Source: an uncultured Gammaproteobacteria bacterium
GTDB lineage: Bacteria > Pseudomonadota > Gammaproteobacteria > PS1 > Pseudothioglobaceae
Direction of reading: 5' to 3'
DNA: 64,000 nt
Assembly: GCA_902512305.1 (NCBI GenBank)
Contig: CABXIU010000007.1
Location: 1-64,000 of the forward strand
Shown piece after piece: positions 1 to 64,000 of the stretch. The position numbers and the translations under genes are program-made. The notes beneath the pieces are model-generated. The model saw nothing but the letters and a program-made list of their open reading frames with translations, was not told the origin of the DNA and searched no databases. Numbering within the stretch: the stretch's first letter is position 1; every line of letters starts with the position of its first letter.

Positions 1-6
1 AAATTT

Positions 7-264
7 ATGGGAAGTTTTATGATTTACAAAGAGCTTTGTAAATTCAAACAAAAACCCATTAAAAATCGAATTGAGAAGCTAATTAATCCAGAATCTAGAA
101 CAATTGAAAAGAATACTCTTCACGAAACTCTTAATTCAATATATCCATTCATTGATGACCATTTAGCAATAAAAGATATTTCAAAATTCGAGGACTACCG
201 TAGGAATTACCCTGATCGTTTTGAATGGAGACATTTTAAAACTCGATTTGATATTGTGAACTAA
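7..264 (+). CDS. hypothetical protein, probably C-terminal part of a gene starting upstream of the window
   Basis: ORF track; frame open to the window edge; no family recognised. Confidence 0.4.
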   Translation: MGSFMIYKELCKFKQKPIKNRIEKLINPESRTIEKNTLHETLNSIYPFIDDHLAIKDISKFEDYRRNYPDRFEWRHFKTRFDIVN

Positions 265-282
265 AGTTATTTATATTGCTCT

Positions 283-380
283 AAGTCCAAATTTCGTTTG
301 ATGTGTGAGGGAGGGTGTATAAATGTATCCGTTATTGCGCTAGGCTCCCCCACCCGTTCCTTCAAAGTCAGTATATATAT
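283..380. repeat. Copy 1 of a ~98-nt dispersed element (conserved arms, variable centre)
   Basis: aagtccaaatttcgtttgatgtgtgagggagggtgt ... ggctccccc ... ccttcaaagtcagtatatatat; matches copy 2 at 8892-8987. Confidence 0.85.
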
Positions 381-414
381 GAGAGGGAAAGACTCAAAAG
401 TTCACAGTGTTATG

Positions 415-2103
415 TTACACACCATACTTTGCTTGTAAATTGGCTTCTAATAGTACCTTTGTGTATGCGTGTTTCGGTGCGCGAATGACATTCTCGGTAG
501 TTCCAGTTTCGACTATTTCGCCGTGATACATAATCACCATACGATCTGCCAAATGTCTGACGACATGAAGGTTGTGAGTAATAATCAGAATTGACAATGA
601 CATACTTTCGCGTAATTCTGCAAGCAGATTGAATATCTCTCCCTGAATAGACACATCAAGGCCTGCAGTTGGTTCGTCAGCAATAATCATTTTTGGACGC
701 AATGCCAAAGCACGAGCCACTCCTACGCGCCTAGCCTGACCACCGGACATCTCATGAGGATAACGATCCACGAAATCCGCTGACAACCCCACCAATTCCA
801 ACAGATGGATAGCCTCGTCTCGTAAATTAAGACCACTTGCTTTTTCCGAAACGATCAAAGGTTCAATCACCGAAGTTCCAACCGGCATACGAGGGTTAAG
901 GCTCCCGATTGGATCTTGCATCATCAATGACATTTCATTGCGGAACGAGCGCATATCTGCATTTGTGATGGACAACAAGTCAGTTCCATCAAAGTATATT
1001 TCACCTTTTTCAGATGGTACAAGGCGAAATGCTGCGCGGGCCAGTGTGGATTTACCCGATCCACTTTCACCAATCAGTGCAACAGTTTCACCGGGTGCAA
1101 TATCTAGAGAGGCTGTTTTCACAGCTTCAACTCTTTGTTTCGGCTTTCCAGTTAGTATATCAATTAGGCTACGCGGTTTACGGAAAGTAACATCAAGGTG
1201 GCGAATTGACAGGAGCGGGCGCGATTTATTGTTGATCCGCTTGCGATCTGTTTCAGGATCAGCCAGTTCTTTTAAACCTAAATTAAACATGATTGGAAGT
1301 CGGCGGCATTTTTCTTCAATCCTCGAAGGATCACAAGTCAAAAGGTTACTAGTGTATTTGTCAGAAGGGTTTGAAAAAACCTCTGATACCGTTCCACATT
1401 CTTTAATATCACCTTGGTGCATGACCGTGACATCATCACAAAGCTCTTCCACAACTGTTAAGTGGTGGGTCACAAACAACATTGAACAACCGATATCTTT
1501 TTGTAATTCCTTCAGAAGTTGAACAATCTCAACTTCAAGGGTTGCATCCAACGCAGTGGTAGCCTCATCTGTGATCAGCAGTTTTGGTCTAGCCATAATT
1601 GCCATGGCGATGCAAACTCTCTGTTTTTGTCCACCAGACAGCTCGTGGGGGTACATACTTAGACGAGCTTGTGCCTGGGGCATTCTAACTTGTTCAAGTG
1701 CCGCTAAAGCATTCGCTAGCTTTTCAGTGGTGCTCTGTTCGCTGAAATGTTGGATATCCAACATTTGTTTGCCAATTCGAAGAGTTGGGTTTAATGCACT
1801 CATCGGATCTTGGGACACATAGGCTAGATCTTTTCCTCGTATTTTTCCCCAATCTTGTGCCGTAAAAGATAGCAGATTGCGACCATCGAAATGAATTGAT
1901 CCATGTGAAATTTGTGCCGCGTAGGGAAGAAGGCCGATGATTGCATTTGCAAGGGTGGATTTACCACTGCCACTTTCGCCAACTAGGCCCATTATTCTGC
2001 CACGACTGATATCCATCGTTACATTATTGACGGCAGTGTGAGATCCAAATTTAATAGCTAAGTCATTGATTTCAATAAGAGGAGTATGTTCAGTCATTTT
2101 CAA
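415..2103 (-). CDS. Dipeptide/oligopeptide-type ABC transporter, fused double ATP-binding protein (DppD-DppF-like)
   Basis: Two Walker A motifs (GESGSGKST twice) and two LSGGQ-type signatures (ELSGGQKQR, EMSGGQARR). Confidence 0.93.
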   Translation of the reverse strand: MKMTEHTPLIEINDLAIKFGSHTAVNNVTMDISRGRIMGLVGESGSGKSTLANAIIGLLPYAAQISHGSIHFDGRNLLSFTAQDWGKIRGKDLAYVSQDPMSALNPTLRIGKQMLDIQHFSEQSTTEKLANALAALEQVRMPQAQARLSMYPHELSGGQKQRVCIAMAIMARPKLLITDEATTALDATLEVEIVQLLKELQKDIGCSMLFVTHHLTVVEELCDDVTVMHQGDIKECGTVSEVFSNPSDKYTSNLLTCDPSRIEEKCRRLPIMFNLGLKELADPETDRKRINNKSRPLLSIRHLDVTFRKPRSLIDILTGKPKQRVEAVKTASLDIAPGETVALIGESGSGKSTLARAAFRLVPSEKGEIYFDGTDLLSITNADMRSFRNEMSLMMQDPIGSLNPRMPVGTSVIEPLIVSEKASGLNLRDEAIHLLELVGLSADFVDRYPHEMSGGQARRVGVARALALRPKMIIADEPTAGLDVSIQGEIFNLLAELRESMSLSILIITHNLHVVRHLADRMVIMYHGEIVETGTTENVIRAPKHAYTKVLLEANLQAKYGV

Positions 2104-2105
2104 AC

Positions 2106-2978
2106 CTATCTGCGGAGTTTCGGATCAAGTATATCGCGCAACCTTTCCCCAAGTGTTGTGAAGGCGACTGTTGTCAGGATAAGCGGCAAGCCTGCTGAAA
2201 TGACAATCCAAGGTGTGTTACGAATAAACGAAAAGCCGTCATTCAAGATGGTACCCCAACTTGGTGTAGGGGGGCGAACGCCAAGACCAAGAAAGCTCAA
2301 ACCTGCTTCTACACCAATAACAAGCGGAATGTCCATGCTGGCAACAATCATGACCGGACCGATCACATTAGGAAAAATATGCCTCATCAAGATCCGGGGT
2401 AATCTTGTACCCATTGCCCGCTGAGCTTCAATGTATTCCATACTACGAAGCGACAGGACTTGGGTGCGCACCAGTCGTGCGTATGATGGAAAGGTCGAGA
2501 TGACGACAATCCCAATAATCGTATTTATGCTGGGGCCAAACAATGCGATCACTGCTAATGCAAACATGAGTGTTGGAAAAGAGCGGACGGTATCAAAAAT
2601 CAACAACATAGACCAATCAATCCAGCGACTTGTAAAGGCAGCGATCATTCCTAGAAAAATACCGATTGCTAGAGAAATCGACACAGCCGTGACCGCGAGG
2701 TAGCTAGCAACTTTAGTGCCAACCAACAGGCGGGAAAACACGTCGCGACCCACTTGGTCGGTTCCAAGCCAATGCGCAGAACTTGGTCCTTGCAGTTTGG
2801 CTCGTATATCCAGTTTGATGGGGTCGTATGGTGCAATCCAATCACCTGTGATGCCGACCACAAAAAATGCGGTAACAATAATGACACTGAACAAACCAAG
2901 AGGTGTTGAGCACAATTTTCTAATGACATTTCTAACCCGAGTCAGACCTGTGTGTTTGTTTGTTCTCTGTGCCATCAA
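2106..2978 (-). CDS. Peptide-type ABC transporter permease (DppC-like)
   Basis: DppC-like N-terminus (HWLGTDQVGRDVFSRLLVGTKVA) and EAA loop; overlaps the upstream permease by 4 bp. Confidence 0.92.
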   Translation of the reverse strand: MMAQRTNKHTGLTRVRNVIRKLCSTPLGLFSVIIVTAFFVVGITGDWIAPYDPIKLDIRAKLQGPSSAHWLGTDQVGRDVFSRLLVGTKVASYLAVTAVSISLAIGIFLGMIAAFTSRWIDWSMLLIFDTVRSFPTLMFALAVIALFGPSINTIIGIVVISTFPSYARLVRTQVLSLRSMEYIEAQRAMGTRLPRILMRHIFPNVIGPVMIVASMDIPLVIGVEAGLSFLGLGVRPPTPSWGTILNDGFSFIRNTPWIVISAGLPLILTTVAFTTLGERLRDILDPKLRR

Positions 2979-3910
2979 TTTTCGTCCTTTGTACGGGGAT
3001 CAAGCATCACATTCAGCAGATCAGAAATAGTGGTGGCAGTTACGATGAACACCGTACTCGCCAAAACTGTCCCCATAACAACAGGATAGTTTCGGCTTAT
3101 AACTGCATCGTACATCAGCTTTCCGATTCCAGGGCGGGAAAAGACTATCTCGACGATGACCGCACTCGATAGTATAAACCCGATGCTAACGCCTAATACA
3201 GTGATGGTGGCAGGTAAAGCCACGCGCAGCACATAAGCACGCAAGATACGTTGGTTTGGGATGCCAAAGGCACGGGCGGTTTTGACATGGTTTTGACCTA
3301 AAACTTCAATCATAGACGCCCGAACAAGTCGAGAAACATAACCGATCCATGTTAGTCCAATCGCAAGAGTAGGTAACACCAGATGCAACAGAATTTCCCA
3401 AAACCCTTCGCCAGCACCGATAGCAGGGAGAAGCTGGAGTGATACTGAAAAGAAAAGAATGAGGTAAAGGCCAATCACAATTGGTGGCACCGCAATCAGC
3501 GACACAGAAACCACACCGCTTGCCTTATCAAAAAACCCATCTCTGTGAACCGCTGCATAGGTTCCAATTGGGATACCTAAAAGCGTAACCAACAAGGTTG
3601 ATGCAACAAGCGACGCGGTGAAGGGAGCCTGTTCAATAAGAATACCCAAAACTGGACGGTTAGACGTCAAATCTACACCCAGATCGCCCTGCATTAGTCC
3701 AGAAAAAAAGTAATAGACTTGCACAATGAATGCATCGTTCAGATGCAACCGTTCCCGAAGCGCCTCTTTCAGTTCTGGTGTTGCACGAGGACCCAGCATC
3801 ACATTGGCTGGATCGCCTGGTACAAATTGTATCATGACAAAAAGCGCCGTGACAGCAAGAATAATAATCAGAATAGAGACTATTATTCTTTGAATAGCAT
3901 AAGCTAACAA
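2975..3910 (-). CDS. Peptide-type ABC transporter permease (DppB-like), TTG start
   Basis: FVPGDPANVMLGPRATPE and C-terminal VEIVFSRPGIGKLMYDAV typical of DppB. Confidence 0.92.
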   Translation of the reverse strand: MLAYAIQRIIVSILIIILAVTALFVMIQFVPGDPANVMLGPRATPELKEALRERLHLNDAFIVQVYYFFSGLMQGDLGVDLTSNRPVLGILIEQAPFTASLVASTLLVTLLGIPIGTYAAVHRDGFFDKASGVVSVSLIAVPPIVIGLYLILFFSVSLQLLPAIGAGEGFWEILLHLVLPTLAIGLTWIGYVSRLVRASMIEVLGQNHVKTARAFGIPNQRILRAYVLRVALPATITVLGVSIGFILSSAVIVEIVFSRPGIGKLMYDAVISRNYPVVMGTVLASTVFIVTATTISDLLNVMLDPRTKDEN

Positions 3911-4047
3911 GTCAAATTTCTCCCATTCATCGGTTCATTGTATCATGACAAAAAGCGCCGTGACATCGAGAATAATAATCAGAATAGAGACTATTATTCT
4001 TTGAATAGCATAAGCCAACACGTCAAATTTATCCCGTTAATCGGTTC
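3826..4047. repeat. 111-bp direct tandem duplication (3826-3936 and 3937-4047)
   Basis: attgtatcatgacaaaaagcgccgtgaca...cggttc occurs twice at an exact 111-bp offset with only a few mismatches. Confidence 0.95.
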
Positions 4048-6091
4048 AAAATCCTTTTCTGGGAATACGCTCATCCCAGCGTCGGCAACAGATCTCCTTG
4101 CCGTCCTCTAATGCTCGAACTTCGCCTCTCAGAAAGAACGCGTCTTGATCGCAGGTCATCGTCATTTTCCCAAAAGTTTCAACATCCCATCCATCACGTT
4201 TGTACCTCTTAGAGAACTGATAGTCGGCAGTGGCGCTATGGACATCCGTATTGCTGATTTCAAACTGATCTTGTGTGAAGCCAGAAATCATAAGATCAGA
4301 ACTGCTTAGATGCGTTTTTCCAAAATTATTGCGGATTGTGAGTGTTCGTTTGCCTGTAGTTAGATCTTCAAGAATGGTTCTACTAGGTAGATCAGGCTCC
4401 AGAACCGAAACCTTACTTGTCTCAGCAACTCGAGAGGGCTGAAATATGACCCGGTCGTCATCGCTTTGCTTTAATTCGACGTTTGGTAGAATAATCCGGC
4501 TACCTGCCAAATGCACTGTTAAATTATGCTTATCTGCCACAGGCCATGCTATTGGCCACATTGCATTTGAAACGGCAATCCTGAGTTTATGTCCTTTTAA
4601 AATACGGTAGGCCGTATCATTTAGGGTCAGTGAAATGCAATAACGTTCATCAGGCACAACTGATGCTTGAACTTCACGCCCATCGCGCTGTGCGAGGTTC
4701 ATGACACCATAGGTAATTAGAGTAGATGATCCGTCTTGTGCAACATCGCACAGGCGGACAGCCAACAATCCATTACCGGCATCGCTGCTCACTTCGAATT
4801 CAGCAGTAGTTGTTCCGATAATATCAAGTGGTACTTTTTGGATCGGCATATCAAAACATAAAGATCCAGCATCTTCATTGCGTTGATCACCAGGCATCTG
4901 CGCATTTCGAATATCTCCGTACCCTGGCATGTAATCCCCACTCATCATCCCAGTTGATTGAGGTGAATTTATTGACATTTGTCCCTGTGCAGGGCTATCT
5001 GAAGTTCCCTCAGGTGAAAGCCAAATCTCACGATACATTAGACTTTCATCAGGCCACGACTGGGCGTCAAGCCAAACACCATCACGCCAATTATGGCAGG
5101 GATCAACTGGGACATCTTCCTGACGGAATAAAGTCAGCATCGGTTCATCTTCTATTCCGTTCTCGATGCCTTTTAACCAGCGATCGAACCAACGAAGCAT
5201 TTCATCTAGAAAATTAACACCTGGTCCGGGCATTGCCCGATTTGGGTAAAGATGCGACCATGGTCCAATCAGACCTTTACGGGTTGAGGTAAGATTTTTC
5301 ATCAGACGCATCACGGTGTTGGGCCAGCAATCTGTCCAACCGGAGACCGCATAGACGGGAATTTTGATGCGGCTATAATCCGTACAAACTGAGCCTTGCA
5401 ACCAATAGTCGTCGCGTTGTTGGTGTTCGAGCCATGTCTTCATGAATAAAGGTGGTTCTTCGAGACGTTTCATCCACGCATCCCGCCATTCATTACCATA
5501 GATTACAGGATCAGGCGGGCGGCCGTTCAAAGCAAACATGACACCACCCCAACCAATTGTTTCGCCAGCTAAACCACCAACGAAATAAGCCCCATCATCA
5601 TAATAACGGTCAACGGAAGCTCCGACGGGCACAATAGCTTTCAGTGCAGGCGGTCGATGTGTTGCTAGTTGGAGCGAGGTGATTCCTCCCCAAGACAAGC
5701 CAAACATACCAACATTGCCGTTACTCCAAATTTGTTTTGACAGCCAATCAATAATCTCCAGACCATCTTGCTGTTCAATCGGCAGGTATTCATCTAGCTG
5801 AATACCTTCAGAATCGCCAGATCCTCGCATGTCAACACGAACACAGACATAGCCGTGACCTGCAAGATAAGCGTGTTGCTCTTCATCCCGGATGCGAGTG
5901 TCATCACGCTTTCTATAAGGAATATATTCTAGGATTGAAGGAAATATCTCAGTTCTACTTGCAACTGGTTTCCAAATCCTTGCGGCAAGACGTGTGCCAT
6001 CTGAGATTGGAATATAAATTTCCTCGTCGATGACTTGATAAGGGAGATCGGATAAAGAAACTTCAATGGGAGGATAACTGTCAGAAAACAT
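4046..6091 (-). CDS. CocE/NonD family (X-Pro dipeptidyl-peptidase S15-like) hydrolase
   Basis: RVDMRGSGDSEG and nucleophile elbow GLSWGGITS; overall CocE architecture. Confidence 0.9.
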   Translation of the reverse strand: MFSDSYPPIEVSLSDLPYQVIDEEIYIPISDGTRLAARIWKPVASRTEIFPSILEYIPYRKRDDTRIRDEEQHAYLAGHGYVCVRVDMRGSGDSEGIQLDEYLPIEQQDGLEIIDWLSKQIWSNGNVGMFGLSWGGITSLQLATHRPPALKAIVPVGASVDRYYDDGAYFVGGLAGETIGWGGVMFALNGRPPDPVIYGNEWRDAWMKRLEEPPLFMKTWLEHQQRDDYWLQGSVCTDYSRIKIPVYAVSGWTDCWPNTVMRLMKNLTSTRKGLIGPWSHLYPNRAMPGPGVNFLDEMLRWFDRWLKGIENGIEDEPMLTLFRQEDVPVDPCHNWRDGVWLDAQSWPDESLMYREIWLSPEGTSDSPAQGQMSINSPQSTGMMSGDYMPGYGDIRNAQMPGDQRNEDAGSLCFDMPIQKVPLDIIGTTTAEFEVSSDAGNGLLAVRLCDVAQDGSSTLITYGVMNLAQRDGREVQASVVPDERYCISLTLNDTAYRILKGHKLRIAVSNAMWPIAWPVADKHNLTVHLAGSRIILPNVELKQSDDDRVIFQPSRVAETSKVSVLEPDLPSRTILEDLTTGKRTLTIRNNFGKTHLSSSDLMISGFTQDQFEISNTDVHSATADYQFSKRYKRDGWDVETFGKMTMTCDQDAFFLRGEVRALEDGKEICCRRWDERIPRKGF

Positions 6092-6122
6092 AAATCTTTT
6101 CTTTGTGTTAAAAAATTAAAAG

Positions 6123-6153
6123 CTTGCTGGCGAAGTAAGGCTCCGCCAGCAAG
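6123..6153 (-). terminator. Intergenic hairpin with T-rich tail downstream of the substrate-binding protein gene (partial terminator / mRNA stabiliser)
   Basis: Perfect 10-bp stem cttgctggcg/cgccagcaag; minus strand continues into ttttaatttttt. Confidence 0.7.
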
Positions 6154-6164
6154 GGGTATACATC

Positions 6165-7700
6165 TTAGTTCGCAGTTGCGAAGTCTTGCAGTTTGTAGTC
6201 GCCATTCGGCATCAAGCCTGGGTTGATCGACGATTTGTAAACCCGCGCTAAAGGTGGATGGATCAGCCAGACAAAGGAATGCGATTCATCCATCAGCTTC
6301 TGCATTTGCTCGTACATTTCAGCACGCTTGCCAAAATCAGTTTCTGACAATGCTGCGTAATGTAGTTTCTCGTATTCAGCATTTTTGAACCATTCCCAGT
6401 TCCAGATGCCAGCTTGTCCTTCAAGGAACCACTGGGTAGACCATGCTGGATCTGGCGGGCTAGTGAAAGTTTTAAGCGTCATCTGCATATTGACACCTTT
6501 TTCGTCACCTAAACTCCAAAACGTTCCACTTTCATGCACGTTAAGTTGAAGATTCACACCAATTTCTGCCAGATTCGACTGAATAATTAGAGCTGCAGTC
6601 TGTTCATCTGTTGAATTCTGAAGTTCCAACTCAAGATTAAGCGAAGTGATACCTGCATCTGCAAGTAATGCTTTTGCACCTGCGACATCACGTGGTGGTT
6701 GTGCCTCTTCGCTGTGGCCAATAAGACCAGGAGCGACAAGTCCCGTTGAGCGTTCTGGGATGCCAAAGTAAGCTCCTTCAATAATCGCCTCAACATCAAT
6801 TGCTTTTTTAATCGCTTCGCGAACCCGCGCGTCCTTCAAATTTGTATTTTCCGCATTAAGACCAAGCCAAAAATAATCAGCACTTGGACGGACTTCAAGA
6901 AGCTCATCATCAGACAAAGACGCTTGCATACCTGGGACAGAACTTATGGCTACTTGGGTAATATCGACTTGACCTGCCTTAAACGCAACTTCTGCTAATT
7001 TTGGATCATTTATAGGAATCAGCTCAAGGCGATCAAAAGCAGGGGCTTCACCGTTCCAACCATCATGTGCTACAAGGACTGTACGTTGGCCTTGCTCCCA
7101 ACTTTCAATTTTATATGGCCCTGCAGTTACTTTAGGATCGGTCGTAAACTTACCGCCCATTTCTTCCATCGCCTTCTTGCTCAGGATAGCACCTCCCGTG
7201 TAGGGTAAAGTACTCCACCAGATTGGAGCGAATGGCTCTTTTAAGTGGATTAGTCCAGAATATTTGTCGAGCACCTCGACATCTTTTAGAGGCGACCAAT
7301 CACCAGCATTTGGTGCGGCAAGGTCTTCATTTAGGAAGCGCTCGAAAGAATATTCTACATCCTCGGCCGACACCTCGCCATATCCATTCGTCCACATGAG
7401 GCCTGGCTTGAGAGTGAACTTGATAGTTAGTTCGTCGATCTGCTCAATGCTTTCGGCAGATGAAAGCTGCCACTCCCAGTTTTTACTGGATTTAAACTCG
7501 ATGAGCTTAGGATAAATCGCGTGAATGACGTTTCGATCCGATTGACTTGCCCAGAAAGCTGGATCCAATTGTCCAAAATCAGATTGAACCTGAATCTTTA
7601 ACTCAGCAGCATAAGTTGGTACACTGACTGCCAAACACATAGCTATTCCAACGGAAAGGATCGACCTTGTCGTAAAATTTAGAATGTTATTAATTTTCAT
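6165..7700 (-). CDS. ABC transporter substrate-binding protein, family 5 (peptide/nickel type)
   Basis: Signal peptide followed by SBP_bac_5 features (WTNGYGEVSAEDVEYSFERFL, VREAIKKAID). Confidence 0.92.
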   Translation of the reverse strand: MKINNILNFTTRSILSVGIAMCLAVSVPTYAAELKIQVQSDFGQLDPAFWASQSDRNVIHAIYPKLIEFKSSKNWEWQLSSAESIEQIDELTIKFTLKPGLMWTNGYGEVSAEDVEYSFERFLNEDLAAPNAGDWSPLKDVEVLDKYSGLIHLKEPFAPIWWSTLPYTGGAILSKKAMEEMGGKFTTDPKVTAGPYKIESWEQGQRTVLVAHDGWNGEAPAFDRLELIPINDPKLAEVAFKAGQVDITQVAISSVPGMQASLSDDELLEVRPSADYFWLGLNAENTNLKDARVREAIKKAIDVEAIIEGAYFGIPERSTGLVAPGLIGHSEEAQPPRDVAGAKALLADAGITSLNLELELQNSTDEQTAALIIQSNLAEIGVNLQLNVHESGTFWSLGDEKGVNMQMTLKTFTSPPDPAWSTQWFLEGQAGIWNWEWFKNAEYEKLHYAALSETDFGKRAEMYEQMQKLMDESHSFVWLIHPPLARVYKSSINPGLMPNGDYKLQDFATAN

Positions 7701-7874
7701 TTTTTCTCCTTTTTTTAATAATTGATAACTAATTAAAAGACCATCAATTGAATAAGCTTTTGTAGACTTAAAGTAATTTAAACTACAATCTCGAAAAAAT
7801 AGTCTTTATTTAACTTACCTAAAAGAGAATACATCAAAATTGATAATTTTATAATTTCGCATTAATAAAATACT

Positions 7875-7919
7875 TGAAGCACAATCATAAAAAAAGTGCT
7901 TCACTATGCTTCACTTTTT
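7875..7919. promoter_or_regulatory. Cluster of three TGAAGCA-type motifs with alternative hairpins
   Basis: tgaagcac (7875-7882), gtgcttca (7896-7903), and tgcttcac from 7907; also aaaaagtg/cacttttt (7891-7898/7912-7919). Confidence 0.5.
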
Positions 7920-8010
7920 ATAAATAATAAAATTTTCCAGCGTAATTACTTTGCCGAATGTGAACAGTATTTTTGAAAGTCGAGAAAAATTAAACTAAAG
8001 TAATAGAGTT

Positions 8011-8838
8011 CTAGTTATCGTAGGCCTTTAACATTTTTTCCGGATTATTTATTTCATTTTCGATTCTCGCTTTGATATTAGAATCAATCGACTTGCTATT
8101 TAATTTAAATAAACCACAACCCCTCAATACTTCTCTGATATTGATTTGCTTACCTAAATATTTGAATTCAATTCTCATTGCAGCCGGCACACGAGAATTT
8201 TTGCTACCTACACCCATTGAGACTCCTGATAGCGAATCTACAATATTCATATAACTGGGGCATAAGACTGTGTGATGGATAACATTATGAGTTAGCACTT
8301 CAACTTCAGTAATAAAGATTCGATCACCTAGAAAAAACACAGTTCCATTGTATTTAAATCGGCTTGGTTGAATACCCCCATTTTCTTTGTCCCATAGATG
8401 CTCAATACTTGTTGAGTAAAAATTATTCTCATACTGATAGATATGAATCAGGCTCCGATTTATATAGCCAGGATATTCAGGCGAATGAAAGTGGCTGTAG
8501 TAATAACCTTCGTAGCGTGACAAATCATTACTAAGGCTGGATATTGAATCAATAGTATTATTTAACTTAATCTTCCCAGGATTTGATTCCAACTGATGAC
8601 TTTTAGAAGCAATCAGACGGAATTCACTTGGTTTTAGGTTGAACTCTTCTTCCGACAATTGGAAATATTGACAAATTTTATTTAAATTATATTTTGAAGG
8701 ATAAATTTGACCACTTAAATACTTATTGAATTGCTGTCGATTAATCTCCATCTTTCGACAAACATGAGCTACCGAAATTTGTTTATTGGATACTGTACGT
8801 AAATTATTAAAAAAATTTTCGTGTGGCATAACCTTCAA
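8011..8838 (-). CDS. XRE-type helix-turn-helix regulator with an uncharacterized C-terminal domain
   Basis: N-terminal HTH ISVAHVCRKMEINRQQFNKYLSGQIYPSKYNLNKICQYF; remainder not recognised. Confidence 0.75.
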   Translation of the reverse strand: MKVMPHENFFNNLRTVSNKQISVAHVCRKMEINRQQFNKYLSGQIYPSKYNLNKICQYFQLSEEEFNLKPSEFRLIASKSHQLESNPGKIKLNNTIDSISSLSNDLSRYEGYYYSHFHSPEYPGYINRSLIHIYQYENNFYSTSIEHLWDKENGGIQPSRFKYNGTVFFLGDRIFITEVEVLTHNVIHHTVLCPSYMNIVDSLSGVSMGVGSKNSRVPAAMRIEFKYLGKQINIREVLRGCGLFKLNSKSIDSNIKARIENEINNPEKMLKAYDN

Positions 8839-8891
8839 GGAAAAGGTTTGATTAGTTTTTTCATACTATGATTGTATATCAACTTGGACTA

Positions 8892-8987
8892 AAGTCCAAA
8901 CTTCGTTTTATGTGTGAGGGAGGGTGTGTATATCTATCTCCGAGTTCGAGAGGGGCTCCCCCGTACCTTCAAAGTCAGTATATATAT
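8892..8987. repeat. Copy 2 of the ~97-nt dispersed element; right arm runs into the tauE-like 3' end
   Basis: aagtccaaacttcgttttatgtgtgagggagggtgt ... ggctccccc ... ccttcaaagtcagtatatatat. Confidence 0.85.
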
Positions 8988-9727
8988 CTAGCTAGCATTG
9001 AAATAGACATTACTACAATTAGAATTCTAATAACTCTTGGATTGGCTTGCAGCAAGTAATGAGTACCCATAAAAGATCCAATCAATTGCCCTAGCATCAT
9101 AATCAGTCCAACAAAAAAGGCGATATGTCCAAATATAAAAAATACGACAAAGCCACCAATATTTGATGCGAAATTAAGAGGTTTTGCCAATATTGTTGCT
9201 TGAATAATTTCAAGTTTTTTTAGCATTACACCTGTCATAACATAAAAAGAGCCAGCCCCAGGTCCAAACATCCCATCGTAAAAACCTACTCCTGGAACGG
9301 CATATGATTCGAATTTATTATGAGACTTAGAGTTTGAACTAATGGTTTTAGGTTTTGGTGAAATAATAAAATAAATTGCAATAAAAACAAGGGCAACTGG
9401 AATGACGAACGAAAGAACTTGGGTATCAATAAACTGCACTATGATACCTCCTATTACTGAGCCAATAAATGCTGCAATCATTAATTTTTTGACTGATTTC
9501 CAATCTAACTTTTTTTTGCGTAAGAGTAGAAAAGTAGCTATGCCAGTACCCATACTTCCCTGAAACTTATTCGTTCCTAGAACGTAAATTGGAGGAATAC
9601 CACTTAATAAGAGTGCAGGTACTGCTAGCAAACCACCTCCGCCTACAAGCGTATCAAGAAAGCCAGCAATCACACCAACTAGAAATAAAAAAGCTAGAAT
9701 TTCAATTGAGAAGTTAGCAATATCCAT
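8975..9727 (-). CDS. Sulfite exporter TauE/SafE family (TSUP) permease
   Basis: GFLDTLVGGGGLLAVPALLL and FYDGMFGPGAGSFYV motifs. Confidence 0.92.
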   Translation of the reverse strand: MDIANFSIEILAFLFLVGVIAGFLDTLVGGGGLLAVPALLLSGIPPIYVLGTNKFQGSMGTGIATFLLLRKKKLDWKSVKKLMIAAFIGSVIGGIIVQFIDTQVLSFVIPVALVFIAIYFIISPKPKTISSNSKSHNKFESYAVPGVGFYDGMFGPGAGSFYVMTGVMLKKLEIIQATILAKPLNFASNIGGFVVFFIFGHIAFFVGLIMMLGQLIGSFMGTHYLLQANPRVIRILIVVMSISMLARYIY

Positions 9728-9732
9728 AGGCT

Positions 9733-10524
9733 TTAACTATTCAAAAGAGTAGGAAACCAATCTTCTCTTAGGCGTTCACCATTTTTTTGATTGATATCCG
9801 GAAAGCTTGGTGAAGTTCTTCCTGGACGATCTCTAAAAACAACGTCATCACCGAGCAACCTAAAAGAAAGGGTTCTACTAATCTTGTCATTTAAATTTGC
9901 ATTAGCTCCGTGAATAGTCTTGAAATTAAATGCTATAACATCCCCAGGCTGAGTCCTCCACTCTTTTATTTCATAATCATCACTATCTGGCAGGTCCATA
10001 AATGCTTCACTATCTTCATAAAAGCTCTCGTTATTAGACCAGCTTGTAGGTCGTATTTCTTTTTTGAGTAGGTGACTGCCAGCTAATGATCTTAATGAAA
10101 CATTTTTATCTCTAGACTCTAATGGCATCCAAAAACTTACTGTTTGATGTCCCGAAACGCAGTAATAAGGCATATCTTGATGCCAAGGTGTAGGAACTCC
10201 AGAGTTTGCATCTTTGTAAAAAAAATGGTCATGAAAAAACTGCACAGATTTTGATTCTGTCAAACTAGAGGCAATTGATGCTAAAGGCGAGTTAAAAATA
10301 AAATCTGAATATTCAGGGATGCGCTTCCAATTACAAAAGTCTTCTAAGAATTGACCTTGATAATTTTTCTTATGGTGAATTAAAGCCCTTTCACTCGGGT
10401 TCTTAATATGAAACTCTGCACCTTGAATTAATATGTCAATCCATTCACTAAATATACCTCTAAGAAGAACAACGCCATCCTTTTTAAAACTTTGAATATC
10501 AGATTGATTAATTAATATTGCCAT
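9733..10524 (-). CDS. Phytanoyl-CoA dioxygenase (PhyH) family protein
   Basis: Fe-binding WHQDMPYYCVSG and later HGA...R motif. Confidence 0.88.
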   Translation of the reverse strand: MAILINQSDIQSFKKDGVVLLRGIFSEWIDILIQGAEFHIKNPSERALIHHKKNYQGQFLEDFCNWKRIPEYSDFIFNSPLASIASSLTESKSVQFFHDHFFYKDANSGVPTPWHQDMPYYCVSGHQTVSFWMPLESRDKNVSLRSLAGSHLLKKEIRPTSWSNNESFYEDSEAFMDLPDSDDYEIKEWRTQPGDVIAFNFKTIHGANANLNDKISRTLSFRLLGDDVVFRDRPGRTSPSFPDINQKNGERLREDWFPTLLNS

Positions 10525-10686
10525 ATGATTTAAACTGTTTCGACCTAAAATAATAATTCAACTTCCATAAAGCTATGATAATAACTAAATTCTGAAACTG
10601 AGAAGATAAATTTAATAATTTATACTCTATAAAAGAATAAGCAAAAACAACTGTATTATTAACATATTTTTTTTCTTCATCAATTA

Positions 10687-11382
10687 ATGAGACTCCTCAC
10701 TGAAACATTTACTATAAAAAAAATTCCCACGGTCGTTTGGAGCTCTGAGGACTCATTTGATTTAAAACCTAAGCCCTTAACCTTTATATTTCTTGTGTTT
10801 GGATTATTTCTGTTTGGATTGGGAGAAAGTCTATTAATTACTAGTGGCGCAGGTGTTGGCCCATATACAGTTCTGGCTCAAGGAATTTCAAACCTTACAG
10901 ATTGGTCGCTAGGTCTTTCTACATTTGTTATTAGTGTGTTTGTTCTCTTGTTATGGATCCCACTTAAACAAAAGCCAGGAATGGGAACAATATTAAATGC
11001 CTTTATAATTGCGCTAACTATTGAGTTTTCTGTCTATTTTTTGCCGTATCCAGAGCATTACCCACTGAAGGTGTTGCAAGTGGTTATAGGTGTCTTAACT
11101 ATTGGAATAGGAAGTGGATTCTACTTAATTTGTAATCTTGGAGCTGGACCAAGAGACGGCTTAATGATGGGGCTTCAGAAAGTCACCAATATGCCAATTT
11201 ACTCAATTCGAACTACGATTGAGATTAGTGTCGTTATTTTAGGTTCAATTTGTCTTCTAAATAATTTAGAGAAGCTACTGGGCGAGGTTGTTGGGCTTGG
11301 AACAATAATATTCGCTTTGGGTATAGGGCCATCAGTTGCACTAGGTATAACCATTGTGGGTGGCCTTTCTAAAAAAGTTTAA
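10687..11382 (+). CDS. YczE/YyaS/YitT-like membrane protein
   Basis: Multiple TM segments; GAGPRDGLMMGLQ motif typical of the family. Confidence 0.8.
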   Translation: MRLLTETFTIKKIPTVVWSSEDSFDLKPKPLTFIFLVFGLFLFGLGESLLITSGAGVGPYTVLAQGISNLTDWSLGLSTFVISVFVLLLWIPLKQKPGMGTILNAFIIALTIEFSVYFLPYPEHYPLKVLQVVIGVLTIGIGSGFYLICNLGAGPRDGLMMGLQKVTNMPIYSIRTTIEISVVILGSICLLNNLEKLLGEVVGLGTIIFALGIGPSVALGITIVGGLSKKV

Positions 11383-11403
11383 TCATTTAATGAAAATAAT
11401 CCA

Positions 11404-12648
11404 TTAAGTCACATAATTTCTTTTTTTGAAATTTAACGAATCCCACTCATTTGATTGCATTATATTTTTCAAGCACATTATTGCTTTCCAGATATCTTGA
11501 TACCTCATATATAGAGGCGAAATGCCAAACCTTAAAATATTAGGTTCACGGTAGTCACCGATAACGCCCTGAGAGATTAATGATTGCATAATTGGATAGG
11601 CATTTTCATGCTTAAATGAAATTTGACTGCCTCTTTGGTCAGCATTAGATGGGGAAAATAATTCAAACCCATATTCACCACACTCTTGCTGAATTAAATC
11701 AATAAAAACTTCTGATAGCTGAATACTCTTCTTTCGAACCAGTTCCATTGATATCCCTTTAAAGATTTCAAGGCCACTTTCTACTGCCTTATAAGAAAGA
11801 ATAGCTGGAGTTCCACAAATATATTTACTGATACTATTCGCAGGAATGTATTTACCATCAAACGCAAATGGGTCAATATGGCCGAGCCATCCTGTTAAAG
11901 GCTGCGATACTTTTTCAATTAAATCACTTTTTACATATAAAAAACCAGGCGCCCCTGGCCCGCCATTCAAGTGCTTATAAGTACAACCAACAGCAAAATC
12001 TACGCCAATATTATGCAAATCTAATGGAATCACTCCAACGCTATGACTTAAATCCCAGACTACAAGCGCTCCTTTATTGTGAGCATAATCAGTAATTTTC
12101 TTCATATCACTAATGCGCCCTGTTTTATAGTTAATGTGTGAAAGCATTACAACTGCAGTAGAGGAGTCTATGTATTGCTCAATTGCATTATCATTTTCTA
12201 TTAAACATCTCTCATATTGATTATTTAGCATTTCATTGACACCCTCTAAAATGTAAAGATCAGAAGGAAAATTGACAACTTCACTAACAATTTTTTTTCT
12301 ATTTTTATTTAATTTCAATGCTGAAGTCAGAACCTTAAATAAATTAATCGAAGTACTATCAACCACAATAACTTCGCCAGGGTTAGCGCCAAGTAAAGGC
12401 GCAATTTTGTTACCTAATGTTTGAGGCAAATTAATCCATTCTGCCTTGTTCCAACTATTGATTAAATCCTTCCCCCATTCTTCATTAATCGCTCTCTTAA
12501 GATTTTCTATAGTTCTTTTAGGAAGAGGGCCTAGTGAATTTCCATCAAAATAAATTGTATTTTTTGGTAAAGAGAACTCTTTTCTATAGTGAGAGAGTGG
12601 GTCTCCATTATCTAGAGTCTTCAAATATTCAAGTGAAATTTTTTTCAT
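11404..12648 (-). CDS. kynU: Kynureninase
   Basis: FDGNSLGPLP, PLP-lysine region CTYKHLNGGPGAPGF, FGISPLYMRYQDIW. Confidence 0.9.
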   Translation of the reverse strand: MKKISLEYLKTLDNGDPLSHYRKEFSLPKNTIYFDGNSLGPLPKRTIENLKRAINEEWGKDLINSWNKAEWINLPQTLGNKIAPLLGANPGEVIVVDSTSINLFKVLTSALKLNKNRKKIVSEVVNFPSDLYILEGVNEMLNNQYERCLIENDNAIEQYIDSSTAVVMLSHINYKTGRISDMKKITDYAHNKGALVVWDLSHSVGVIPLDLHNIGVDFAVGCTYKHLNGGPGAPGFLYVKSDLIEKVSQPLTGWLGHIDPFAFDGKYIPANSISKYICGTPAILSYKAVESGLEIFKGISMELVRKKSIQLSEVFIDLIQQECGEYGFELFSPSNADQRGSQISFKHENAYPIMQSLISQGVIGDYREPNILRFGISPLYMRYQDIWKAIMCLKNIMQSNEWDSLNFKKRNYVT

Positions 12649-12741
12649 TAAGATTTATTTATTGTAATCACTATAAAATTATAATTCATTTAAAAAAATC
12701 AAAGATCATTAAACTGACTCTAAAAGCGATAAAATCAAATA

Positions 12742-13194
12742 ATGGATAAAATTGTTGTTCAAACTGAAGATTTTGATTTAACTACTGAAGTTGAGCTTAT
12801 CAAATCTTATAGCCCAAACGTCGGAGCAATTGTCAGCTTTATTGGGACTGTTCGAGACTTAAATAATGAATCTCTTGTCTCTCTAACTCTCGAGCATTAT
12901 CCTGAAATGACAGAAAAATCTCTTGAATCAATCGCTAATAAAGCAAGGGATAAATGGGAACTTGAAACAATAACGATTATTCATCGAGTTGGGACTCTTT
13001 GCATCGGAGATCAAATTGTATTAGTCATAACCACAAGTGAACATCGACAAGAGGCCTTTGATTCATGTAACTTTATAATGGATTACTTAAAAACTGATGC
13101 TCCATTCTGGAAAAAAGAGATTTCGGATAAGGAGGAAAAATGGGTTAAGATTAGAGAAACTGACGAAAAACAAAAAAGCCGATGGAAGCGCTAA
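12742..13194 (+). CDS. moaE: Molybdopterin synthase catalytic subunit
   Basis: GAIVSFIGTVRD, IIHRVGTLCIGD, KTDAPFWKKE. Confidence 0.95.
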   Translation: MDKIVVQTEDFDLTTEVELIKSYSPNVGAIVSFIGTVRDLNNESLVSLTLEHYPEMTEKSLESIANKARDKWELETITIIHRVGTLCIGDQIVLVITTSEHRQEAFDSCNFIMDYLKTDAPFWKKEISDKEEKWVKIRETDEKQKSRWKR

Positions 13195-13769
13195 AAATCT
13201 AATTCTTCAAGCTTATTAAGATTAGTTAAAACCGCCAAACGATCTGAAACATCAACCCTTTCTAATGTCTGCTGGCGATACCACAGAGCCATCTTTCGGC
13301 CACCTTTATCTAGAAATTGCTCTAAACTTTTGACAAGATTTGACTTCATCAGGGCAAATGTTGCATGCATGATTGAGCCATCATGTGCAACACAAATATC
13401 AGCATCACTTAACTGCATTTTGTTAATTAATTCATCAACAAGCAATGAATCAACTAGTGGACTATCACAGGGCAGAACCAAAAGATAATCTGTTGAACAA
13501 GTCTTGAGGGCTTTCGAAATTCCAGCTAAGGGTCCTTGAAACCCTTCAAGATCATCAGCTATGACTTCACCATACAATGAATACTCATCAAAACTTCTAT
13601 TGGCACTAACAAAAATATGACATACTTTAGGCTTAACTACACTGACCACATGGGCTATCAATGGGAGACCTCTAAATTCTACCAAACCCTTATCTTTTCC
13701 ATTCATTCTCAGTCCCTGACCGCCTGACAAGATAACTGCTGAAATTTCATTTTGTAAAATTTTATTCAC
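13191..13769 (-). CDS. mobA: Molybdenum cofactor guanylyltransferase
   Basis: VILSGGQGLRMNGKDKGLVEF, LPCDSPLV. Confidence 0.93.
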   Translation of the reverse strand: MNKILQNEISAVILSGGQGLRMNGKDKGLVEFRGLPLIAHVVSVVKPKVCHIFVSANRSFDEYSLYGEVIADDLEGFQGPLAGISKALKTCSTDYLLVLPCDSPLVDSLLVDELINKMQLSDADICVAHDGSIMHATFALMKSNLVKSLEQFLDKGGRKMALWYRQQTLERVDVSDRLAVLTNLNKLEELDF

Positions 13770-13862
13770 TTATTTCTCGTTCTTTTTTCAAGTTATTTGT
13801 ATTTTGGAAAATTTCTTGCAATTGTATAATATACCTAATGAAACCGAAAAATATAGAACCTC

Positions 13863-15125
13863 ATGAATGATCAATCTATTAAATCAAGCTCATTAATGTT
13901 TAATGACTCTCTTATGAGCGCGGATGATGCATTAGCATTCCTAATTGATTCAGCGGTCGTTTTAAGTGAAACTGAAATTTCTACTTTAGATAATTCAATT
14001 GGCAGAATACTTGCAAAAGATATTCGCTCTAAAATTAATGTACCAGGTTTTGATAACAGCGCAATGGATGGCTATACAATCGCGCTTGATGAGAACAACC
14101 TAAGCGAGATAAATCAAACCTTTAATGTTGTAGATAGAATTGCTGCCGGCTCCACAGGAAATGAACTTAAAAAAGGAAATGCGGCAAGAATATTTACTGG
14201 CGCACCAATTCCACCAGGAGCGAACACTGTTATTATGCAAGAGGAATGTCAGCTTTCTGAAGATGGCTCCAAAATTACAATTACTAGAGCCATTAAATTA
14301 AACGAAAATATTCGTCCGACTGGAAATGATATTCTGCAGAAAGATGCTATCCTAAGTGCTGGAAAAAAAATTGAACCCGAAGATATATCTCTTGCAGCAT
14401 CTGTCGGAATTGGAGAACTTGAAGTCTTTAAAAAACTTAAGGTGGGTGTGTTCTTTACTGGAGATGAATTAGTGGAGCCTGGAAACTCCCTAACACCCGG
14501 GAAAATATACAACTCCAATCGCTATGCACTAGTAGCACTCTTAAATAAAGCAGGTTGTGATGTCATTAATCTTGGTAATATTAAAGATAATTTTGATTCA
14601 ACTTGTGACGCACTTGAAAATCTGTCGAGAGAGTGTGATTTGATTATGACTACTGGTGGAGTTTCAGTAGGCGAAGAAGACCATGTTAAACCTGCCGTTG
14701 AGAAACTTGGCTCAATTAACCTTTGGAAAATCAAAATGAAACCAGGAAAACCACTCGCCTATGGTCAAGTAAAAAATATTCCATTTATTGGGCTTCCAGG
14801 AAATCCAGTATCTAGCTTTGTTACATATTGTATTTTCGCATTACCATTTATTAAAAAAATGCAGGGAAATAGTCACTTTGAAACTGAAGTAATAAAGGTT
14901 AAATCAAATTTTGATTGTAAACGTGCAAAACCAAGACGTGAATACGCTCGAGTTCGAATTGACTATTCTTCAGAAATTCCATTAGCAAAATTGTATCCAA
15001 AACAAGGCTCTGATGTCATGAGCTCTGTAGTGTGGGCTGATGGATTTATTGAGATACCTGAAAATACTACTTTTGATAGTGGTACCATTCTTAATTATTA
15101 TCCATTGAGTGAATTAACACGATGA
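13863..15125 (+). CDS. moeA: Molybdopterin molybdenumtransferase
   Basis: [54 protein letters not shown]. Confidence 0.96.
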
Positions 15126-15601
15126 GCAAACTAACACACATTAATTCAAATGGTGAGGCTCAGATGGTTGATGTTTCTGAGAAAAATATTACGGCACGTG
15201 AGGCCAAAGCAGGTGCTAAAGTTTTTATGAAATCTGAAACATTAGACTTAATTATCTCTGGCTCTCATAAAAAGGGAGACGTTCTCGCTGTAGCCAGAGT
15301 AGCAGGCATTCAGGCTGCAAAAAAATGCTCTGAACTTATCCCACTCTGTCATCCTCTAATGCTCTCTAAGGTGAGTGTTGAGCTGACTCCTAATGCTGAA
15401 GATAGCTGTATTGAAATTGTTGCTGTTGCAAAACTGAATGGCAAAACAGGAGTTGAAATGGAAGCGCTGACTGCAGCTAGTATAGCCGCTCTTACGGTTT
15501 ATGATATGTGTAAAGCTGTTGATCGTTTTATGCGTATTGATAACGTTCAACTATTAGAAAAAAAAGGTGGTAAATCTGGTCACTGGGTTTTAGAATCATG
15601 A
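15122..15601 (+). CDS. moaC: Cyclic pyranopterin monophosphate synthase
   Basis: [42 protein letters not shown]. Confidence 0.97.
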
Positions 15602-16593
15602 GTCAGATCATCGACCCATTTAACAGAAAAATTACCTACTTAAGGGTTTCAGTTACTGATCACTGTAATTATCGATGTCATTACTGCAGAGATGAGGATC
15701 ACCAGACACACACTAAAAAATCTCAAGTTCTTACTTTTGAAGAAATTGCAAAAATTGTAGCTTTGTTTGCTGAATTAGGTGTTACCAAGGTTCGCCTGAC
15801 TGGAGGGGAACCTTTGCTTCGCAAAGATATTCTTGACTTAACTAAAATGCTCGGAGAGATTCCAGGTTTGAGTGATATCCCACTTTCAACGAATGCCCAC
15901 CTTTTACCCTCAATGGCCTTGAAACTAAAAAATCATGGCATTAATAGAGCTAATATTTCAATTGATTCACTCATCCCCGAGCGCTTTAAAGACATAACTC
16001 GAGATGGAAATCTAGATACTGTAATCAGAGGTATTGATGCTGCAATTAATTCTGGAATGAAGCCAATTAAGCTGAATATGGTTGTCATGAAAGGTATCAA
16101 TGATGATGAGATTGAATCAATGATTGACTTTGCAATAAATAGAGGTCTAGACCTTCGATTTATTGAAACGATGCCTATTGGCCTTACCGGAATTGAGGCA
16201 ATTGATAGACACTATAGTGAAAAGGATATCCTTGATAGAATTTATTCAAGCTATGGTGACAAACTTACAGTTGCAGATTCAAAGCAGACTGATGGGCCTG
16301 CAAAAGTACTAAAAATTAAAGGCACTAATACCAGTGTTGGAACTATTTCCGCAGTTTCTAATAATTTTTGCAGTAGCTGTAATCGTGTCAGACTTACAGC
16401 AAAAGGGGAATTAATTCTTTGCCTTGGTCAAAAAGACTCTGTATCACTTCGAGACGCAATCAGGTCTGGAATGAATGATGATCAGGTTAAGCGTTTGATT
16501 CTCAACGCAATAACAAAAAAACCTGAAAAACATTTTTTTGATTCTGTTGTTGATAATATCAGTAATCGACAAATGGTGGAGATGGGCGGATGA
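15598..16593 (+). CDS. moaA: GTP 3',8-cyclase
   Basis: Radical [37 protein letters not shown]. Confidence 0.97.
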
Positions 16594-16826
16594 GGATTCT
16601 TTACTTTGCGTCTCTGAAAGAAAATTTAAATACCTCAGATGAGAACATAAACTTTAGTTCACCCGTCACAATTTCATTAATTAAAGAGGAATTAGTAAAA
16701 AAATACGGTGAACAATATTTCCCAAAGAACTTATTATGCGCTGTAAACCACGAAATAGCCTCTGAAGCCACCATAGTTAATAATGAAGATGAGGTAGCTT
16801 TTTTCCCTCCTGTCACTGGAGGATAA
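16590..16826 (+). CDS. moaD: Molybdopterin synthase sulfur carrier subunit
   Basis: Ubiquitin-like fold length, C-terminal FFPPVTGG. Confidence 0.94.
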   Translation: MRILYFASLKENLNTSDENINFSSPVTISLIKEELVKKYGEQYFPKNLLCAVNHEIASEATIVNNEDEVAFFPPVTGG

Positions 16827-16832
16827 AGAAAT

Positions 16833-17363
16833 ATGACTAGTAAAAAGATTAAAATTGGTTTTCTTACTATCTCTGATAGGGCTGCTCGTGGAGTTTATGA
16901 AGATATAAGTGGTCCTGCAATGCAGGAATGGATTTCTAAAGCAGTTACTTGTCCCTATGAAATTTCCACCAAAGTAATTGAAGATGAACAGCCCTTGATA
17001 GAAGAAACATTAATAGATATGAGTGATAAACATTGTTGCAACCTGATTCTTACAACAGGAGGGACAGGTCCAACAACAAGAGATGTCACTCCTGAGGCTA
17101 CTGAAGCAGTATGTGAGAGAATTTTTGATGGTTTTGCAGAACAGATGAGATCAGTATCGCTTCGAACAGTTCCAACAGCAATTCTTTCCCGGCAAGTAGC
17201 GGGTACACGTGGGAACAGTTTAATTATTAACCTTCCTGGAAAGCCTGTAGCAATTGCGGTATGTCTTGGAGCTGTGTTTCTAGCAGTTCCTAAATGCCTA
17301 GAACTTTTAGATGAGTCAATTATCACAATCGATAAGTCTTTTGTTTCTCAAGCGTTTGAGTAA
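16833..17363 (+). CDS. mog: Molybdopterin adenylyltransferase
   Basis: LTTGGTGPTTRDVTPEAT, INLPGKPVAI. Confidence 0.9.
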   Translation: MTSKKIKIGFLTISDRAARGVYEDISGPAMQEWISKAVTCPYEISTKVIEDEQPLIEETLIDMSDKHCCNLILTTGGTGPTTRDVTPEATEAVCERIFDGFAEQMRSVSLRTVPTAILSRQVAGTRGNSLIINLPGKPVAIAVCLGAVFLAVPKCLELLDESIITIDKSFVSQAFE

Positions 17364-17377
17364 TTTAAGCTTTAATT

Positions 17378-18064
17378 ATGTCTAATCAAAGAGACTCATC
17401 ACTAGACTTGATGCGCGGCATAGCGATTATTATGATGATTGTATTCCACTTTATATACGACCTTAATTCATTTGAATTTACCAGCATTCCTTTGTTTACT
17501 CATTGGGGAGGAATAGCTTGGCGTTGCCTGATTGTTTTTCTTTTCTTGAGCGCTGTTGGGATCAGTCTAGTCATTGCTCATAGCAAAAATCTTAAACTAA
17601 GAAAATTCATTAAGCGATTAATTTATTTAGGTATTGCAGCGCTTTTGGTCTCTGCTGGAACTTACTTAATGTTTCCTGATGGATGGGTTTACTTTGGCAT
17701 ACTCCATTTGATATGGACTTCATCTCTGATAGCAGTAGCATTTGTTAACTTACCAAAGACTTCTCTCTTAATTGCGATAATAATCCTTATTGCTGCAGTA
17801 TTTGATCAACCAAATTTGAGTATTCTTTCAAGTATTTTTGAGTCGTATTTACCAATTGGAAGTGTCGATTATTACCCTCTATTTCCATGGCTATCCTTTG
17901 TATTTATAGGCATTTACCTGGGTCATTATCCTTATTATCAGAAAGTTATTACATTTCGCGCAAACTGGCTTGAAGTGATCGGTCAGCACGCATTAATTAT
18001 TTACCTAACGCATCAAATAATTTTATTTGGTTTGGTGAGTTGGGCTTATTACTTATTGAACTAA
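17378..18064 (+). CDS. DUF1624 / heparan-alpha-glucosaminide N-acetyltransferase-like membrane protein
   Basis: SLDLMRGIAIIMMIVFHFIYDL, multiple TM segments. Confidence 0.8.
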   Translation: MSNQRDSSLDLMRGIAIIMMIVFHFIYDLNSFEFTSIPLFTHWGGIAWRCLIVFLFLSAVGISLVIAHSKNLKLRKFIKRLIYLGIAALLVSAGTYLMFPDGWVYFGILHLIWTSSLIAVAFVNLPKTSLLIAIIILIAAVFDQPNLSILSSIFESYLPIGSVDYYPLFPWLSFVFIGIYLGHYPYYQKVITFRANWLEVIGQHALIIYLTHQIILFGLVSWAYYLLN

Positions 18065-19380
18065 TAAGCTATAATTTTTTTCTTTTTAATTTGGACAGAT
18101 TTTGTTAGCTTTGATGAAACAGCAACGGGTTTTTGATTTGCATAATCTTCGTGATTTTTTGCTACCAAATCTAGATCATATAGGTAATTCACCATAACAC
18201 CCCATGAATCAACTAAAGCATTCTGGTTATCGTTTGCATTTGGATGTATATCAACAATCGAAGCGCCATTTCCAAGATGAAAGTGGGCAACAGAATTTAA
18301 TGCATGACCATTTTTATTTTTTACTTGAGTCAAGTAATAATATGTCAATCTAACTAAAGATAAAGAATCTGGTGATGAGTTATAATCGCAAGATTTTATA
18401 TGACTGATTATATTTTCTGGCAACTCATTATTATCAGATAAATTTACCTCTTCAACCCATTTTCTTAGGCCTGGAACAGGCGATAACGTAACAAACTGCT
18501 TGATTTGATTAAACTCTAGTTGGATTTCTGAAACTACTTGTTTAATCAAGAAACTACCAAAAGAAACTCCCTTTAGTGCCATTTGGCAATTAGAGATAGA
18601 ATAAAACACCGCGGTATTAGCACTATAAGGGTCAATAGCTTTAACCGATGTGTCCAGAATTGGCATGATTGACTCTGGGACCTCATTCATTAACGCAACC
18701 TCAATAAAAATAAGAGGCTCATTGGGAAGCGCAGGGTGAAAAAAAGCATATAGCCTTCTATCAGCAGCGGCAACTCTATTTTGAAGATCTTGCCAATCTG
18801 AAATATCATGAACAGCTTCATATTCCATGATTTTTTCAAGGACGTGAGCACCTGTCGACCAATCAATACGCTCTAGTTTTAAAAAACCGCGATTAAACCA
18901 TGACTTGAATAAGTGTATAAAATCAAAATCGAGTGGCTTTAACTCAGGAGAATCCTTAATATATATTAATAATGACTCTCTCATTTTTAATAAAGATGGC
19001 ATTCCATTTGGAGCTTGATTTAGCCTTCTAAGTAACTCCTGACTCTTAGGCTCAATTATCTTATGGAGCTCTCTTAACTGCGCTTCATCATCATAATTTA
19101 GCTTTTTGAGTGCATTTTTTAATGAGGGACGATCAACACTAAACTGTTTAAGTAATTGAGTGAAAAATGATTTTTTTTGTTCTTCTGAAAGCGCCTCAAA
19201 ATCTTCTAATATTATTTTTGCTAAAGAGAACAGCGTTGCCTCACCATTTTTACTTACAAGCTGATTGCAAAGATTAATTAAGTTTTCTGGATTTATGGTT
19301 TTTTTATTTGATCTACCAATACCCAATCGCTGAATGACAGAGTTTAAAAAATTTTGATGTTGGTTCATATACAGCCCCAT
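18061..19380 (-). CDS. Malonyl-CoA decarboxylase
   Basis: LSPVPGLRKWV, HLGNGASI; overall MCD layout. Confidence 0.88.
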   Translation of the reverse strand: MGLYMNQHQNFLNSVIQRLGIGRSNKKTINPENLINLCNQLVSKNGEATLFSLAKIILEDFEALSEEQKKSFFTQLLKQFSVDRPSLKNALKKLNYDDEAQLRELHKIIEPKSQELLRRLNQAPNGMPSLLKMRESLLIYIKDSPELKPLDFDFIHLFKSWFNRGFLKLERIDWSTGAHVLEKIMEYEAVHDISDWQDLQNRVAAADRRLYAFFHPALPNEPLIFIEVALMNEVPESIMPILDTSVKAIDPYSANTAVFYSISNCQMALKGVSFGSFLIKQVVSEIQLEFNQIKQFVTLSPVPGLRKWVEEVNLSDNNELPENIISHIKSCDYNSSPDSLSLVRLTYYYLTQVKNKNGHALNSVAHFHLGNGASIVDIHPNANDNQNALVDSWGVMVNYLYDLDLVAKNHEDYANQKPVAVSSKLTKSVQIKKKKIIAY

Positions 19381-19414
19381 TAATAGAGCAAGGATTTTAC
19401 AACAGTAATTCTAA

Positions 19415-19948
19415 TTATTCAATTGAACTAAAGCGAAAAACATTGATTGCAATATAATCGTTATAGGCGGTTCCGGACTGAAGCCAATTTTTTGCTTTAA
19501 CAGCTGAAATTTGAGGAGTTAATTTGTCTTCAAGTTTTAGATATAAGCCATATTTAAAAATATAATCTTTATCGCTCAAAACTTGCAATTCACCATTAGA
19601 AATAATAATGCTTTTTTCTGGCATTTCGCCAGGCTGTGAAGCAAATGAATCTTCACCATATTCCAGCATCAAATCTGATAATTTTTTTTCAAAATATTCT
19701 TTACTTAACGGGCTATGCTGATAATAATTTGTCAGTAAATCTTCAGCCTCATTTTCTAAATAATCTCTCAAATCATCAACAGAAGAGAATTTTTCATCTT
19801 CTATCCAAAAAATAACAAAAGCCCCATTAGAGCCGCCAAGACCTAATGCCTCATCCCTAACCATAACTAAGGCAGAGCCATCAAGAATCGATTGTAGAAA
19901 ATCTTGGTCTATTTTTTTTATTTCAGATCTAAAACTACTAAGGTTCAT
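19415..19948 (-). CDS. Uncharacterized 177-aa protein, cbb-operon associated
   Basis: ORF co-directional with cbbO; no family recognised. Confidence 0.75.
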   Translation of the reverse strand: MNLSSFRSEIKKIDQDFLQSILDGSALVMVRDEALGLGGSNGAFVIFWIEDEKFSSVDDLRDYLENEAEDLLTNYYQHSPLSKEYFEKKLSDLMLEYGEDSFASQPGEMPEKSIIISNGELQVLSDKDYIFKYGLYLKLEDKLTPQISAVKAKNWLQSGTAYNDYIAINVFRFSSIE

Positions 19949-19953
19949 ATTTT

Positions 19954-20214
19954 TTATCTTGGCTGAAAAAGAAGGGATTTAACAGATTGATAGTTTGTAG
20001 CAATCTTTCTTAGTGATTCTTCACCAATATCATTACTAATTTCTCCTGATTCAATCTCTTGCACAGTGTCAGAATACATTCGCTTGAGCGTATTCGTTGT
20101 AGCTAAAATTTCATATATTGTCGGTGCACTTCTGTCCTTCCAGTCTTCAGGAAGCAAAGAGGGATAGCTTGGATCAAAATCAATTAATTTTTCGTCCTTC
20201 ACTTGTTTAGTCAC
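19954..20214 (-). CDS. Uncharacterized 86-aa protein overlapping the end of cbbO
   Basis: ORF overlaps the cbbO stop by 4 bp; acidic/helical composition. Confidence 0.75.
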   Translation of the reverse strand: MTKQVKDEKLIDFDPSYPSLLPEDWKDRSAPTIYEILATTNTLKRMYSDTVQEIESGEISNDIGEESLRKIATNYQSVKSLLFQPR

Positions 20215-22574
20215 TTTGTTAATGAAATAAATAATTGAGGTAATCTTTCAGGCAATTTTTGAAGGTTATCAATCACCATAAATCGATTTTTTCCAAAGAT
20301 TCTTGAAACGTACTCATCAGCGTATGGGTCAAGGCTTATACAAAATGTTACAATCCCATGGCTCCTCAACTCTTCTACTGCTTTTTTTGCATCTAAACGT
20401 AAATGTTGTGGATCATCGACATCTATATCAGCTGGCTCTCCATCGGTTAGAACTAATAATATTTTCTTGGGTGATGATTGGGTCAATAAATCAATTCCTG
20501 CATGGCGTATTGCTGCCCCCATCCGTGTTGATAATCCACCCTTTATTCCAGCCAGCCTTCCTTTAACCTCATCATTAAAACTGTAATGAAATGGCTTAAA
20601 GCGATAGTACTGTACATCATGCCTAGAGTCTGAGGCAAACCCACATATAGTCAAATTATCTCCAATCTTATCAATAGCCCATGAAAGGAGTGAGGTTGCC
20701 TCTATCATCAATTCAAGAATAGTTTTGTCACTGCCAACTACCATATCATTTGTTGATTCAGATAAATCCATAAGAAGGTTTACTGATACATCTCTAATAT
20801 GCTGAACTTTTTTAACATATATCCTGTCTGTAGGAGTATTCCCTGACCTTATATCAGCAAGTGCTGTTACACATGAATCAATATCCAGATCACTGCCTTC
20901 TTGTTGTTTTTTCAACTTTACAAGCCCTTGTGGCTGCATTTGATCAATTGCGTTTTTCAGTTGATTCGCTATTGGTTTATGCTCTTTCAAGATTTTATTA
21001 ATCGTTTCAAAATCTCCTTTCCGCAATCTTCTTTCATATAAAGTTGCCCAATTTGGACGATAAAGTTGTAATTGGTAATCCCATTCATTGTAGTGAAAAG
21101 GTTCACTTATAGGCTCTTTACCTTCAATTTCGTTGATACTTACGCCGTCTAATTCATCAGGAAAATACTCAGTTTCTAGAGTCCAAATTTCTTGGGCATC
21201 ATCACCAGCAGTTTCTACATCAAGCTCGTTATACATTTCCATAATATTTGCTTTTCGACGAACCTGTCTTTGGCTAGCAGGAACATAGTCATTTCCCTCA
21301 GATACCCAGTCCAACTCTTCATATTCCCAAATATAACGATTATCGTCTCTATATGGAATTGGAGCCGCTACTAAGGCCGATGCACTAATTTTCACATCTG
21401 TTTCTGATTTGATGAGTTCATAGTAATTCATTCCCAATTCATAGCTCATCTCAGATTGATCTGAATAAGAAGCCATTTTTTTCCTAAATATTTTCAAGAA
21501 TTTTGAATTAAATTTTTGCTTTGTCTTGTAATGAGAATCTAAAGCAGAACGAGAGAAGTCTACAAGGTCAGTAATAAAAGGATTAAGATCCTTAAGGTCA
21601 CTATCTTCTGGATGCAAAGCGATCCAAAGTTTCTTCATTCCTGGAAATTTTTTTATTGTATTTAGCTCTACCCTTAAATCTTCAATAAGTGATATACAGG
21701 CAACCTGAAGAGGGTTCAGCGCATCACCCTTGAAAGAAGAAGTTGTCTCTATTATATGAGCAGCAGCATGAGCACACACGGCTCTGTAACAGTCAATACC
21801 CGGGATGACTTTGCCTGAGGAGTGCTGATGATCATCATATGCATCTGGAATATGCATCACACCATACTCAATATATGGTTTAAGACCCCTTTTAGTCTCA
21901 TAATCTCCAGAAGTTGGCCTTAGAAAGAAGTCACGGTCATAAAACGCTCTAAGATAAAACTGTAACTTTCGTTGATTATCAATAAATAAAGTGCCGCGTC
22001 TCTCTTGCTCAAGAATTTGCAAGGATTCGGCACTACTTAATTCAAAATAGGCAATCTGAGCTTTAAAGTCTCGATTAAAGGTTTCGGCACCATAAAGCAC
22101 CCATCGTCTCAAACCTCCCAGAGTAAGCTTACTAGTCAAAAGATCAATATTATTAAGCATTGGCCTCATGCCTCTTGGGGCAAGAGCAATCATTCTCTCC
22201 AATAGCCTAAGGTAGCCCTTCATTAAATCAAAATCACTCATTCGTCTTGCTACATTAGGAAGACTTGAAATCATTAGTACTATAACTGCCGTTGAAGTTT
22301 GGGAAGACATCTTCATTATCGAGAAGATAATTTCGCCAATGATGGATTCACCTACTTCTCTAACAACCATAGGAGTCTCTTCCAAGAAAGAGATAACCAT
22401 ATCTTCGCCTTTCCCCATTGCATGAAGAGCCCCAGCGCCGTCCAAATAAACCTTGAGACCATTGGGTGTCATTACTTTTGAGGCCTCTAAAAAACTTCCA
22501 TTTAGAGCATCATGGAGAACGTCAGAAGGATTCCTAAATTTATTCTCGAAATCCGATAGTTGGACGGAACTCAT
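20211..22574 (-). CDS. cbbO: RuBisCO activation protein CbbO (C-terminal von Willebrand A domain)
   Basis: VWA/MIDAS DLSESTND...LTDGEPADID; adjacent to cbbQ. Confidence 0.93.
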   Translation of the reverse strand: MSSVQLSDFENKFRNPSDVLHDALNGSFLEASKVMTPNGLKVYLDGAGALHAMGKGEDMVISFLEETPMVVREVGESIIGEIIFSIMKMSSQTSTAVIVLMISSLPNVARRMSDFDLMKGYLRLLERMIALAPRGMRPMLNNIDLLTSKLTLGGLRRWVLYGAETFNRDFKAQIAYFELSSAESLQILEQERRGTLFIDNQRKLQFYLRAFYDRDFFLRPTSGDYETKRGLKPYIEYGVMHIPDAYDDHQHSSGKVIPGIDCYRAVCAHAAAHIIETTSSFKGDALNPLQVACISLIEDLRVELNTIKKFPGMKKLWIALHPEDSDLKDLNPFITDLVDFSRSALDSHYKTKQKFNSKFLKIFRKKMASYSDQSEMSYELGMNYYELIKSETDVKISASALVAAPIPYRDDNRYIWEYEELDWVSEGNDYVPASQRQVRRKANIMEMYNELDVETAGDDAQEIWTLETEYFPDELDGVSINEIEGKEPISEPFHYNEWDYQLQLYRPNWATLYERRLRKGDFETINKILKEHKPIANQLKNAIDQMQPQGLVKLKKQQEGSDLDIDSCVTALADIRSGNTPTDRIYVKKVQHIRDVSVNLLMDLSESTNDMVVGSDKTILELMIEATSLLSWAIDKIGDNLTICGFASDSRHDVQYYRFKPFHYSFNDEVKGRLAGIKGGLSTRMGAAIRHAGIDLLTQSSPKKILLVLTDGEPADIDVDDPQHLRLDAKKAVEELRSHGIVTFCISLDPYADEYVSRIFGKNRFMVIDNLQKLPERLPQLFISLTK

Positions 22575-22582
22575 AGTAATTA

Positions 22583-23386
22583 TTAATCAAAAAAAGTGTC
22601 TATCGCCGCATTCAGAGTATCTACAATATCTAAATCGTCTGTAATAGGATTGACCATAGCAATTTTACAGGCTGACTTTTCGCTTACTTTGTCTGCAATG
22701 AGTTGTCCAGCATAAACGCATAATCTGGTAGAAATTCCCTCATCTAAACCATGACCCACAAGGTTTCTAGCTCTTTGTGCAATCTGAACTAACTTAAGTG
22801 CTGTATCTTTATCAACGCCAGATTCTTTTGAAATTATATGCGCCTCAGTTTTTTCATCTGGATATTGAAAATTAAAACCACAAAATCTCTGTTTAGTCGA
22901 TTGTTTAAGATCCTTCATCAGATTTTGATAACCTGGATTATATGAAATTACTAGCTGAAAATCAGGATGTGCTTCTATTAATTCACCCTTTTTATCCAGA
23001 GGAAGCGTTCTTCGATAGTCTGTTAATGGATGAATGACAACAGTAGTATCTTGTCTTGCTTCAACGACCTCATCCAAATAACAAATACCGCCATATCGAG
23101 CTGCCATTGCTAGTGGGCCATCTTGCCAAATCGTGCCTTCTTTATCAAGCAAAAAGCGTCCTACTAGATCACTTGCGGACATGTCTTCGTTGCAGGCAAC
23201 AGTAATTAATGGTTTTTTCAATTTATAGGCCATATATTCAACAAATCTAGATTTACCACAACCTGTGGGTCCTTTTAACATAACCGGCATACGATTCATG
23301 TAGGCAGCTGTATACATATCAATTTCATCTTCTTGTGGCTGATAAAATGGCTTTTTTAAAATTTTATATTGGTCTAGTTCATTCAT
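22583..23386 (-). CDS. cbbQ: RuBisCO activation AAA+ ATPase CbbQ (MoxR family)
   Basis: Walker A GPTGCGKSRF, Walker B ICYLDEVVEA, sensor YNPGYQ. Confidence 0.95.
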   Translation of the reverse strand: MNELDQYKILKKPFYQPQEDEIDMYTAAYMNRMPVMLKGPTGCGKSRFVEYMAYKLKKPLITVACNEDMSASDLVGRFLLDKEGTIWQDGPLAMAARYGGICYLDEVVEARQDTTVVIHPLTDYRRTLPLDKKGELIEAHPDFQLVISYNPGYQNLMKDLKQSTKQRFCGFNFQYPDEKTEAHIISKESGVDKDTALKLVQIAQRARNLVGHGLDEGISTRLCVYAGQLIADKVSEKSACKIAMVNPITDDLDIVDTLNAAIDTFFD

Positions 23387-23402
23387 TTTTTTATTCCTTT
23401 CG

Positions 23403-23433
23403 AAAAAAAACCCCTGCTTATAGACAGGGGTTT
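23403..23433 (-). terminator. Intrinsic terminator between cbbS and cbbQ
   Basis: Minus strand: aaacccctg-tctataag-caggggttttttttc, 9-bp stem followed by T tract. Confidence 0.85.
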
Positions 23434-23463
23434 ATCCAATCAAGCTATCATGATTTTACTTGA

Positions 23464-23823
23464 TTATTTAAATCCTTTGCCTCTGTAAATAACCATTGAT
23501 GCTCCTTGAGACTGTGCGTAGTTATCGTATCCAATTAAACGCACATGATTATCTGGATTAGCATCATGACAGGCTTTACATTCTGCCAAGATTGTATCAA
23601 TATCCGTTTCACCAAACATTGGAAGCTTCCACATGTACCAATAATTTCCCGTAGCATTTTCAACCTCAGTATGCTCAACTCCAGGGTTGTAACCTTGGTC
23701 AACAATATACTGAACTTGCTCACGAATTTGTTTATCAGTCATCGCAGGTAGGTAAGAAAAAGTTTCAAACTTTCTACTCGCATTGTCACTTAATCTAGAT
23801 GGGTAATCTTGAACTTTACTCAT
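23464..23823 (-). CDS. cbbS: RuBisCO small subunit, form I
   Basis: [37 protein letters not shown]. Confidence 0.96.
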
Positions 23824-23868
23824 AATATTTTCCTTATATATTTATTAATAATTAACTATTAATTAGGT

Positions 23869-25290
23869 TTATTTGTGCTGAATATCTAGCTTGTCTACTG
23901 TATCAAACTCAAACTTAATCTCTTTCCAAGTCTCCATAGCCACTTTAAGCTCTGGTGAATGTTTTGCTGCATTAGTAAGAATATCTTTAGATTCTTTTTC
24001 AAGGTCTCTTCCAGCATTTCTAGCCTCTACACAGGCTTCAACAGCAACTCGATTTGCAGCAGCTCCAGCAGCATTACCCCATGGATGTCCCAGTGTACCG
24101 CCTCCAAACTGAAGAACTGAATCATCACCAAAAATATTAACCAAAGCTGGCATGTGCCATACATGGATTCCTCCCGATGCAACAGGCAACATTCCAGGCA
24201 TTGCACCAAAATCTTGATCAAAGAAAATACCTCTTGATCGGTCCTCTTTGATAAAGCTGTCACGCATACAGTCAATCCAGCCTAAAGTGGAATCTCGGTC
24301 ACCCTCAAGCTTTCCTACAACGGTTCCAGAGTGCATATGATCTCCGCCAGAAAGACGTAAACATTTTGCAAGAACTCTAAAGTGGATACCATGATTGGGA
24401 TTCCTATCAACTACTGCATGCATTGCTCTGTGTATATGAAGCAATAAGCCGTTATCACGGCACCAATTTGCAAGTCCAGTGTTTGCTGTAAAGCCGGCTG
24501 TAAAAAAGTCATGCATAATAATTGGAGTTCCAAGTTCCTTAGCATACTCAGCGCGTTTGTACATTTCTTCAGGAGTTGGAGCAGTAACGTTTAGATAGTG
24601 CCCTTTACGTTCACCTGTTTCTTTCTCTGCTCTTTCGATAGCATCTTGCACAAAACCGAATCGGTCTCTCCAGCGCATAAATGGTTGAGAATTTACGTTT
24701 TCATCATCCTTTGTAAAATCTAAACCACCACGAAGCCCTTCGTAACAGGCTCTTCCATAATTCTTCGCTGAAAGACCTAGTTTAGGCTTAATGGTGCAGC
24801 CCAGCATTGGGCGACCATACTTATTCATTTTGTCTCTCTCAACTTGAATACCATTAGGTGGACCACCACATGTCATAACATAGGCAATTGGGAAACGAAT
24901 GTCTTCAAGTCTTAGCGCTCGCAAAGCTTTAAAGCCAAATACGTTTCCAACTAGAGAGGTAAGCACATTAACAATTGAACCTTCTTCAAATAGATCTATT
25001 GGGTAAGCAATAAAAGCATAGATAGCATCATCAGATCCTGGAACATCCTCAATTCTATAGGCACGACCTTTATAGTGATCAAGATCCGTCAACAAATCTG
25101 TCCATACAGTAGTCCAAGTTCCTGTTGAAGATTCAGCGGCTACTGCTGCAGCAACTTCCTCTCTTGGAACGCCAGGCTGCGGTGTTATTTTGAAACATGC
25201 AAGAATATCTGTATCTACTGGCTCATATTCGGGCATCCAATAGGTGTCTCTATATTCTTTTACTCCGGCGTCATATCCTTTCTTTGCCAT
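23869..25290 (-). CDS. cbbL: RuBisCO large subunit, form I (probably IA)
   Basis: [52 protein letters not shown]. Confidence 0.98.
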
Positions 25291-25335
25291 GCTTTACTCC
25301 CCTTGTATTAATAATATATTTAAAAATGAAAGTCA

Positions 25336-25353
25336 TTATAGATGCCACTATAA
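25336..25353. promoter_or_regulatory. Possible CbbR (LysR-type) operator in the cbbL-cbbR divergent region
   Basis: Dyad ttata-gatgccac-tataa, a T-N11-A type motif. Confidence 0.4.
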
Positions 25354-25397
25354 ATAATGTAAAATAATATTTATTTATAAAATCATTAGTTTTACTT

Positions 25398-26294
25398 ATG
25401 ATTAATTACACTTTAAAACAGCTCTATAGTTTTGAGTCAGTGATAAGACTTGGTGGCTTTACAACTGCCAGTAAAGAGCTCCATATCACTCAACCTGCAG
25501 TATATATGCAAGTTCAACAATTACAAGAAAATATAGGTGCTAAATTATTCGATATAAATGGAAAAAAAATTAGCCCTACTTTTGTTGGTAAGAAAATTTA
25601 TAAGACAGCAGTTGAAACTATAAATACACTTGAAACCTCAAAACTCGAAATTAATGAAATACTTAATCCTGATTCTGGTCATCTTCAAATAGCTGTTGCC
25701 ACCACTGCAAACTCTTTTATTAGCGCCTTACTTTCAAAGTTTAAAAAAGAATTTCCTAAAATGACTTTTTATATTGATGTGACTAATCGCCATGCCCTGC
25801 TAGATAATTTAAAAAATAATAATGCTGATCTAGTAATAATGGGTGAACCACCAAAAGATATTCCATTAATTTCTCAAGCATTTATGAAGAACCCATTGAT
25901 TGCTATTGCACATCCTCAAAACAATCTTCTTAATAAGAAAAAGGTAACAATTAAAGATCTTTCAGAAGAGACTTTGCTTACTAGAGAAGTTGGCTCGGGA
26001 ACTAGAATTACTATTGAGAGATTTACAGGTTTAAACTTCAATTCGGATATCCAAATAAACTCTAATGAGGCAATCGTGGAGGCTGTTCAGGCAGGATTAG
26101 GAGTTGGATTTGTATCAATGCATTCAGTTAGCCTTCAGCTTAAAAATAAAATCATTAAGGAGCTCAACGTTAACCCATTTCCAATTATTAGACAATGGCA
26201 TATAGTACATCATGCTGATGCAGAATTATCTCCCATTGCTAGAAGATTCAAACAATACGTTATCGATAATACTAAAGTGAGTGAGTATTTATAA
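25398..26294 (+). CDS. cbbR: LysR family regulator, probable CbbR
   Basis: LysR HTH GGFTTASKELHITQPAVYMQVQQLQENIG; divergent from cbbL. Confidence 0.9.
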   Translation: MINYTLKQLYSFESVIRLGGFTTASKELHITQPAVYMQVQQLQENIGAKLFDINGKKISPTFVGKKIYKTAVETINTLETSKLEINEILNPDSGHLQIAVATTANSFISALLSKFKKEFPKMTFYIDVTNRHALLDNLKNNNADLVIMGEPPKDIPLISQAFMKNPLIAIAHPQNNLLNKKKVTIKDLSEETLLTREVGSGTRITIERFTGLNFNSDIQINSNEAIVEAVQAGLGVGFVSMHSVSLQLKNKIIKELNVNPFPIIRQWHIVHHADAELSPIARRFKQYVIDNTKVSEYL

Positions 26295-26297
26295 GTC

Positions 26298-27482
26298 TTA
26301 ACTTCTGTATTCAGCGTTAATTTTTACATAGTCATAAGAAAGATCTGTTGTCCAAACGCTCTCATTATTTAAAGAGGATCCCAACTCAATTCTAATGATG
26401 ATTTCAGATTTTTTCATTTCACTGCTTCCAGCATCCTCTGTGTATTGACCACTAATCTCTCCCGAATCAATAATCTGAAGATTATTTAAGAAAATATTGA
26501 TATTTTCAAAAGTAATCCCTTCTACTTTAGAGCGCCCTACTGCAGCAAGAATCCTTCCCCAATTTGCATCACTGGCAAACAATGCTGTCTTAACAAGAGG
26601 CGAATGAGAGACAGTATAAGCCACTTCGAGGCAGTCGTCACTGGACTGAAGTCCACTGACATTGACTTCTACAAATTTTGTTGCGCCTTCACCATCTTTA
26701 ACAATCATATGTGCAAGCTTTTTAGTTAGGTCGTTTAAAGCCTTTTGAAATTCATCCTTACACTGAGAATACAGAATGCCAGATTGGTTAGTCACACTTA
26801 GAGTACAAGAATCATTTGTCGAGGTGTCACCATCAACTGTAATGCGATTGAATGATTGTTTGACAGCGACATTTAGACAATTTTGTAATTCTTCTTTTGA
26901 AGCGCCTATATCACTGACTATAAAGCTTAGCATTGTTGCCATGTCTGGCCTAATCATTCCAGAACCTTTTGCAATACCAGAGAGAGTGATTTTTTTTCCA
27001 TCAACTTCGAATGCAACTGAACACGACTTTTCAACTAAATCTGTCGTCAAAATTCCTTTTGCAACTTTACTCATTCCATCATCAGAAAGTGAGGCAACTA
27101 GTGAATTTACATTACTTTCAAAAGACCCTATTGGAAGTAATTCACCAATTACTCCTGTTGAAAAAGGCAACACCTGCTCAGACTTAATACCAAGCTCTTT
27201 AGCGAGCATATCGCAAGATTTATAAGCATTCTCTAATCCTTTTTTTCCAGTCCCAGCATTGGCATTTCCACTATTAATTAACAACGCTTCGATATTTGAA
27301 TTTAAGTGGTTTTTTGCAACTAAAACGGGAGCAGCACAAAAAATATTTTGCGTAAATACTGCAGCAGTTTTACTGCCCTCAATAAGTGAAATTAATGATA
27401 AATCCAATGAATTGTTCTTCTTTATTCCTGAGGCAATTGAAGAACATTCAACACCATTAACTGCAAGTAAATCATTACTCAT
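26298..27482 (-). CDS. argJ: Bifunctional glutamate N-acetyltransferase/N-acetylglutamate synthase
   Basis: NSGNANAGTGKKG, GMIRPDMATMLSF, autocleavage-type TTDLVEKS, DGDTSTNDS. Confidence 0.95.
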   Translation of the reverse strand: MSNDLLAVNGVECSSIASGIKKNNSLDLSLISLIEGSKTAAVFTQNIFCAAPVLVAKNHLNSNIEALLINSGNANAGTGKKGLENAYKSCDMLAKELGIKSEQVLPFSTGVIGELLPIGSFESNVNSLVASLSDDGMSKVAKGILTTDLVEKSCSVAFEVDGKKITLSGIAKGSGMIRPDMATMLSFIVSDIGASKEELQNCLNVAVKQSFNRITVDGDTSTNDSCTLSVTNQSGILYSQCKDEFQKALNDLTKKLAHMIVKDGEGATKFVEVNVSGLQSSDDCLEVAYTVSHSPLVKTALFASDANWGRILAAVGRSKVEGITFENINIFLNNLQIIDSGEISGQYTEDAGSSEMKKSEIIIRIELGSSLNNESVWTTDLSYDYVKINAEYRS

Positions 27483-27568
27483 ATGTAATATAGAAGAATT
27501 AGTAATGAAATTATTTTACCTAATTCAAATAAGCACTATTCTTTTTTAAAAAGTTAGTCTTAAATACC

Positions 27569-29167
27569 TTAATATTTATCACTATCTAGCCTAATGAATA
27601 GCAACATTATGATAGCTCCAAAAAACACCATCATAAGAGCTGGAATAGCAGCTCTGTCATAGAGTCCTTCTGAGCTAAGTTCAAAAACCCTAATAGCGAG
27701 AGTATCCCAACCAAAAGGTCTCAATAAATAAGTTGCTGGTAGCTCTTTCATTACATCAATAGCCACTAATAAACCTCCAGCCAATATTCCAGGCGCCATC
27801 ATTGGAAGATATACCTCTCTAATCAAACGAATTCTTGAGGAACCAAGAAGTCTAGCACTTTGTTCAAATACTGGCTTTATCTGTTCACTTGAGGCGCTTG
27901 TAGAGTTATAAGCGATCGCCATAAATCTTGAAATATAAGCAAAGAGAAGCAATATTACAGACCCAAAAAGAATATGATTAATGGAAGCTCCACCTAAATA
28001 AATACTCACTAGTGAAATATTTTGAACACCATATAACAAACCCACCGCCATTACTGATCCTGGCAACGCGTATCCCAGTGTTGAAAACCTTATCAGTAAT
28101 TGTAAAACCTTGCTTTCATCTTTGCGTCGACTAGGTAAAGCCAGAAGAGTTGCTACTACTACAGTTAAGATTGTTGCACTGACAGTCAAAATACCAGTTG
28201 CTGAAAAATAATCAGAATATCTTTGGCTTATTTCTTCAGCATATTTATCAAAACTCCAAATAACTAATTGCAGCATTGGCATAGCAAACGAAAGCATAAA
28301 AACACCAAAAACAAAAACAAATATTAACCACCGAATAAAGCCAGTTGCACGATATGGACGTATGTGTGATACGTCGGAAGAATAGTATTTAGCCTTTCCA
28401 CGCGCTTTCTTTTCAAAATAGATAAGAAAAAATGCAATTAATACCAGCATTGAGGCAAGTTGTGCTGCTACCTCTATAGATCTAAAATCATTCCATGCCG
28501 AATATATTGCAGTAGTAAAGGTTGAATAATTAAATAAAGAAACAACACCAAAATCTGCCAATGTTTCCATTAAAGTTACAAGCAATCCAGCTGCTATTGC
28601 TGGCCTTGCAAGGGGTACAGAGATACGCCAAAAAACTTCGAAAGGTTTTTTTCCCAACATTTTTCCAGCTTCAATCATTTGTATCTTTTGTCGCTTAAAT
28701 GATGCCCTTGCCATCATATAAACATAAGGATAAAAAACTAAGGTAAATGTTAATATAATCGCCCAACTGCCAGCTCGTATATCAAAACCGGGCATACCGG
28801 TATATTCTCTTAACCAGACCTGGGCATAACCAGAATAATCAAAAACTCCTAGATAAACGAAAGCCAAGACGTAGGCTGGTATTGCAAAAGGCATAAAAAG
28901 AGCCCATTCTAACCATTTCCTTCCTGGAAACTCAACCATGACCACTAGATATGCAAGAATTGTTCCTAATATGCTCACACCTATACCAACCCCTATGAGT
29001 AGCATTAAAGTTGATGTAATAAGTTCAGGTAAAAGATTTTCAGCAAAATGCGCCCAAAGCTCTGTTCCCGGAAAAAACCAAGCAGAACAGACTACTATTA
29101 AAGGAAATGAGATGGAGAGTGCTAGCATGCCCATTAAGAAATTTGAGTTATTTTTCTTGCTTTTCAT
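27569..29167 (-). CDS. fbpB: Ferric iron ABC transporter permease
   Basis: Two-domain permease; PLARPAIAAGLLVTLMETLADFGVVSLF and MKELPATYLLRPFGWDTLA. Confidence 0.92.
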   Translation of the reverse strand: MKSKKNNSNFLMGMLALSISFPLIVVCSAWFFPGTELWAHFAENLLPELITSTLMLLIGVGIGVSILGTILAYLVVMVEFPGRKWLEWALFMPFAIPAYVLAFVYLGVFDYSGYAQVWLREYTGMPGFDIRAGSWAIILTFTLVFYPYVYMMARASFKRQKIQMIEAGKMLGKKPFEVFWRISVPLARPAIAAGLLVTLMETLADFGVVSLFNYSTFTTAIYSAWNDFRSIEVAAQLASMLVLIAFFLIYFEKKARGKAKYYSSDVSHIRPYRATGFIRWLIFVFVFGVFMLSFAMPMLQLVIWSFDKYAEEISQRYSDYFSATGILTVSATILTVVVATLLALPSRRKDESKVLQLLIRFSTLGYALPGSVMAVGLLYGVQNISLVSIYLGGASINHILFGSVILLLFAYISRFMAIAYNSTSASSEQIKPVFEQSARLLGSSRIRLIREVYLPMMAPGILAGGLLVAIDVMKELPATYLLRPFGWDTLAIRVFELSSEGLYDRAAIPALMMVFFGAIIMLLFIRLDSDKY

Positions 29168-29195
29168 TGGGCGTTTTATTTTATTACCTACATAG

Positions 29196-30212
29196 TTATC
29201 TATAGCCTTCTCTCTGCATGAGTGAAACCGAATCAGCTTGATTTTTTCCCGCTACAGAGAGGTTCATTTTATCCTGATTAAAATCTCCCCATAAAGCAAT
29301 CAAATTGTCCGCTTTAATTTTTTGACTAGCGGGATACTCTTTATTTAATTCAACATAGATCTTTTGTGCCTCAACTGAAGTTAAAAACTCTAACAACTTT
29401 ATTGCACTCTCTGGGCTCTTGGAGTGTTTTGTAACACCTGCACCTGAAACATTGACATGTGTTCCAGTAGAATCTTGGTTGGCCCAAAATAACTTGAGTG
29501 CCACATTAGGATCTTCGGCTTGAAGTCGACCAAAATAATAACTATTTACAATTCCAACATCGCACTGACCTGCAAGAATTGAGGTCATAATATGGACATC
29601 TTCTGCATGAGGTGTAGCAGCAAGATTATCAATCCAGCCCCTTACTATATCCGTTGTTTTTTCTAGGCCATCATGATAAATCAAAGATGACACTAAGGAT
29701 TTAGTATAAACTTTTTTGCTGGTTCTTAAACAAAGCCTACCTTCCCATTTTTTATTCGCTAAGTCTTGATAGGTTGATAATTCATCTGGATTAACTCTTT
29801 CAGTACTATATATAATTGTCCTTGCACGAACTGACAAACCTGTCCACAAACCTTCTGGGTCACGAAGATGCGTAGGAATATTGTTTTCAATGATTTCGCT
29901 TTCTACTGGTTGGAACAAATTTTGTGTTGCAGCATACCAAAGATTTCCGGCATCTACGGTCATGAATATATCAGCCTTAGTTCGCCTTCCCTCTAATTTG
30001 ATTCGCTCAATTAATGCACCGCCCTTTCCAGTTAGATAACTAACTTTAATTCCAGTTTTTTTTGTGAATGCATCAAACAGAGGTTCAATTAGATGCTCTT
30101 TTCTAGTACTGTAAACGGTTAGACTATCATTACTTGCAGCAGCAACAGCAGATGAGAAGGATGAGGCAGATATTGCAATCATCAATGTTCCAAGAATTGT
30201 AACTTTTTTCAA
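29196..30212 (-). CDS. fbpA: Fe(III) ABC transporter substrate-binding protein
   Basis: LTVYSTRKEHLIEPLFDAF; tyrosine pair NSYYFGRL. Confidence 0.92.
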   Translation of the reverse strand: MKKVTILGTLMIAISASSFSSAVAAASNDSLTVYSTRKEHLIEPLFDAFTKKTGIKVSYLTGKGGALIERIKLEGRRTKADIFMTVDAGNLWYAATQNLFQPVESEIIENNIPTHLRDPEGLWTGLSVRARTIIYSTERVNPDELSTYQDLANKKWEGRLCLRTSKKVYTKSLVSSLIYHDGLEKTTDIVRGWIDNLAATPHAEDVHIMTSILAGQCDVGIVNSYYFGRLQAEDPNVALKLFWANQDSTGTHVNVSGAGVTKHSKSPESAIKLLEFLTSVEAQKIYVELNKEYPASQKIKADNLIALWGDFNQDKMNLSVAGKNQADSVSLMQREGYR

Positions 30213-30266
30213 TGTATTACTCCAAAAATTAGATTAATTTGAGTTTCTTAATGATAAAAAAATAGC

Positions 30267-31172
30267 TCATGACCCTATAATTAAATTTTTAAGGGTGTGA
30301 TCTTTTTCAGATTGCTCCTTAAGTCCAAATTTAATGTGTTGATTTTTTTCAGAAACTATACAGCTACTTCCAATATTGTCCCATATAGCAAGAATTGCAC
30401 CAAAATTGCAATCGAAATGTTTAGGGTTTGTAGAATGATGAATTTGATGCTGGGCTGGAGAGACAAAAATCTTTTCAAGCCAATCCCAATATCCAAGATT
30501 AACATGTGAATGTCTTAGATTTGATCCTAGAGCATGGAATATAACAACAAAAACACTTGCACCAAAAATTTCAATTAAGGAGACATTGTTAGCAAAAAAG
30601 AAGAAGCATACTCCTAAACATAATGAATGTACTACTATTGCACGGAGACTAAAAAGAACTGCCTCAATTGGGTGAGTTCTAAGAACGGTCAGTGGCGTTA
30701 AATTAGTCGCTGAATGATGCGCTTTATGAAACTTCCATAACAATGGAATTCGATGCATCAATCGATGCAAAAAGTAACGAGAAAAGTCATCAATAACAAA
30801 AAGAACACTAGTAAAGATCAGCATTACCAGCCATACAGGAATCGATGCTGAAGGCCTGGTAAAAAGCAAATGCATATTTTCGAACACAAACAATGTTAAT
30901 GCTAGCTGGCCAATAAGAATTGGAGTCAAAAGTTTGAGAAAAAATTGATTGATAAACATTAATTTATAATCAGCGATAGCTGACTTGGAAAACCAAACTT
31001 TAGAATTAAAAAAACCACTTGCAATATTTACAAGTGGTTTTTTTTGAACCAACCTAAGCCAAAAAAAGGCTATGAAAGCAGCGCTTATTAAGTAACCAAT
31101 AAATAAGCGCTTTTCTGGATTAAGAAAGTTAGCAAAAAAATCAGTCATTCTCCGCGCTAGATTTAGCACCAA
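30267..31172 (-). CDS. Sterol desaturase / fatty acid hydroxylase superfamily membrane protein
   Basis: Histidine boxes HRLMH, HKAHH, HQIHH; likely true start is the ATG at 31148. Confidence 0.85.
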   Translation of the reverse strand: MVLNLARRMTDFFANFLNPEKRLFIGYLISAAFIAFFWLRLVQKKPLVNIASGFFNSKVWFSKSAIADYKLMFINQFFLKLLTPILIGQLALTLFVFENMHLLFTRPSASIPVWLVMLIFTSVLFVIDDFSRYFLHRLMHRIPLLWKFHKAHHSATNLTPLTVLRTHPIEAVLFSLRAIVVHSLCLGVCFFFFANNVSLIEIFGASVFVVIFHALGSNLRHSHVNLGYWDWLEKIFVSPAQHQIHHSTNPKHFDCNFGAILAIWDNIGSSCIVSEKNQHIKFGLKEQSEKDHTLKNLIIGS

Positions 31173-32538
31173 GTGATTTAACTAATTCAGATAAACCTGC
31201 AGTTTGGTCATGAGATTTTGCAACTACTCCAAATTCATCAACCATTAGGTTTTGAACTTTTAACATATGAACCATGTAACCACCCCAAGTTTCTGCGTCA
31301 CTTTGGACATATTCTCCATTTGAGTCAATTCCGGTCACTTGCGTATTGCCTAAAAGAAGAGGACTATAACCAATTAAACGATTCAGCTTAACAGAGGTTG
31401 CGCCCATATCTTTTCCACCCACTTGAAGAGCTAAAGCAAAACCTTTGAGCTCACCCCAGTGTTTAGCATAGTTGCGCCAGGCTTTAGCTACATCACCACC
31501 TGATTCAAGAATCGCTTCAATCTTAACCATATCTTCATAAGTTTCACCAGCATACTTAAATACGGCTTCAGCAATTACTTTTTCCCAGTTAGTTTTGATT
31601 GTTTGCGCATAGCCCTTTAATTGATCACGCTCAGAGCCACTTAATGCACGACCGTTTACAGCTACAAGCAAGTCTCTTCCGTCCATATAGGCTCCAACAA
31701 TATCATGAAGATAGGTTGTCTTTCCACCTTTATCAAATGAAGATGCATAGTAAGCATGTCCAAATGCCATTTCATTGTATAGATCTACCTTTCCATCATA
31801 ATTGTAATCAGCTATAGCTGCATCTTTTTGTTTTGCTATATTGTAAACATCTTGTGCAGACATAGTTAAAGTGTGTGCGGGTGCACCGAAGTAACCAAAT
31901 GCCTCGTCCCAAACATGCTCTTTACCTGTATAAGCCGCACCATCTTTATATGGCTTATTGTTAGGCTTAGTGTCAGCTTCAAGCTTTTCATCAAGATAAT
32001 TATCAACGGCCTGGTTATACATAACTGCTCCCATTAAAAATTTAGAAACTAGCTGAGTATAGTCAAATGCGTGAGCTGGGTCATAACCGCCATCAGCATC
32101 AGCCGCTTTTTCAAACATAAAGGCAACCACTTCAGGTCCAGTCATATTTCCAACCCATCCAGGAATTAAACCTTTATAAGTTTTACCACTTAAGTTTTTA
32201 TTAGAAAGCTCTCCAATAGTTGATTGCTTAATAACAAAATCACCTTTGGTTGCCGGTGCAATAATAGCTCTATTGGCATCATCTCCAGAATAGTAACTTT
32301 GCATCGCAGCAATATCACCCTTTGAAATCAATTTTTTTAGTGAACTTTCAAGTGCATGTCTTGCCATCTGACCTTTATAAGATACAGACGTCGTAGCACT
32401 TCCAGAATAATCACTAAGCGTAATTGGAAAGTCAGCATAAACATTTGAACGTGCAAATGAAGATGATGAAATTAAAACTGCAGACGCGAAAACGACAGCT
32501 AATGGGACTACTTTGGTAGTTAATCTTTGATTAAACAT
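31141..32538 (-). CDS. DUF4856-like exported protein, probably iron-responsive
   Basis: Signal peptide; YADFPITLSDYSG...GLIPGWVG; Fur-box-like sites upstream. Confidence 0.7.
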   Translation of the reverse strand: MFNQRLTTKVVPLAVVFASAVLISSSSFARSNVYADFPITLSDYSGSATTSVSYKGQMARHALESSLKKLISKGDIAAMQSYYSGDDANRAIIAPATKGDFVIKQSTIGELSNKNLSGKTYKGLIPGWVGNMTGPEVVAFMFEKAADADGGYDPAHAFDYTQLVSKFLMGAVMYNQAVDNYLDEKLEADTKPNNKPYKDGAAYTGKEHVWDEAFGYFGAPAHTLTMSAQDVYNIAKQKDAAIADYNYDGKVDLYNEMAFGHAYYASSFDKGGKTTYLHDIVGAYMDGRDLLVAVNGRALSGSERDQLKGYAQTIKTNWEKVIAEAVFKYAGETYEDMVKIEAILESGGDVAKAWRNYAKHWGELKGFALALQVGGKDMGATSVKLNRLIGYSPLLLGNTQVTGIDSNGEYVQSDAETWGGYMVHMLKVQNLMVDEFGVVAKSHDQTAGLSELVKSLGAKSSAEND

Positions 32539-32595
32539 TATTTATTCCTTAAAAAAAAGTTAAATTATTTTTACTTCTGTTACTTCTATCTAAAT

Positions 32596-32643
32596 GATAA
32601 TGAATATCATTCGCGTACGCGTATGATAATGATTTTCATTTAA
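32596..32643 (-). promoter_or_regulatory. Two Fur-box-like sites flanking the palindrome CGCGTACGCG
   Basis: gataatgaatatcattcgc (32596-32614) and gataatgattttcatttaa (32625-32643), each about 14/19 to the Fur consensus by hand. Confidence 0.75.
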
Positions 32644-33298
32644 TAATCAACCTTTTTTTATTAATTACTCCAACTTTATCTGCAAATACTTCAGCCTCAG
32701 CCTCATTATGAGTCACAAGTATTGAGGTTACACCAGCACTTTTTAGTATTTCTCTAACTTCCTTAACAAGTTGATCCCGGTTCGATTTGTCTAAACTAGA
32801 GAAAGGCTCATCAAGCAGTAATAGTTTTGGTGAAGTTGCAAGAGAACGAGCAAGAGAAACTCTTTGCTGTTCACCACCTGAAAGTTGATGGGGGTATTTT
32901 TTTTCAATACCTTTGAGACCAATTAAGTCCAAAAGCTTATCTACCTTATCGATTTTTTCCTTTTTTGCAAGATAATCAATTCCAAAACTGATATTTTGAA
33001 AAACAGTCATATGAGGAAATAGCGCATAATCCTGAAAAACCATTCCTATTTCTCTTAATTCTGCATTTACTGAATGATTTCCCTCATCACTTAATGAATT
33101 TCCATCCAAGGCAACAGAGCCTAACTGAGCCTCCTCCAATCCAGCTATAAATCTAAGCGCAGAACTTTTTCCACTCCCACTTTCTCCCAAGAGTGCAAAA
33201 ATATCGCCACTCTCTAGGTTCAAATTGAATCCATCTAAAACGTGATTATCATCGAAAGAGATTTTTAAATTATTAACGCTGAGCACATTTAAATACAA
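32636..33298 (-). CDS. fbpC: Ferric iron ABC transporter ATP-binding protein
   Basis: GESGSGKSSALRFIAGL, LSGGEQQRVSLARSL, LLLDEPFSSLD; true start may be the internal GTG. Confidence 0.88.
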   Translation of the reverse strand: MYLNVLSVNNLKISFDDNHVLDGFNLNLESGDIFALLGESGSGKSSALRFIAGLEEAQLGSVALDGNSLSDEGNHSVNAELREIGMVFQDYALFPHMTVFQNISFGIDYLAKKEKIDKVDKLLDLIGLKGIEKKYPHQLSGGEQQRVSLARSLATSPKLLLLDEPFSSLDKSNRDQLVKEVREILKSAGVTSILVTHNEAEAEVFADKVGVINKKRLIIK

Positions 33299-33300
33299 AT

Positions 33301-33319
33301 AATAATGATTCTCATTATT
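33301..33319 (-). promoter_or_regulatory. Fur-box-like site upstream of fbpC
   Basis: aataatgattctcattatt, 15/19 to GATAATGATAATCATTATC by hand. Confidence 0.8.
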
Positions 33320-33368
33320 ATATAAGGGAAGAACTTAAAATGTGAAATCTTGAAGTAAAAAGTTACTA

Positions 33369-34544
33369 CTATTGAATTATTGGTAATTCTTCAGCCGCCC
33401 TAATACTTAACCACTCTGGCCCATCTTCGGTAATAACAATATTTTCCTCATGAACCATTTCTTTTCCAGGAAGAAATGCCATTCCAGGTTCCAAAGTTAG
33501 AACGACTCCAGGTTCAAGTAGAGTGTTATCGATCGCTGTATTAGAAGGCCATTCAGTTAACTGCATACCCAAACCATGACCGAGTCTCCCAACAGTATTG
33601 CCAAGGGCACCACCTTTTTGAAGAACATCATTCATTGCATTAAAAATATCCGAGGTGGTATTTCCAACCTGAGCCGCATTAAAGCCAGCTTCAGTCGCCT
33701 CATAAACAACCCTGTAAGCATTTTTTGTCTTGTCCCCTATCGATCCAAATGCATAGTTTCTATCAAAATCACAGTAATAGCTATCAAAAACTGAGCCCGT
33801 ATCAATGATGAAAAGATCGCCCTCCTCAATGATCTTGTCTGTTGGGCCCATAATGATTGAACCGTAACCCTCTTGCCCCGATCCTGAAACGATATAGGGT
33901 GAGTCATCCACACCGAGCTTAAGTAGGTGCTGCTTAAAACGTCGACAATTTTCAACCTCACTCTCACCTGCACGAAGAAAACCCTCCAAGTCAATAAACC
34001 CCTGAGAAGTTATCTGACAGATATGTCTGATCTTTGCAATTTCGGCTTCAGATTTAATAAATCGAACTCGACGCATGATCTTGTTAGCATCTTTGATTTC
34101 TATTCCAGTAAGGTTATTAATTAAGTTCTCGTAGTCCTCCAATGGCATTCTGAGAGTACTCTCAAGAGTTTTGGGAACCCCTAATGACTTATGATTCACC
34201 ATCAGTGATTTTATAGTTGAGAGTAATAGGCTAATTCCATCATCCTCTGGATTGGGTGATGTCCAAGTCTGAATATCATCAATCCATGTCCCTCTCATAC
34301 CAGACTCTCCAATAGTTGGAATAATCGCTTTAGGTTTTCCTATACTAGGTATCAGAACATACCAAGGTCTAGTTGGGCTCTGAAAAAATTGAGATTTAAA
34401 ACCAGTGTAATACTCAATATCTACTTGCGTGGTTAATAAAATGGCATCCATTTTTGCCTCAAACATAAGCTTCTGAATATTTTCAAGCCTATTCTCGTAT
34501 TCAATAACTTCAAAACCTCTATTCGGGATATTCATTTTTCTCAT
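33369..34544 (-). CDS. M24 family peptidase (Xaa-Pro peptidase / ectoine hydrolase-like)
   Basis: Creatinase-N plus M24 domains: IDTGSVFDSYYCDFDRNYAF, GRLGHGLGM, LEPGVVLTLEPG. Confidence 0.87.
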   Translation of the reverse strand: MRKMNIPNRGFEVIEYENRLENIQKLMFEAKMDAILLTTQVDIEYYTGFKSQFFQSPTRPWYVLIPSIGKPKAIIPTIGESGMRGTWIDDIQTWTSPNPEDDGISLLLSTIKSLMVNHKSLGVPKTLESTLRMPLEDYENLINNLTGIEIKDANKIMRRVRFIKSEAEIAKIRHICQITSQGFIDLEGFLRAGESEVENCRRFKQHLLKLGVDDSPYIVSGSGQEGYGSIIMGPTDKIIEEGDLFIIDTGSVFDSYYCDFDRNYAFGSIGDKTKNAYRVVYEATEAGFNAAQVGNTTSDIFNAMNDVLQKGGALGNTVGRLGHGLGMQLTEWPSNTAIDNTLLEPGVVLTLEPGMAFLPGKEMVHEENIVITEDGPEWLSIRAAEELPIIQ

Positions 34545-34547
34545 TAC

Positions 34548-35759
34548 TTATTTAACTCTACTCAAAACTTGTTCAGATGATTTTCCAACTAATTGTTCAT
34601 ACATTTCTTCGTCAGTATCACCCTCAGTTCCAAATAATAATATTTTTGAATTTTCATTAATCTTGAGTTTTGATTTTAATTCAACATCATTACAAGCAAT
34701 TAAAAATCCTGCTAAACCTGTTATGGCTGACTCTCCAGCTATAATGGGAGGTATACGATTGGCAAGTAACTGCATAGCCTTTGGAATTGATTCATCAGTA
34801 ATAGTCATAAAATGAGGAGCGTAATTTTCAAGAATTGACCATGCTAAAACTGAAACTTCGCCACAAGCCAGACCTGCCATAATTGTATCTAAATCCCCGT
34901 GGACTGCAGTTGGCTTTCCATTCACTGCACTTTGAAATAGGCAGTCAGCATCTACTGGCTCAACAACAACAAATATCGGTGGACAATCAAGACTCTCTTG
35001 TAAAAAAGATACGACTGCAGATGGAAACCCTCCAACACCGCCCTGAAGAAAAACATGAGTCGGAGTATCGTTCATCTGCTTCATAGCCTCATCTACCATT
35101 ACAGTGTAGCCCTGCATCACATCTTTTGGTATATCTGTATAACCTTCATATGAAGTATCAGACACTACTGTATAACCATTCTGTTCAGCCACTTCAGCTG
35201 CAAGCCTTACTGAATCATCATAGTTTCCTTTAATCCTATTAACTAGAGCACCATAATTTGCAATCGCCTTTTCCCTACCCTCGCTGACATTTCGATGAAT
35301 ATATATTTCACAGTTGCATCCAAATTGTTGAGCCCCCCATGCTACTGACCTTCCATGATTACCGTCAGTTGCACAGCATACTGTATGTTTTAAGGTATGG
35401 CCTTTATAGACTCCTGAAATTAAGTCTGATGAGTTAGCATTGATACCTTCTTCTTTCAACTTCTTAATTAAGAGATTCGCTACAGCATAAGCACCGCCAA
35501 GAGCTTTGAAACTTTTCAGGGTAAATCGAGAGTACTCATCTTTATAAAAGATCGATGAAACACCTGTATCTTCAGCCATATCATCAAAGGAGTGAAGTGG
35601 TGTTGGCTCATAATTATCCCAAGAGGTAATTTCTTTATTTGCCAATCTAAAACCCTCTAAGCTTAATATATCATGATGCTTGTAACCAGAATCCAACTGA
35701 ACTTTTGTATTTTTAAAATGTGAGAATGATAAAGAAAAGTCGGTGTAACTATTTGCCAT
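34548..35759 (-). CDS. Diaminopropionate ammonia-lyase-like PLP enzyme
   Basis: KDEYSRFTLKSFKALGGAYAV, ATDGNHGRSVAWGAQQFG, QGGVGGFPSAV. Confidence 0.87.
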   Translation of the reverse strand: MANSYTDFSLSFSHFKNTKVQLDSGYKHHDILSLEGFRLANKEITSWDNYEPTPLHSFDDMAEDTGVSSIFYKDEYSRFTLKSFKALGGAYAVANLLIKKLKEEGINANSSDLISGVYKGHTLKHTVCCATDGNHGRSVAWGAQQFGCNCEIYIHRNVSEGREKAIANYGALVNRIKGNYDDSVRLAAEVAEQNGYTVVSDTSYEGYTDIPKDVMQGYTVMVDEAMKQMNDTPTHVFLQGGVGGFPSAVVSFLQESLDCPPIFVVVEPVDADCLFQSAVNGKPTAVHGDLDTIMAGLACGEVSVLAWSILENYAPHFMTITDESIPKAMQLLANRIPPIIAGESAITGLAGFLIACNDVELKSKLKINENSKILLFGTEGDTDEEMYEQLVGKSSEQVLSRVK

Positions 35760-35817
35760 AATTTTTCCTTTTAATAATAGGGCAATAAAAAATAACTTAT
35801 ACCCTAGAAATGTTATT

Positions 35818-36669
35818 TTATGTTAATTGTCTCTTTTCAATCGTAATGGATGCTGCTGCCACTAGGATGATACCAATTCCTTGAATTATAGTAATTGCAT
35901 CAAGGTATGCAATAAAACCAAAGATTAAAACAAGTAGTGGCTCAGTATATCCAATATTTGCAGTTCTAACTGGCCCATATTTTTTAATAGAGATATGATA
36001 AAACATCATCCCAATTGCAAAAAAAACTCCAGAGACTAAAGACAGAGCTAATGCCTCTTTTTGAGGCCAGTAATAACCCATTTGATTTAAAAATAAATAT
36101 AAGAAAACGATTGCTGGTATAAGCGTTGTATATTTAACTATTTCCCAGTTTTTTAACTTACTCATTTTTGGAGTAAAAATCAAAATTAATGAGTATGACA
36201 ACGCTGAGAATAATGCCAAAACTATGCCAATCGCCATTGTATAAAAACCTTGTTCACTTTGGGAGATAGCAGCAATTCCAATTATTGCAATAAAAAACAT
36301 AAGTATTGTTGTCATATCGAGAGATCTTTTATTTTTTATTGAAACGATTAAATAGGTTATCAAAGGGTAGGTAAATAAAACAACACTTGCAAGGCCAACA
36401 GTCATATATTTAACCGCCTCAACATATAACCAAGACTGAATACCAAATAAAAAAGAAAGAATTAGCACCCAAAAGCCTAATCTCTGATGTTTAATTTTTT
36501 TATATGAAAATAAACTTTTGGTTGCCAATAAAGAAGTACAAAAAGTTGTTGCAAAACGAATAAATAAAAAAAGAAATGCACTCACCTCAAAAGCATAAAT
36601 AAGAGGAATCATGCTAACATTTAGAGCATAAAAAAAAGCGGATAAAAGAGCAAAGCGAACTACAAACAT
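35818..36669 (-). CDS. EamA/DMT family transporter
   Basis: About ten TM segments in two repeats; C-terminal YTEPLLVLIFGFIAYLD. Confidence 0.87.
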   Translation of the reverse strand: MFVVRFALLSAFFYALNVSMIPLIYAFEVSAFLFLFIRFATTFCTSLLATKSLFSYKKIKHQRLGFWVLILSFLFGIQSWLYVEAVKYMTVGLASVVLFTYPLITYLIVSIKNKRSLDMTTILMFFIAIIGIAAISQSEQGFYTMAIGIVLALFSALSYSLILIFTPKMSKLKNWEIVKYTTLIPAIVFLYLFLNQMGYYWPQKEALALSLVSGVFFAIGMMFYHISIKKYGPVRTANIGYTEPLLVLIFGFIAYLDAITIIQGIGIILVAAASITIEKRQLT

Positions 36670-36822
36670 TTAAATACAATATAGCAAGAATTTATAAATT
36701 TGATTTTATAAGATAAATTTAAAGTAAATTTAGTTCATTTCACTTCAAAATAGTTATTTTTTTTCCACTTTTTAGGCACTTTAGGATATCATTGCCGCTG
36801 CATTTTATTTAAAGGAGAAGAA

Positions 36823-38826
36823 ATGAACTTTGATCAAAATTTGATTGCGCCTGCACTAGGTGTTTTAGGCTTATTGATAGTAGTAATTATCTATCAATGG
36901 ATAGCTAAACAAGATGGTGGCAGCGGCGCCGTCAAAAAAATTGGCGAACAAATTCATATTGGCGCGATTGTTTTTATGAAGCGCGAATATAAAATGCTTA
37001 GTATCTTTGCATTAGTTCTATTAGTTCTTCTTTATATCTTTCTTGGTGCGGCAAGCGCACTTTGTTTCCTTGTAGGCGCTTTAACCTCTGCAACTGCGGG
37101 TTACATTGGCATGAATACAGCGACTATTGCAAATGTAAGAACAGCTCAAGCTGCTCACGAAAATGGGAGTGCTGCAGCCCTTACTGTTGCTTTCTTTGGA
37201 GGCTCAGTAATGGGACTATCAGTTGCAGCTCTAGGTCTTCTTGGTCTTGGAGGTTTATATTACTTTTTTGGGGCAGAACATTCTGAAGCTCTTCATGGTT
37301 TTGCAATGGGTGGCTCAGTAGTTGCCCTCTTCTCTCGTGTTGGCGGAGGTATCTTTACCAAGAGTGCTGATGTTGGTGCAGATCTTGTTGGAAAATTAGA
37401 AGCAGGAATACCTGAAGATGATCCTCGTAACCCAGCAGTAATTGCTGATAATGTTGGTGACAATGTTGGTGATATTGCGGGCATGGGTTCAGATATTTTT
37501 GAGTCATACTGTGGCTCCATGATTGCAACAATTGCAATTGCATCTACGCTTTCAGCGATGGCCCTAGATATGCTAGGCGGAAACAGAAGTGAACTTATGT
37601 TTTTACCTCTAGCTCTTGCATCACTTGGCCTTATTTGTTCAATCATTGGAATCATATTTGTTAAGCTTTCTTCAAACAAATCTCCTGAATCAGCTTTGAG
37701 AATGGGAACTATTGGTTCTGCGGTACTATTTATTATCACTTCATACTTTTTAATTAGCTCCTTAGAGGTTTCAAATAACATCTGGGCAGCTGTACTTATG
37801 GGAAGCATTGGCGGAATTATTATTGGACTTGTAACAGAATATTACACTGCTGGAAAACCCATCAGAGATATTGCAGAATCAGGAAAAACTGGCTCTGCTA
37901 CTGTGATGATTAAAGGCTTATCAGTTGGAATGCAATCTGTAGTGATACCAGTCTTGATGATTTGCTTAATCATCTATGTCTCAAACCTTTTTGTCGGTTT
38001 GTACGGTGTTGGTATTGCCGCAATTGGTATGCTAGCAACAGTTGGGATGACAATGGCTATAGATGCTTATGGTCCAATCGCTGACAATGCTGGCGGTATC
38101 GCTGAAATGGCCGGACTTGGAGAAGATACAAGAAACATTACAGATTCTCTTGATGAGCTTGGCAATACGACTGCAGCAATTGGAAAAGGATTTGCTATTG
38201 GCGCAGCTGCTCTTGCAGCACTTGCAATTATTACGGCATATACTGAAACAGTTGCCGCAAACTCTGCCGATTTCTTACTTCAACTTAACAGTGCTGAAGT
38301 ATTAATTGGATTATTTATTGGTGGAACAATTCCATTTTTAATTGCCTCTCTAACGATGACAGCTGTCGGTGATGCAGCCTTTGAAATGATTGAAGAGGTA
38401 AGAAGACAGTTTAAAGAGATTAAAGGCCTTCTTGATGGTAAAGCAGAGCCTGACACAGCCAAATGTGTTGATATTGCAACTACTGCTGCACTTAAAAAGA
38501 TGATTCTTCCTGGTGTTATTGCAGTTGCAGCTCCAGTAATAGTTGGTTTCTTAATTAGCCCTGAGGCGCTTGGTGGCATGCTTGGAGGCGCTCTTCTTGG
38601 CTGTGTCCTTATGGCACTTATGATGGCTAATGCTGGTGGTGCTTGGGATAATGCGAAAAAACATGTTGAGAAAGGCAACTTTGGTGGCAAAGGAACTGAT
38701 GTTCATGCTGCAACAGTTGTTGGTGACACTGTTGGCGACCCATTTAAAGATACTTCGGGCCCATCAATGAACATCCTTATCAATGTAATGGCAATCGTTA
38801 GTTTAGTGATTGCACCCTTATTATAA
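36823..38826 (+). CDS. hppA: Membrane-bound ion-translocating pyrophosphatase
   Basis: [58 protein letters not shown]. Confidence 0.97.
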
Positions 38827-38843
38827 GAAATATAATTTTCATT

Positions 38844-38869
38844 TCAGCCCTGCTAGTTTAGAGGGCTGA
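38844..38869. terminator. Hairpin between convergent hppA and trkH
   Basis: tcagccct / agggctga perfect 8-bp stem; weak T tract. Confidence 0.5.
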
Positions 38870-38879
38870 TAATATGTTC

Positions 38880-40331
38880 TTATTGTCGCCAAAAAGCCCT
38901 ATGGAAAATGGCAATAATTGTCAATACTTCCAATCTTCCAATAAGCATTGAAAAACTTAAAATCCACTTAGCTGTCTCACTGACTAATCCATAATTTTGT
39001 GAAACATCTCCTAAGCCTGGGCCTAAATTATTCATAGTCGCTGCTGTAGCTGAATAAGCAGTAACTTGATCAAGTCCTGCAAACATAAGAAGAATCAAAA
39101 TAATAAAAAAGGAAATTGCATAAAGAGAAAAGAAACCAAGTACTGAAACCAAGGCTTTTTCATTAATACTAGATTTATTTAGCTTGACACTCACCTGAGC
39201 ATTAGGACGAATAAATTTATGGATTTCTTTCATTCCCAACCTAAACATTACTAAAATACGAACAACTTTAATCCCTCCACCTGTCGAGCCAACACAGGCA
39301 CCGATAAAGCTCATCGTTATTAGAAAAAATGGAATCGCAGCAGGCCAACTACTATAGTTCTGAGAGGTAAATCCAGTTGTTGTGGCGATAGAAATTGTTT
39401 GAAATAAACCATACCTAACTGTCTCATTTGCAGAGTCATATTGACCATTTAAGGAAAGTGCAACTGTGACAATAATTGAAGAGCAAATTAGAACCATTGC
39501 ATAGGTTTTAAACTCAGAGTCTTTAATGTAGTCAAGCAGAGATCGGTTATTCCAAGCTACAAAATGTAGTGAGAAGTTTATACCTGCTAAGAACATAAAA
39601 ATCATAGCAATCATCTCTATTAATGCTGAATTAAAAAATCCGATAGAGCCATCATGGGTTGAAAAACCACCAATTGCAACAGTAGAAAAACTATGGCTGA
39701 TTGCATCAAAAATTGACATTCCAGATAAACAATATGCAATTGCACAAACTGCAGTTAATGAAACATAAATTTTCCAGAGAGCAATAGCAGTATTTCTTAA
39801 TTTAGGCGTTAACCTGTCTTTTGAAATGCCACTTGACTCGGCATGATAAAGCTCCATTCCTCCAACACCTAACAAAGGCAATATTGCAACCGCTAATACA
39901 ATAATTCCCATACCTCCTAACCACTGCAATTGTTGACGGTAAAACAAAATACTTTTAGGCAAATCATCCAATTGGCTAAGAACTGTTGCGCCAGTTGTAG
40001 TTAGACCAGACATCGACTCAAAGAACGCGTCAGAGAAAGAAAGATTGCTAATTGAGTCAGTTATTAGAAATGGAAGAGTTCCAAAAAGCGATAAAACAAT
40101 CCAAAAGAATACTACGATTAAAATACCCTCTCTAAGCCTGAAATCTTTCTTTACATTCTTAAACGGCCACCAAAGCATCAACCCGCCAAGAGCAGTTAGT
40201 GCAAATGAGAAAAGAAAGGAGTAATACTCTCCCTCAGAGTATATTAAATCGACTATGATTGGAGGTACCTGGGCCAAGCTAAAAACCATAAGCAAGAGGC
40301 CAATAGTTTTTGAAACGATACTTAACTGCAT
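38880..40331 (-). CDS. trkH: TrkH potassium uptake protein
   Basis: SMSGLTTTGATVL, IGACVGSTGGGIKVVR. Confidence 0.93.
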   Translation of the reverse strand: MQLSIVSKTIGLLLMVFSLAQVPPIIVDLIYSEGEYYSFLFSFALTALGGLMLWWPFKNVKKDFRLREGILIVVFFWIVLSLFGTLPFLITDSISNLSFSDAFFESMSGLTTTGATVLSQLDDLPKSILFYRQQLQWLGGMGIIVLAVAILPLLGVGGMELYHAESSGISKDRLTPKLRNTAIALWKIYVSLTAVCAIAYCLSGMSIFDAISHSFSTVAIGGFSTHDGSIGFFNSALIEMIAMIFMFLAGINFSLHFVAWNNRSLLDYIKDSEFKTYAMVLICSSIIVTVALSLNGQYDSANETVRYGLFQTISIATTTGFTSQNYSSWPAAIPFFLITMSFIGACVGSTGGGIKVVRILVMFRLGMKEIHKFIRPNAQVSVKLNKSSINEKALVSVLGFFSLYAISFFIILILLMFAGLDQVTAYSATAATMNNLGPGLGDVSQNYGLVSETAKWILSFSMLIGRLEVLTIIAIFHRAFWRQ

Positions 40332-40365
40332 TTACCTTTCACCTTTTAAGTTTATTCTTTGGAAA

Positions 40366-41739
40366 TTAAATCTCATTCTCTAAGAAAAGAGCTTCGACTT
40401 CATGAATCTTTCCAACATCCATTAACACCATCAGGACATGGTCACCCGTCTCTATCACTAATTTTTTTGATCCCATTAAGAGCTCATTATTTCTTACAAT
40501 AGCACCTACAACAACTCCTTCAGGTAGAGGTAAATCTTTAATTTTTACTCCAACTACCGCAGACGTTTTTTCATCCCCATGAACCACAATTTCAATGGCC
40601 TCTGATTTACCATGCTGAAGTGAATGAACCTTCATACAATCTCCCTTTCTAAGGTGAGATAATATGCCGCTCACTGTAATTTGGTCGGGTGATACAACAA
40701 TATCAACGTCATCACTCTGCTCTGCAAGCGAAGAATAAACATCTCTTTTGACAAGAGCAATAGTTTTATGAGCTCCAAGGCGCTTTGCCAAAATTGAAAC
40801 AATTACATTCACCTCATCAGAATCTGTCAAAGCCAGAAATAAATCAGCATTTTCAATGCCTTCTTCTTTTAATAAATCTTCGTCAGAAGCATTCCCTTGA
40901 AGGACAAGAGTATTATTTAATTTTTCACTAAGATATTTAGTTCTATCTTCACTAAGCTCGATAATCCTTATATTATGATTATCCTCAAGAAGATTTGCTA
41001 AATTAAAGCCAATGCTACCACCACCAGCAAAAAATATTTTTTGATAACTATTTTCAGCTCTTCTAAACTCCTTAAGGGCTCTTGAAATATCATTCTTTTT
41101 TGCTAGGAAATAGACTTGATCTCCTTCTCTAATAACTGTATCACTTTTTGCAGGGATTGCTCTCCCATTTCTGTAAAGACTGACGATTCTAATTTTTACA
41201 TCGGGCATGTGCTCCTGGAGTTCTTTAATGGGTCTATTTACGATTGGAGTTCCAATAAAAGCTCGAGTTTCAACCAATTGAACCAATCCGTTTTCGAAAT
41301 CAAAAACCTGAGAAGCGCCTGGCTCTTCAATAATACCCTTAATGTATTCAGTGATTAAATTCTCGGGAGTGATTAAAAAGTCAATTGGCAAGGCCTCATT
41401 CGAAAATATTTCTGGCCTTAGAAGGTACTCTGTTGTTCTAATTCGTGCAATTTTTTTCTCAACATTGTACAAAGTATGTGCCATTCGGCAAGCCACCATA
41501 TTTCTCTCATCAGATCTCATGACAGCAATAACCATATCCATCGACTTAATTCCTGCTTTCTCTAAAACACTTGGATATGCGCCATAACCTAAAACTGTTT
41601 TAATATCTAAATGTCTTTGTAGAGGAGTGAGCATTTCTTCTTTTTGATCAACAATTGTAATATCATTGTCATCATCTAAGCACAAGTACTTTGCTAAAGT
41701 TGAACCAACTTGACCAGCACCTAAAATTAGTATTTTCAT
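40366..41739 (-). CDS. trkA: TrkA potassium uptake regulatory protein
   Basis: Two Rossmann/RCK repeats (ILGAGQVGSTLAKYL; FFAGGGSIGFNLANLL). Confidence 0.94.
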   Translation of the reverse strand: MKILILGAGQVGSTLAKYLCLDDDNDITIVDQKEEMLTPLQRHLDIKTVLGYGAYPSVLEKAGIKSMDMVIAVMRSDERNMVACRMAHTLYNVEKKIARIRTTEYLLRPEIFSNEALPIDFLITPENLITEYIKGIIEEPGASQVFDFENGLVQLVETRAFIGTPIVNRPIKELQEHMPDVKIRIVSLYRNGRAIPAKSDTVIREGDQVYFLAKKNDISRALKEFRRAENSYQKIFFAGGGSIGFNLANLLEDNHNIRIIELSEDRTKYLSEKLNNTLVLQGNASDEDLLKEEGIENADLFLALTDSDEVNVIVSILAKRLGAHKTIALVKRDVYSSLAEQSDDVDIVVSPDQITVSGILSHLRKGDCMKVHSLQHGKSEAIEIVVHGDEKTSAVVGVKIKDLPLPEGVVVGAIVRNNELLMGSKKLVIETGDHVLMVLMDVGKIHEVEALFLENEI

Positions 41740-42311
41740 TTTTTGTCTATTCCTAAATCTTTTAGCTTTCTATAAAGTGTTGTTCTCTCAAGGCCTGCAA
41801 TATCTGCAACTACAGCTATGTTATTATCATTAGCAGATAGATGGTGAAGCAAATACTGGCTTTCAAAAATATTTCTAGCTTCTTTTAGCTTAAGAGAATA
41901 GTTAATACCGCTGACATGCTGAAGATCTTGCTCTGGCTCACCATGAGTCAAAATATTTCTTAAAATTGGAAGAAAGTCGTGTAGAGGCTTTTTTAGAAAA
42001 TCAGCTGCTCCTAGCTTCATTGCTTTGACAATATCACTTGGTTCAGCATGACCTGACATCATAACGACTGGTGTATCGAATCCTTCTGAATGCCATTCTG
42101 ACAATAATGAAATGCCATCTTGTCCTGGCATCCATACATCCATAAGAATTAGATCAAAATGATTAGCCGCTAGAATAGCTTTTGCTTCAGCCGCACTCCT
42201 AGCAAGCATAGTTGAATAATTAACGTCTTCAAGAATGTCTTTTATGATCTCAGTATTATCCTTCTCATCATCGATAATTAATATATTTCCAAATGTTGAC
42301 TCTGCTGTCAT
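41736..42311 (-). CDS. NtrX-like response regulator lacking the AAA+ domain
   Basis: Receiver ILIIDDEKDN...LILMDVWMPGQDG then Fis-type HTH VADIAGLERTTLYRKLKDLGI; only 191 aa. Confidence 0.88.
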   Translation of the reverse strand: MTAESTFGNILIIDDEKDNTEIIKDILEDVNYSTMLARSAAEAKAILAANHFDLILMDVWMPGQDGISLLSEWHSEGFDTPVVMMSGHAEPSDIVKAMKLGAADFLKKPLHDFLPILRNILTHGEPEQDLQHVSGINYSLKLKEARNIFESQYLLHHLSANDNNIAVVADIAGLERTTLYRKLKDLGIDKK

Positions 42312-44389
42312 TTACCCCCTCCTTTTACATCTTCAATTATACTTAATTCGATAGTGATTCTCGCTCCATGAGGCTTGATATTACTTGCATATATTTGTCC
42401 GTCATGCTGCTCAATAATATTTTGAACAATTGCAAGACCTAAGCCACCACTCTTTTCTTTGGTTGTAATATATGGCTCAAATACATGATCAATGATGTCT
42501 TTAGGGAACCCATTTCCATCATCAATAATTGTTAATTGAACTATCTTTTCCTTGGTCTTGAATATTGTTTTGATCTTAATATTTAAGTTTGTTTTATCTT
42601 TCTTAGCTTCTATTGCGTTTTTAAGAAGATTGATAAGAACTCGAGAGATTGCATCTTGATCAAGCTGAAGCTTAGGCAGGTCGCCACTTAAATCAAGATC
42701 TACTCTAACCCCATTATGATTATCGTAAAGAGATGCAGATTTATTAATTAAAGTGTTCAAAGATGATAGTGTTTTTTTGATTTCTGGAGTATTAGCGTAG
42801 TCAGCAAAAGCACTAACCATTGAGTCCATTGATGCAACCTGGTCAATGATAGTTTGAGTCGTTTTATTAATTACTGAAGAGTCTTTTTTATCTAGCTTAT
42901 CTAAAAACAAATTTCGAAGCCTCTGAGCAGATAATAAAATAGGGGTCAATGGGTTTTTAATCTCATGAGCCATTCGCACTGCTACCTCGCCCCATGCAGC
43001 CTTCTTTTGAGCTCTATTTAGTTTAGAAATATCATTAACTATAATGACATATCCTAGTGATTTATTTTCCACGTCAAGAACAGCGCCTTGGCAATAAAGC
43101 AAACGATTTCTATCACTAAGCGTTAATTCAATCTCATGACCCCACCCCGTTGAATCATGCTCAATCTTATCTTGGATATAGCTAAAGAAAGAACTAAGGC
43201 CTGGATAGTCCTTAACAATAGTGTCATAAGTTTGAGAATTATATTTAGAGACATCATCAATTTGAAGCATTTTTCCAATTACAGGATTAATAATTTGTAT
43301 TTTCTTCTCTTTATTAAGAGCAATCACACCAAAAGAATATTGAAGAATTGTCTCTAAATAAAGATTATGAGTATCTAAACCCTCTCTAGAGAGTTTAATT
43401 CTCTTGCTCATTTCATTAAAGTATCCAATTAAATCGTGCATATCTTTATACTTAGAATCCAGTTCAATCTCTACATCATAGTTACCAGAAGAAATCTCCT
43501 TTGTAGCTATAGATAGGTTATGCATTGGCCTCATGAGTTGATCAATCATTCTCAAAACAATTAATAAAGCACTTAAGACTGTCAATAAAATTGTTGATGT
43601 AAAGTCAATCATAAATCGGGTTTTAATAATTGATGAGTTCAATGTCAATTCAGCGTCTTTTGCAGCATCACGAAAACGTGTCATTCTCGAGGTTAAGCTG
43701 TCAATATTTATATCAGGTGCAAAATGTGCAATCAAAGTAAACTCATCCGTGGAAGCTGTATATCCATCAGCCATACAAATAGAATCTACTCGTTTACTAG
43801 ACGCAGCTATATTCATTTGACTATCATACAACTTCAATTCGCAAGCCCAGAAATCACTCGTTAGAAGGTTAAGAACAGTCTGCATTTTTTCATTTGAAGC
43901 CCTAGGAGCATCAAAATAGTTGACTAACTTTGCAATATTACGAATACGATCCTCATAATACTTAATGGCAATATTGTTTGTATTACGGTACAGCTCATCA
44001 ACTTCGCCGCCAACCTTTAAATTAAACTCATCAAATTGATTTTCAGCAATCTGGAGGTTATCTCTAATTGAGCCAAATGAAAAAAGATAGAAGGATAAGA
44101 CGGGTAGCAAAACTAAAACAGGAACAATTCTTACAAAAGACCAGGTGAACTTTGAGCCAATAACCCTCTCTTGAGTATTTTGTTTTATTCTTTTCATCGA
44201 AAGAGTAATGTAAAAGATTGCTACAAGACTCATAATTACATTAAATATAACTAAAACCAAATACCATTTCTCTATTAACTCTGGATTGAGTCCAAGAAAG
44301 AACATTCCAAAGAATGAAATTAAGAAAACGCCTATCCAAAATAAAGCGCGGGGAGCTTTTCTTAAAGAAAAAGCCTGATTAAGCAACAT
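42308..44389 (-). CDS. NtrY-like sensor histidine kinase
   Basis: HAMP, PAS-like, H-box VRMAHEIKNPLTPILLSAQRL, HATPase GNGFPKDIIDHVFEPYITTKEKSGGLGLA. Confidence 0.92.
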   Translation of the reverse strand: MLLNQAFSLRKAPRALFWIGVFLISFFGMFFLGLNPELIEKWYLVLVIFNVIMSLVAIFYITLSMKRIKQNTQERVIGSKFTWSFVRIVPVLVLLPVLSFYLFSFGSIRDNLQIAENQFDEFNLKVGGEVDELYRNTNNIAIKYYEDRIRNIAKLVNYFDAPRASNEKMQTVLNLLTSDFWACELKLYDSQMNIAASSKRVDSICMADGYTASTDEFTLIAHFAPDINIDSLTSRMTRFRDAAKDAELTLNSSIIKTRFMIDFTSTILLTVLSALLIVLRMIDQLMRPMHNLSIATKEISSGNYDVEIELDSKYKDMHDLIGYFNEMSKRIKLSREGLDTHNLYLETILQYSFGVIALNKEKKIQIINPVIGKMLQIDDVSKYNSQTYDTIVKDYPGLSSFFSYIQDKIEHDSTGWGHEIELTLSDRNRLLYCQGAVLDVENKSLGYVIIVNDISKLNRAQKKAAWGEVAVRMAHEIKNPLTPILLSAQRLRNLFLDKLDKKDSSVINKTTQTIIDQVASMDSMVSAFADYANTPEIKKTLSSLNTLINKSASLYDNHNGVRVDLDLSGDLPKLQLDQDAISRVLINLLKNAIEAKKDKTNLNIKIKTIFKTKEKIVQLTIIDDGNGFPKDIIDHVFEPYITTKEKSGGLGLAIVQNIIEQHDGQIYASNIKPHGARITIELSIIEDVKGGGK

Positions 44390-44454
44390 AAATTTTGTTA
44401 ACCATTTAAAAAAGTCATTTGATTATCTCATAAATGAATTATTTCTAACACAAC

Positions 44455-45513
44455 TTGTTGATAAAATACAACAACACACTAAATTCAAAACTTTTGATTA
44501 AAAACGATATACAGCTAAATAATTATCTAGAAGTTATCAAAGATGCCACTATTCTTGGCCTAGATACAGAATTTAGAAGAGTTGACTCCTATTTTCCTGA
44601 ACTCTGTTTAATTCAAATAGCATCAAAAGAGCAAATAGAGTGCATTGATGTTCTATCAATACTCAATTTAGAACCTTTATTTGAAAAACTTTATGATGGC
44701 CAAACAAAATGGATTGTCCACTCCGCAAGACAAGATATTGAGGCTCTTTATTTTTTATCCAAAAAAGTTCCAAATGCAATCTTTGATACTCAAATTGCTG
44801 CATCTTTTCTAAATTTTCCCTTGCAGACATCCTATCAAAACCTAACAGAAAGACTTCAAAATGTTCTTTTAGAAAAAAAATATACCCGATTTGATTGGAA
44901 AAAACGCCCGCTACCCGATGATGTTTTGCAATATGCACTTGATGATGTTAAATATTTAATACCTATTTATAATCAACTTTCTAAAGAATTAATTAGGAAT
45001 AAAAAGCTAGAATGGGCTGAAGAAGAGTTTGAATTTTTGTTAAATATAGATACTTATAAACCAAACTTTAGGCAAATCATTAAAAAAACCAAAGGCATTT
45101 CAACAATTCCATCTCAAAATAAAGAAAATGCAATTAAATTATTATTATGGCGCGAATCTATCGCTCAGAAAAAAAACAAACCTCGAAAATGGATTATGAC
45201 TGATGAAAAACTAATTAACTATGCCAATGGAATTAATAAACTATCCCCAAGCTCCTTGAATGAGTATAAAAAATTTCTAAAATCAAATAAGACAAGACCT
45301 GGCTTGGAAGACTTAATAAAAGTTCAAAAGCCTCTTTCAGATAAAGAAGTCCTAATTAAAAATAAGTTAAAAGAACAGATTAACGCCCTCTCTCTTGAGT
45401 ACAACATTCACTCTGAGTTAATCTGTACATCAAAAAATCTTGTAAATTTTATTAGGGGTGAAGATCTAGTTACAATAAATAAGGGGTGGAGATCAAAAAT
45501 ATTTAAATTATAA
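44455..45513 (+). CDS. rnd: Ribonuclease D (TTG start)
   Basis: GLDTEFRR, HSARQDIEAL, YALDDVKYL plus HRDC region. Confidence 0.93.
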   Translation: MLIKYNNTLNSKLLIKNDIQLNNYLEVIKDATILGLDTEFRRVDSYFPELCLIQIASKEQIECIDVLSILNLEPLFEKLYDGQTKWIVHSARQDIEALYFLSKKVPNAIFDTQIAASFLNFPLQTSYQNLTERLQNVLLEKKYTRFDWKKRPLPDDVLQYALDDVKYLIPIYNQLSKELIRNKKLEWAEEEFEFLLNIDTYKPNFRQIIKKTKGISTIPSQNKENAIKLLLWRESIAQKKNKPRKWIMTDEKLINYANGINKLSPSSLNEYKKFLKSNKTRPGLEDLIKVQKPLSDKEVLIKNKLKEQINALSLEYNIHSELICTSKNLVNFIRGEDLVTINKGWRSKIFKL

Positions 45514-45517
45514 TTTC

Positions 45518-46120
45518 ATTGATTATCTAAATATCAATAATATTATTAAAACCAACACCTTTAAAATTATTGCAGGAAATCTTAAAGGGAGAAAATTTTC
45601 CTTTAAAGATTCAAGTGAATTGCGCCCAACTTCAGGCAAAACTAGAGAAACTTTATTTAATTGGCTCCAATTTGATATTAATGGCAAAACTATCTTAGAC
45701 CCATTCACGGGAACTGGTGCCTTAGGCATTGAGGCAATCTCGAGAGGTGCTGAGAAAGTCTACTTTATTGAAAAAAACTTTAAAGTTTACAACATCCTTA
45801 AATCCAATCTAAAAATTTTAGACTCTAGCCAATACAAGCTCGTTAATCAAGACTCGCTTATCTACCTTGAAAAAGAAAATCTAAAACCTTTTGATATAGT
45901 TTTCTTGGACCCCCCATTTAATCAAGGGTTACTTCCCTCTATTTTGACTTTACTCTCTAAGAAGAAAATTATAAATTCAAAAAGTAAAATTTATGTTGAG
46001 TCAGAGTATGCGTTAACCCTTGAATTCTTAAGTTCTAACATTATGTATAAATGTAAAATTGATAAGCAGAAAAAATCAGGTAATGTTTATTATTGTCTGA
46101 TAAGCTTAGAAGACTTATGA
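45518..46120 (+). CDS. rsmD: 16S rRNA (guanine966-N2)-methyltransferase; start codon uncertain
   Basis: KIIAGNLKGRKF...LRPTSGKTRETLFNWL, DPFTGTGALGIEAISRGA, FLDPPF; conserved sequence extends upstream of the tracked TTG at 45620. Confidence 0.85.
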   Translation: MDYLNINNIIKTNTFKIIAGNLKGRKFSFKDSSELRPTSGKTRETLFNWLQFDINGKTILDPFTGTGALGIEAISRGAEKVYFIEKNFKVYNILKSNLKILDSSQYKLVNQDSLIYLEKENLKPFDIVFLDPPFNQGLLPSILTLLSKKKIINSKSKIYVESEYALTLEFLSSNIMYKCKIDKQKKSGNVYYCLISLEDL

Positions 46121-46599
46121 AAAAAATTGCAATCTATCCTGGCTCTTTTGATCCTATTACTAATGGCCATATTGACTTAATAAAAAGAGCATCAAAACTC
46201 TTCGATGAAGTCATTATTGCGATAACTCAAAATGCCAGTAAGTCCAGTTTTTTATCTATTGAGCAAAGAGTAAGTGCGGCTGAAAACTCAATTAGCTCAT
46301 TAACGAATACCAAAGTTCTTAGTTTTAATTCCCTTTTGGTAGACTTTGCAAGGGATCATAATGCTCAAATCATTATTAGAGGTCTGAGGGCTGTCTCAGA
46401 TTTTGAGTATGAGTTTCAATTAAGTGGAATGAATAAGCGTCTTAACCCTGAAATTGAAACCTTATTTATGACTCCCTCTGAAGAATTTGCCAATATTTCT
46501 TCATCTTTAGTTCGTGAAATTCTTTTATTGGGTGGTGATATCAGTCATTTTGTTCCCAATAAAGTTAAGAAAATACTTCTCGATACAGTTAAAAAATAA
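46117..46599 (+). CDS. coaD: Phosphopantetheine adenylyltransferase
   Basis: YPGSFDPITNGHIDLI, RGLRAVSDFEYEFQ. Confidence 0.96.
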   Translation: MKKIAIYPGSFDPITNGHIDLIKRASKLFDEVIIAITQNASKSSFLSIEQRVSAAENSISSLTNTKVLSFNSLLVDFARDHNAQIIIRGLRAVSDFEYEFQLSGMNKRLNPEIETLFMTPSEEFANISSSLVREILLLGGDISHFVPNKVKKILLDTVKK

Positions 46600-46611
46600 T
46601 TTCATAAATAC

Positions 46612-46639
46612 CTTGAAATAAGATTTTGTATCCCTAAAT
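46612..46639 (+). promoter_or_regulatory. Sigma-32-like heat shock promoter upstream of dnaK
   Basis: CTTGAAA (46612-46618), 13-nt spacer, CCCTAAAT (46632-46639). Confidence 0.75.
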
Positions 46640-46673
46640 AGGGGATATACAAAAAATACAAGGAGTAAATGAA

Positions 46674-48584
46674 ATGTCAAAAATGATAGGAATTGATCTA
46701 GGAACTACAAATTCATGCGTTTCTGTTATGGATGGTGGTGTTGCAAAGATTATTGAAAATTCTGAAGGGAACAGAACTACACCCTCAATTATTGCATATC
46801 CAAAAGATTCTGATGAAATTTTGGTTGGCCAACCTGCAAAAAGACAGGCTGTAACTAATCCTGAAAATACACTTTATGCAATTAAACGTTTAATTGGTCG
46901 TCGCTTTGACGAAGAGGCAGTTCAAAAAGACATCGATCTAGTTCCATATAAGATTATTAAAGCCAAAAATGGCGATGCTTGGGTTGAAGTCAAAGGTAAA
47001 AAAATGGCTGCACCTGAAATCTCTGCTCGTGTCATCCAAAAAATGAAACAAACTGCAGAAGATTACCTAGGTGGTGAAGTTACTGAAGCTGTTATTACAG
47101 TTCCAGCCTACTTTAATGATTCTCAACGTCAAGCAACAAAGGATGCTGGAAAGATTGCTGGATTGAATGTCAAAAGGATCATTAATGAGCCAACAGCTGC
47201 GGCTTTAGCTTATGGTGTAGACAAAGCAACTGGCGATAAGAAAGTTGCAGTTTATGACCTAGGCGGAGGAACATTTGACGTTTCTATTATTGAAATGGAG
47301 GATATTGATGGTGAAAAGCATTTTGAGGTTCTCTCTACAAATGGTGATACATTCCTAGGTGGTGAAGACTTTGACCAAAGAATCATTAATTATTTAGTTG
47401 ATGAGTTCAAAAAAGAGCAAGGCCTTGATTTAGCCAAGGATGCTATGGCGCTTCAAAGGCTTAAAGAAGGCGCTGAAAAGGCAAAAATAGAGCTATCGTC
47501 TTCAGAGCAAACTGAAGTCAGCCTACCTTACATCACTGCTGATGCTTCTGGTCCAAAACACCTTAATATCAAAATAACAAGATCTAAGTTAGAGTCTCTT
47601 GTAGCTGACCTACTTAAGCGCTCTATCGACCCATGTAAAACTGCTCTAAAAGATGCCGGTTTATCAAGTGGCGATATTAATGAGATTATTCTTGTCGGTG
47701 GTCAAACTAGAATGCCTAAAGTACAGCAAATGGTTAAAGATTTCTTTGGAAAAGAGCCAAAGAAAGATTTAAATCCTGATGAGGCTGTAGCCATGGGTGC
47801 TGCAATCCAAGCTGGTGTTTTGGGTGGAGACGTTAAAGATGTATTACTACTTGATGTCACTCCCTTATCTCTTGGAATTGAAACTATGGGCGGCGTAATG
47901 ACAAAGTTAATTGAGAAAAATACAACAATTCCAACAAACCAGTCACAAATATTTTCAACTGCCGCAGACAACCAATCTGCTGTTACAGTTCATGTACTTC
48001 AGGGAGAGCGTGAAGTTGCTAGTGCGAATAAGTCACTCGGTCAATTCAACCTTGAAGGAATTGCCCCAGCTCCAAAGGGTCAACCACAAATTGAAGTCAC
48101 TCTAGATTTGGACTCAGACGGTATTTTAAATGTGTCAGCTAAAGATAAAAATACTGGCAAAGAACAATCTATAACGATTAAGTCTTCAAGTGGCCTCTCT
48201 GATGAAGAGGTTGACAAAATGATTAAAGATGCTGAAGCCCATGCTGATGAAGATAAGAAGTTCCAAGAACTAGTTTCTTCAAGAAATATGGCTGACTCTC
48301 TTGTTCATTCTACAAAGCAATCAATTGAGGAACTAAAAGATGAAATCTCTGAAGACGAAAAAAATGCTATCGAAGAAGCGATCAGCGAGCTAGAGGAGAG
48401 TATCAAAGGCGATGACAAAGAAGCCATCGACGCTAAAGCACAAAATCTAAGTGAAAAAGCACAAGTTCTGGTCCAAAAGGCTCAAGAAAAAGCTGGCTCA
48501 GAAGATTCTGCTGAAGCTGACAGTTCGGAATCAAGCGAAGACGTTGTTGATGCTGACTTCGAAGAAGTTAAAGAAGAAAAGTAA
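46674..48584 (+). CDS. dnaK: Chaperone DnaK
   Basis: [28 protein letters not shown]. Confidence 0.99.
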
Positions 48585-48607
48585 ATAGCTTTATTTGCTG
48601 TTTTAAA

Positions 48608-48640
48608 TAAACCTCTCTTGTCTTGTACATGAGGGGTTTA
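48608..48640 (+). terminator. Weak hairpin between dnaK and dnaJ
   Basis: taaacctct / aggggttta arms around a long loop, with a G-T pair. Confidence 0.4.
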
Positions 48641-48656
48641 ATAGTTTAAGGGAAAT

Positions 48657-49760
48657 ATGTCAGAAAGAGATTATTATGAAGTTTTAGGCGTCGATAAAGG
48701 CGCAGATGAAGCTAAGATTAAAAAAGCCTACAAGCGTCTTGCTATGAAATATCACCCAGACAGAAATGCTGGAGACAAGGCTGGTGCGGAGAAAAAATTC
48801 AAAGAGGTCCGCAAAGCATATGACGTCATCTCTGATCCGCAAAAAAGAGCTGCCTATGATCAATTTGGTCACGCTGGTGTTGATCAAAATGGGCCAGGCT
48901 TTGGTGGTGGAAACCCATTTGGTGGAGCTGGTGGCTTTGGAGATATATTTGGTGATATTTTTGGTGGTGGCAATACAAAACCCGATAATCGAGGCTCAGA
49001 TCTTCGTTATGATTTAGAGATAGACTTAAAGCAAGCAGCAGAAACCGATACAGTAAAAATAAGAGTTCCTAAAAATGACACATGCGGTAATTGTTCTGGA
49101 AGTGGTGCAAAGCCTGGCACTTCAGTTAAAACCTGTGGAAATTGTCGTGGAACTGGTCAAACTACAATGCAGCAAGGTTTTTTCGCTGTTCAGCGCCCAT
49201 GTAACCAGTGTAATGGTTCAGGAGAAAAAATTGAATCTCCTTGTGGCACATGCCGTGGCCAAGGCGTTGTAAGAAACCAAAAAACATTATCTGTAAAAAT
49301 TCCAGCAGGTGTGGATACAGGAAATCGAATCAGATTAAGTGGTGAAGGTGAAGCAGGTTTGCGTGGAGGTCCTCATGGCGACCTTTATGTTCAAATCCAC
49401 ATTAAAGATCACCCAATTTTTCAACGTGAAGGGAATGATTTATACTGTGAAGTCCCTATAGATTTTGCAACGTCAGCACTAGGGGGTTCAATTGAAGTCC
49501 CCACCTTAAAAGGCAAGCTTAAAATTAATGTTCCTGCGGGCACTCAAACCTCAAAATTATTCAGACTTCGTGGCAAAGGAATGCCAACAATGAGACACAG
49601 TGGATCTGGCGATTTATTATGTCAAGTTAAAGTTGAAACGCCAATAAATTTAAACTCAAAGCAAAAGAAGCTATTAAAAGAATTTTCTAGCTCATGTGAA
49701 GCCAAGCATCACCCGGAGTCTAGCTCATTTTTTGGTAAAATGAAATCATTCTTTGAGTAA
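48657..49760 (+). CDS. dnaJ: Chaperone DnaJ
   Basis: J domain with HPD, Gly/Phe region, four CxxCxGxG zinc repeats. Confidence 0.98.
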
Positions 49761-49802
49761 CTCGAAACAATTTGACACAAAGAATTAATTGGTTATCTTT
49801 AA

Positions 49803-51122
<1,320 letters not shown>

Positions 51123-51196
51123 CATTTATCTTGTTTTTATACTTTAAGTAAATTTAAGGTTAAAATATGATTTCATTGACTATTATGGGTACCTGA

Positions 51197-52444
51197 TTGG
51201 AATCACTGTCCACTTTTTGGCTAAGTGTTTTACTTTTCTTTTTAATTTTAGCTTCCGCTTTTTTCTCTGCGTCTGAAACTTCGATGATGGCACTAAATCG
51301 CTATCGCCTTAAAACACTAATCTCAAAAAACAATACTCAAGCCAAAAGAGTAGAAAAACTTCTTGATAAAATTGATTATTTAATTGGTGGAATTCTACTT
51401 GGCAATAACTTTGTTAATATACTTGCTGCGAGTATTGCTACCCTTATCTCAATAAAGCTTTGGGGCGAAGGTTCAATCATCATTGCATCTATATTATTAA
51501 CAATAGTTATTTTAATTTTCGCTGAAAACACTCCTAAAACTTTTGCGGCAAAGAACCCTGAAAAAGTTGCTCTGCCTGCCTCATGGCTTTTAGAATTAAT
51601 AATTAAATTTTTTAAACCTGTTATCTATTTAATATCTCTAATATCAAAATTTCTTCTCAAAATTATTGGTCTTAAAACTGAAAGCAAAGACATCCTAAAT
51701 TCTGAAGAACTTCGTATGGCAGTTAAAGACTCAAAATCTAAGATGTCAAATAACTACCAAAGCATGCTTCTGAACATCATTGATTTAGAAAAAGTTAAAG
51801 TTGAAGACATTATGATTCCTCACAATGAATTGGTTAGTGCTGATATCGATAATGAAGAGGAGTTATTTGAACAGTTCAAACGAATTCAACATAACCGCTT
51901 ACTTGTCTTCAAAGGCTCAGAAAACAATATCATTGGAACAATCCATATGAGAGATCTAGTCAATAGTTACGCAAAAGATGAGGTTAGTATAAAAAATATT
52001 AAAGAATTAATTAGAGAGCCTTATTTTATTCCAGAAGGAACACCATTGTCTCATCAGCTTGAGCATTTTAAAAACCAAAAAAGAAGGCTTGGAATTGTTG
52101 TTGATGAATATGGTGAGGTGCAAGGAATGGTCGTATTGGATGATATTCTAGAAGAAATAGTGGGTCAATTTACTTCATCCCAAGGTGAAACAATTGATGA
52201 AATAAGTTTGCAGGATGACGGAAGTTATCTAGTAGACCCCAGAATAAGTATTAGAGAGCTTAATAGCGAGCTAAAAGTAAAATTATCTTTTGACAATGCA
52301 AAGACTCTGAATGGTTTAATCTTGGAGCAACTTCAGAGTTTTCCTCAGCACAATGTCAGTTTAAAAATTGACCCACTGATAATTGAAATTATTCAAGTAA
52401 GCAAACAGGGAATTAAACTAGTAAAGATCAAAAAATTAGACTAG
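51197..52444 (+). CDS. CorB/CorC-type CNNM (DUF21) + CBS domain protein, TTG start
   Basis: ASAFFSASETSMMALNRYRL; CBS and CorC/HlyC domains. Confidence 0.9.
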   Translation: MESLSTFWLSVLLFFLILASAFFSASETSMMALNRYRLKTLISKNNTQAKRVEKLLDKIDYLIGGILLGNNFVNILAASIATLISIKLWGEGSIIIASILLTIVILIFAENTPKTFAAKNPEKVALPASWLLELIIKFFKPVIYLISLISKFLLKIIGLKTESKDILNSEELRMAVKDSKSKMSNNYQSMLLNIIDLEKVKVEDIMIPHNELVSADIDNEEELFEQFKRIQHNRLLVFKGSENNIIGTIHMRDLVNSYAKDEVSIKNIKELIREPYFIPEGTPLSHQLEHFKNQKRRLGIVVDEYGEVQGMVVLDDILEEIVGQFTSSQGETIDEISLQDDGSYLVDPRISIRELNSELKVKLSFDNAKTLNGLILEQLQSFPQHNVSLKIDPLIIEIIQVSKQGIKLVKIKKLD

Positions 52445-52473
52445 GTATATTTATTTTAAAATCTCTTATTCAA

Positions 52474-54291
52474 TTAATATTCCCTGATAGATTTAACAAG
52501 GGGTTTTAAGTAATCTTCATAATTTTTCCAAGCCTCTGAACTACCTTGATACATCTTCTTTCTAACCTGCAAAGAACTGGCAGTCTTTACATCACGCTTA
52601 TTTTCATGAAAGTTAAGGCAATTTTGATCCCAGTCTAAATCACAATAATCTAATAATTTTCTTGTTTCTTTTTCTTGATTATTAGTTAGCTCCTCATAAG
52701 ATAAATCATATATTTGTCCTGGGTATAATTTTTGCCAATAGCTCATCAAATCAACATACAAGCCATAAAACTTTGCCAAATCATCAAAATTATAAGCCCA
52801 ACCATTTCCTTGGCCACTAAAATAATGCTTGTATATTGAAAAACATGTTGCCCTAGCATCTCTTTTTACATGGACAACTCTTGCTTCCGGTAATGCAGAG
52901 AATATGAAACCAATATTTCTAAAATTTAAAGGCCATTTATCTGTGATTATCTTTTCAGTTGAATTAATTTTGGATAATGAGTCTAAATAATTTTGACGAA
53001 TTGATGAAAATTCATCACTAGACAGGTTATATTTTTTATTAACTAAGTGCTCTTGTATTATTGGAATAATTAAACTAGTTAAATTGTTTAATTCGCCTGC
53101 GCCAAAAACTTCATTATGATTGGAAATGATTTGCTCTACAAGTGACGTTCCTGAACGAGGCATACCAACAATGAATATTGGTCGAATGGAGGTATTATCA
53201 TATGAAATCTTATTTTGTTTATTAATGCTTTTTTGAGTAAAAAACTGCTTTGTTATTTTATTATGGTTTTCAGATTTATTTATTGAGTAATCAGAATTAT
53301 TTTTTCGCAAACGATTACCTTCGTCTAGCAGTCTAAAGAATTCTTTATGATTTCCCAAATCTTCATTCGCTTTTGCCAATGCAAAACTCAAAAAAATTCG
53401 ATCTTGTTTACTAAGTTGTTTACTAGATAGAAGTGATTTCATTTGAATAACTTGTAAATCTTTTGGTTTATAGGTTTTTACTCCACTAAGATTGTGATGG
53501 GCTGTTGCATATCCTGGACTTAAAGCGATTGCATTTTCAAAATTTTCAATGGCCAAGTCAACCTTGCCAACTCTCTGATAGCTAATTCCAAGGTTGTTAG
53601 AGGCGATGGCATAATTTGGATTAAATTCTAAAGCCTTCTTGTATGATTTGATAGCATCATCATTTTTGTTAAGTTCAAGATATGTACTACCTAAATTATT
53701 ATGAGCTTCTGAAAACTCTGGATTCAAGGCAACTGCCCACTCAAGGTGATCAACTGCAGAATCAAATTCTCCTTTCACTAAAAAAATCTGACCTAAGTTA
53801 TTGTGTGCATTTGCATAATGGTTATTACAATTCAATGCTTTTTGATAGGCAATAATCGCACTATCAGAATTTCCCATTTCTCTAAAGGTTACTCCAAGAT
53901 TATAATAAGCCTCAGCATAATCTGGCTTTAGACTAGCAGCTTGATTAAAATCTTTAACAGCACTCTCATAATCATTATTTGCCTTATTGCATACACCTCG
54001 AATATTAAAGAGTATTGATTCATTAGAATGTTTGTCAATTAAAGGCTCAATAATTTCTAAAGCTTCTTTGATTTTTCCACTTGTTGCAAAAGAAACCGCA
54101 GATTGAAGATCTGTATGAAGTAAAGGAGTCTGATTTTTTTTATTTTTTAAAGCTGCAATCGCATTCTTCGCATCTTTATTATTTGGAGATAGTTTTAAAA
54201 TTTCTAAATAAATCGATTCTGATTTATCAAAATCACCTTTGGAAAAGAGTTTTTTTGCTCGAGCTAAAAGTCTTTCAGTTTTTATGGTCAT
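52474..54291 (-). CDS. TPR-repeat sulfotransferase family protein
   Basis: Repeated TPR motifs (AYYNLGVTFREMGNSDSAI..), 5'-PSB motif FIVGMPRSGTSLVEQII. Confidence 0.92.
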   Translation of the reverse strand: MTIKTERLLARAKKLFSKGDFDKSESIYLEILKLSPNNKDAKNAIAALKNKKNQTPLLHTDLQSAVSFATSGKIKEALEIIEPLIDKHSNESILFNIRGVCNKANNDYESAVKDFNQAASLKPDYAEAYYNLGVTFREMGNSDSAIIAYQKALNCNNHYANAHNNLGQIFLVKGEFDSAVDHLEWAVALNPEFSEAHNNLGSTYLELNKNDDAIKSYKKALEFNPNYAIASNNLGISYQRVGKVDLAIENFENAIALSPGYATAHHNLSGVKTYKPKDLQVIQMKSLLSSKQLSKQDRIFLSFALAKANEDLGNHKEFFRLLDEGNRLRKNNSDYSINKSENHNKITKQFFTQKSINKQNKISYDNTSIRPIFIVGMPRSGTSLVEQIISNHNEVFGAGELNNLTSLIIPIIQEHLVNKKYNLSSDEFSSIRQNYLDSLSKINSTEKIITDKWPLNFRNIGFIFSALPEARVVHVKRDARATCFSIYKHYFSGQGNGWAYNFDDLAKFYGLYVDLMSYWQKLYPGQIYDLSYEELTNNQEKETRKLLDYCDLDWDQNCLNFHENKRDVKTASSLQVRKKMYQGSSEAWKNYEDYLKPLVKSIREY

Positions 54292-54548
54292 CTTTTATTG
54301 GGCGGTTTCAAATTGAATAAATATATCGTCTGTAGATAATTTTGAAGAGTTTTAAATTAATTTTATATTAATTTTTAATGCCACATTTTATAAGATTAAA
54401 AATAACACTTTTATATTTAAAAAACTTCTTTCAAAATTATTAATTCTTACGTTTAATTATAAAAAAATGCTATAAAACTAATCGAAATTTTTAGATTATA
54501 TTAGGTATTATTTAATCAAATTACTCTTATTAATTTTATTCTAAAGAA

Positions 54549-55538
54549 ATGTTTAAATTTTTCACACAAAAAAAATGGTTTCTTTGGGCCTATCTTGGCT
54601 CTGCAGTTATTCTAACTTCATTATGGCTTTCTGTTCAAATTGACGTCAAAATCAATGAATGGTTTGGAGGATTCTACGATATGATTCAAAAGGCTCTAGG
54701 AACACCAAATGCTGTAACTATAGAAGAGTATTTTGGAGGGCTATATAGCTTCGGTCAACTCGCTGCTCTATGGATTATTCTTGGACTTGCTACTTCATTC
54801 TTAACTTCACACTTTTTGTTTAGATGGAGGGCTTCAATGGTTGAGTTCTATCATAGCGTTTATGACAAAGCAAGAACCATTGAAGGAGCCTCGCAGCGTG
54901 TTCAAGAAGACACCATTAGATTTTCCAGAATCATGGAAGGCCTAGGAACAAGTCTCATAGAGTCTGTGATGGTTTTAGTTGAATATTTTCCTTTGCTTAT
55001 GGGATTAGCAGTTGGAATTCCAATTATGTGGTTTGGTGAATGGGAGTACGGACTTGTGATGAGTGCCTTGATATGGGCAGTTGGCGGAACGTTATTAATG
55101 ATTGGCTTGGCTTGGATGTTGAGACTTGTAGGTATTGAATATGATCTTCAAAAAAGAGAAGCAGCCTATAGAAAGATTCTTGTTATTGCAGAAGATGATG
55201 GCAATGTTAGACCAAAAACACTTAACGAGCTTTTTGAAGGCGTTAGACTGATTCACTATAAAAGCTACTTAAATTATTTATATTTCAATATTGGAAGGTT
55301 AGCCTATCTTCAAATAAATGTTTTAGTTGCCTATATAGTTTTAGCACCTGCCATAGTTGCAGGCGTTATGACTTTAGGAGTTATGCAGCAAATAATCAGA
55401 GCATTTGGAAGAGTAGAAGGTTCATTACAATATCTGTTTAATGCATGGCCTACGATTATTGAGCTTGCTAGTGTCTATAAACGCTTGAGAGAATTTGAGA
55501 GCCAAATTGAATCAATGAATGAAACAGTAACAGAGTAG
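54549..55538 (+). CDS. SbmA/BacA-like peptide transporter
   Basis: EGASQRVQEDTIRFSRIMEGLG and SVYKRLREFE match SbmA-type motifs. Confidence 0.88.
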   Translation: MFKFFTQKKWFLWAYLGSAVILTSLWLSVQIDVKINEWFGGFYDMIQKALGTPNAVTIEEYFGGLYSFGQLAALWIILGLATSFLTSHFLFRWRASMVEFYHSVYDKARTIEGASQRVQEDTIRFSRIMEGLGTSLIESVMVLVEYFPLLMGLAVGIPIMWFGEWEYGLVMSALIWAVGGTLLMIGLAWMLRLVGIEYDLQKREAAYRKILVIAEDDGNVRPKTLNELFEGVRLIHYKSYLNYLYFNIGRLAYLQINVLVAYIVLAPAIVAGVMTLGVMQQIIRAFGRVEGSLQYLFNAWPTIIELASVYKRLREFESQIESMNETVTE

Positions 55539-56351
55539 TTAATCAATTAATGATTGTCCTATTTTAAGGGCTTGTCCAACTTCAAGTCTTAACTCTGGAG
55601 AACCATTCGGCAAAATAAAAATGACAGTTGAACCCATATTAAATCGCCCTAACTCATCGCCTTTATATAGTTTAATCTGACGACTCTTATAATCATATTT
55701 TTTCACTAATTTAGTGTATGGAGGAGATATTTGTCCTTCCCAGGATGTCTCCATAGAGCCGACAAAAATAGCTCCTACCAATACGAAAACCATTTCACCA
55801 AAATCTGTATCAAAAAGACATACAAGCCTTTCATTTCGAGCAAAGACTCGATCAATATTATTGACTGTTTTTTGATTGACTGAAAAAAGTTTTCCAGGAA
55901 TATACTTCATTGATCTCAAGCTTCCATCACATGGCATATGAATGCGATGGTAGTCTTTTGGAGACAAATAAATCGAAGCAAATGAGCCATTTTCAAATTC
56001 TTGTAAAACTTTATCTGCTATAAGTTCTGAGACAGAATATTGACGCCCTTTGGCCTGAAAGATTTGAGATTCCTGTATCTTACCTGCTTGAGAAACAACA
56101 CCATCCACCGGAGAGATAATCTTCGATTGTGAAATTGGCCTTAAATTTGACTTTAAGGCTCTGGTAAAAAAATCATTGAAGTTAGAATAGTCTTCAATAT
56201 TTTCAATTTCTGCCTCAGAAAGGTTAACTTGGTATTTTTTAACAAACCAACGAGTAAAATTATTTTTAATCCACCGAATATTAATTCTTGCAAATCGAAA
56301 CATCAGCTTTGATAAAAAATGCTGAGGCAAGAGAAACTGAAGAAAAATCAT
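55539..56351 (-). CDS. psd: Phosphatidylserine decarboxylase
   Basis: DYSNFNDFFTRALK, YRIHMPCDG, C-terminal FNMGSTVI cleavage motif. Confidence 0.95.
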   Translation of the reverse strand: MIFLQFLLPQHFLSKLMFRFARINIRWIKNNFTRWFVKKYQVNLSEAEIENIEDYSNFNDFFTRALKSNLRPISQSKIISPVDGVVSQAGKIQESQIFQAKGRQYSVSELIADKVLQEFENGSFASIYLSPKDYHRIHMPCDGSLRSMKYIPGKLFSVNQKTVNNIDRVFARNERLVCLFDTDFGEMVFVLVGAIFVGSMETSWEGQISPPYTKLVKKYDYKSRQIKLYKGDELGRFNMGSTVIFILPNGSPELRLEVGQALKIGQSLID

Positions 56352-58054
56352 TAATCGAACTGATCAAGAATAAAACTCACTGCTTCCTTATAATCAACTT
56401 CAATTTTGTCAGAGGATTTTCTTGATTTATATTCAATTTTTCCATTATCTGCATGTGTATCACTTAATACGAAGCGGTGAGGGATTCCAAGTAGCTCAGA
56501 ATCTGCAAACATGATCCCCGGTCTCTCTTTTCGATCATCCAACAATACATCAATATTCTTTTCCTGGCAGTCTTGATAAAGCTGATTAGCTAACTCTTGA
56601 ACTCGAGATGATTTATTGTAATTGATTGGAACTATGACAAGCTCAAAAGGGGCAATTGCCTCAGGAAAAATAATTCCCCTATCATCATGGCTCTGTTCAA
56701 TACTTGCCGCTATAATTCTAGTCACGCCTATACCGTAACAACCCATATTCATATTAACAGCTCTTCCATCTTCACCAATCACATTGGCATTCATAGAATC
56801 TGAATATTTTGTTCCAAGTTGAAAAATATGACCCACCTCAATGCCTCTTTTGATTTCGATCTTACCCTTACCGTCAGGTGAAGGATCGCCGGAAACAACA
56901 TTGCGCAAATCACTAGCAATAATATCTTTAGTATCTCGCCCCCAATTAACACCAATATAGTGCTTATCATCTTCATTAGCGCCACAAACAAAATCTGACA
57001 TACATGCAGCTGAATAATCGACAATAATTGGAATATTAAGATTTACAACACCAATTGATCCAAAAGAGCAGCCTAATTTTTTCAGAACTTTTTCCTCATC
57101 AGTCATTTGTAAAGGCTGTTTAATTCCTTGTATTTTTGAAGCCTTAACCTCATTAAGCTCATGATCACCTCTCAAAACTAGTGCAATAAGGCTATCATCT
57201 TCACTCTCAACAATAAGCGTTTTGATTGAACTTGTCGGCTTAACATTTAGCAAGTTACAAACATCTGCAATCGTCTTGACGCCAGGCGTTTCAATAAGCT
57301 CCAAGTTTTTACTAGGCGCATTAGGTTCACCTTGAGGTAGCGTTTCTGTTCGCTCAATATTTGCCGAAAAATCTGAGCTATCAGAAAAGCAGATTGCATC
57401 TTCACCAGAATCAGCTAAAACATGAAACTCATGTGAGCTTTCACCGCCAATAGCGCCTGAGTCAGCTAATACAGCCCTATAGTTAAAACCAATTCTATCA
57501 AAGATATTACAATAGGTTTGATACATAACCTTATAAGTCTCATCGAGTGATTTTTCATCAATATGAAATGAATAAGCATCCTTCATAATAAATTCTCTAG
57601 AACGCATTACTCCAAAACGAGGTCGAATCTCATCTCTAAATTTTGTTTGAATTTGATAAAAGTTTATTGGCAGCTGCTTATAGCTTCTTAGATACTGCTT
57701 AGCAATATTTGTAATGACTTCTTCATGCGTAGGGCCAAAACAAAAGTCTCTATCATGCCTATCCTTAAAACGAAGTAGTTCCGGACCATACTCCTCCCAT
57801 CTTTTTGACTCTTGCCAGAGTTCAGCAGGATGAGCAATCGGCATTAAAAGCTCTAGAGCCTTGGATTTATTCATTTCCTCGCGAACTATCTTTTCAACCT
57901 TCTGAATAATCTTCAGCCCTATTGGTAAATAAGAATAAAGTCCTGATGCCAACTTAGAGATCAGTCCAGCTCTAATCATCAATTGGTGCGATATGATCTG
58001 CGCGTCATTTGGCGCCTCTTTAACTGTAGAGATTAAAAAATCACTGCTTTTCAT
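56351..58054 (-). CDS. proS: Prolyl-tRNA synthetase
   Basis: Class II motifs; [33 protein letters not shown]. Confidence 0.97.
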
Positions 58055-58095
58055 ATAAAATGTATTTATACCAAAAAATAATTTGATTTTACCTA

Positions 58096-58731
58096 ATGCC
58101 TGATTTTCAAACTTTATTAATTTATATTATTCCATTGCTTTTCGCAATTACCCTTCATGAGGCTGCTCACGGCTGGGTGGCAAGCAAACTAGGTGATCAC
58201 ACTGCAAGAATGATGGGAAGGGTTACTTTGGACCCTACCAAACACATTGATCCAATTGGAACCATTGCAATTCCTTTGGTTTTATTACTCTCATCATCAG
58301 GGTTTATTTTTGGATGGGCTAAGCCTGTTCCTATTAACTTTAATGCACTTCGTTCAGGAAAAAACGGCATGATTTGGGTTGCTTTAGCTGGACCCGGCGC
58401 CAATATGTTTATGGCAATTTGTTGGCTTTTTATTATGATTGTTGCGATTAAGATGAATATCTTTGTATTAATTGAAATGGGCCGCGTAGGGATACTTGTC
58501 AATTGTGTTTTAGCTGTCTTTAATCTTTTACCCATTCCTCCTCTTGATGGCTCTAGGGTAATTAGCGCCCTCCTGCCAAATCGACTAGCATATCAGTACA
58601 ATCAGTTAGAACAGTATGGCCTTTATATACTTCTAGGTCTAATGTTTCTAGGGGGTTTTAATTATTTAGTAAGGCCCTGGGTTGAGTTTATTTTAGGTTG
58701 GTTTCAGTATGCTCTTGTTCTTCTAGGATGA
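58096..58731 (+). CDS. Site-2 protease (M50) family membrane metallopeptidase
   Basis: [12 protein letters not shown] and [13 protein letters not shown]. Confidence 0.93.
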
Positions 58732-60105
58732 ACAACTAAGCTCAAGGCTTTTAGCCCACTCAGGTGCTTCACTGTCATAGGACTCATAGCCATCATGATT
58801 ATCAAAAGGCTTCTCAAGCAATCTAAACAGAATATCAATTTCATCAAACTCGTTTAAATCTTCAGCTTTTCTAATCGCAACTTCAGCCAAATAATTACGA
58901 AGAATATATTTTGGATTAACCTGATTCATTAAAGCTACACTTTGATTCAAGCTTTCTTCTTTATTGATGCGCCTTTGATAATCTTTAAACCAAGAGTCAA
59001 ATTCATCTCCCAATGTATTTTGTTGCTGGCTTAAAAGTTGTCTCATTGATTGGTGGTAATCTTTTTTCTTTGTATATAGCAACTCTAAAAAGTTATTAAT
59101 CAAAGAATTATCGTCTTCATCTTGCAATATAAATCCAAACTTACTTCTCATCAAATTAGAGTACTCTTTGACTAATATTTTTTCATAGAAAGATAAAGCT
59201 TCCTTTAATTGGTCTTCTTGAATAATCGATTTTAGAGCATCGGCGAGTCGCTGCAAATTCCACAATGCCACTGATGGCTGCCTTTCAAATGAATATCGAC
59301 CCTGAGTATCAGAATGATTACAAGTAAAGCCTGGATCATAAGCTTCCATAAAGCTAAACGGACCATAGTCAATAGTTAAACCTAAAATTGACATGTTATC
59401 CGTATTCATAACGCCATGAGAAAAGCCCTGAGCTTGCCACCTTGCAATCATTATTGCGGTTGAGTGGATGACATTCTTAAATAGACCTAAATAATCTCTA
59501 TGATTGAGCTCAGGCATATGGTGTTGAAGTACAAAATCAGCTAATTTTTTAACATTTTCATCTTGTCCTTTGGATGCAAAATATTCAAAGTGGCCAAACC
59601 TGATATGACTCTCAGCAACTCGAGTAATAATTGCTGCATTTTCAATATGCTCTCTATAAACTTGAGAATTACTACTCACTATTGAAAGTGCCTTGGTCGT
59701 TGGAATATTAAGTCCCTGCATGGCTATTGAGCATAGATACTCACGTATACTTGATCGAAGAACAGCGCGACCATCTGCACCTCTTGAAAATGGCGATGTC
59801 CCAGCACCCTTTAAAGAGAGCTCATATCCACCTACTTCACCAATCAGGCATGAACGACCATCGCCAAGCTGAGGTACAAAGTAACCAAATTGATGGCCTG
59901 CGTAGACCGAAGAAATCGGACTTTCTTTAGCCAATTGCTTTTCACCTGAGCAAATCCTTAGCAGATCTTTATCGGTTACTTTTAAGTTTAATTCTTGCTT
60001 AAGATTCTCGTTTATATGAATCAGTATAGTGTCTTCAAGCTTCTGAGTTTTAACATGAGCAAAAAAATCACCACCTAAATCCTTAAATTTAAGAGAGCTT
60101 TTCAT
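58723..60105 (-). CDS. selO: YdiU/SelO family protein adenylyltransferase
   Basis: [46 protein letters not shown]; conserved C-terminal CSS. Confidence 0.93.
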
Positions 60106-61519
60106 TTAATATTTCATTAACCTGTTTTGGGTTAGCTTTACCTTGTGAAGCTTTCATGACCTGACCAACAAAAAAACCTAAGAGCTTCGAATTACCATCT
60201 TTATACTGTTGAACTTGATCAGGGTTATTTGCAATAACATCATCAATGATAGACTCTATAGCACTAGAATCAGTCACCTGTTTTAACCCTTGCTTCTCAA
60301 TAATTTCATCTACAGTTCCATTACCATCCCACATTAATTTAAAAACATCTTTAGCAATTTTTCCAGAGATAGTATTGTCAGTAATTCTTGATAGTAATTT
60401 AGATAACTCATTGGCAGAGATAGGGGAATCACTTATTTCTAGTTGATTTTTGTTAAGAGCTGCAGAGAGCTCTCCCATTACCCAATTGGCTGATAGCTTA
60501 GCATCTACCTCTTGATTAATCATTATTTCAAAGTAATCCGCCACTTCTTTTTGCGATGTTAAAACCTCAGCGTCATATGAGCTTAATTCTAATTTCTCAA
60601 CAAATCTCAATTTTTTCTCAGTTGGCAACTCAGGAAGTTCTTTTTTAATTTCTATAAGCAACTCATCACTAATTGCGACAGGAAGCAAATCAGGATCAGG
60701 AAAATATCTATAATCGTTTGCCTCTTCCTTCGATCTCATTGACCTAGTCTCATTTTTAATTGAGTCGTAGAGTCTAGTTTCTTGAATCACTGAGCCCCCC
60801 TCTTCCAAAATATCAATCTGCCTATCAACTTCCAAATTAATAGCTTTCTCCAAAAATTTAAAGGAGTTAATATTTTTAAGCTCGGCTCTTGTTCCAAGTT
60901 TATCGCCTTTTTTTCGAACAGAGACATTGGCATCACAACGAAAAGAGCCCTCTTGCATATTGCCATCACAAATATCAATATACTGAACTAAGGAATGAAT
61001 TTTTTTAGCATAGGCAACTGCTTCCTGTGCACTACTCATATCTGGCTCAGAAACAATCTCTAGAAGTGGTGTTCCAGCTCGATTAAGGTCTATTGCTGTA
61101 TAGTCATCATACAAGTCATGAATTGACTTACCTGCGTCCTCTTCTAGGTGGGCACGAGTAATACCTACCATTTTATTCTCACCACTATCTAAAGTAATGT
61201 CAATAGCACCATTTCCAACAATGGGGATTTCAAACTGGGAAATTTGATAACCTTTAGGAAGGTCTGGATAAAAATAATTCTTTCGTGCAAAAATAGAGTT
61301 TTTATTAATAGTTGCATTCACTGATAAGCCAAACCGAAGTGCCATTTTGACTGCTTCTTGATTTAGCACTGGAAGAACTCCTGGAAAGCCAAGGTCTACA
61401 GCACATGCTTGAGTATTAGCTTTAGACCCAAATGAAGTTGAAGCGCCTGAAAAAATTTTTGATTTTGTTTTTAATTGTGAGTGAATTTCAAGCCCAATTA
61501 CTGTTTCCCAAGTCATCAA
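60089..61519 (-). CDS. gatB: Asp-tRNA(Asn)/Glu-tRNA(Gln) amidotransferase subunit B
   Basis: [38 protein letters not shown]. Confidence 0.98.
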
Positions 61520-61526
61520 AAGCTCC

Positions 61527-62969
61527 TTATCGATCTGCTGGCGAATAATTATGCCAGTCAGTCCTCATTTGAAATTGATGAGCTACATTTAAAAGTAATT
61601 CTTCTGACCAGTGATTTCCAATCAACTGAAGTCCAACAGGTAAATTATCTGAAAAGCCCGCCGGAATACTCATACCAGGAAGTCCTGCTAAATTAACGGA
61701 GAGAGTGTAAATATCAGCTAAATACATAGACACTGGGTCTTTAACTGATCCCAAGTCAAAAGCTGCACTAGGTGAAACAGGACTCATAATTACATCAACA
61801 TCCTTAAAAGTTTTTTTAAAATCTTCACTAATCAACTGCCTCACTTTTTGAGCCTTTAAGTAGTAGGCATCATAGTAGCCAGCTGATAATGCATAAGTAC
61901 CAATCATTATTCTTCTTTTTACCTCGTCACCAAAACCCTCAGAACGTGATCTTAAATACAAATCATTTAAATCTCTAGGATCTTCGCACCGATAACCATA
62001 CTTAACCCCATCAAACCTAGAAAGATTAGAAGAGCATTCACATGGCGCAACAATATAATAAGCTGGAATGGCGTGTACGGTGTTAGGCAATGAAACTTCT
62101 TGAACCTTCGCTCCCATTGACTCATACTCTTTAATGGACTGCATGACTACCTTTTCAACACCCTTGTCTAAACCATCAGAAAAATATTCTTTAGGTAGGC
62201 CAATCTTTAACCCATTCACTGAATTTTCTAGACACTGAGTATAGTTAGGAACCGATTTATTTGCACTGGTAGAATCATTAGTATCAAAACCTGCCATCGC
62301 ATTTAAAACAATTGCAGCGTCTTCAGCAGTGCGAGTCAATGGACCAGCCTGATCTAAGCTTGAAGCATACGCAATCATTCCATAACGGGAGATTCTACCG
62401 TAAGTAGGCTTAAGGCCAGTAATACCACAAAGGCTAGCTGGTTGGCGAATACTACCCCCTGTATCTGTCCCCGTAGCAAAAGGTGAAATGCGAGCTGCTA
62501 CTGCGGCAGCAGATCCACCTGAAGAACCTCCAGGAACTTTTGCTTTATCCCAAGGGTTTTGAACAGGGCCAAAATATGAATTTTCATTCGATGACCCCAT
62601 TGCAAATTCATCCATATTTGTCTTTCCAAGCATAACCATATTTTCAGCATTCAGCTTGTTAGTTAAAGTTGCATCATAGGGCGAGATAAATGAATCTAAC
62701 ATTTTTGAACCAGCTGTTGTCTTTACACCCTTAGTACAAAAAATATCTTTGTGCGCATAAGGTATCCCAGTGAGAGAGCTACTTTTGCCATTCGCTATTT
62801 TTTTGTCAGCCTCTTTCGCCTGTGAAAGAGCCTGATTACTTGTCACTGAGATAAAAGCATTGAGCTCTGAATCATTAATTCTATTCAAATAATGCTGAGT
62901 AAGCTCTAGAGAAGAAAAATCCTTATTTCTTAGACCTTTTATTTGCTCAGCAATGGTTAGATTATGCAT
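61527..62969 (-). CDS. gatA: Asp-tRNA(Asn)/Glu-tRNA(Gln) amidotransferase subunit A
   Basis: Amidase signature [15 protein letters not shown]...[16 protein letters not shown]. Confidence 0.98.
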
Positions 62970-62971
62970 GA

Positions 62972-63259
62972 TTACTCAATTACTGTTGGTACAAGAAAAT
63001 GACCCTTTCCAGTCTTTGGAGCAATCGCTTGAAACTCCTCAGATAAATCTTCTTCTGTTACATTATCTTCCCTCAAGCGCTGAGACATTTTTAAAGGATG
63101 CGCCATAGGCTGAGCATCTCCAGTGTCTATTTCTCCGAGCTTATCCATAAGCTTCAGGATATTGTTAAGCTCGGCTGTGCTTTGCTCTATCTCCGAGTCT
63201 TCAATGTTTAACCTTGCTAAATAGGCAATTTCTTTAACTTTTTTATTATCTAGCGACAT
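62972..63259 (-). CDS. gatC: Asp-tRNA(Asn)/Glu-tRNA(Gln) amidotransferase subunit C
   Basis: IAYLARLNI...[11 protein letters not shown]; in operon with gatA and gatB. Confidence 0.95.
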
Positions 63260-63271
63260 ATTTAAACTAAT

Positions 63272-63979
63272 TTAGTGACAAAAACTATCAACAACTTTAC
63301 TAAAATTCTCCTTTGAATAGGAGTCTGTCAGGTATGAATCTCCTAATCTTTTGAGAAGAACTAGGCGAATCTCTCCATCAATAGATTTCTTATCTAATGA
63401 CATTGCATTAATCAAAGCCTCACTACCCACATTCTTTTTGATAGAGGTTGGTAAGTTAGCTTTTGATAGTATGCTTTGAACTCGTTGCACATCCTCTTCA
63501 GTTAAATGACCCTCATCCATTGAAAGCTTTAAAGCCATAACCATTCCTATAGAAATAGCTTCACCATGCAAGTAAGTTCCATATCCTAATGTATTTTCGA
63601 TTCCATGGCCAAAGGTATGGCCTAAATTTAAGAGTGCTCTTTTTCCTTTTTCAAATTCATCGAGTGCTACGATTCTAGCTTTATCATTACACGAACGAAA
63701 TACAATATCAATAATAAAATCCTTTTCTCGTCCCATGATTGATTCAATATTAGCCTCTATCATTGATAGAAAGTCAGCATTACCAAGAAGTCCATACTTA
63801 ATGACTTCAGCCATTCCAGCAGAAAATTCACGGTTACTCAACGTATCTAAAGTATCAACATCAATAATGACTGCTTTTGGCTGATAAAAAGCACCTATCA
63901 TATTCTTACCCAAATCATGGTTAACCCCTGTTTTACCTCCAACACTCGAATCAACTTGCGAAAGAAGTGTTGTTGGCAC
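63272..63979 (-). CDS. aroB: 3-dehydroquinate synthase (5' end runs off the window)
   Basis: PTTLLSQVDSSVGGKTGVNH, LLNLGHTFGHGIE. Confidence 0.95.
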   Translation of the reverse strand: MPTTLLSQVDSSVGGKTGVNHDLGKNMIGAFYQPKAVIIDVDTLDTLSNREFSAGMAEVIKYGLLGNADFLSMIEANIESIMGREKDFIIDIVFRSCNDKARIVALDEFEKGKRALLNLGHTFGHGIENTLGYGTYLHGEAISIGMVMALKLSMDEGHLTEEDVQRVQSILSKANLPTSIKKNVGSEALINAMSLDKKSIDGEIRLVLLKRLGDSYLTDSYSKENFSKVVDSFCH

Positions 63980-64000
63980 CTGAAGAAAATCAACACCCCT

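Follow-up and report, generated by a model that had tools for sequence, protein, structure and literature searches.

The textbook case of modular gene capture by bacteria is the integron, in which an R box, GTTRRRY, marks the recombination point. The XerCD dif site is 28 bp long with a XerC and a XerD arm, and the islands of tRNA-targeting integrases have as their junctions duplicated tRNA ends beside an integrase gene. The attC sites of integrons keep their structure while their sequence varies, and attC clusters without an integrase (CALINs) are common (PMC9024848). Xer-dependent modules exist in Acinetobacter, the first described dif module having inverted repeats at both sides (PMC6449649), and island replacement through homologous recombination is reported from other aquatic prokaryotes (PMC4033161). 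We compared with these systems a repeated 98-nt element from Ca. Pseudothioglobus (Thioglobaceae, SUP05 clade), present twice in a window of 64,000 nt, the whole stretch of DNA analyzed here. We consider it likely that these elements mark the junctions between cassettes, in a gene-cassette system of this group that resembles integrons.

The sequence-only reading had described the two copies as elements of about 97 nt with conserved arms and a variable centre. All of these pieces were present as described: there are 2 mismatches between the left arms (283-318 and 8892-8927), GGCTCCCCC occurs at 343-351 and 8954-8962, and both copies have the same right arm of 22 nt (359-380 and 8966-8987). Allowing up to 3 mismatches, the right arm matched only those two sites in the window and had no match in 100 dinucleotide shuffles. 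The proposed limits of the element had to be redrawn, the natural conserved unit being instead a 31-nt core (Table 1) with the sequence AAGTCCAAATTTCGTTTGATGTGTGAGGGAG and the central part TTTCGTTT. Conservation within the core is 1.1-2.2 bits per position, and flanking positions mostly have less than 0.5 bits. The 98-nt form consists of this core, a 44-52-nt spacer and a degenerate second core; in copy 2 the remaining half of the second core overlaps the final codons of a TauE-like gene. The core is only weakly palindromic. The pairing of GGGAG with CTCCC across the centre is possible on paper, but RNAalifold gave 0 consensus pairs and no covariation in 32 copies of the 98-nt form. Single-strand folds of three copies were no better than their shuffles, and a fourth gave z = -1.2.

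Table 1. Coordinates of the core sites, the importer cassette and its cargo genes in the window.
Feature	Position	Strand	Remarks
31-nt core recombination site (putative), copy 1	283..313	+	exact consensus, 0 mismatches to AAGTCCAAATTTCGTTTGATGTGTGAGGGAG
Cassette between both cores	297..8905		limits from the crossover inferred near core position 13/14
Variable spacer, copy 1 (98-nt type a form)	314..362	+	contains GGCTCCCCC; no conserved fold
Second degenerate core, copy 1 (CAAAGTC..ATATATAT..GAGGGA)	363..391	+	4 mismatches to second-core consensus
Fused ABC ATPase, oligopeptide/dipeptide type, cargo	415..2103	-	Pfam ABC_tran x2, oligo_HPY
OppC-like ABC permease, cargo	2106..2978	-	BPD_transp_1, OppC_N
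OppB-like ABC permease, cargo	2975..3910	-	BPD_transp_1 and its N-terminal domain
S15 peptidase-family hydrolase, cargo	4046..6091	-	Peptidase_S15, PepX_C
Family 5 extracellular solute-binding protein, cargo	6165..7700	-	SBP_bac_5
HTH regulator-like gene, nearest left of copy 2, cargo	8011..8838	-	HTH_26
Promoter-like pair out of copy 2	8871..8899	-	-35 TTGGAC, 17 nt, -10 TACAAT
31-nt core recombination site (putative), copy 2	8892..8922	+	2 mismatches to consensus
Variable spacer, copy 2	8923..8969	+	alignment
Left half of second core, copy 2	8970..8987	+	homology ends after TATATATAT

The window copies bracket an 8.6-kb, GC-richer importer cassette that is nearly strain-specific. The GC content is 0.45 in the importer block versus 0.36 at 9-64 kb, and the importer solute-binding protein was present in 2 of the 29 genomes, the other copy being 42% identical. 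The importer block, which had been proposed to lie between paired elements, is one cassette with a core on both sides.

Cores were found in 28 of 29 Pseudothioglobus genomes, with up to about 34 per genome (up to 31 as BLAST hits), and beyond the genus in both genomes of one other genus, with single weak matches in two more. A PWM scan detected 232 core sites in 27 genomes and 0 in 3 Mb of Markov-random sequence. The outcome was the opposite of the refuting condition named in the sequence-only reading, two copies only in the same arrangement in all relatives. Solo cores are the majority, a second core being present at 47/232 sites, behind spacers of 44-52 nt; it was always 3' of a left core in the first set of loci, and later loci added a few second cores with no clear first core. 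The orientation was the same in 129 of 131 neighbouring core pairs and opposite in 2, giving tandem arrays with a median core spacing of 1326 bp, usually around one gene, and many arrays begin at a 98-nt-type site adjoining tRNA-Met/coaE. A single ORF was found in 83 of 127 complete cassettes; the 193 cassette ORFs fall into 131 families, with 132 of the ORFs reading away from the site and 61 towards it. Viruses, phages and plasmids were rejected as carriers of the core: four core patterns gave no exact core in IMG/VR, phages yielded 18-nt matches only, at chance level (E 0.9), and plasmids no core match. A defence system in the cassettes was likewise rejected, the PADLOC matches in the 25 families listed looking like scattered hits to helicase, methylase and regulator domains with no system visible.

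Site pairs from different genomes had one flank in common in 182 cases and both in 3. Complete and single-cell genomes by themselves gave 41 pairs with one flank in common and 0 with both, so assembly chimeras are not the explanation. Fourteen whole cassettes were common to different genomes, and 13 of these had unrelated neighbours on both sides; comparison of empty with filled sites at the tRNA-Met anchor gave further support. Unique homology breakpoints inside arrays fell at a core in 88 of 173 cases, versus 6.4% expected by area. The crossover maps to core positions 13-17. Left-homologous pairs (at least 85% identity) had 0 mismatches at positions 2, 4, 9, 11 and 12, where right-homologous pairs mismatched at the background rate, and the pattern was reversed at positions 17, 20, 28 and 30. 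The independent clusters behind this mapping were few, 7 for the left and 15 for the right pairs. When each cluster contributed a single pair, the left ones had 2 mismatches at positions 0-12 versus 10.6 expected, and the right ones were only mildly depleted at positions 17-30 (17 versus 25.9 expected). The homology breaks at the element, the exchange of whole cassettes and the importer block as a single cassette lend strong support to the proposal that the copies form a pair of recombination or insertion sites bounding a cassette. As judged by comparison of the genomes, the element is a repeat with sharp limits and direct orientation at which homology breaks precisely and whole cassettes are exchanged, with the crossover in mid-core and promoters enriched.

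The core supplies a predicted -35 box, and about 30% of the sites consequently have an outward promoter-like sequence for the gene reading away. Boxes at -10 with at least 5/6 bases matched were found at 52/173 sites, versus about 13 expected, and the first ATG lies 6 nt past the -10 box in 31 of these 52; the spacer index of this enrichment scan exceeds the actual spacing by one. The -35 box of the pair leading out of copy 2 is the reverse complement of 8894-8899, within the core, and its -10 box is the reverse complement of 8871-8876.

We propose that a site-specific recombinase, most likely of the tyrosine type, recognises the 31-nt core in double-stranded form and would join one core to another close to the middle, at or next to ...TTTCG^TTTGA.... 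The mobile cassette, whether circle or segment, would carry a single core, and we infer a circular intermediate. Its entry into a resident core would leave direct cores on both sides, hence the tandem arrays, and excision would be the reverse. The 98-nt double-core site adjoining tRNA-Met/coaE may act as an attI-like anchor of many arrays, and the promoter with the core -35 box would express the gene reading away from the site.

A serine recombinase was present in 4/29 genomes and IS110 in 0/8. XerC and XerD were the only tyrosine recombinases present in 8/8 genomes checked, which had no further candidate gene in common, and extra tyrosine integrases were missing from some array-bearing genomes (G014, G024). 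In G006 a core site and an integrase gene are 58 nt apart, and integrases were found near 98-nt-type sites in G003, G015 and G023. Most of the extra integrases examined adjoin tRNA-His/Arg/Pro/Lys/Met or tmRNA genes. Because of these locations and their absence from genomes with arrays, we set the integrases aside as separate islands and rejected them as the agent. The junction of the core arrays is the 31-nt core and not a tRNA end, and the tRNA-end islands are separate elements.

An alternative we regard as unlikely is that the core is a common intergenic promoter repeat, at which imported DNA recombines in RecA fashion since it is the sole common sequence. Such exchange would agree with the failure to find a dedicated recombinase in array-bearing genomes, the -35 box would give the core a reason to be repeated, and island replacement by homology is reported from other aquatic prokaryotes (PMC4033161). 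However, a 31-bp core offers very little length for exchange by RecA, the crossover lies in mid-core and not anywhere along the core, and the direct orientation is almost total. In addition, the full 31 nt persist at many sites where a gene ends on the promoter side and a promoter is lacking.

It is also rather improbable that the core serves the XerC and XerD of the host as an additional site resembling dif, as in dif modules. The presence of these two as the only tyrosine recombinases in all eight genomes, along with the precedent in Acinetobacter (PMC6449649), is in favour of this explanation. Against it, each Pseudothioglobus genome checked has one separate, canonical dif that is unlike the core, and the core matches the dif arms at 10/22 positions, as do shuffled cores (P 0.44). 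Core sites are also direct (129 versus 2), whereas the first dif module has inverted repeats (PMC6449649).

That the arrays are a true integron or a CALIN whose attC sites have diverged greatly is very unlikely and is contradicted by the present evidence, despite the tandem direct sites, the mostly one-gene cassettes, a crossover that fits G^TT as in attC and the commonness of CALINs (PMC9024848). The IntI profile TIGR02249 gave nothing over the cut-off in 29 genomes, its matches being XerC, XerD and island integrases. The cores keep their sequence and not their structure, the reverse of attC (PMC9024848); the left flank and core of 176 sites showed no folding advantage over the core with shuffled flanks (mean z -0.10). 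Some left flanks are attC-like (ATCAAC..TTGAACT..AGTCCAA..GTTTGAT), and in a few TTGGACTAAAGTCCAA forms a perfect palindrome; identity with attC was rejected for the lack of excess folding over the 176 sites. GTTRRRY occurs in 1/185 cores, the usual sequence being GTTTGAT.

A structured RNA family or a REP/MITE-like element, both of which the sequence-only reading had entertained, would fit the intergenic position of the copies and the possible GGGAG/CTCCC pairing but can be dismissed almost entirely: the element had no Rfam match at threshold, no consensus fold and folds near those of shuffled controls, most sites are solo cores that lack the right half, the repeats join cassettes and are not inserts, running in one direction per array, and the Y1 transposase (PF01797), the enzyme of REP/RAYT systems, was present in just 1/29 genomes.

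We favour cassette exchange by a recombinase acting at the core. Swaps of cassettes with otherwise unrelated genes at a fixed site, without an integron enzyme or hairpin sites, look like an undescribed gene-shuffling system, and no description of the core system was found in the part of the literature on integrons and cassettes in Pseudothioglobus/Thioglobus that was covered. We place about equal weight for and against the broader proposal of a platform for gene capture that depends neither on integrons nor on Xer/dif and shuffles genes across a marine bacterial genus, with a 31-nt double-stranded core, an unrecognised or trans-acting recombinase, a double-core anchor by tRNA-Met and core-built promoters. 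If true, this would be a second solution to modular gene capture, with a different site and, it seems, a different enzyme, in a marine group that is widespread (the SUP05 clade). It would explain the gain and loss of transporters, methyltransferases and secreted proteins in these small genomes, as well as the frequent assembly ends at these repeats. The 31-bp core is a direct target for bench tests and a ready search pattern for metagenome cassettes.

Among known systems, the core arrays resemble integrons and CALINs in their direct tandem sites, mostly one-gene and diverse cassettes, precise exchange and anchored end, and assemblies break at the sites in both. They differ in the absence of IntI, attC foldback and R box and in having a sequence-conserved 31-nt core. 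Integron genes are mostly promoterless and end at the site, whereas core-array genes mostly read away from it, some with their own promoter. As in the pdif modules of Acinetobacter, sites of about 30 nt bound interchangeable modules and no dedicated recombinase lies within the array; unlike pdif, the core is unrelated to dif and its sites are direct, not inverted, and chromosomal. The main anchor adjoins tRNA-Met, which recalls tRNA-targeting islands (P4-type, tycheposons); the genomes contain islands of that kind too, in some cases at this very tRNA, but the common cassettes of the core arrays have no integrase, and their units number in the tens per genome. Replacement flexible genomic islands of marine bacteria likewise hold variable genes between conserved borders; they use long flanking homology, whereas the core arrays exchange at every inter-gene joint through one 31-nt sequence.

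Both copies of the element that the sequence-only reading had described around the importer genes were present exactly as it stated, with lengths of 98 and 96 nt. The contig (C7 of the window's own genome, G000) has 84,805 bases, the window covers its first 64 kb, and copy 1 lies 283 bases from the contig end; assemblies in the genus frequently end near element copies. A weight-matrix search at a threshold of 13 bits, which gave no matches in 3 Mb of random sequence, found 232 sites. Their alignment contains a conserved block at positions 0-31 (1.1-2.2 bits per position, mostly <0.5 outside), which we call the core. At 47 of the sites, a spacer of 44-52 nt separates the core from a second, degenerate one, CAAAGTC(T/A)G(T/A)ATATATATGCGAGGGATGG, which is similar to the first minus about 6 nt; this composite is the form seen by the first reading. 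The arms of the core are conserved and its centre carries alternative blocks, TTTCGTTT and (T/C)NCTCTCT-like; such a pattern would fit protein-binding arms and an overlap region. Spacers with right-arm second cores also occurred without a recognisable first core (Table).

We compared the flanks of every site pair drawn from different genomes. The left flank alone was common in 98 pairs, the right alone in 84 and both in 3. Chimeric assembly is not the explanation, because two single-contig and five single-cell genomes yielded 41 one-sided pairs and no two-sided pair. Fourteen cassettes (330-2085 bp) were common end to end to two genomes, and in 13 of these cases neither neighbour was related. 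Several loci could be read as an empty site versus the same site holding 1-5 cassettes. Of the 173 unique homology breakpoints within arrays, 88 fell at a core, compared to 6.4% expected by area. The core site is thus a recombination joint. Left-homologous pairs (≥85% identity, n=18) had no differences at core positions 2, 4, 9, 11 and 12, where right-homologous pairs (n=17) differed at the background rate; the pattern was reversed at positions 17, 20, 28 and 30. These differences place the exchange at about positions 13 to 17, close to the middle of the core. These pairs are not independent, and one pair per cluster (7 left, 15 right) gave the same trend with little power.

The main rival explanation is that the exchange is produced by homologous replacement of islands, as proposed for aquatic prokaryotes in PMC4033161. 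However, a crossover in the middle of a repeat of 31 bp argues for a site-specific enzyme as the likelier agent. The earlier suggestion of a structured RNA family was not supported: 32 copies of the 98-nt form shared no consensus base pairs, three of four folded no better than shuffles, and no Rfam family scored above threshold.

Neighbouring sites ≤6 kb apart had the same orientation in 129 of 131 pairs and lay a median of 1326 bp apart (5-95%: 278-3913). The 127 complete cassettes, 83 of them with one ORF, hold 193 ORFs in 131 families; Pfam content includes acetyltransferases, methyltransferases, aminotransferases, peptidases and permeases, among others. The largest family (23 ORFs) comprises apparently secreted proteins, some with FG-GAP repeats, and its members, starting MKKLLLLLILSFFS..GFAGSCPDGSEPVKSISADGTYFVYNCG, form tandem paralogues in several arrays. 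ORFs pointing away from a site outnumbered those pointing towards it about twofold (132 to 61). On the strand that reads leftward out of the site, the core includes TTGGAC, and 52 of 173 sites match TATAAT at ≥5/6 positions at promoter spacing (about 13 expected), most commonly 17 nt; in 31 of the 52, the first ATG is 6 nt past the -10. Copy 2 of the window has TTGGAC-17-TACAAT ahead of the HTH gene. At least nine genomes have a 98-nt-type site that is a few hundred bases away from a tRNA-Met gene next to coaE, and the array lies on the opposite side of the site; other anchors are also present. At one locus a sequence like the tRNA-Met 3' end (TATGGTGGTTATGAATGGACTTGAA) closes the left cassette and is fused directly to the core.

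The window's cassette carries an Opp/Dpp-type importer, an S15 peptidase-family hydrolase and an HTH regulator between its two cores. The GC content of the importer block is 0.45 (0.36 in the remaining window), and the importer's binding protein was found in one other genome among 29, at 42% identity. Composition and rarity suggest recent acquisition. The cassette is unusually long and may have lost intermediate cores. A tandem duplication takes in the 5' end of the OppB-like gene and the 3' end of the S15 peptidase gene.

Within the genus, 28 of 29 genomes gave matches in a DNA search. The family search matched 30 of 83 genomes: besides those of the genus, these were both members of a second genus and, weakly, one genome in a third; a longer query added one weak match in a fourth. 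Complete genomes from related genera had no copies and viral contigs had no core. Public genomes with the exact core were nearly all Ca. Thioglobus / Pseudothioglobus or uncultured gammaproteobacterial records. Exact 31-nt cores also occurred at three loci (L108, L117, L119) of a MAG labelled Rhodospirillales (UWMA-0295), through mislabelling, contamination or real spread.

We surveyed candidate recombinases. No IntI scored over the cut-off in the genus genomes and IS110 was absent from eight genomes; serine recombinases occurred in 4 of 29 genomes and Y1 in one of 29. Among PF00589 proteins, XerC and XerD were present in 8/8 genomes and other members in some; most of the latter that we examined adjoin tRNA or tmRNA genes. 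Each Pseudothioglobus genome checked had one canonical dif site (GTATAATTTATATTATGTTAAAT or GCATAATTTATATTATGTTAAAT), distinct from the core. The enzyme is therefore XerCD on a non-dif site, or is diverged, supplied in trans, or lost after array building. A 3' fragment of the array-anchoring tRNA-Met also borders integrases at two loci, a double hotspot; one of these integrases (L175) lies ~450 nt from a 98-nt-type site, divergent from the array, in a layout like intI/attI. The window's own genome has a 7.6-kb integrase island between two tRNA-Pro(ggg) copies.

Table. Coordinates of features in the window, in compared loci (L) and in compared genomes (G)
Feature	Location	Strand	Remark
Copy 1	window 283-380		98 nt
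Copy 2	window 8892-8987		96 nt
Tandem duplication	window 3826-4047		111 bp, copies 94% identical
Second cores	L251:6835; L256:2851; L258:865
Tandem paralogues	L086:5715-14207; and other arrays
tRNA-Met 3'-end-like sequence	L082:4069-4106
Tyrosine integrase	L175:2-1174	-	Arm-DNA-bind_3; beside tRNA-Met 3' fragment
Tyrosine integrase	L135:5998-7272	+	Arm-DNA-bind_3; beside tRNA-Met 3' fragment
tRNA-Pro(ggg)	L129:1758-1834; 9390-9466
dif site	G003:844768-844790; G004:1160290-1160312; and others

The finding reaches well past the window's two copies, to cassette arrays across the genus. Acinetobacter dif modules have 28-bp sites with XerC/XerD arms, originally reported as flanking inverted repeats (PMC6449649); the core arrays have neither such arms nor inverted flanking. 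Integrons have array logic and cassette exchange in common with the core arrays, but tests of the latter for an integron's integrase, attC foldback, R box and gene orientation were all negative. Integron attC sites are described as having variable sequences and a conserved structure, and most integron cassettes as promoterless (PMC9024848); the site pattern of the cores is the opposite of attC. Across the genus, the core arrays make up an integron-like cassette array system that has a new site and a recombinase that may be XerCD or another enzyme. The system works like an integron, but is not a member, and may be a separate kind.
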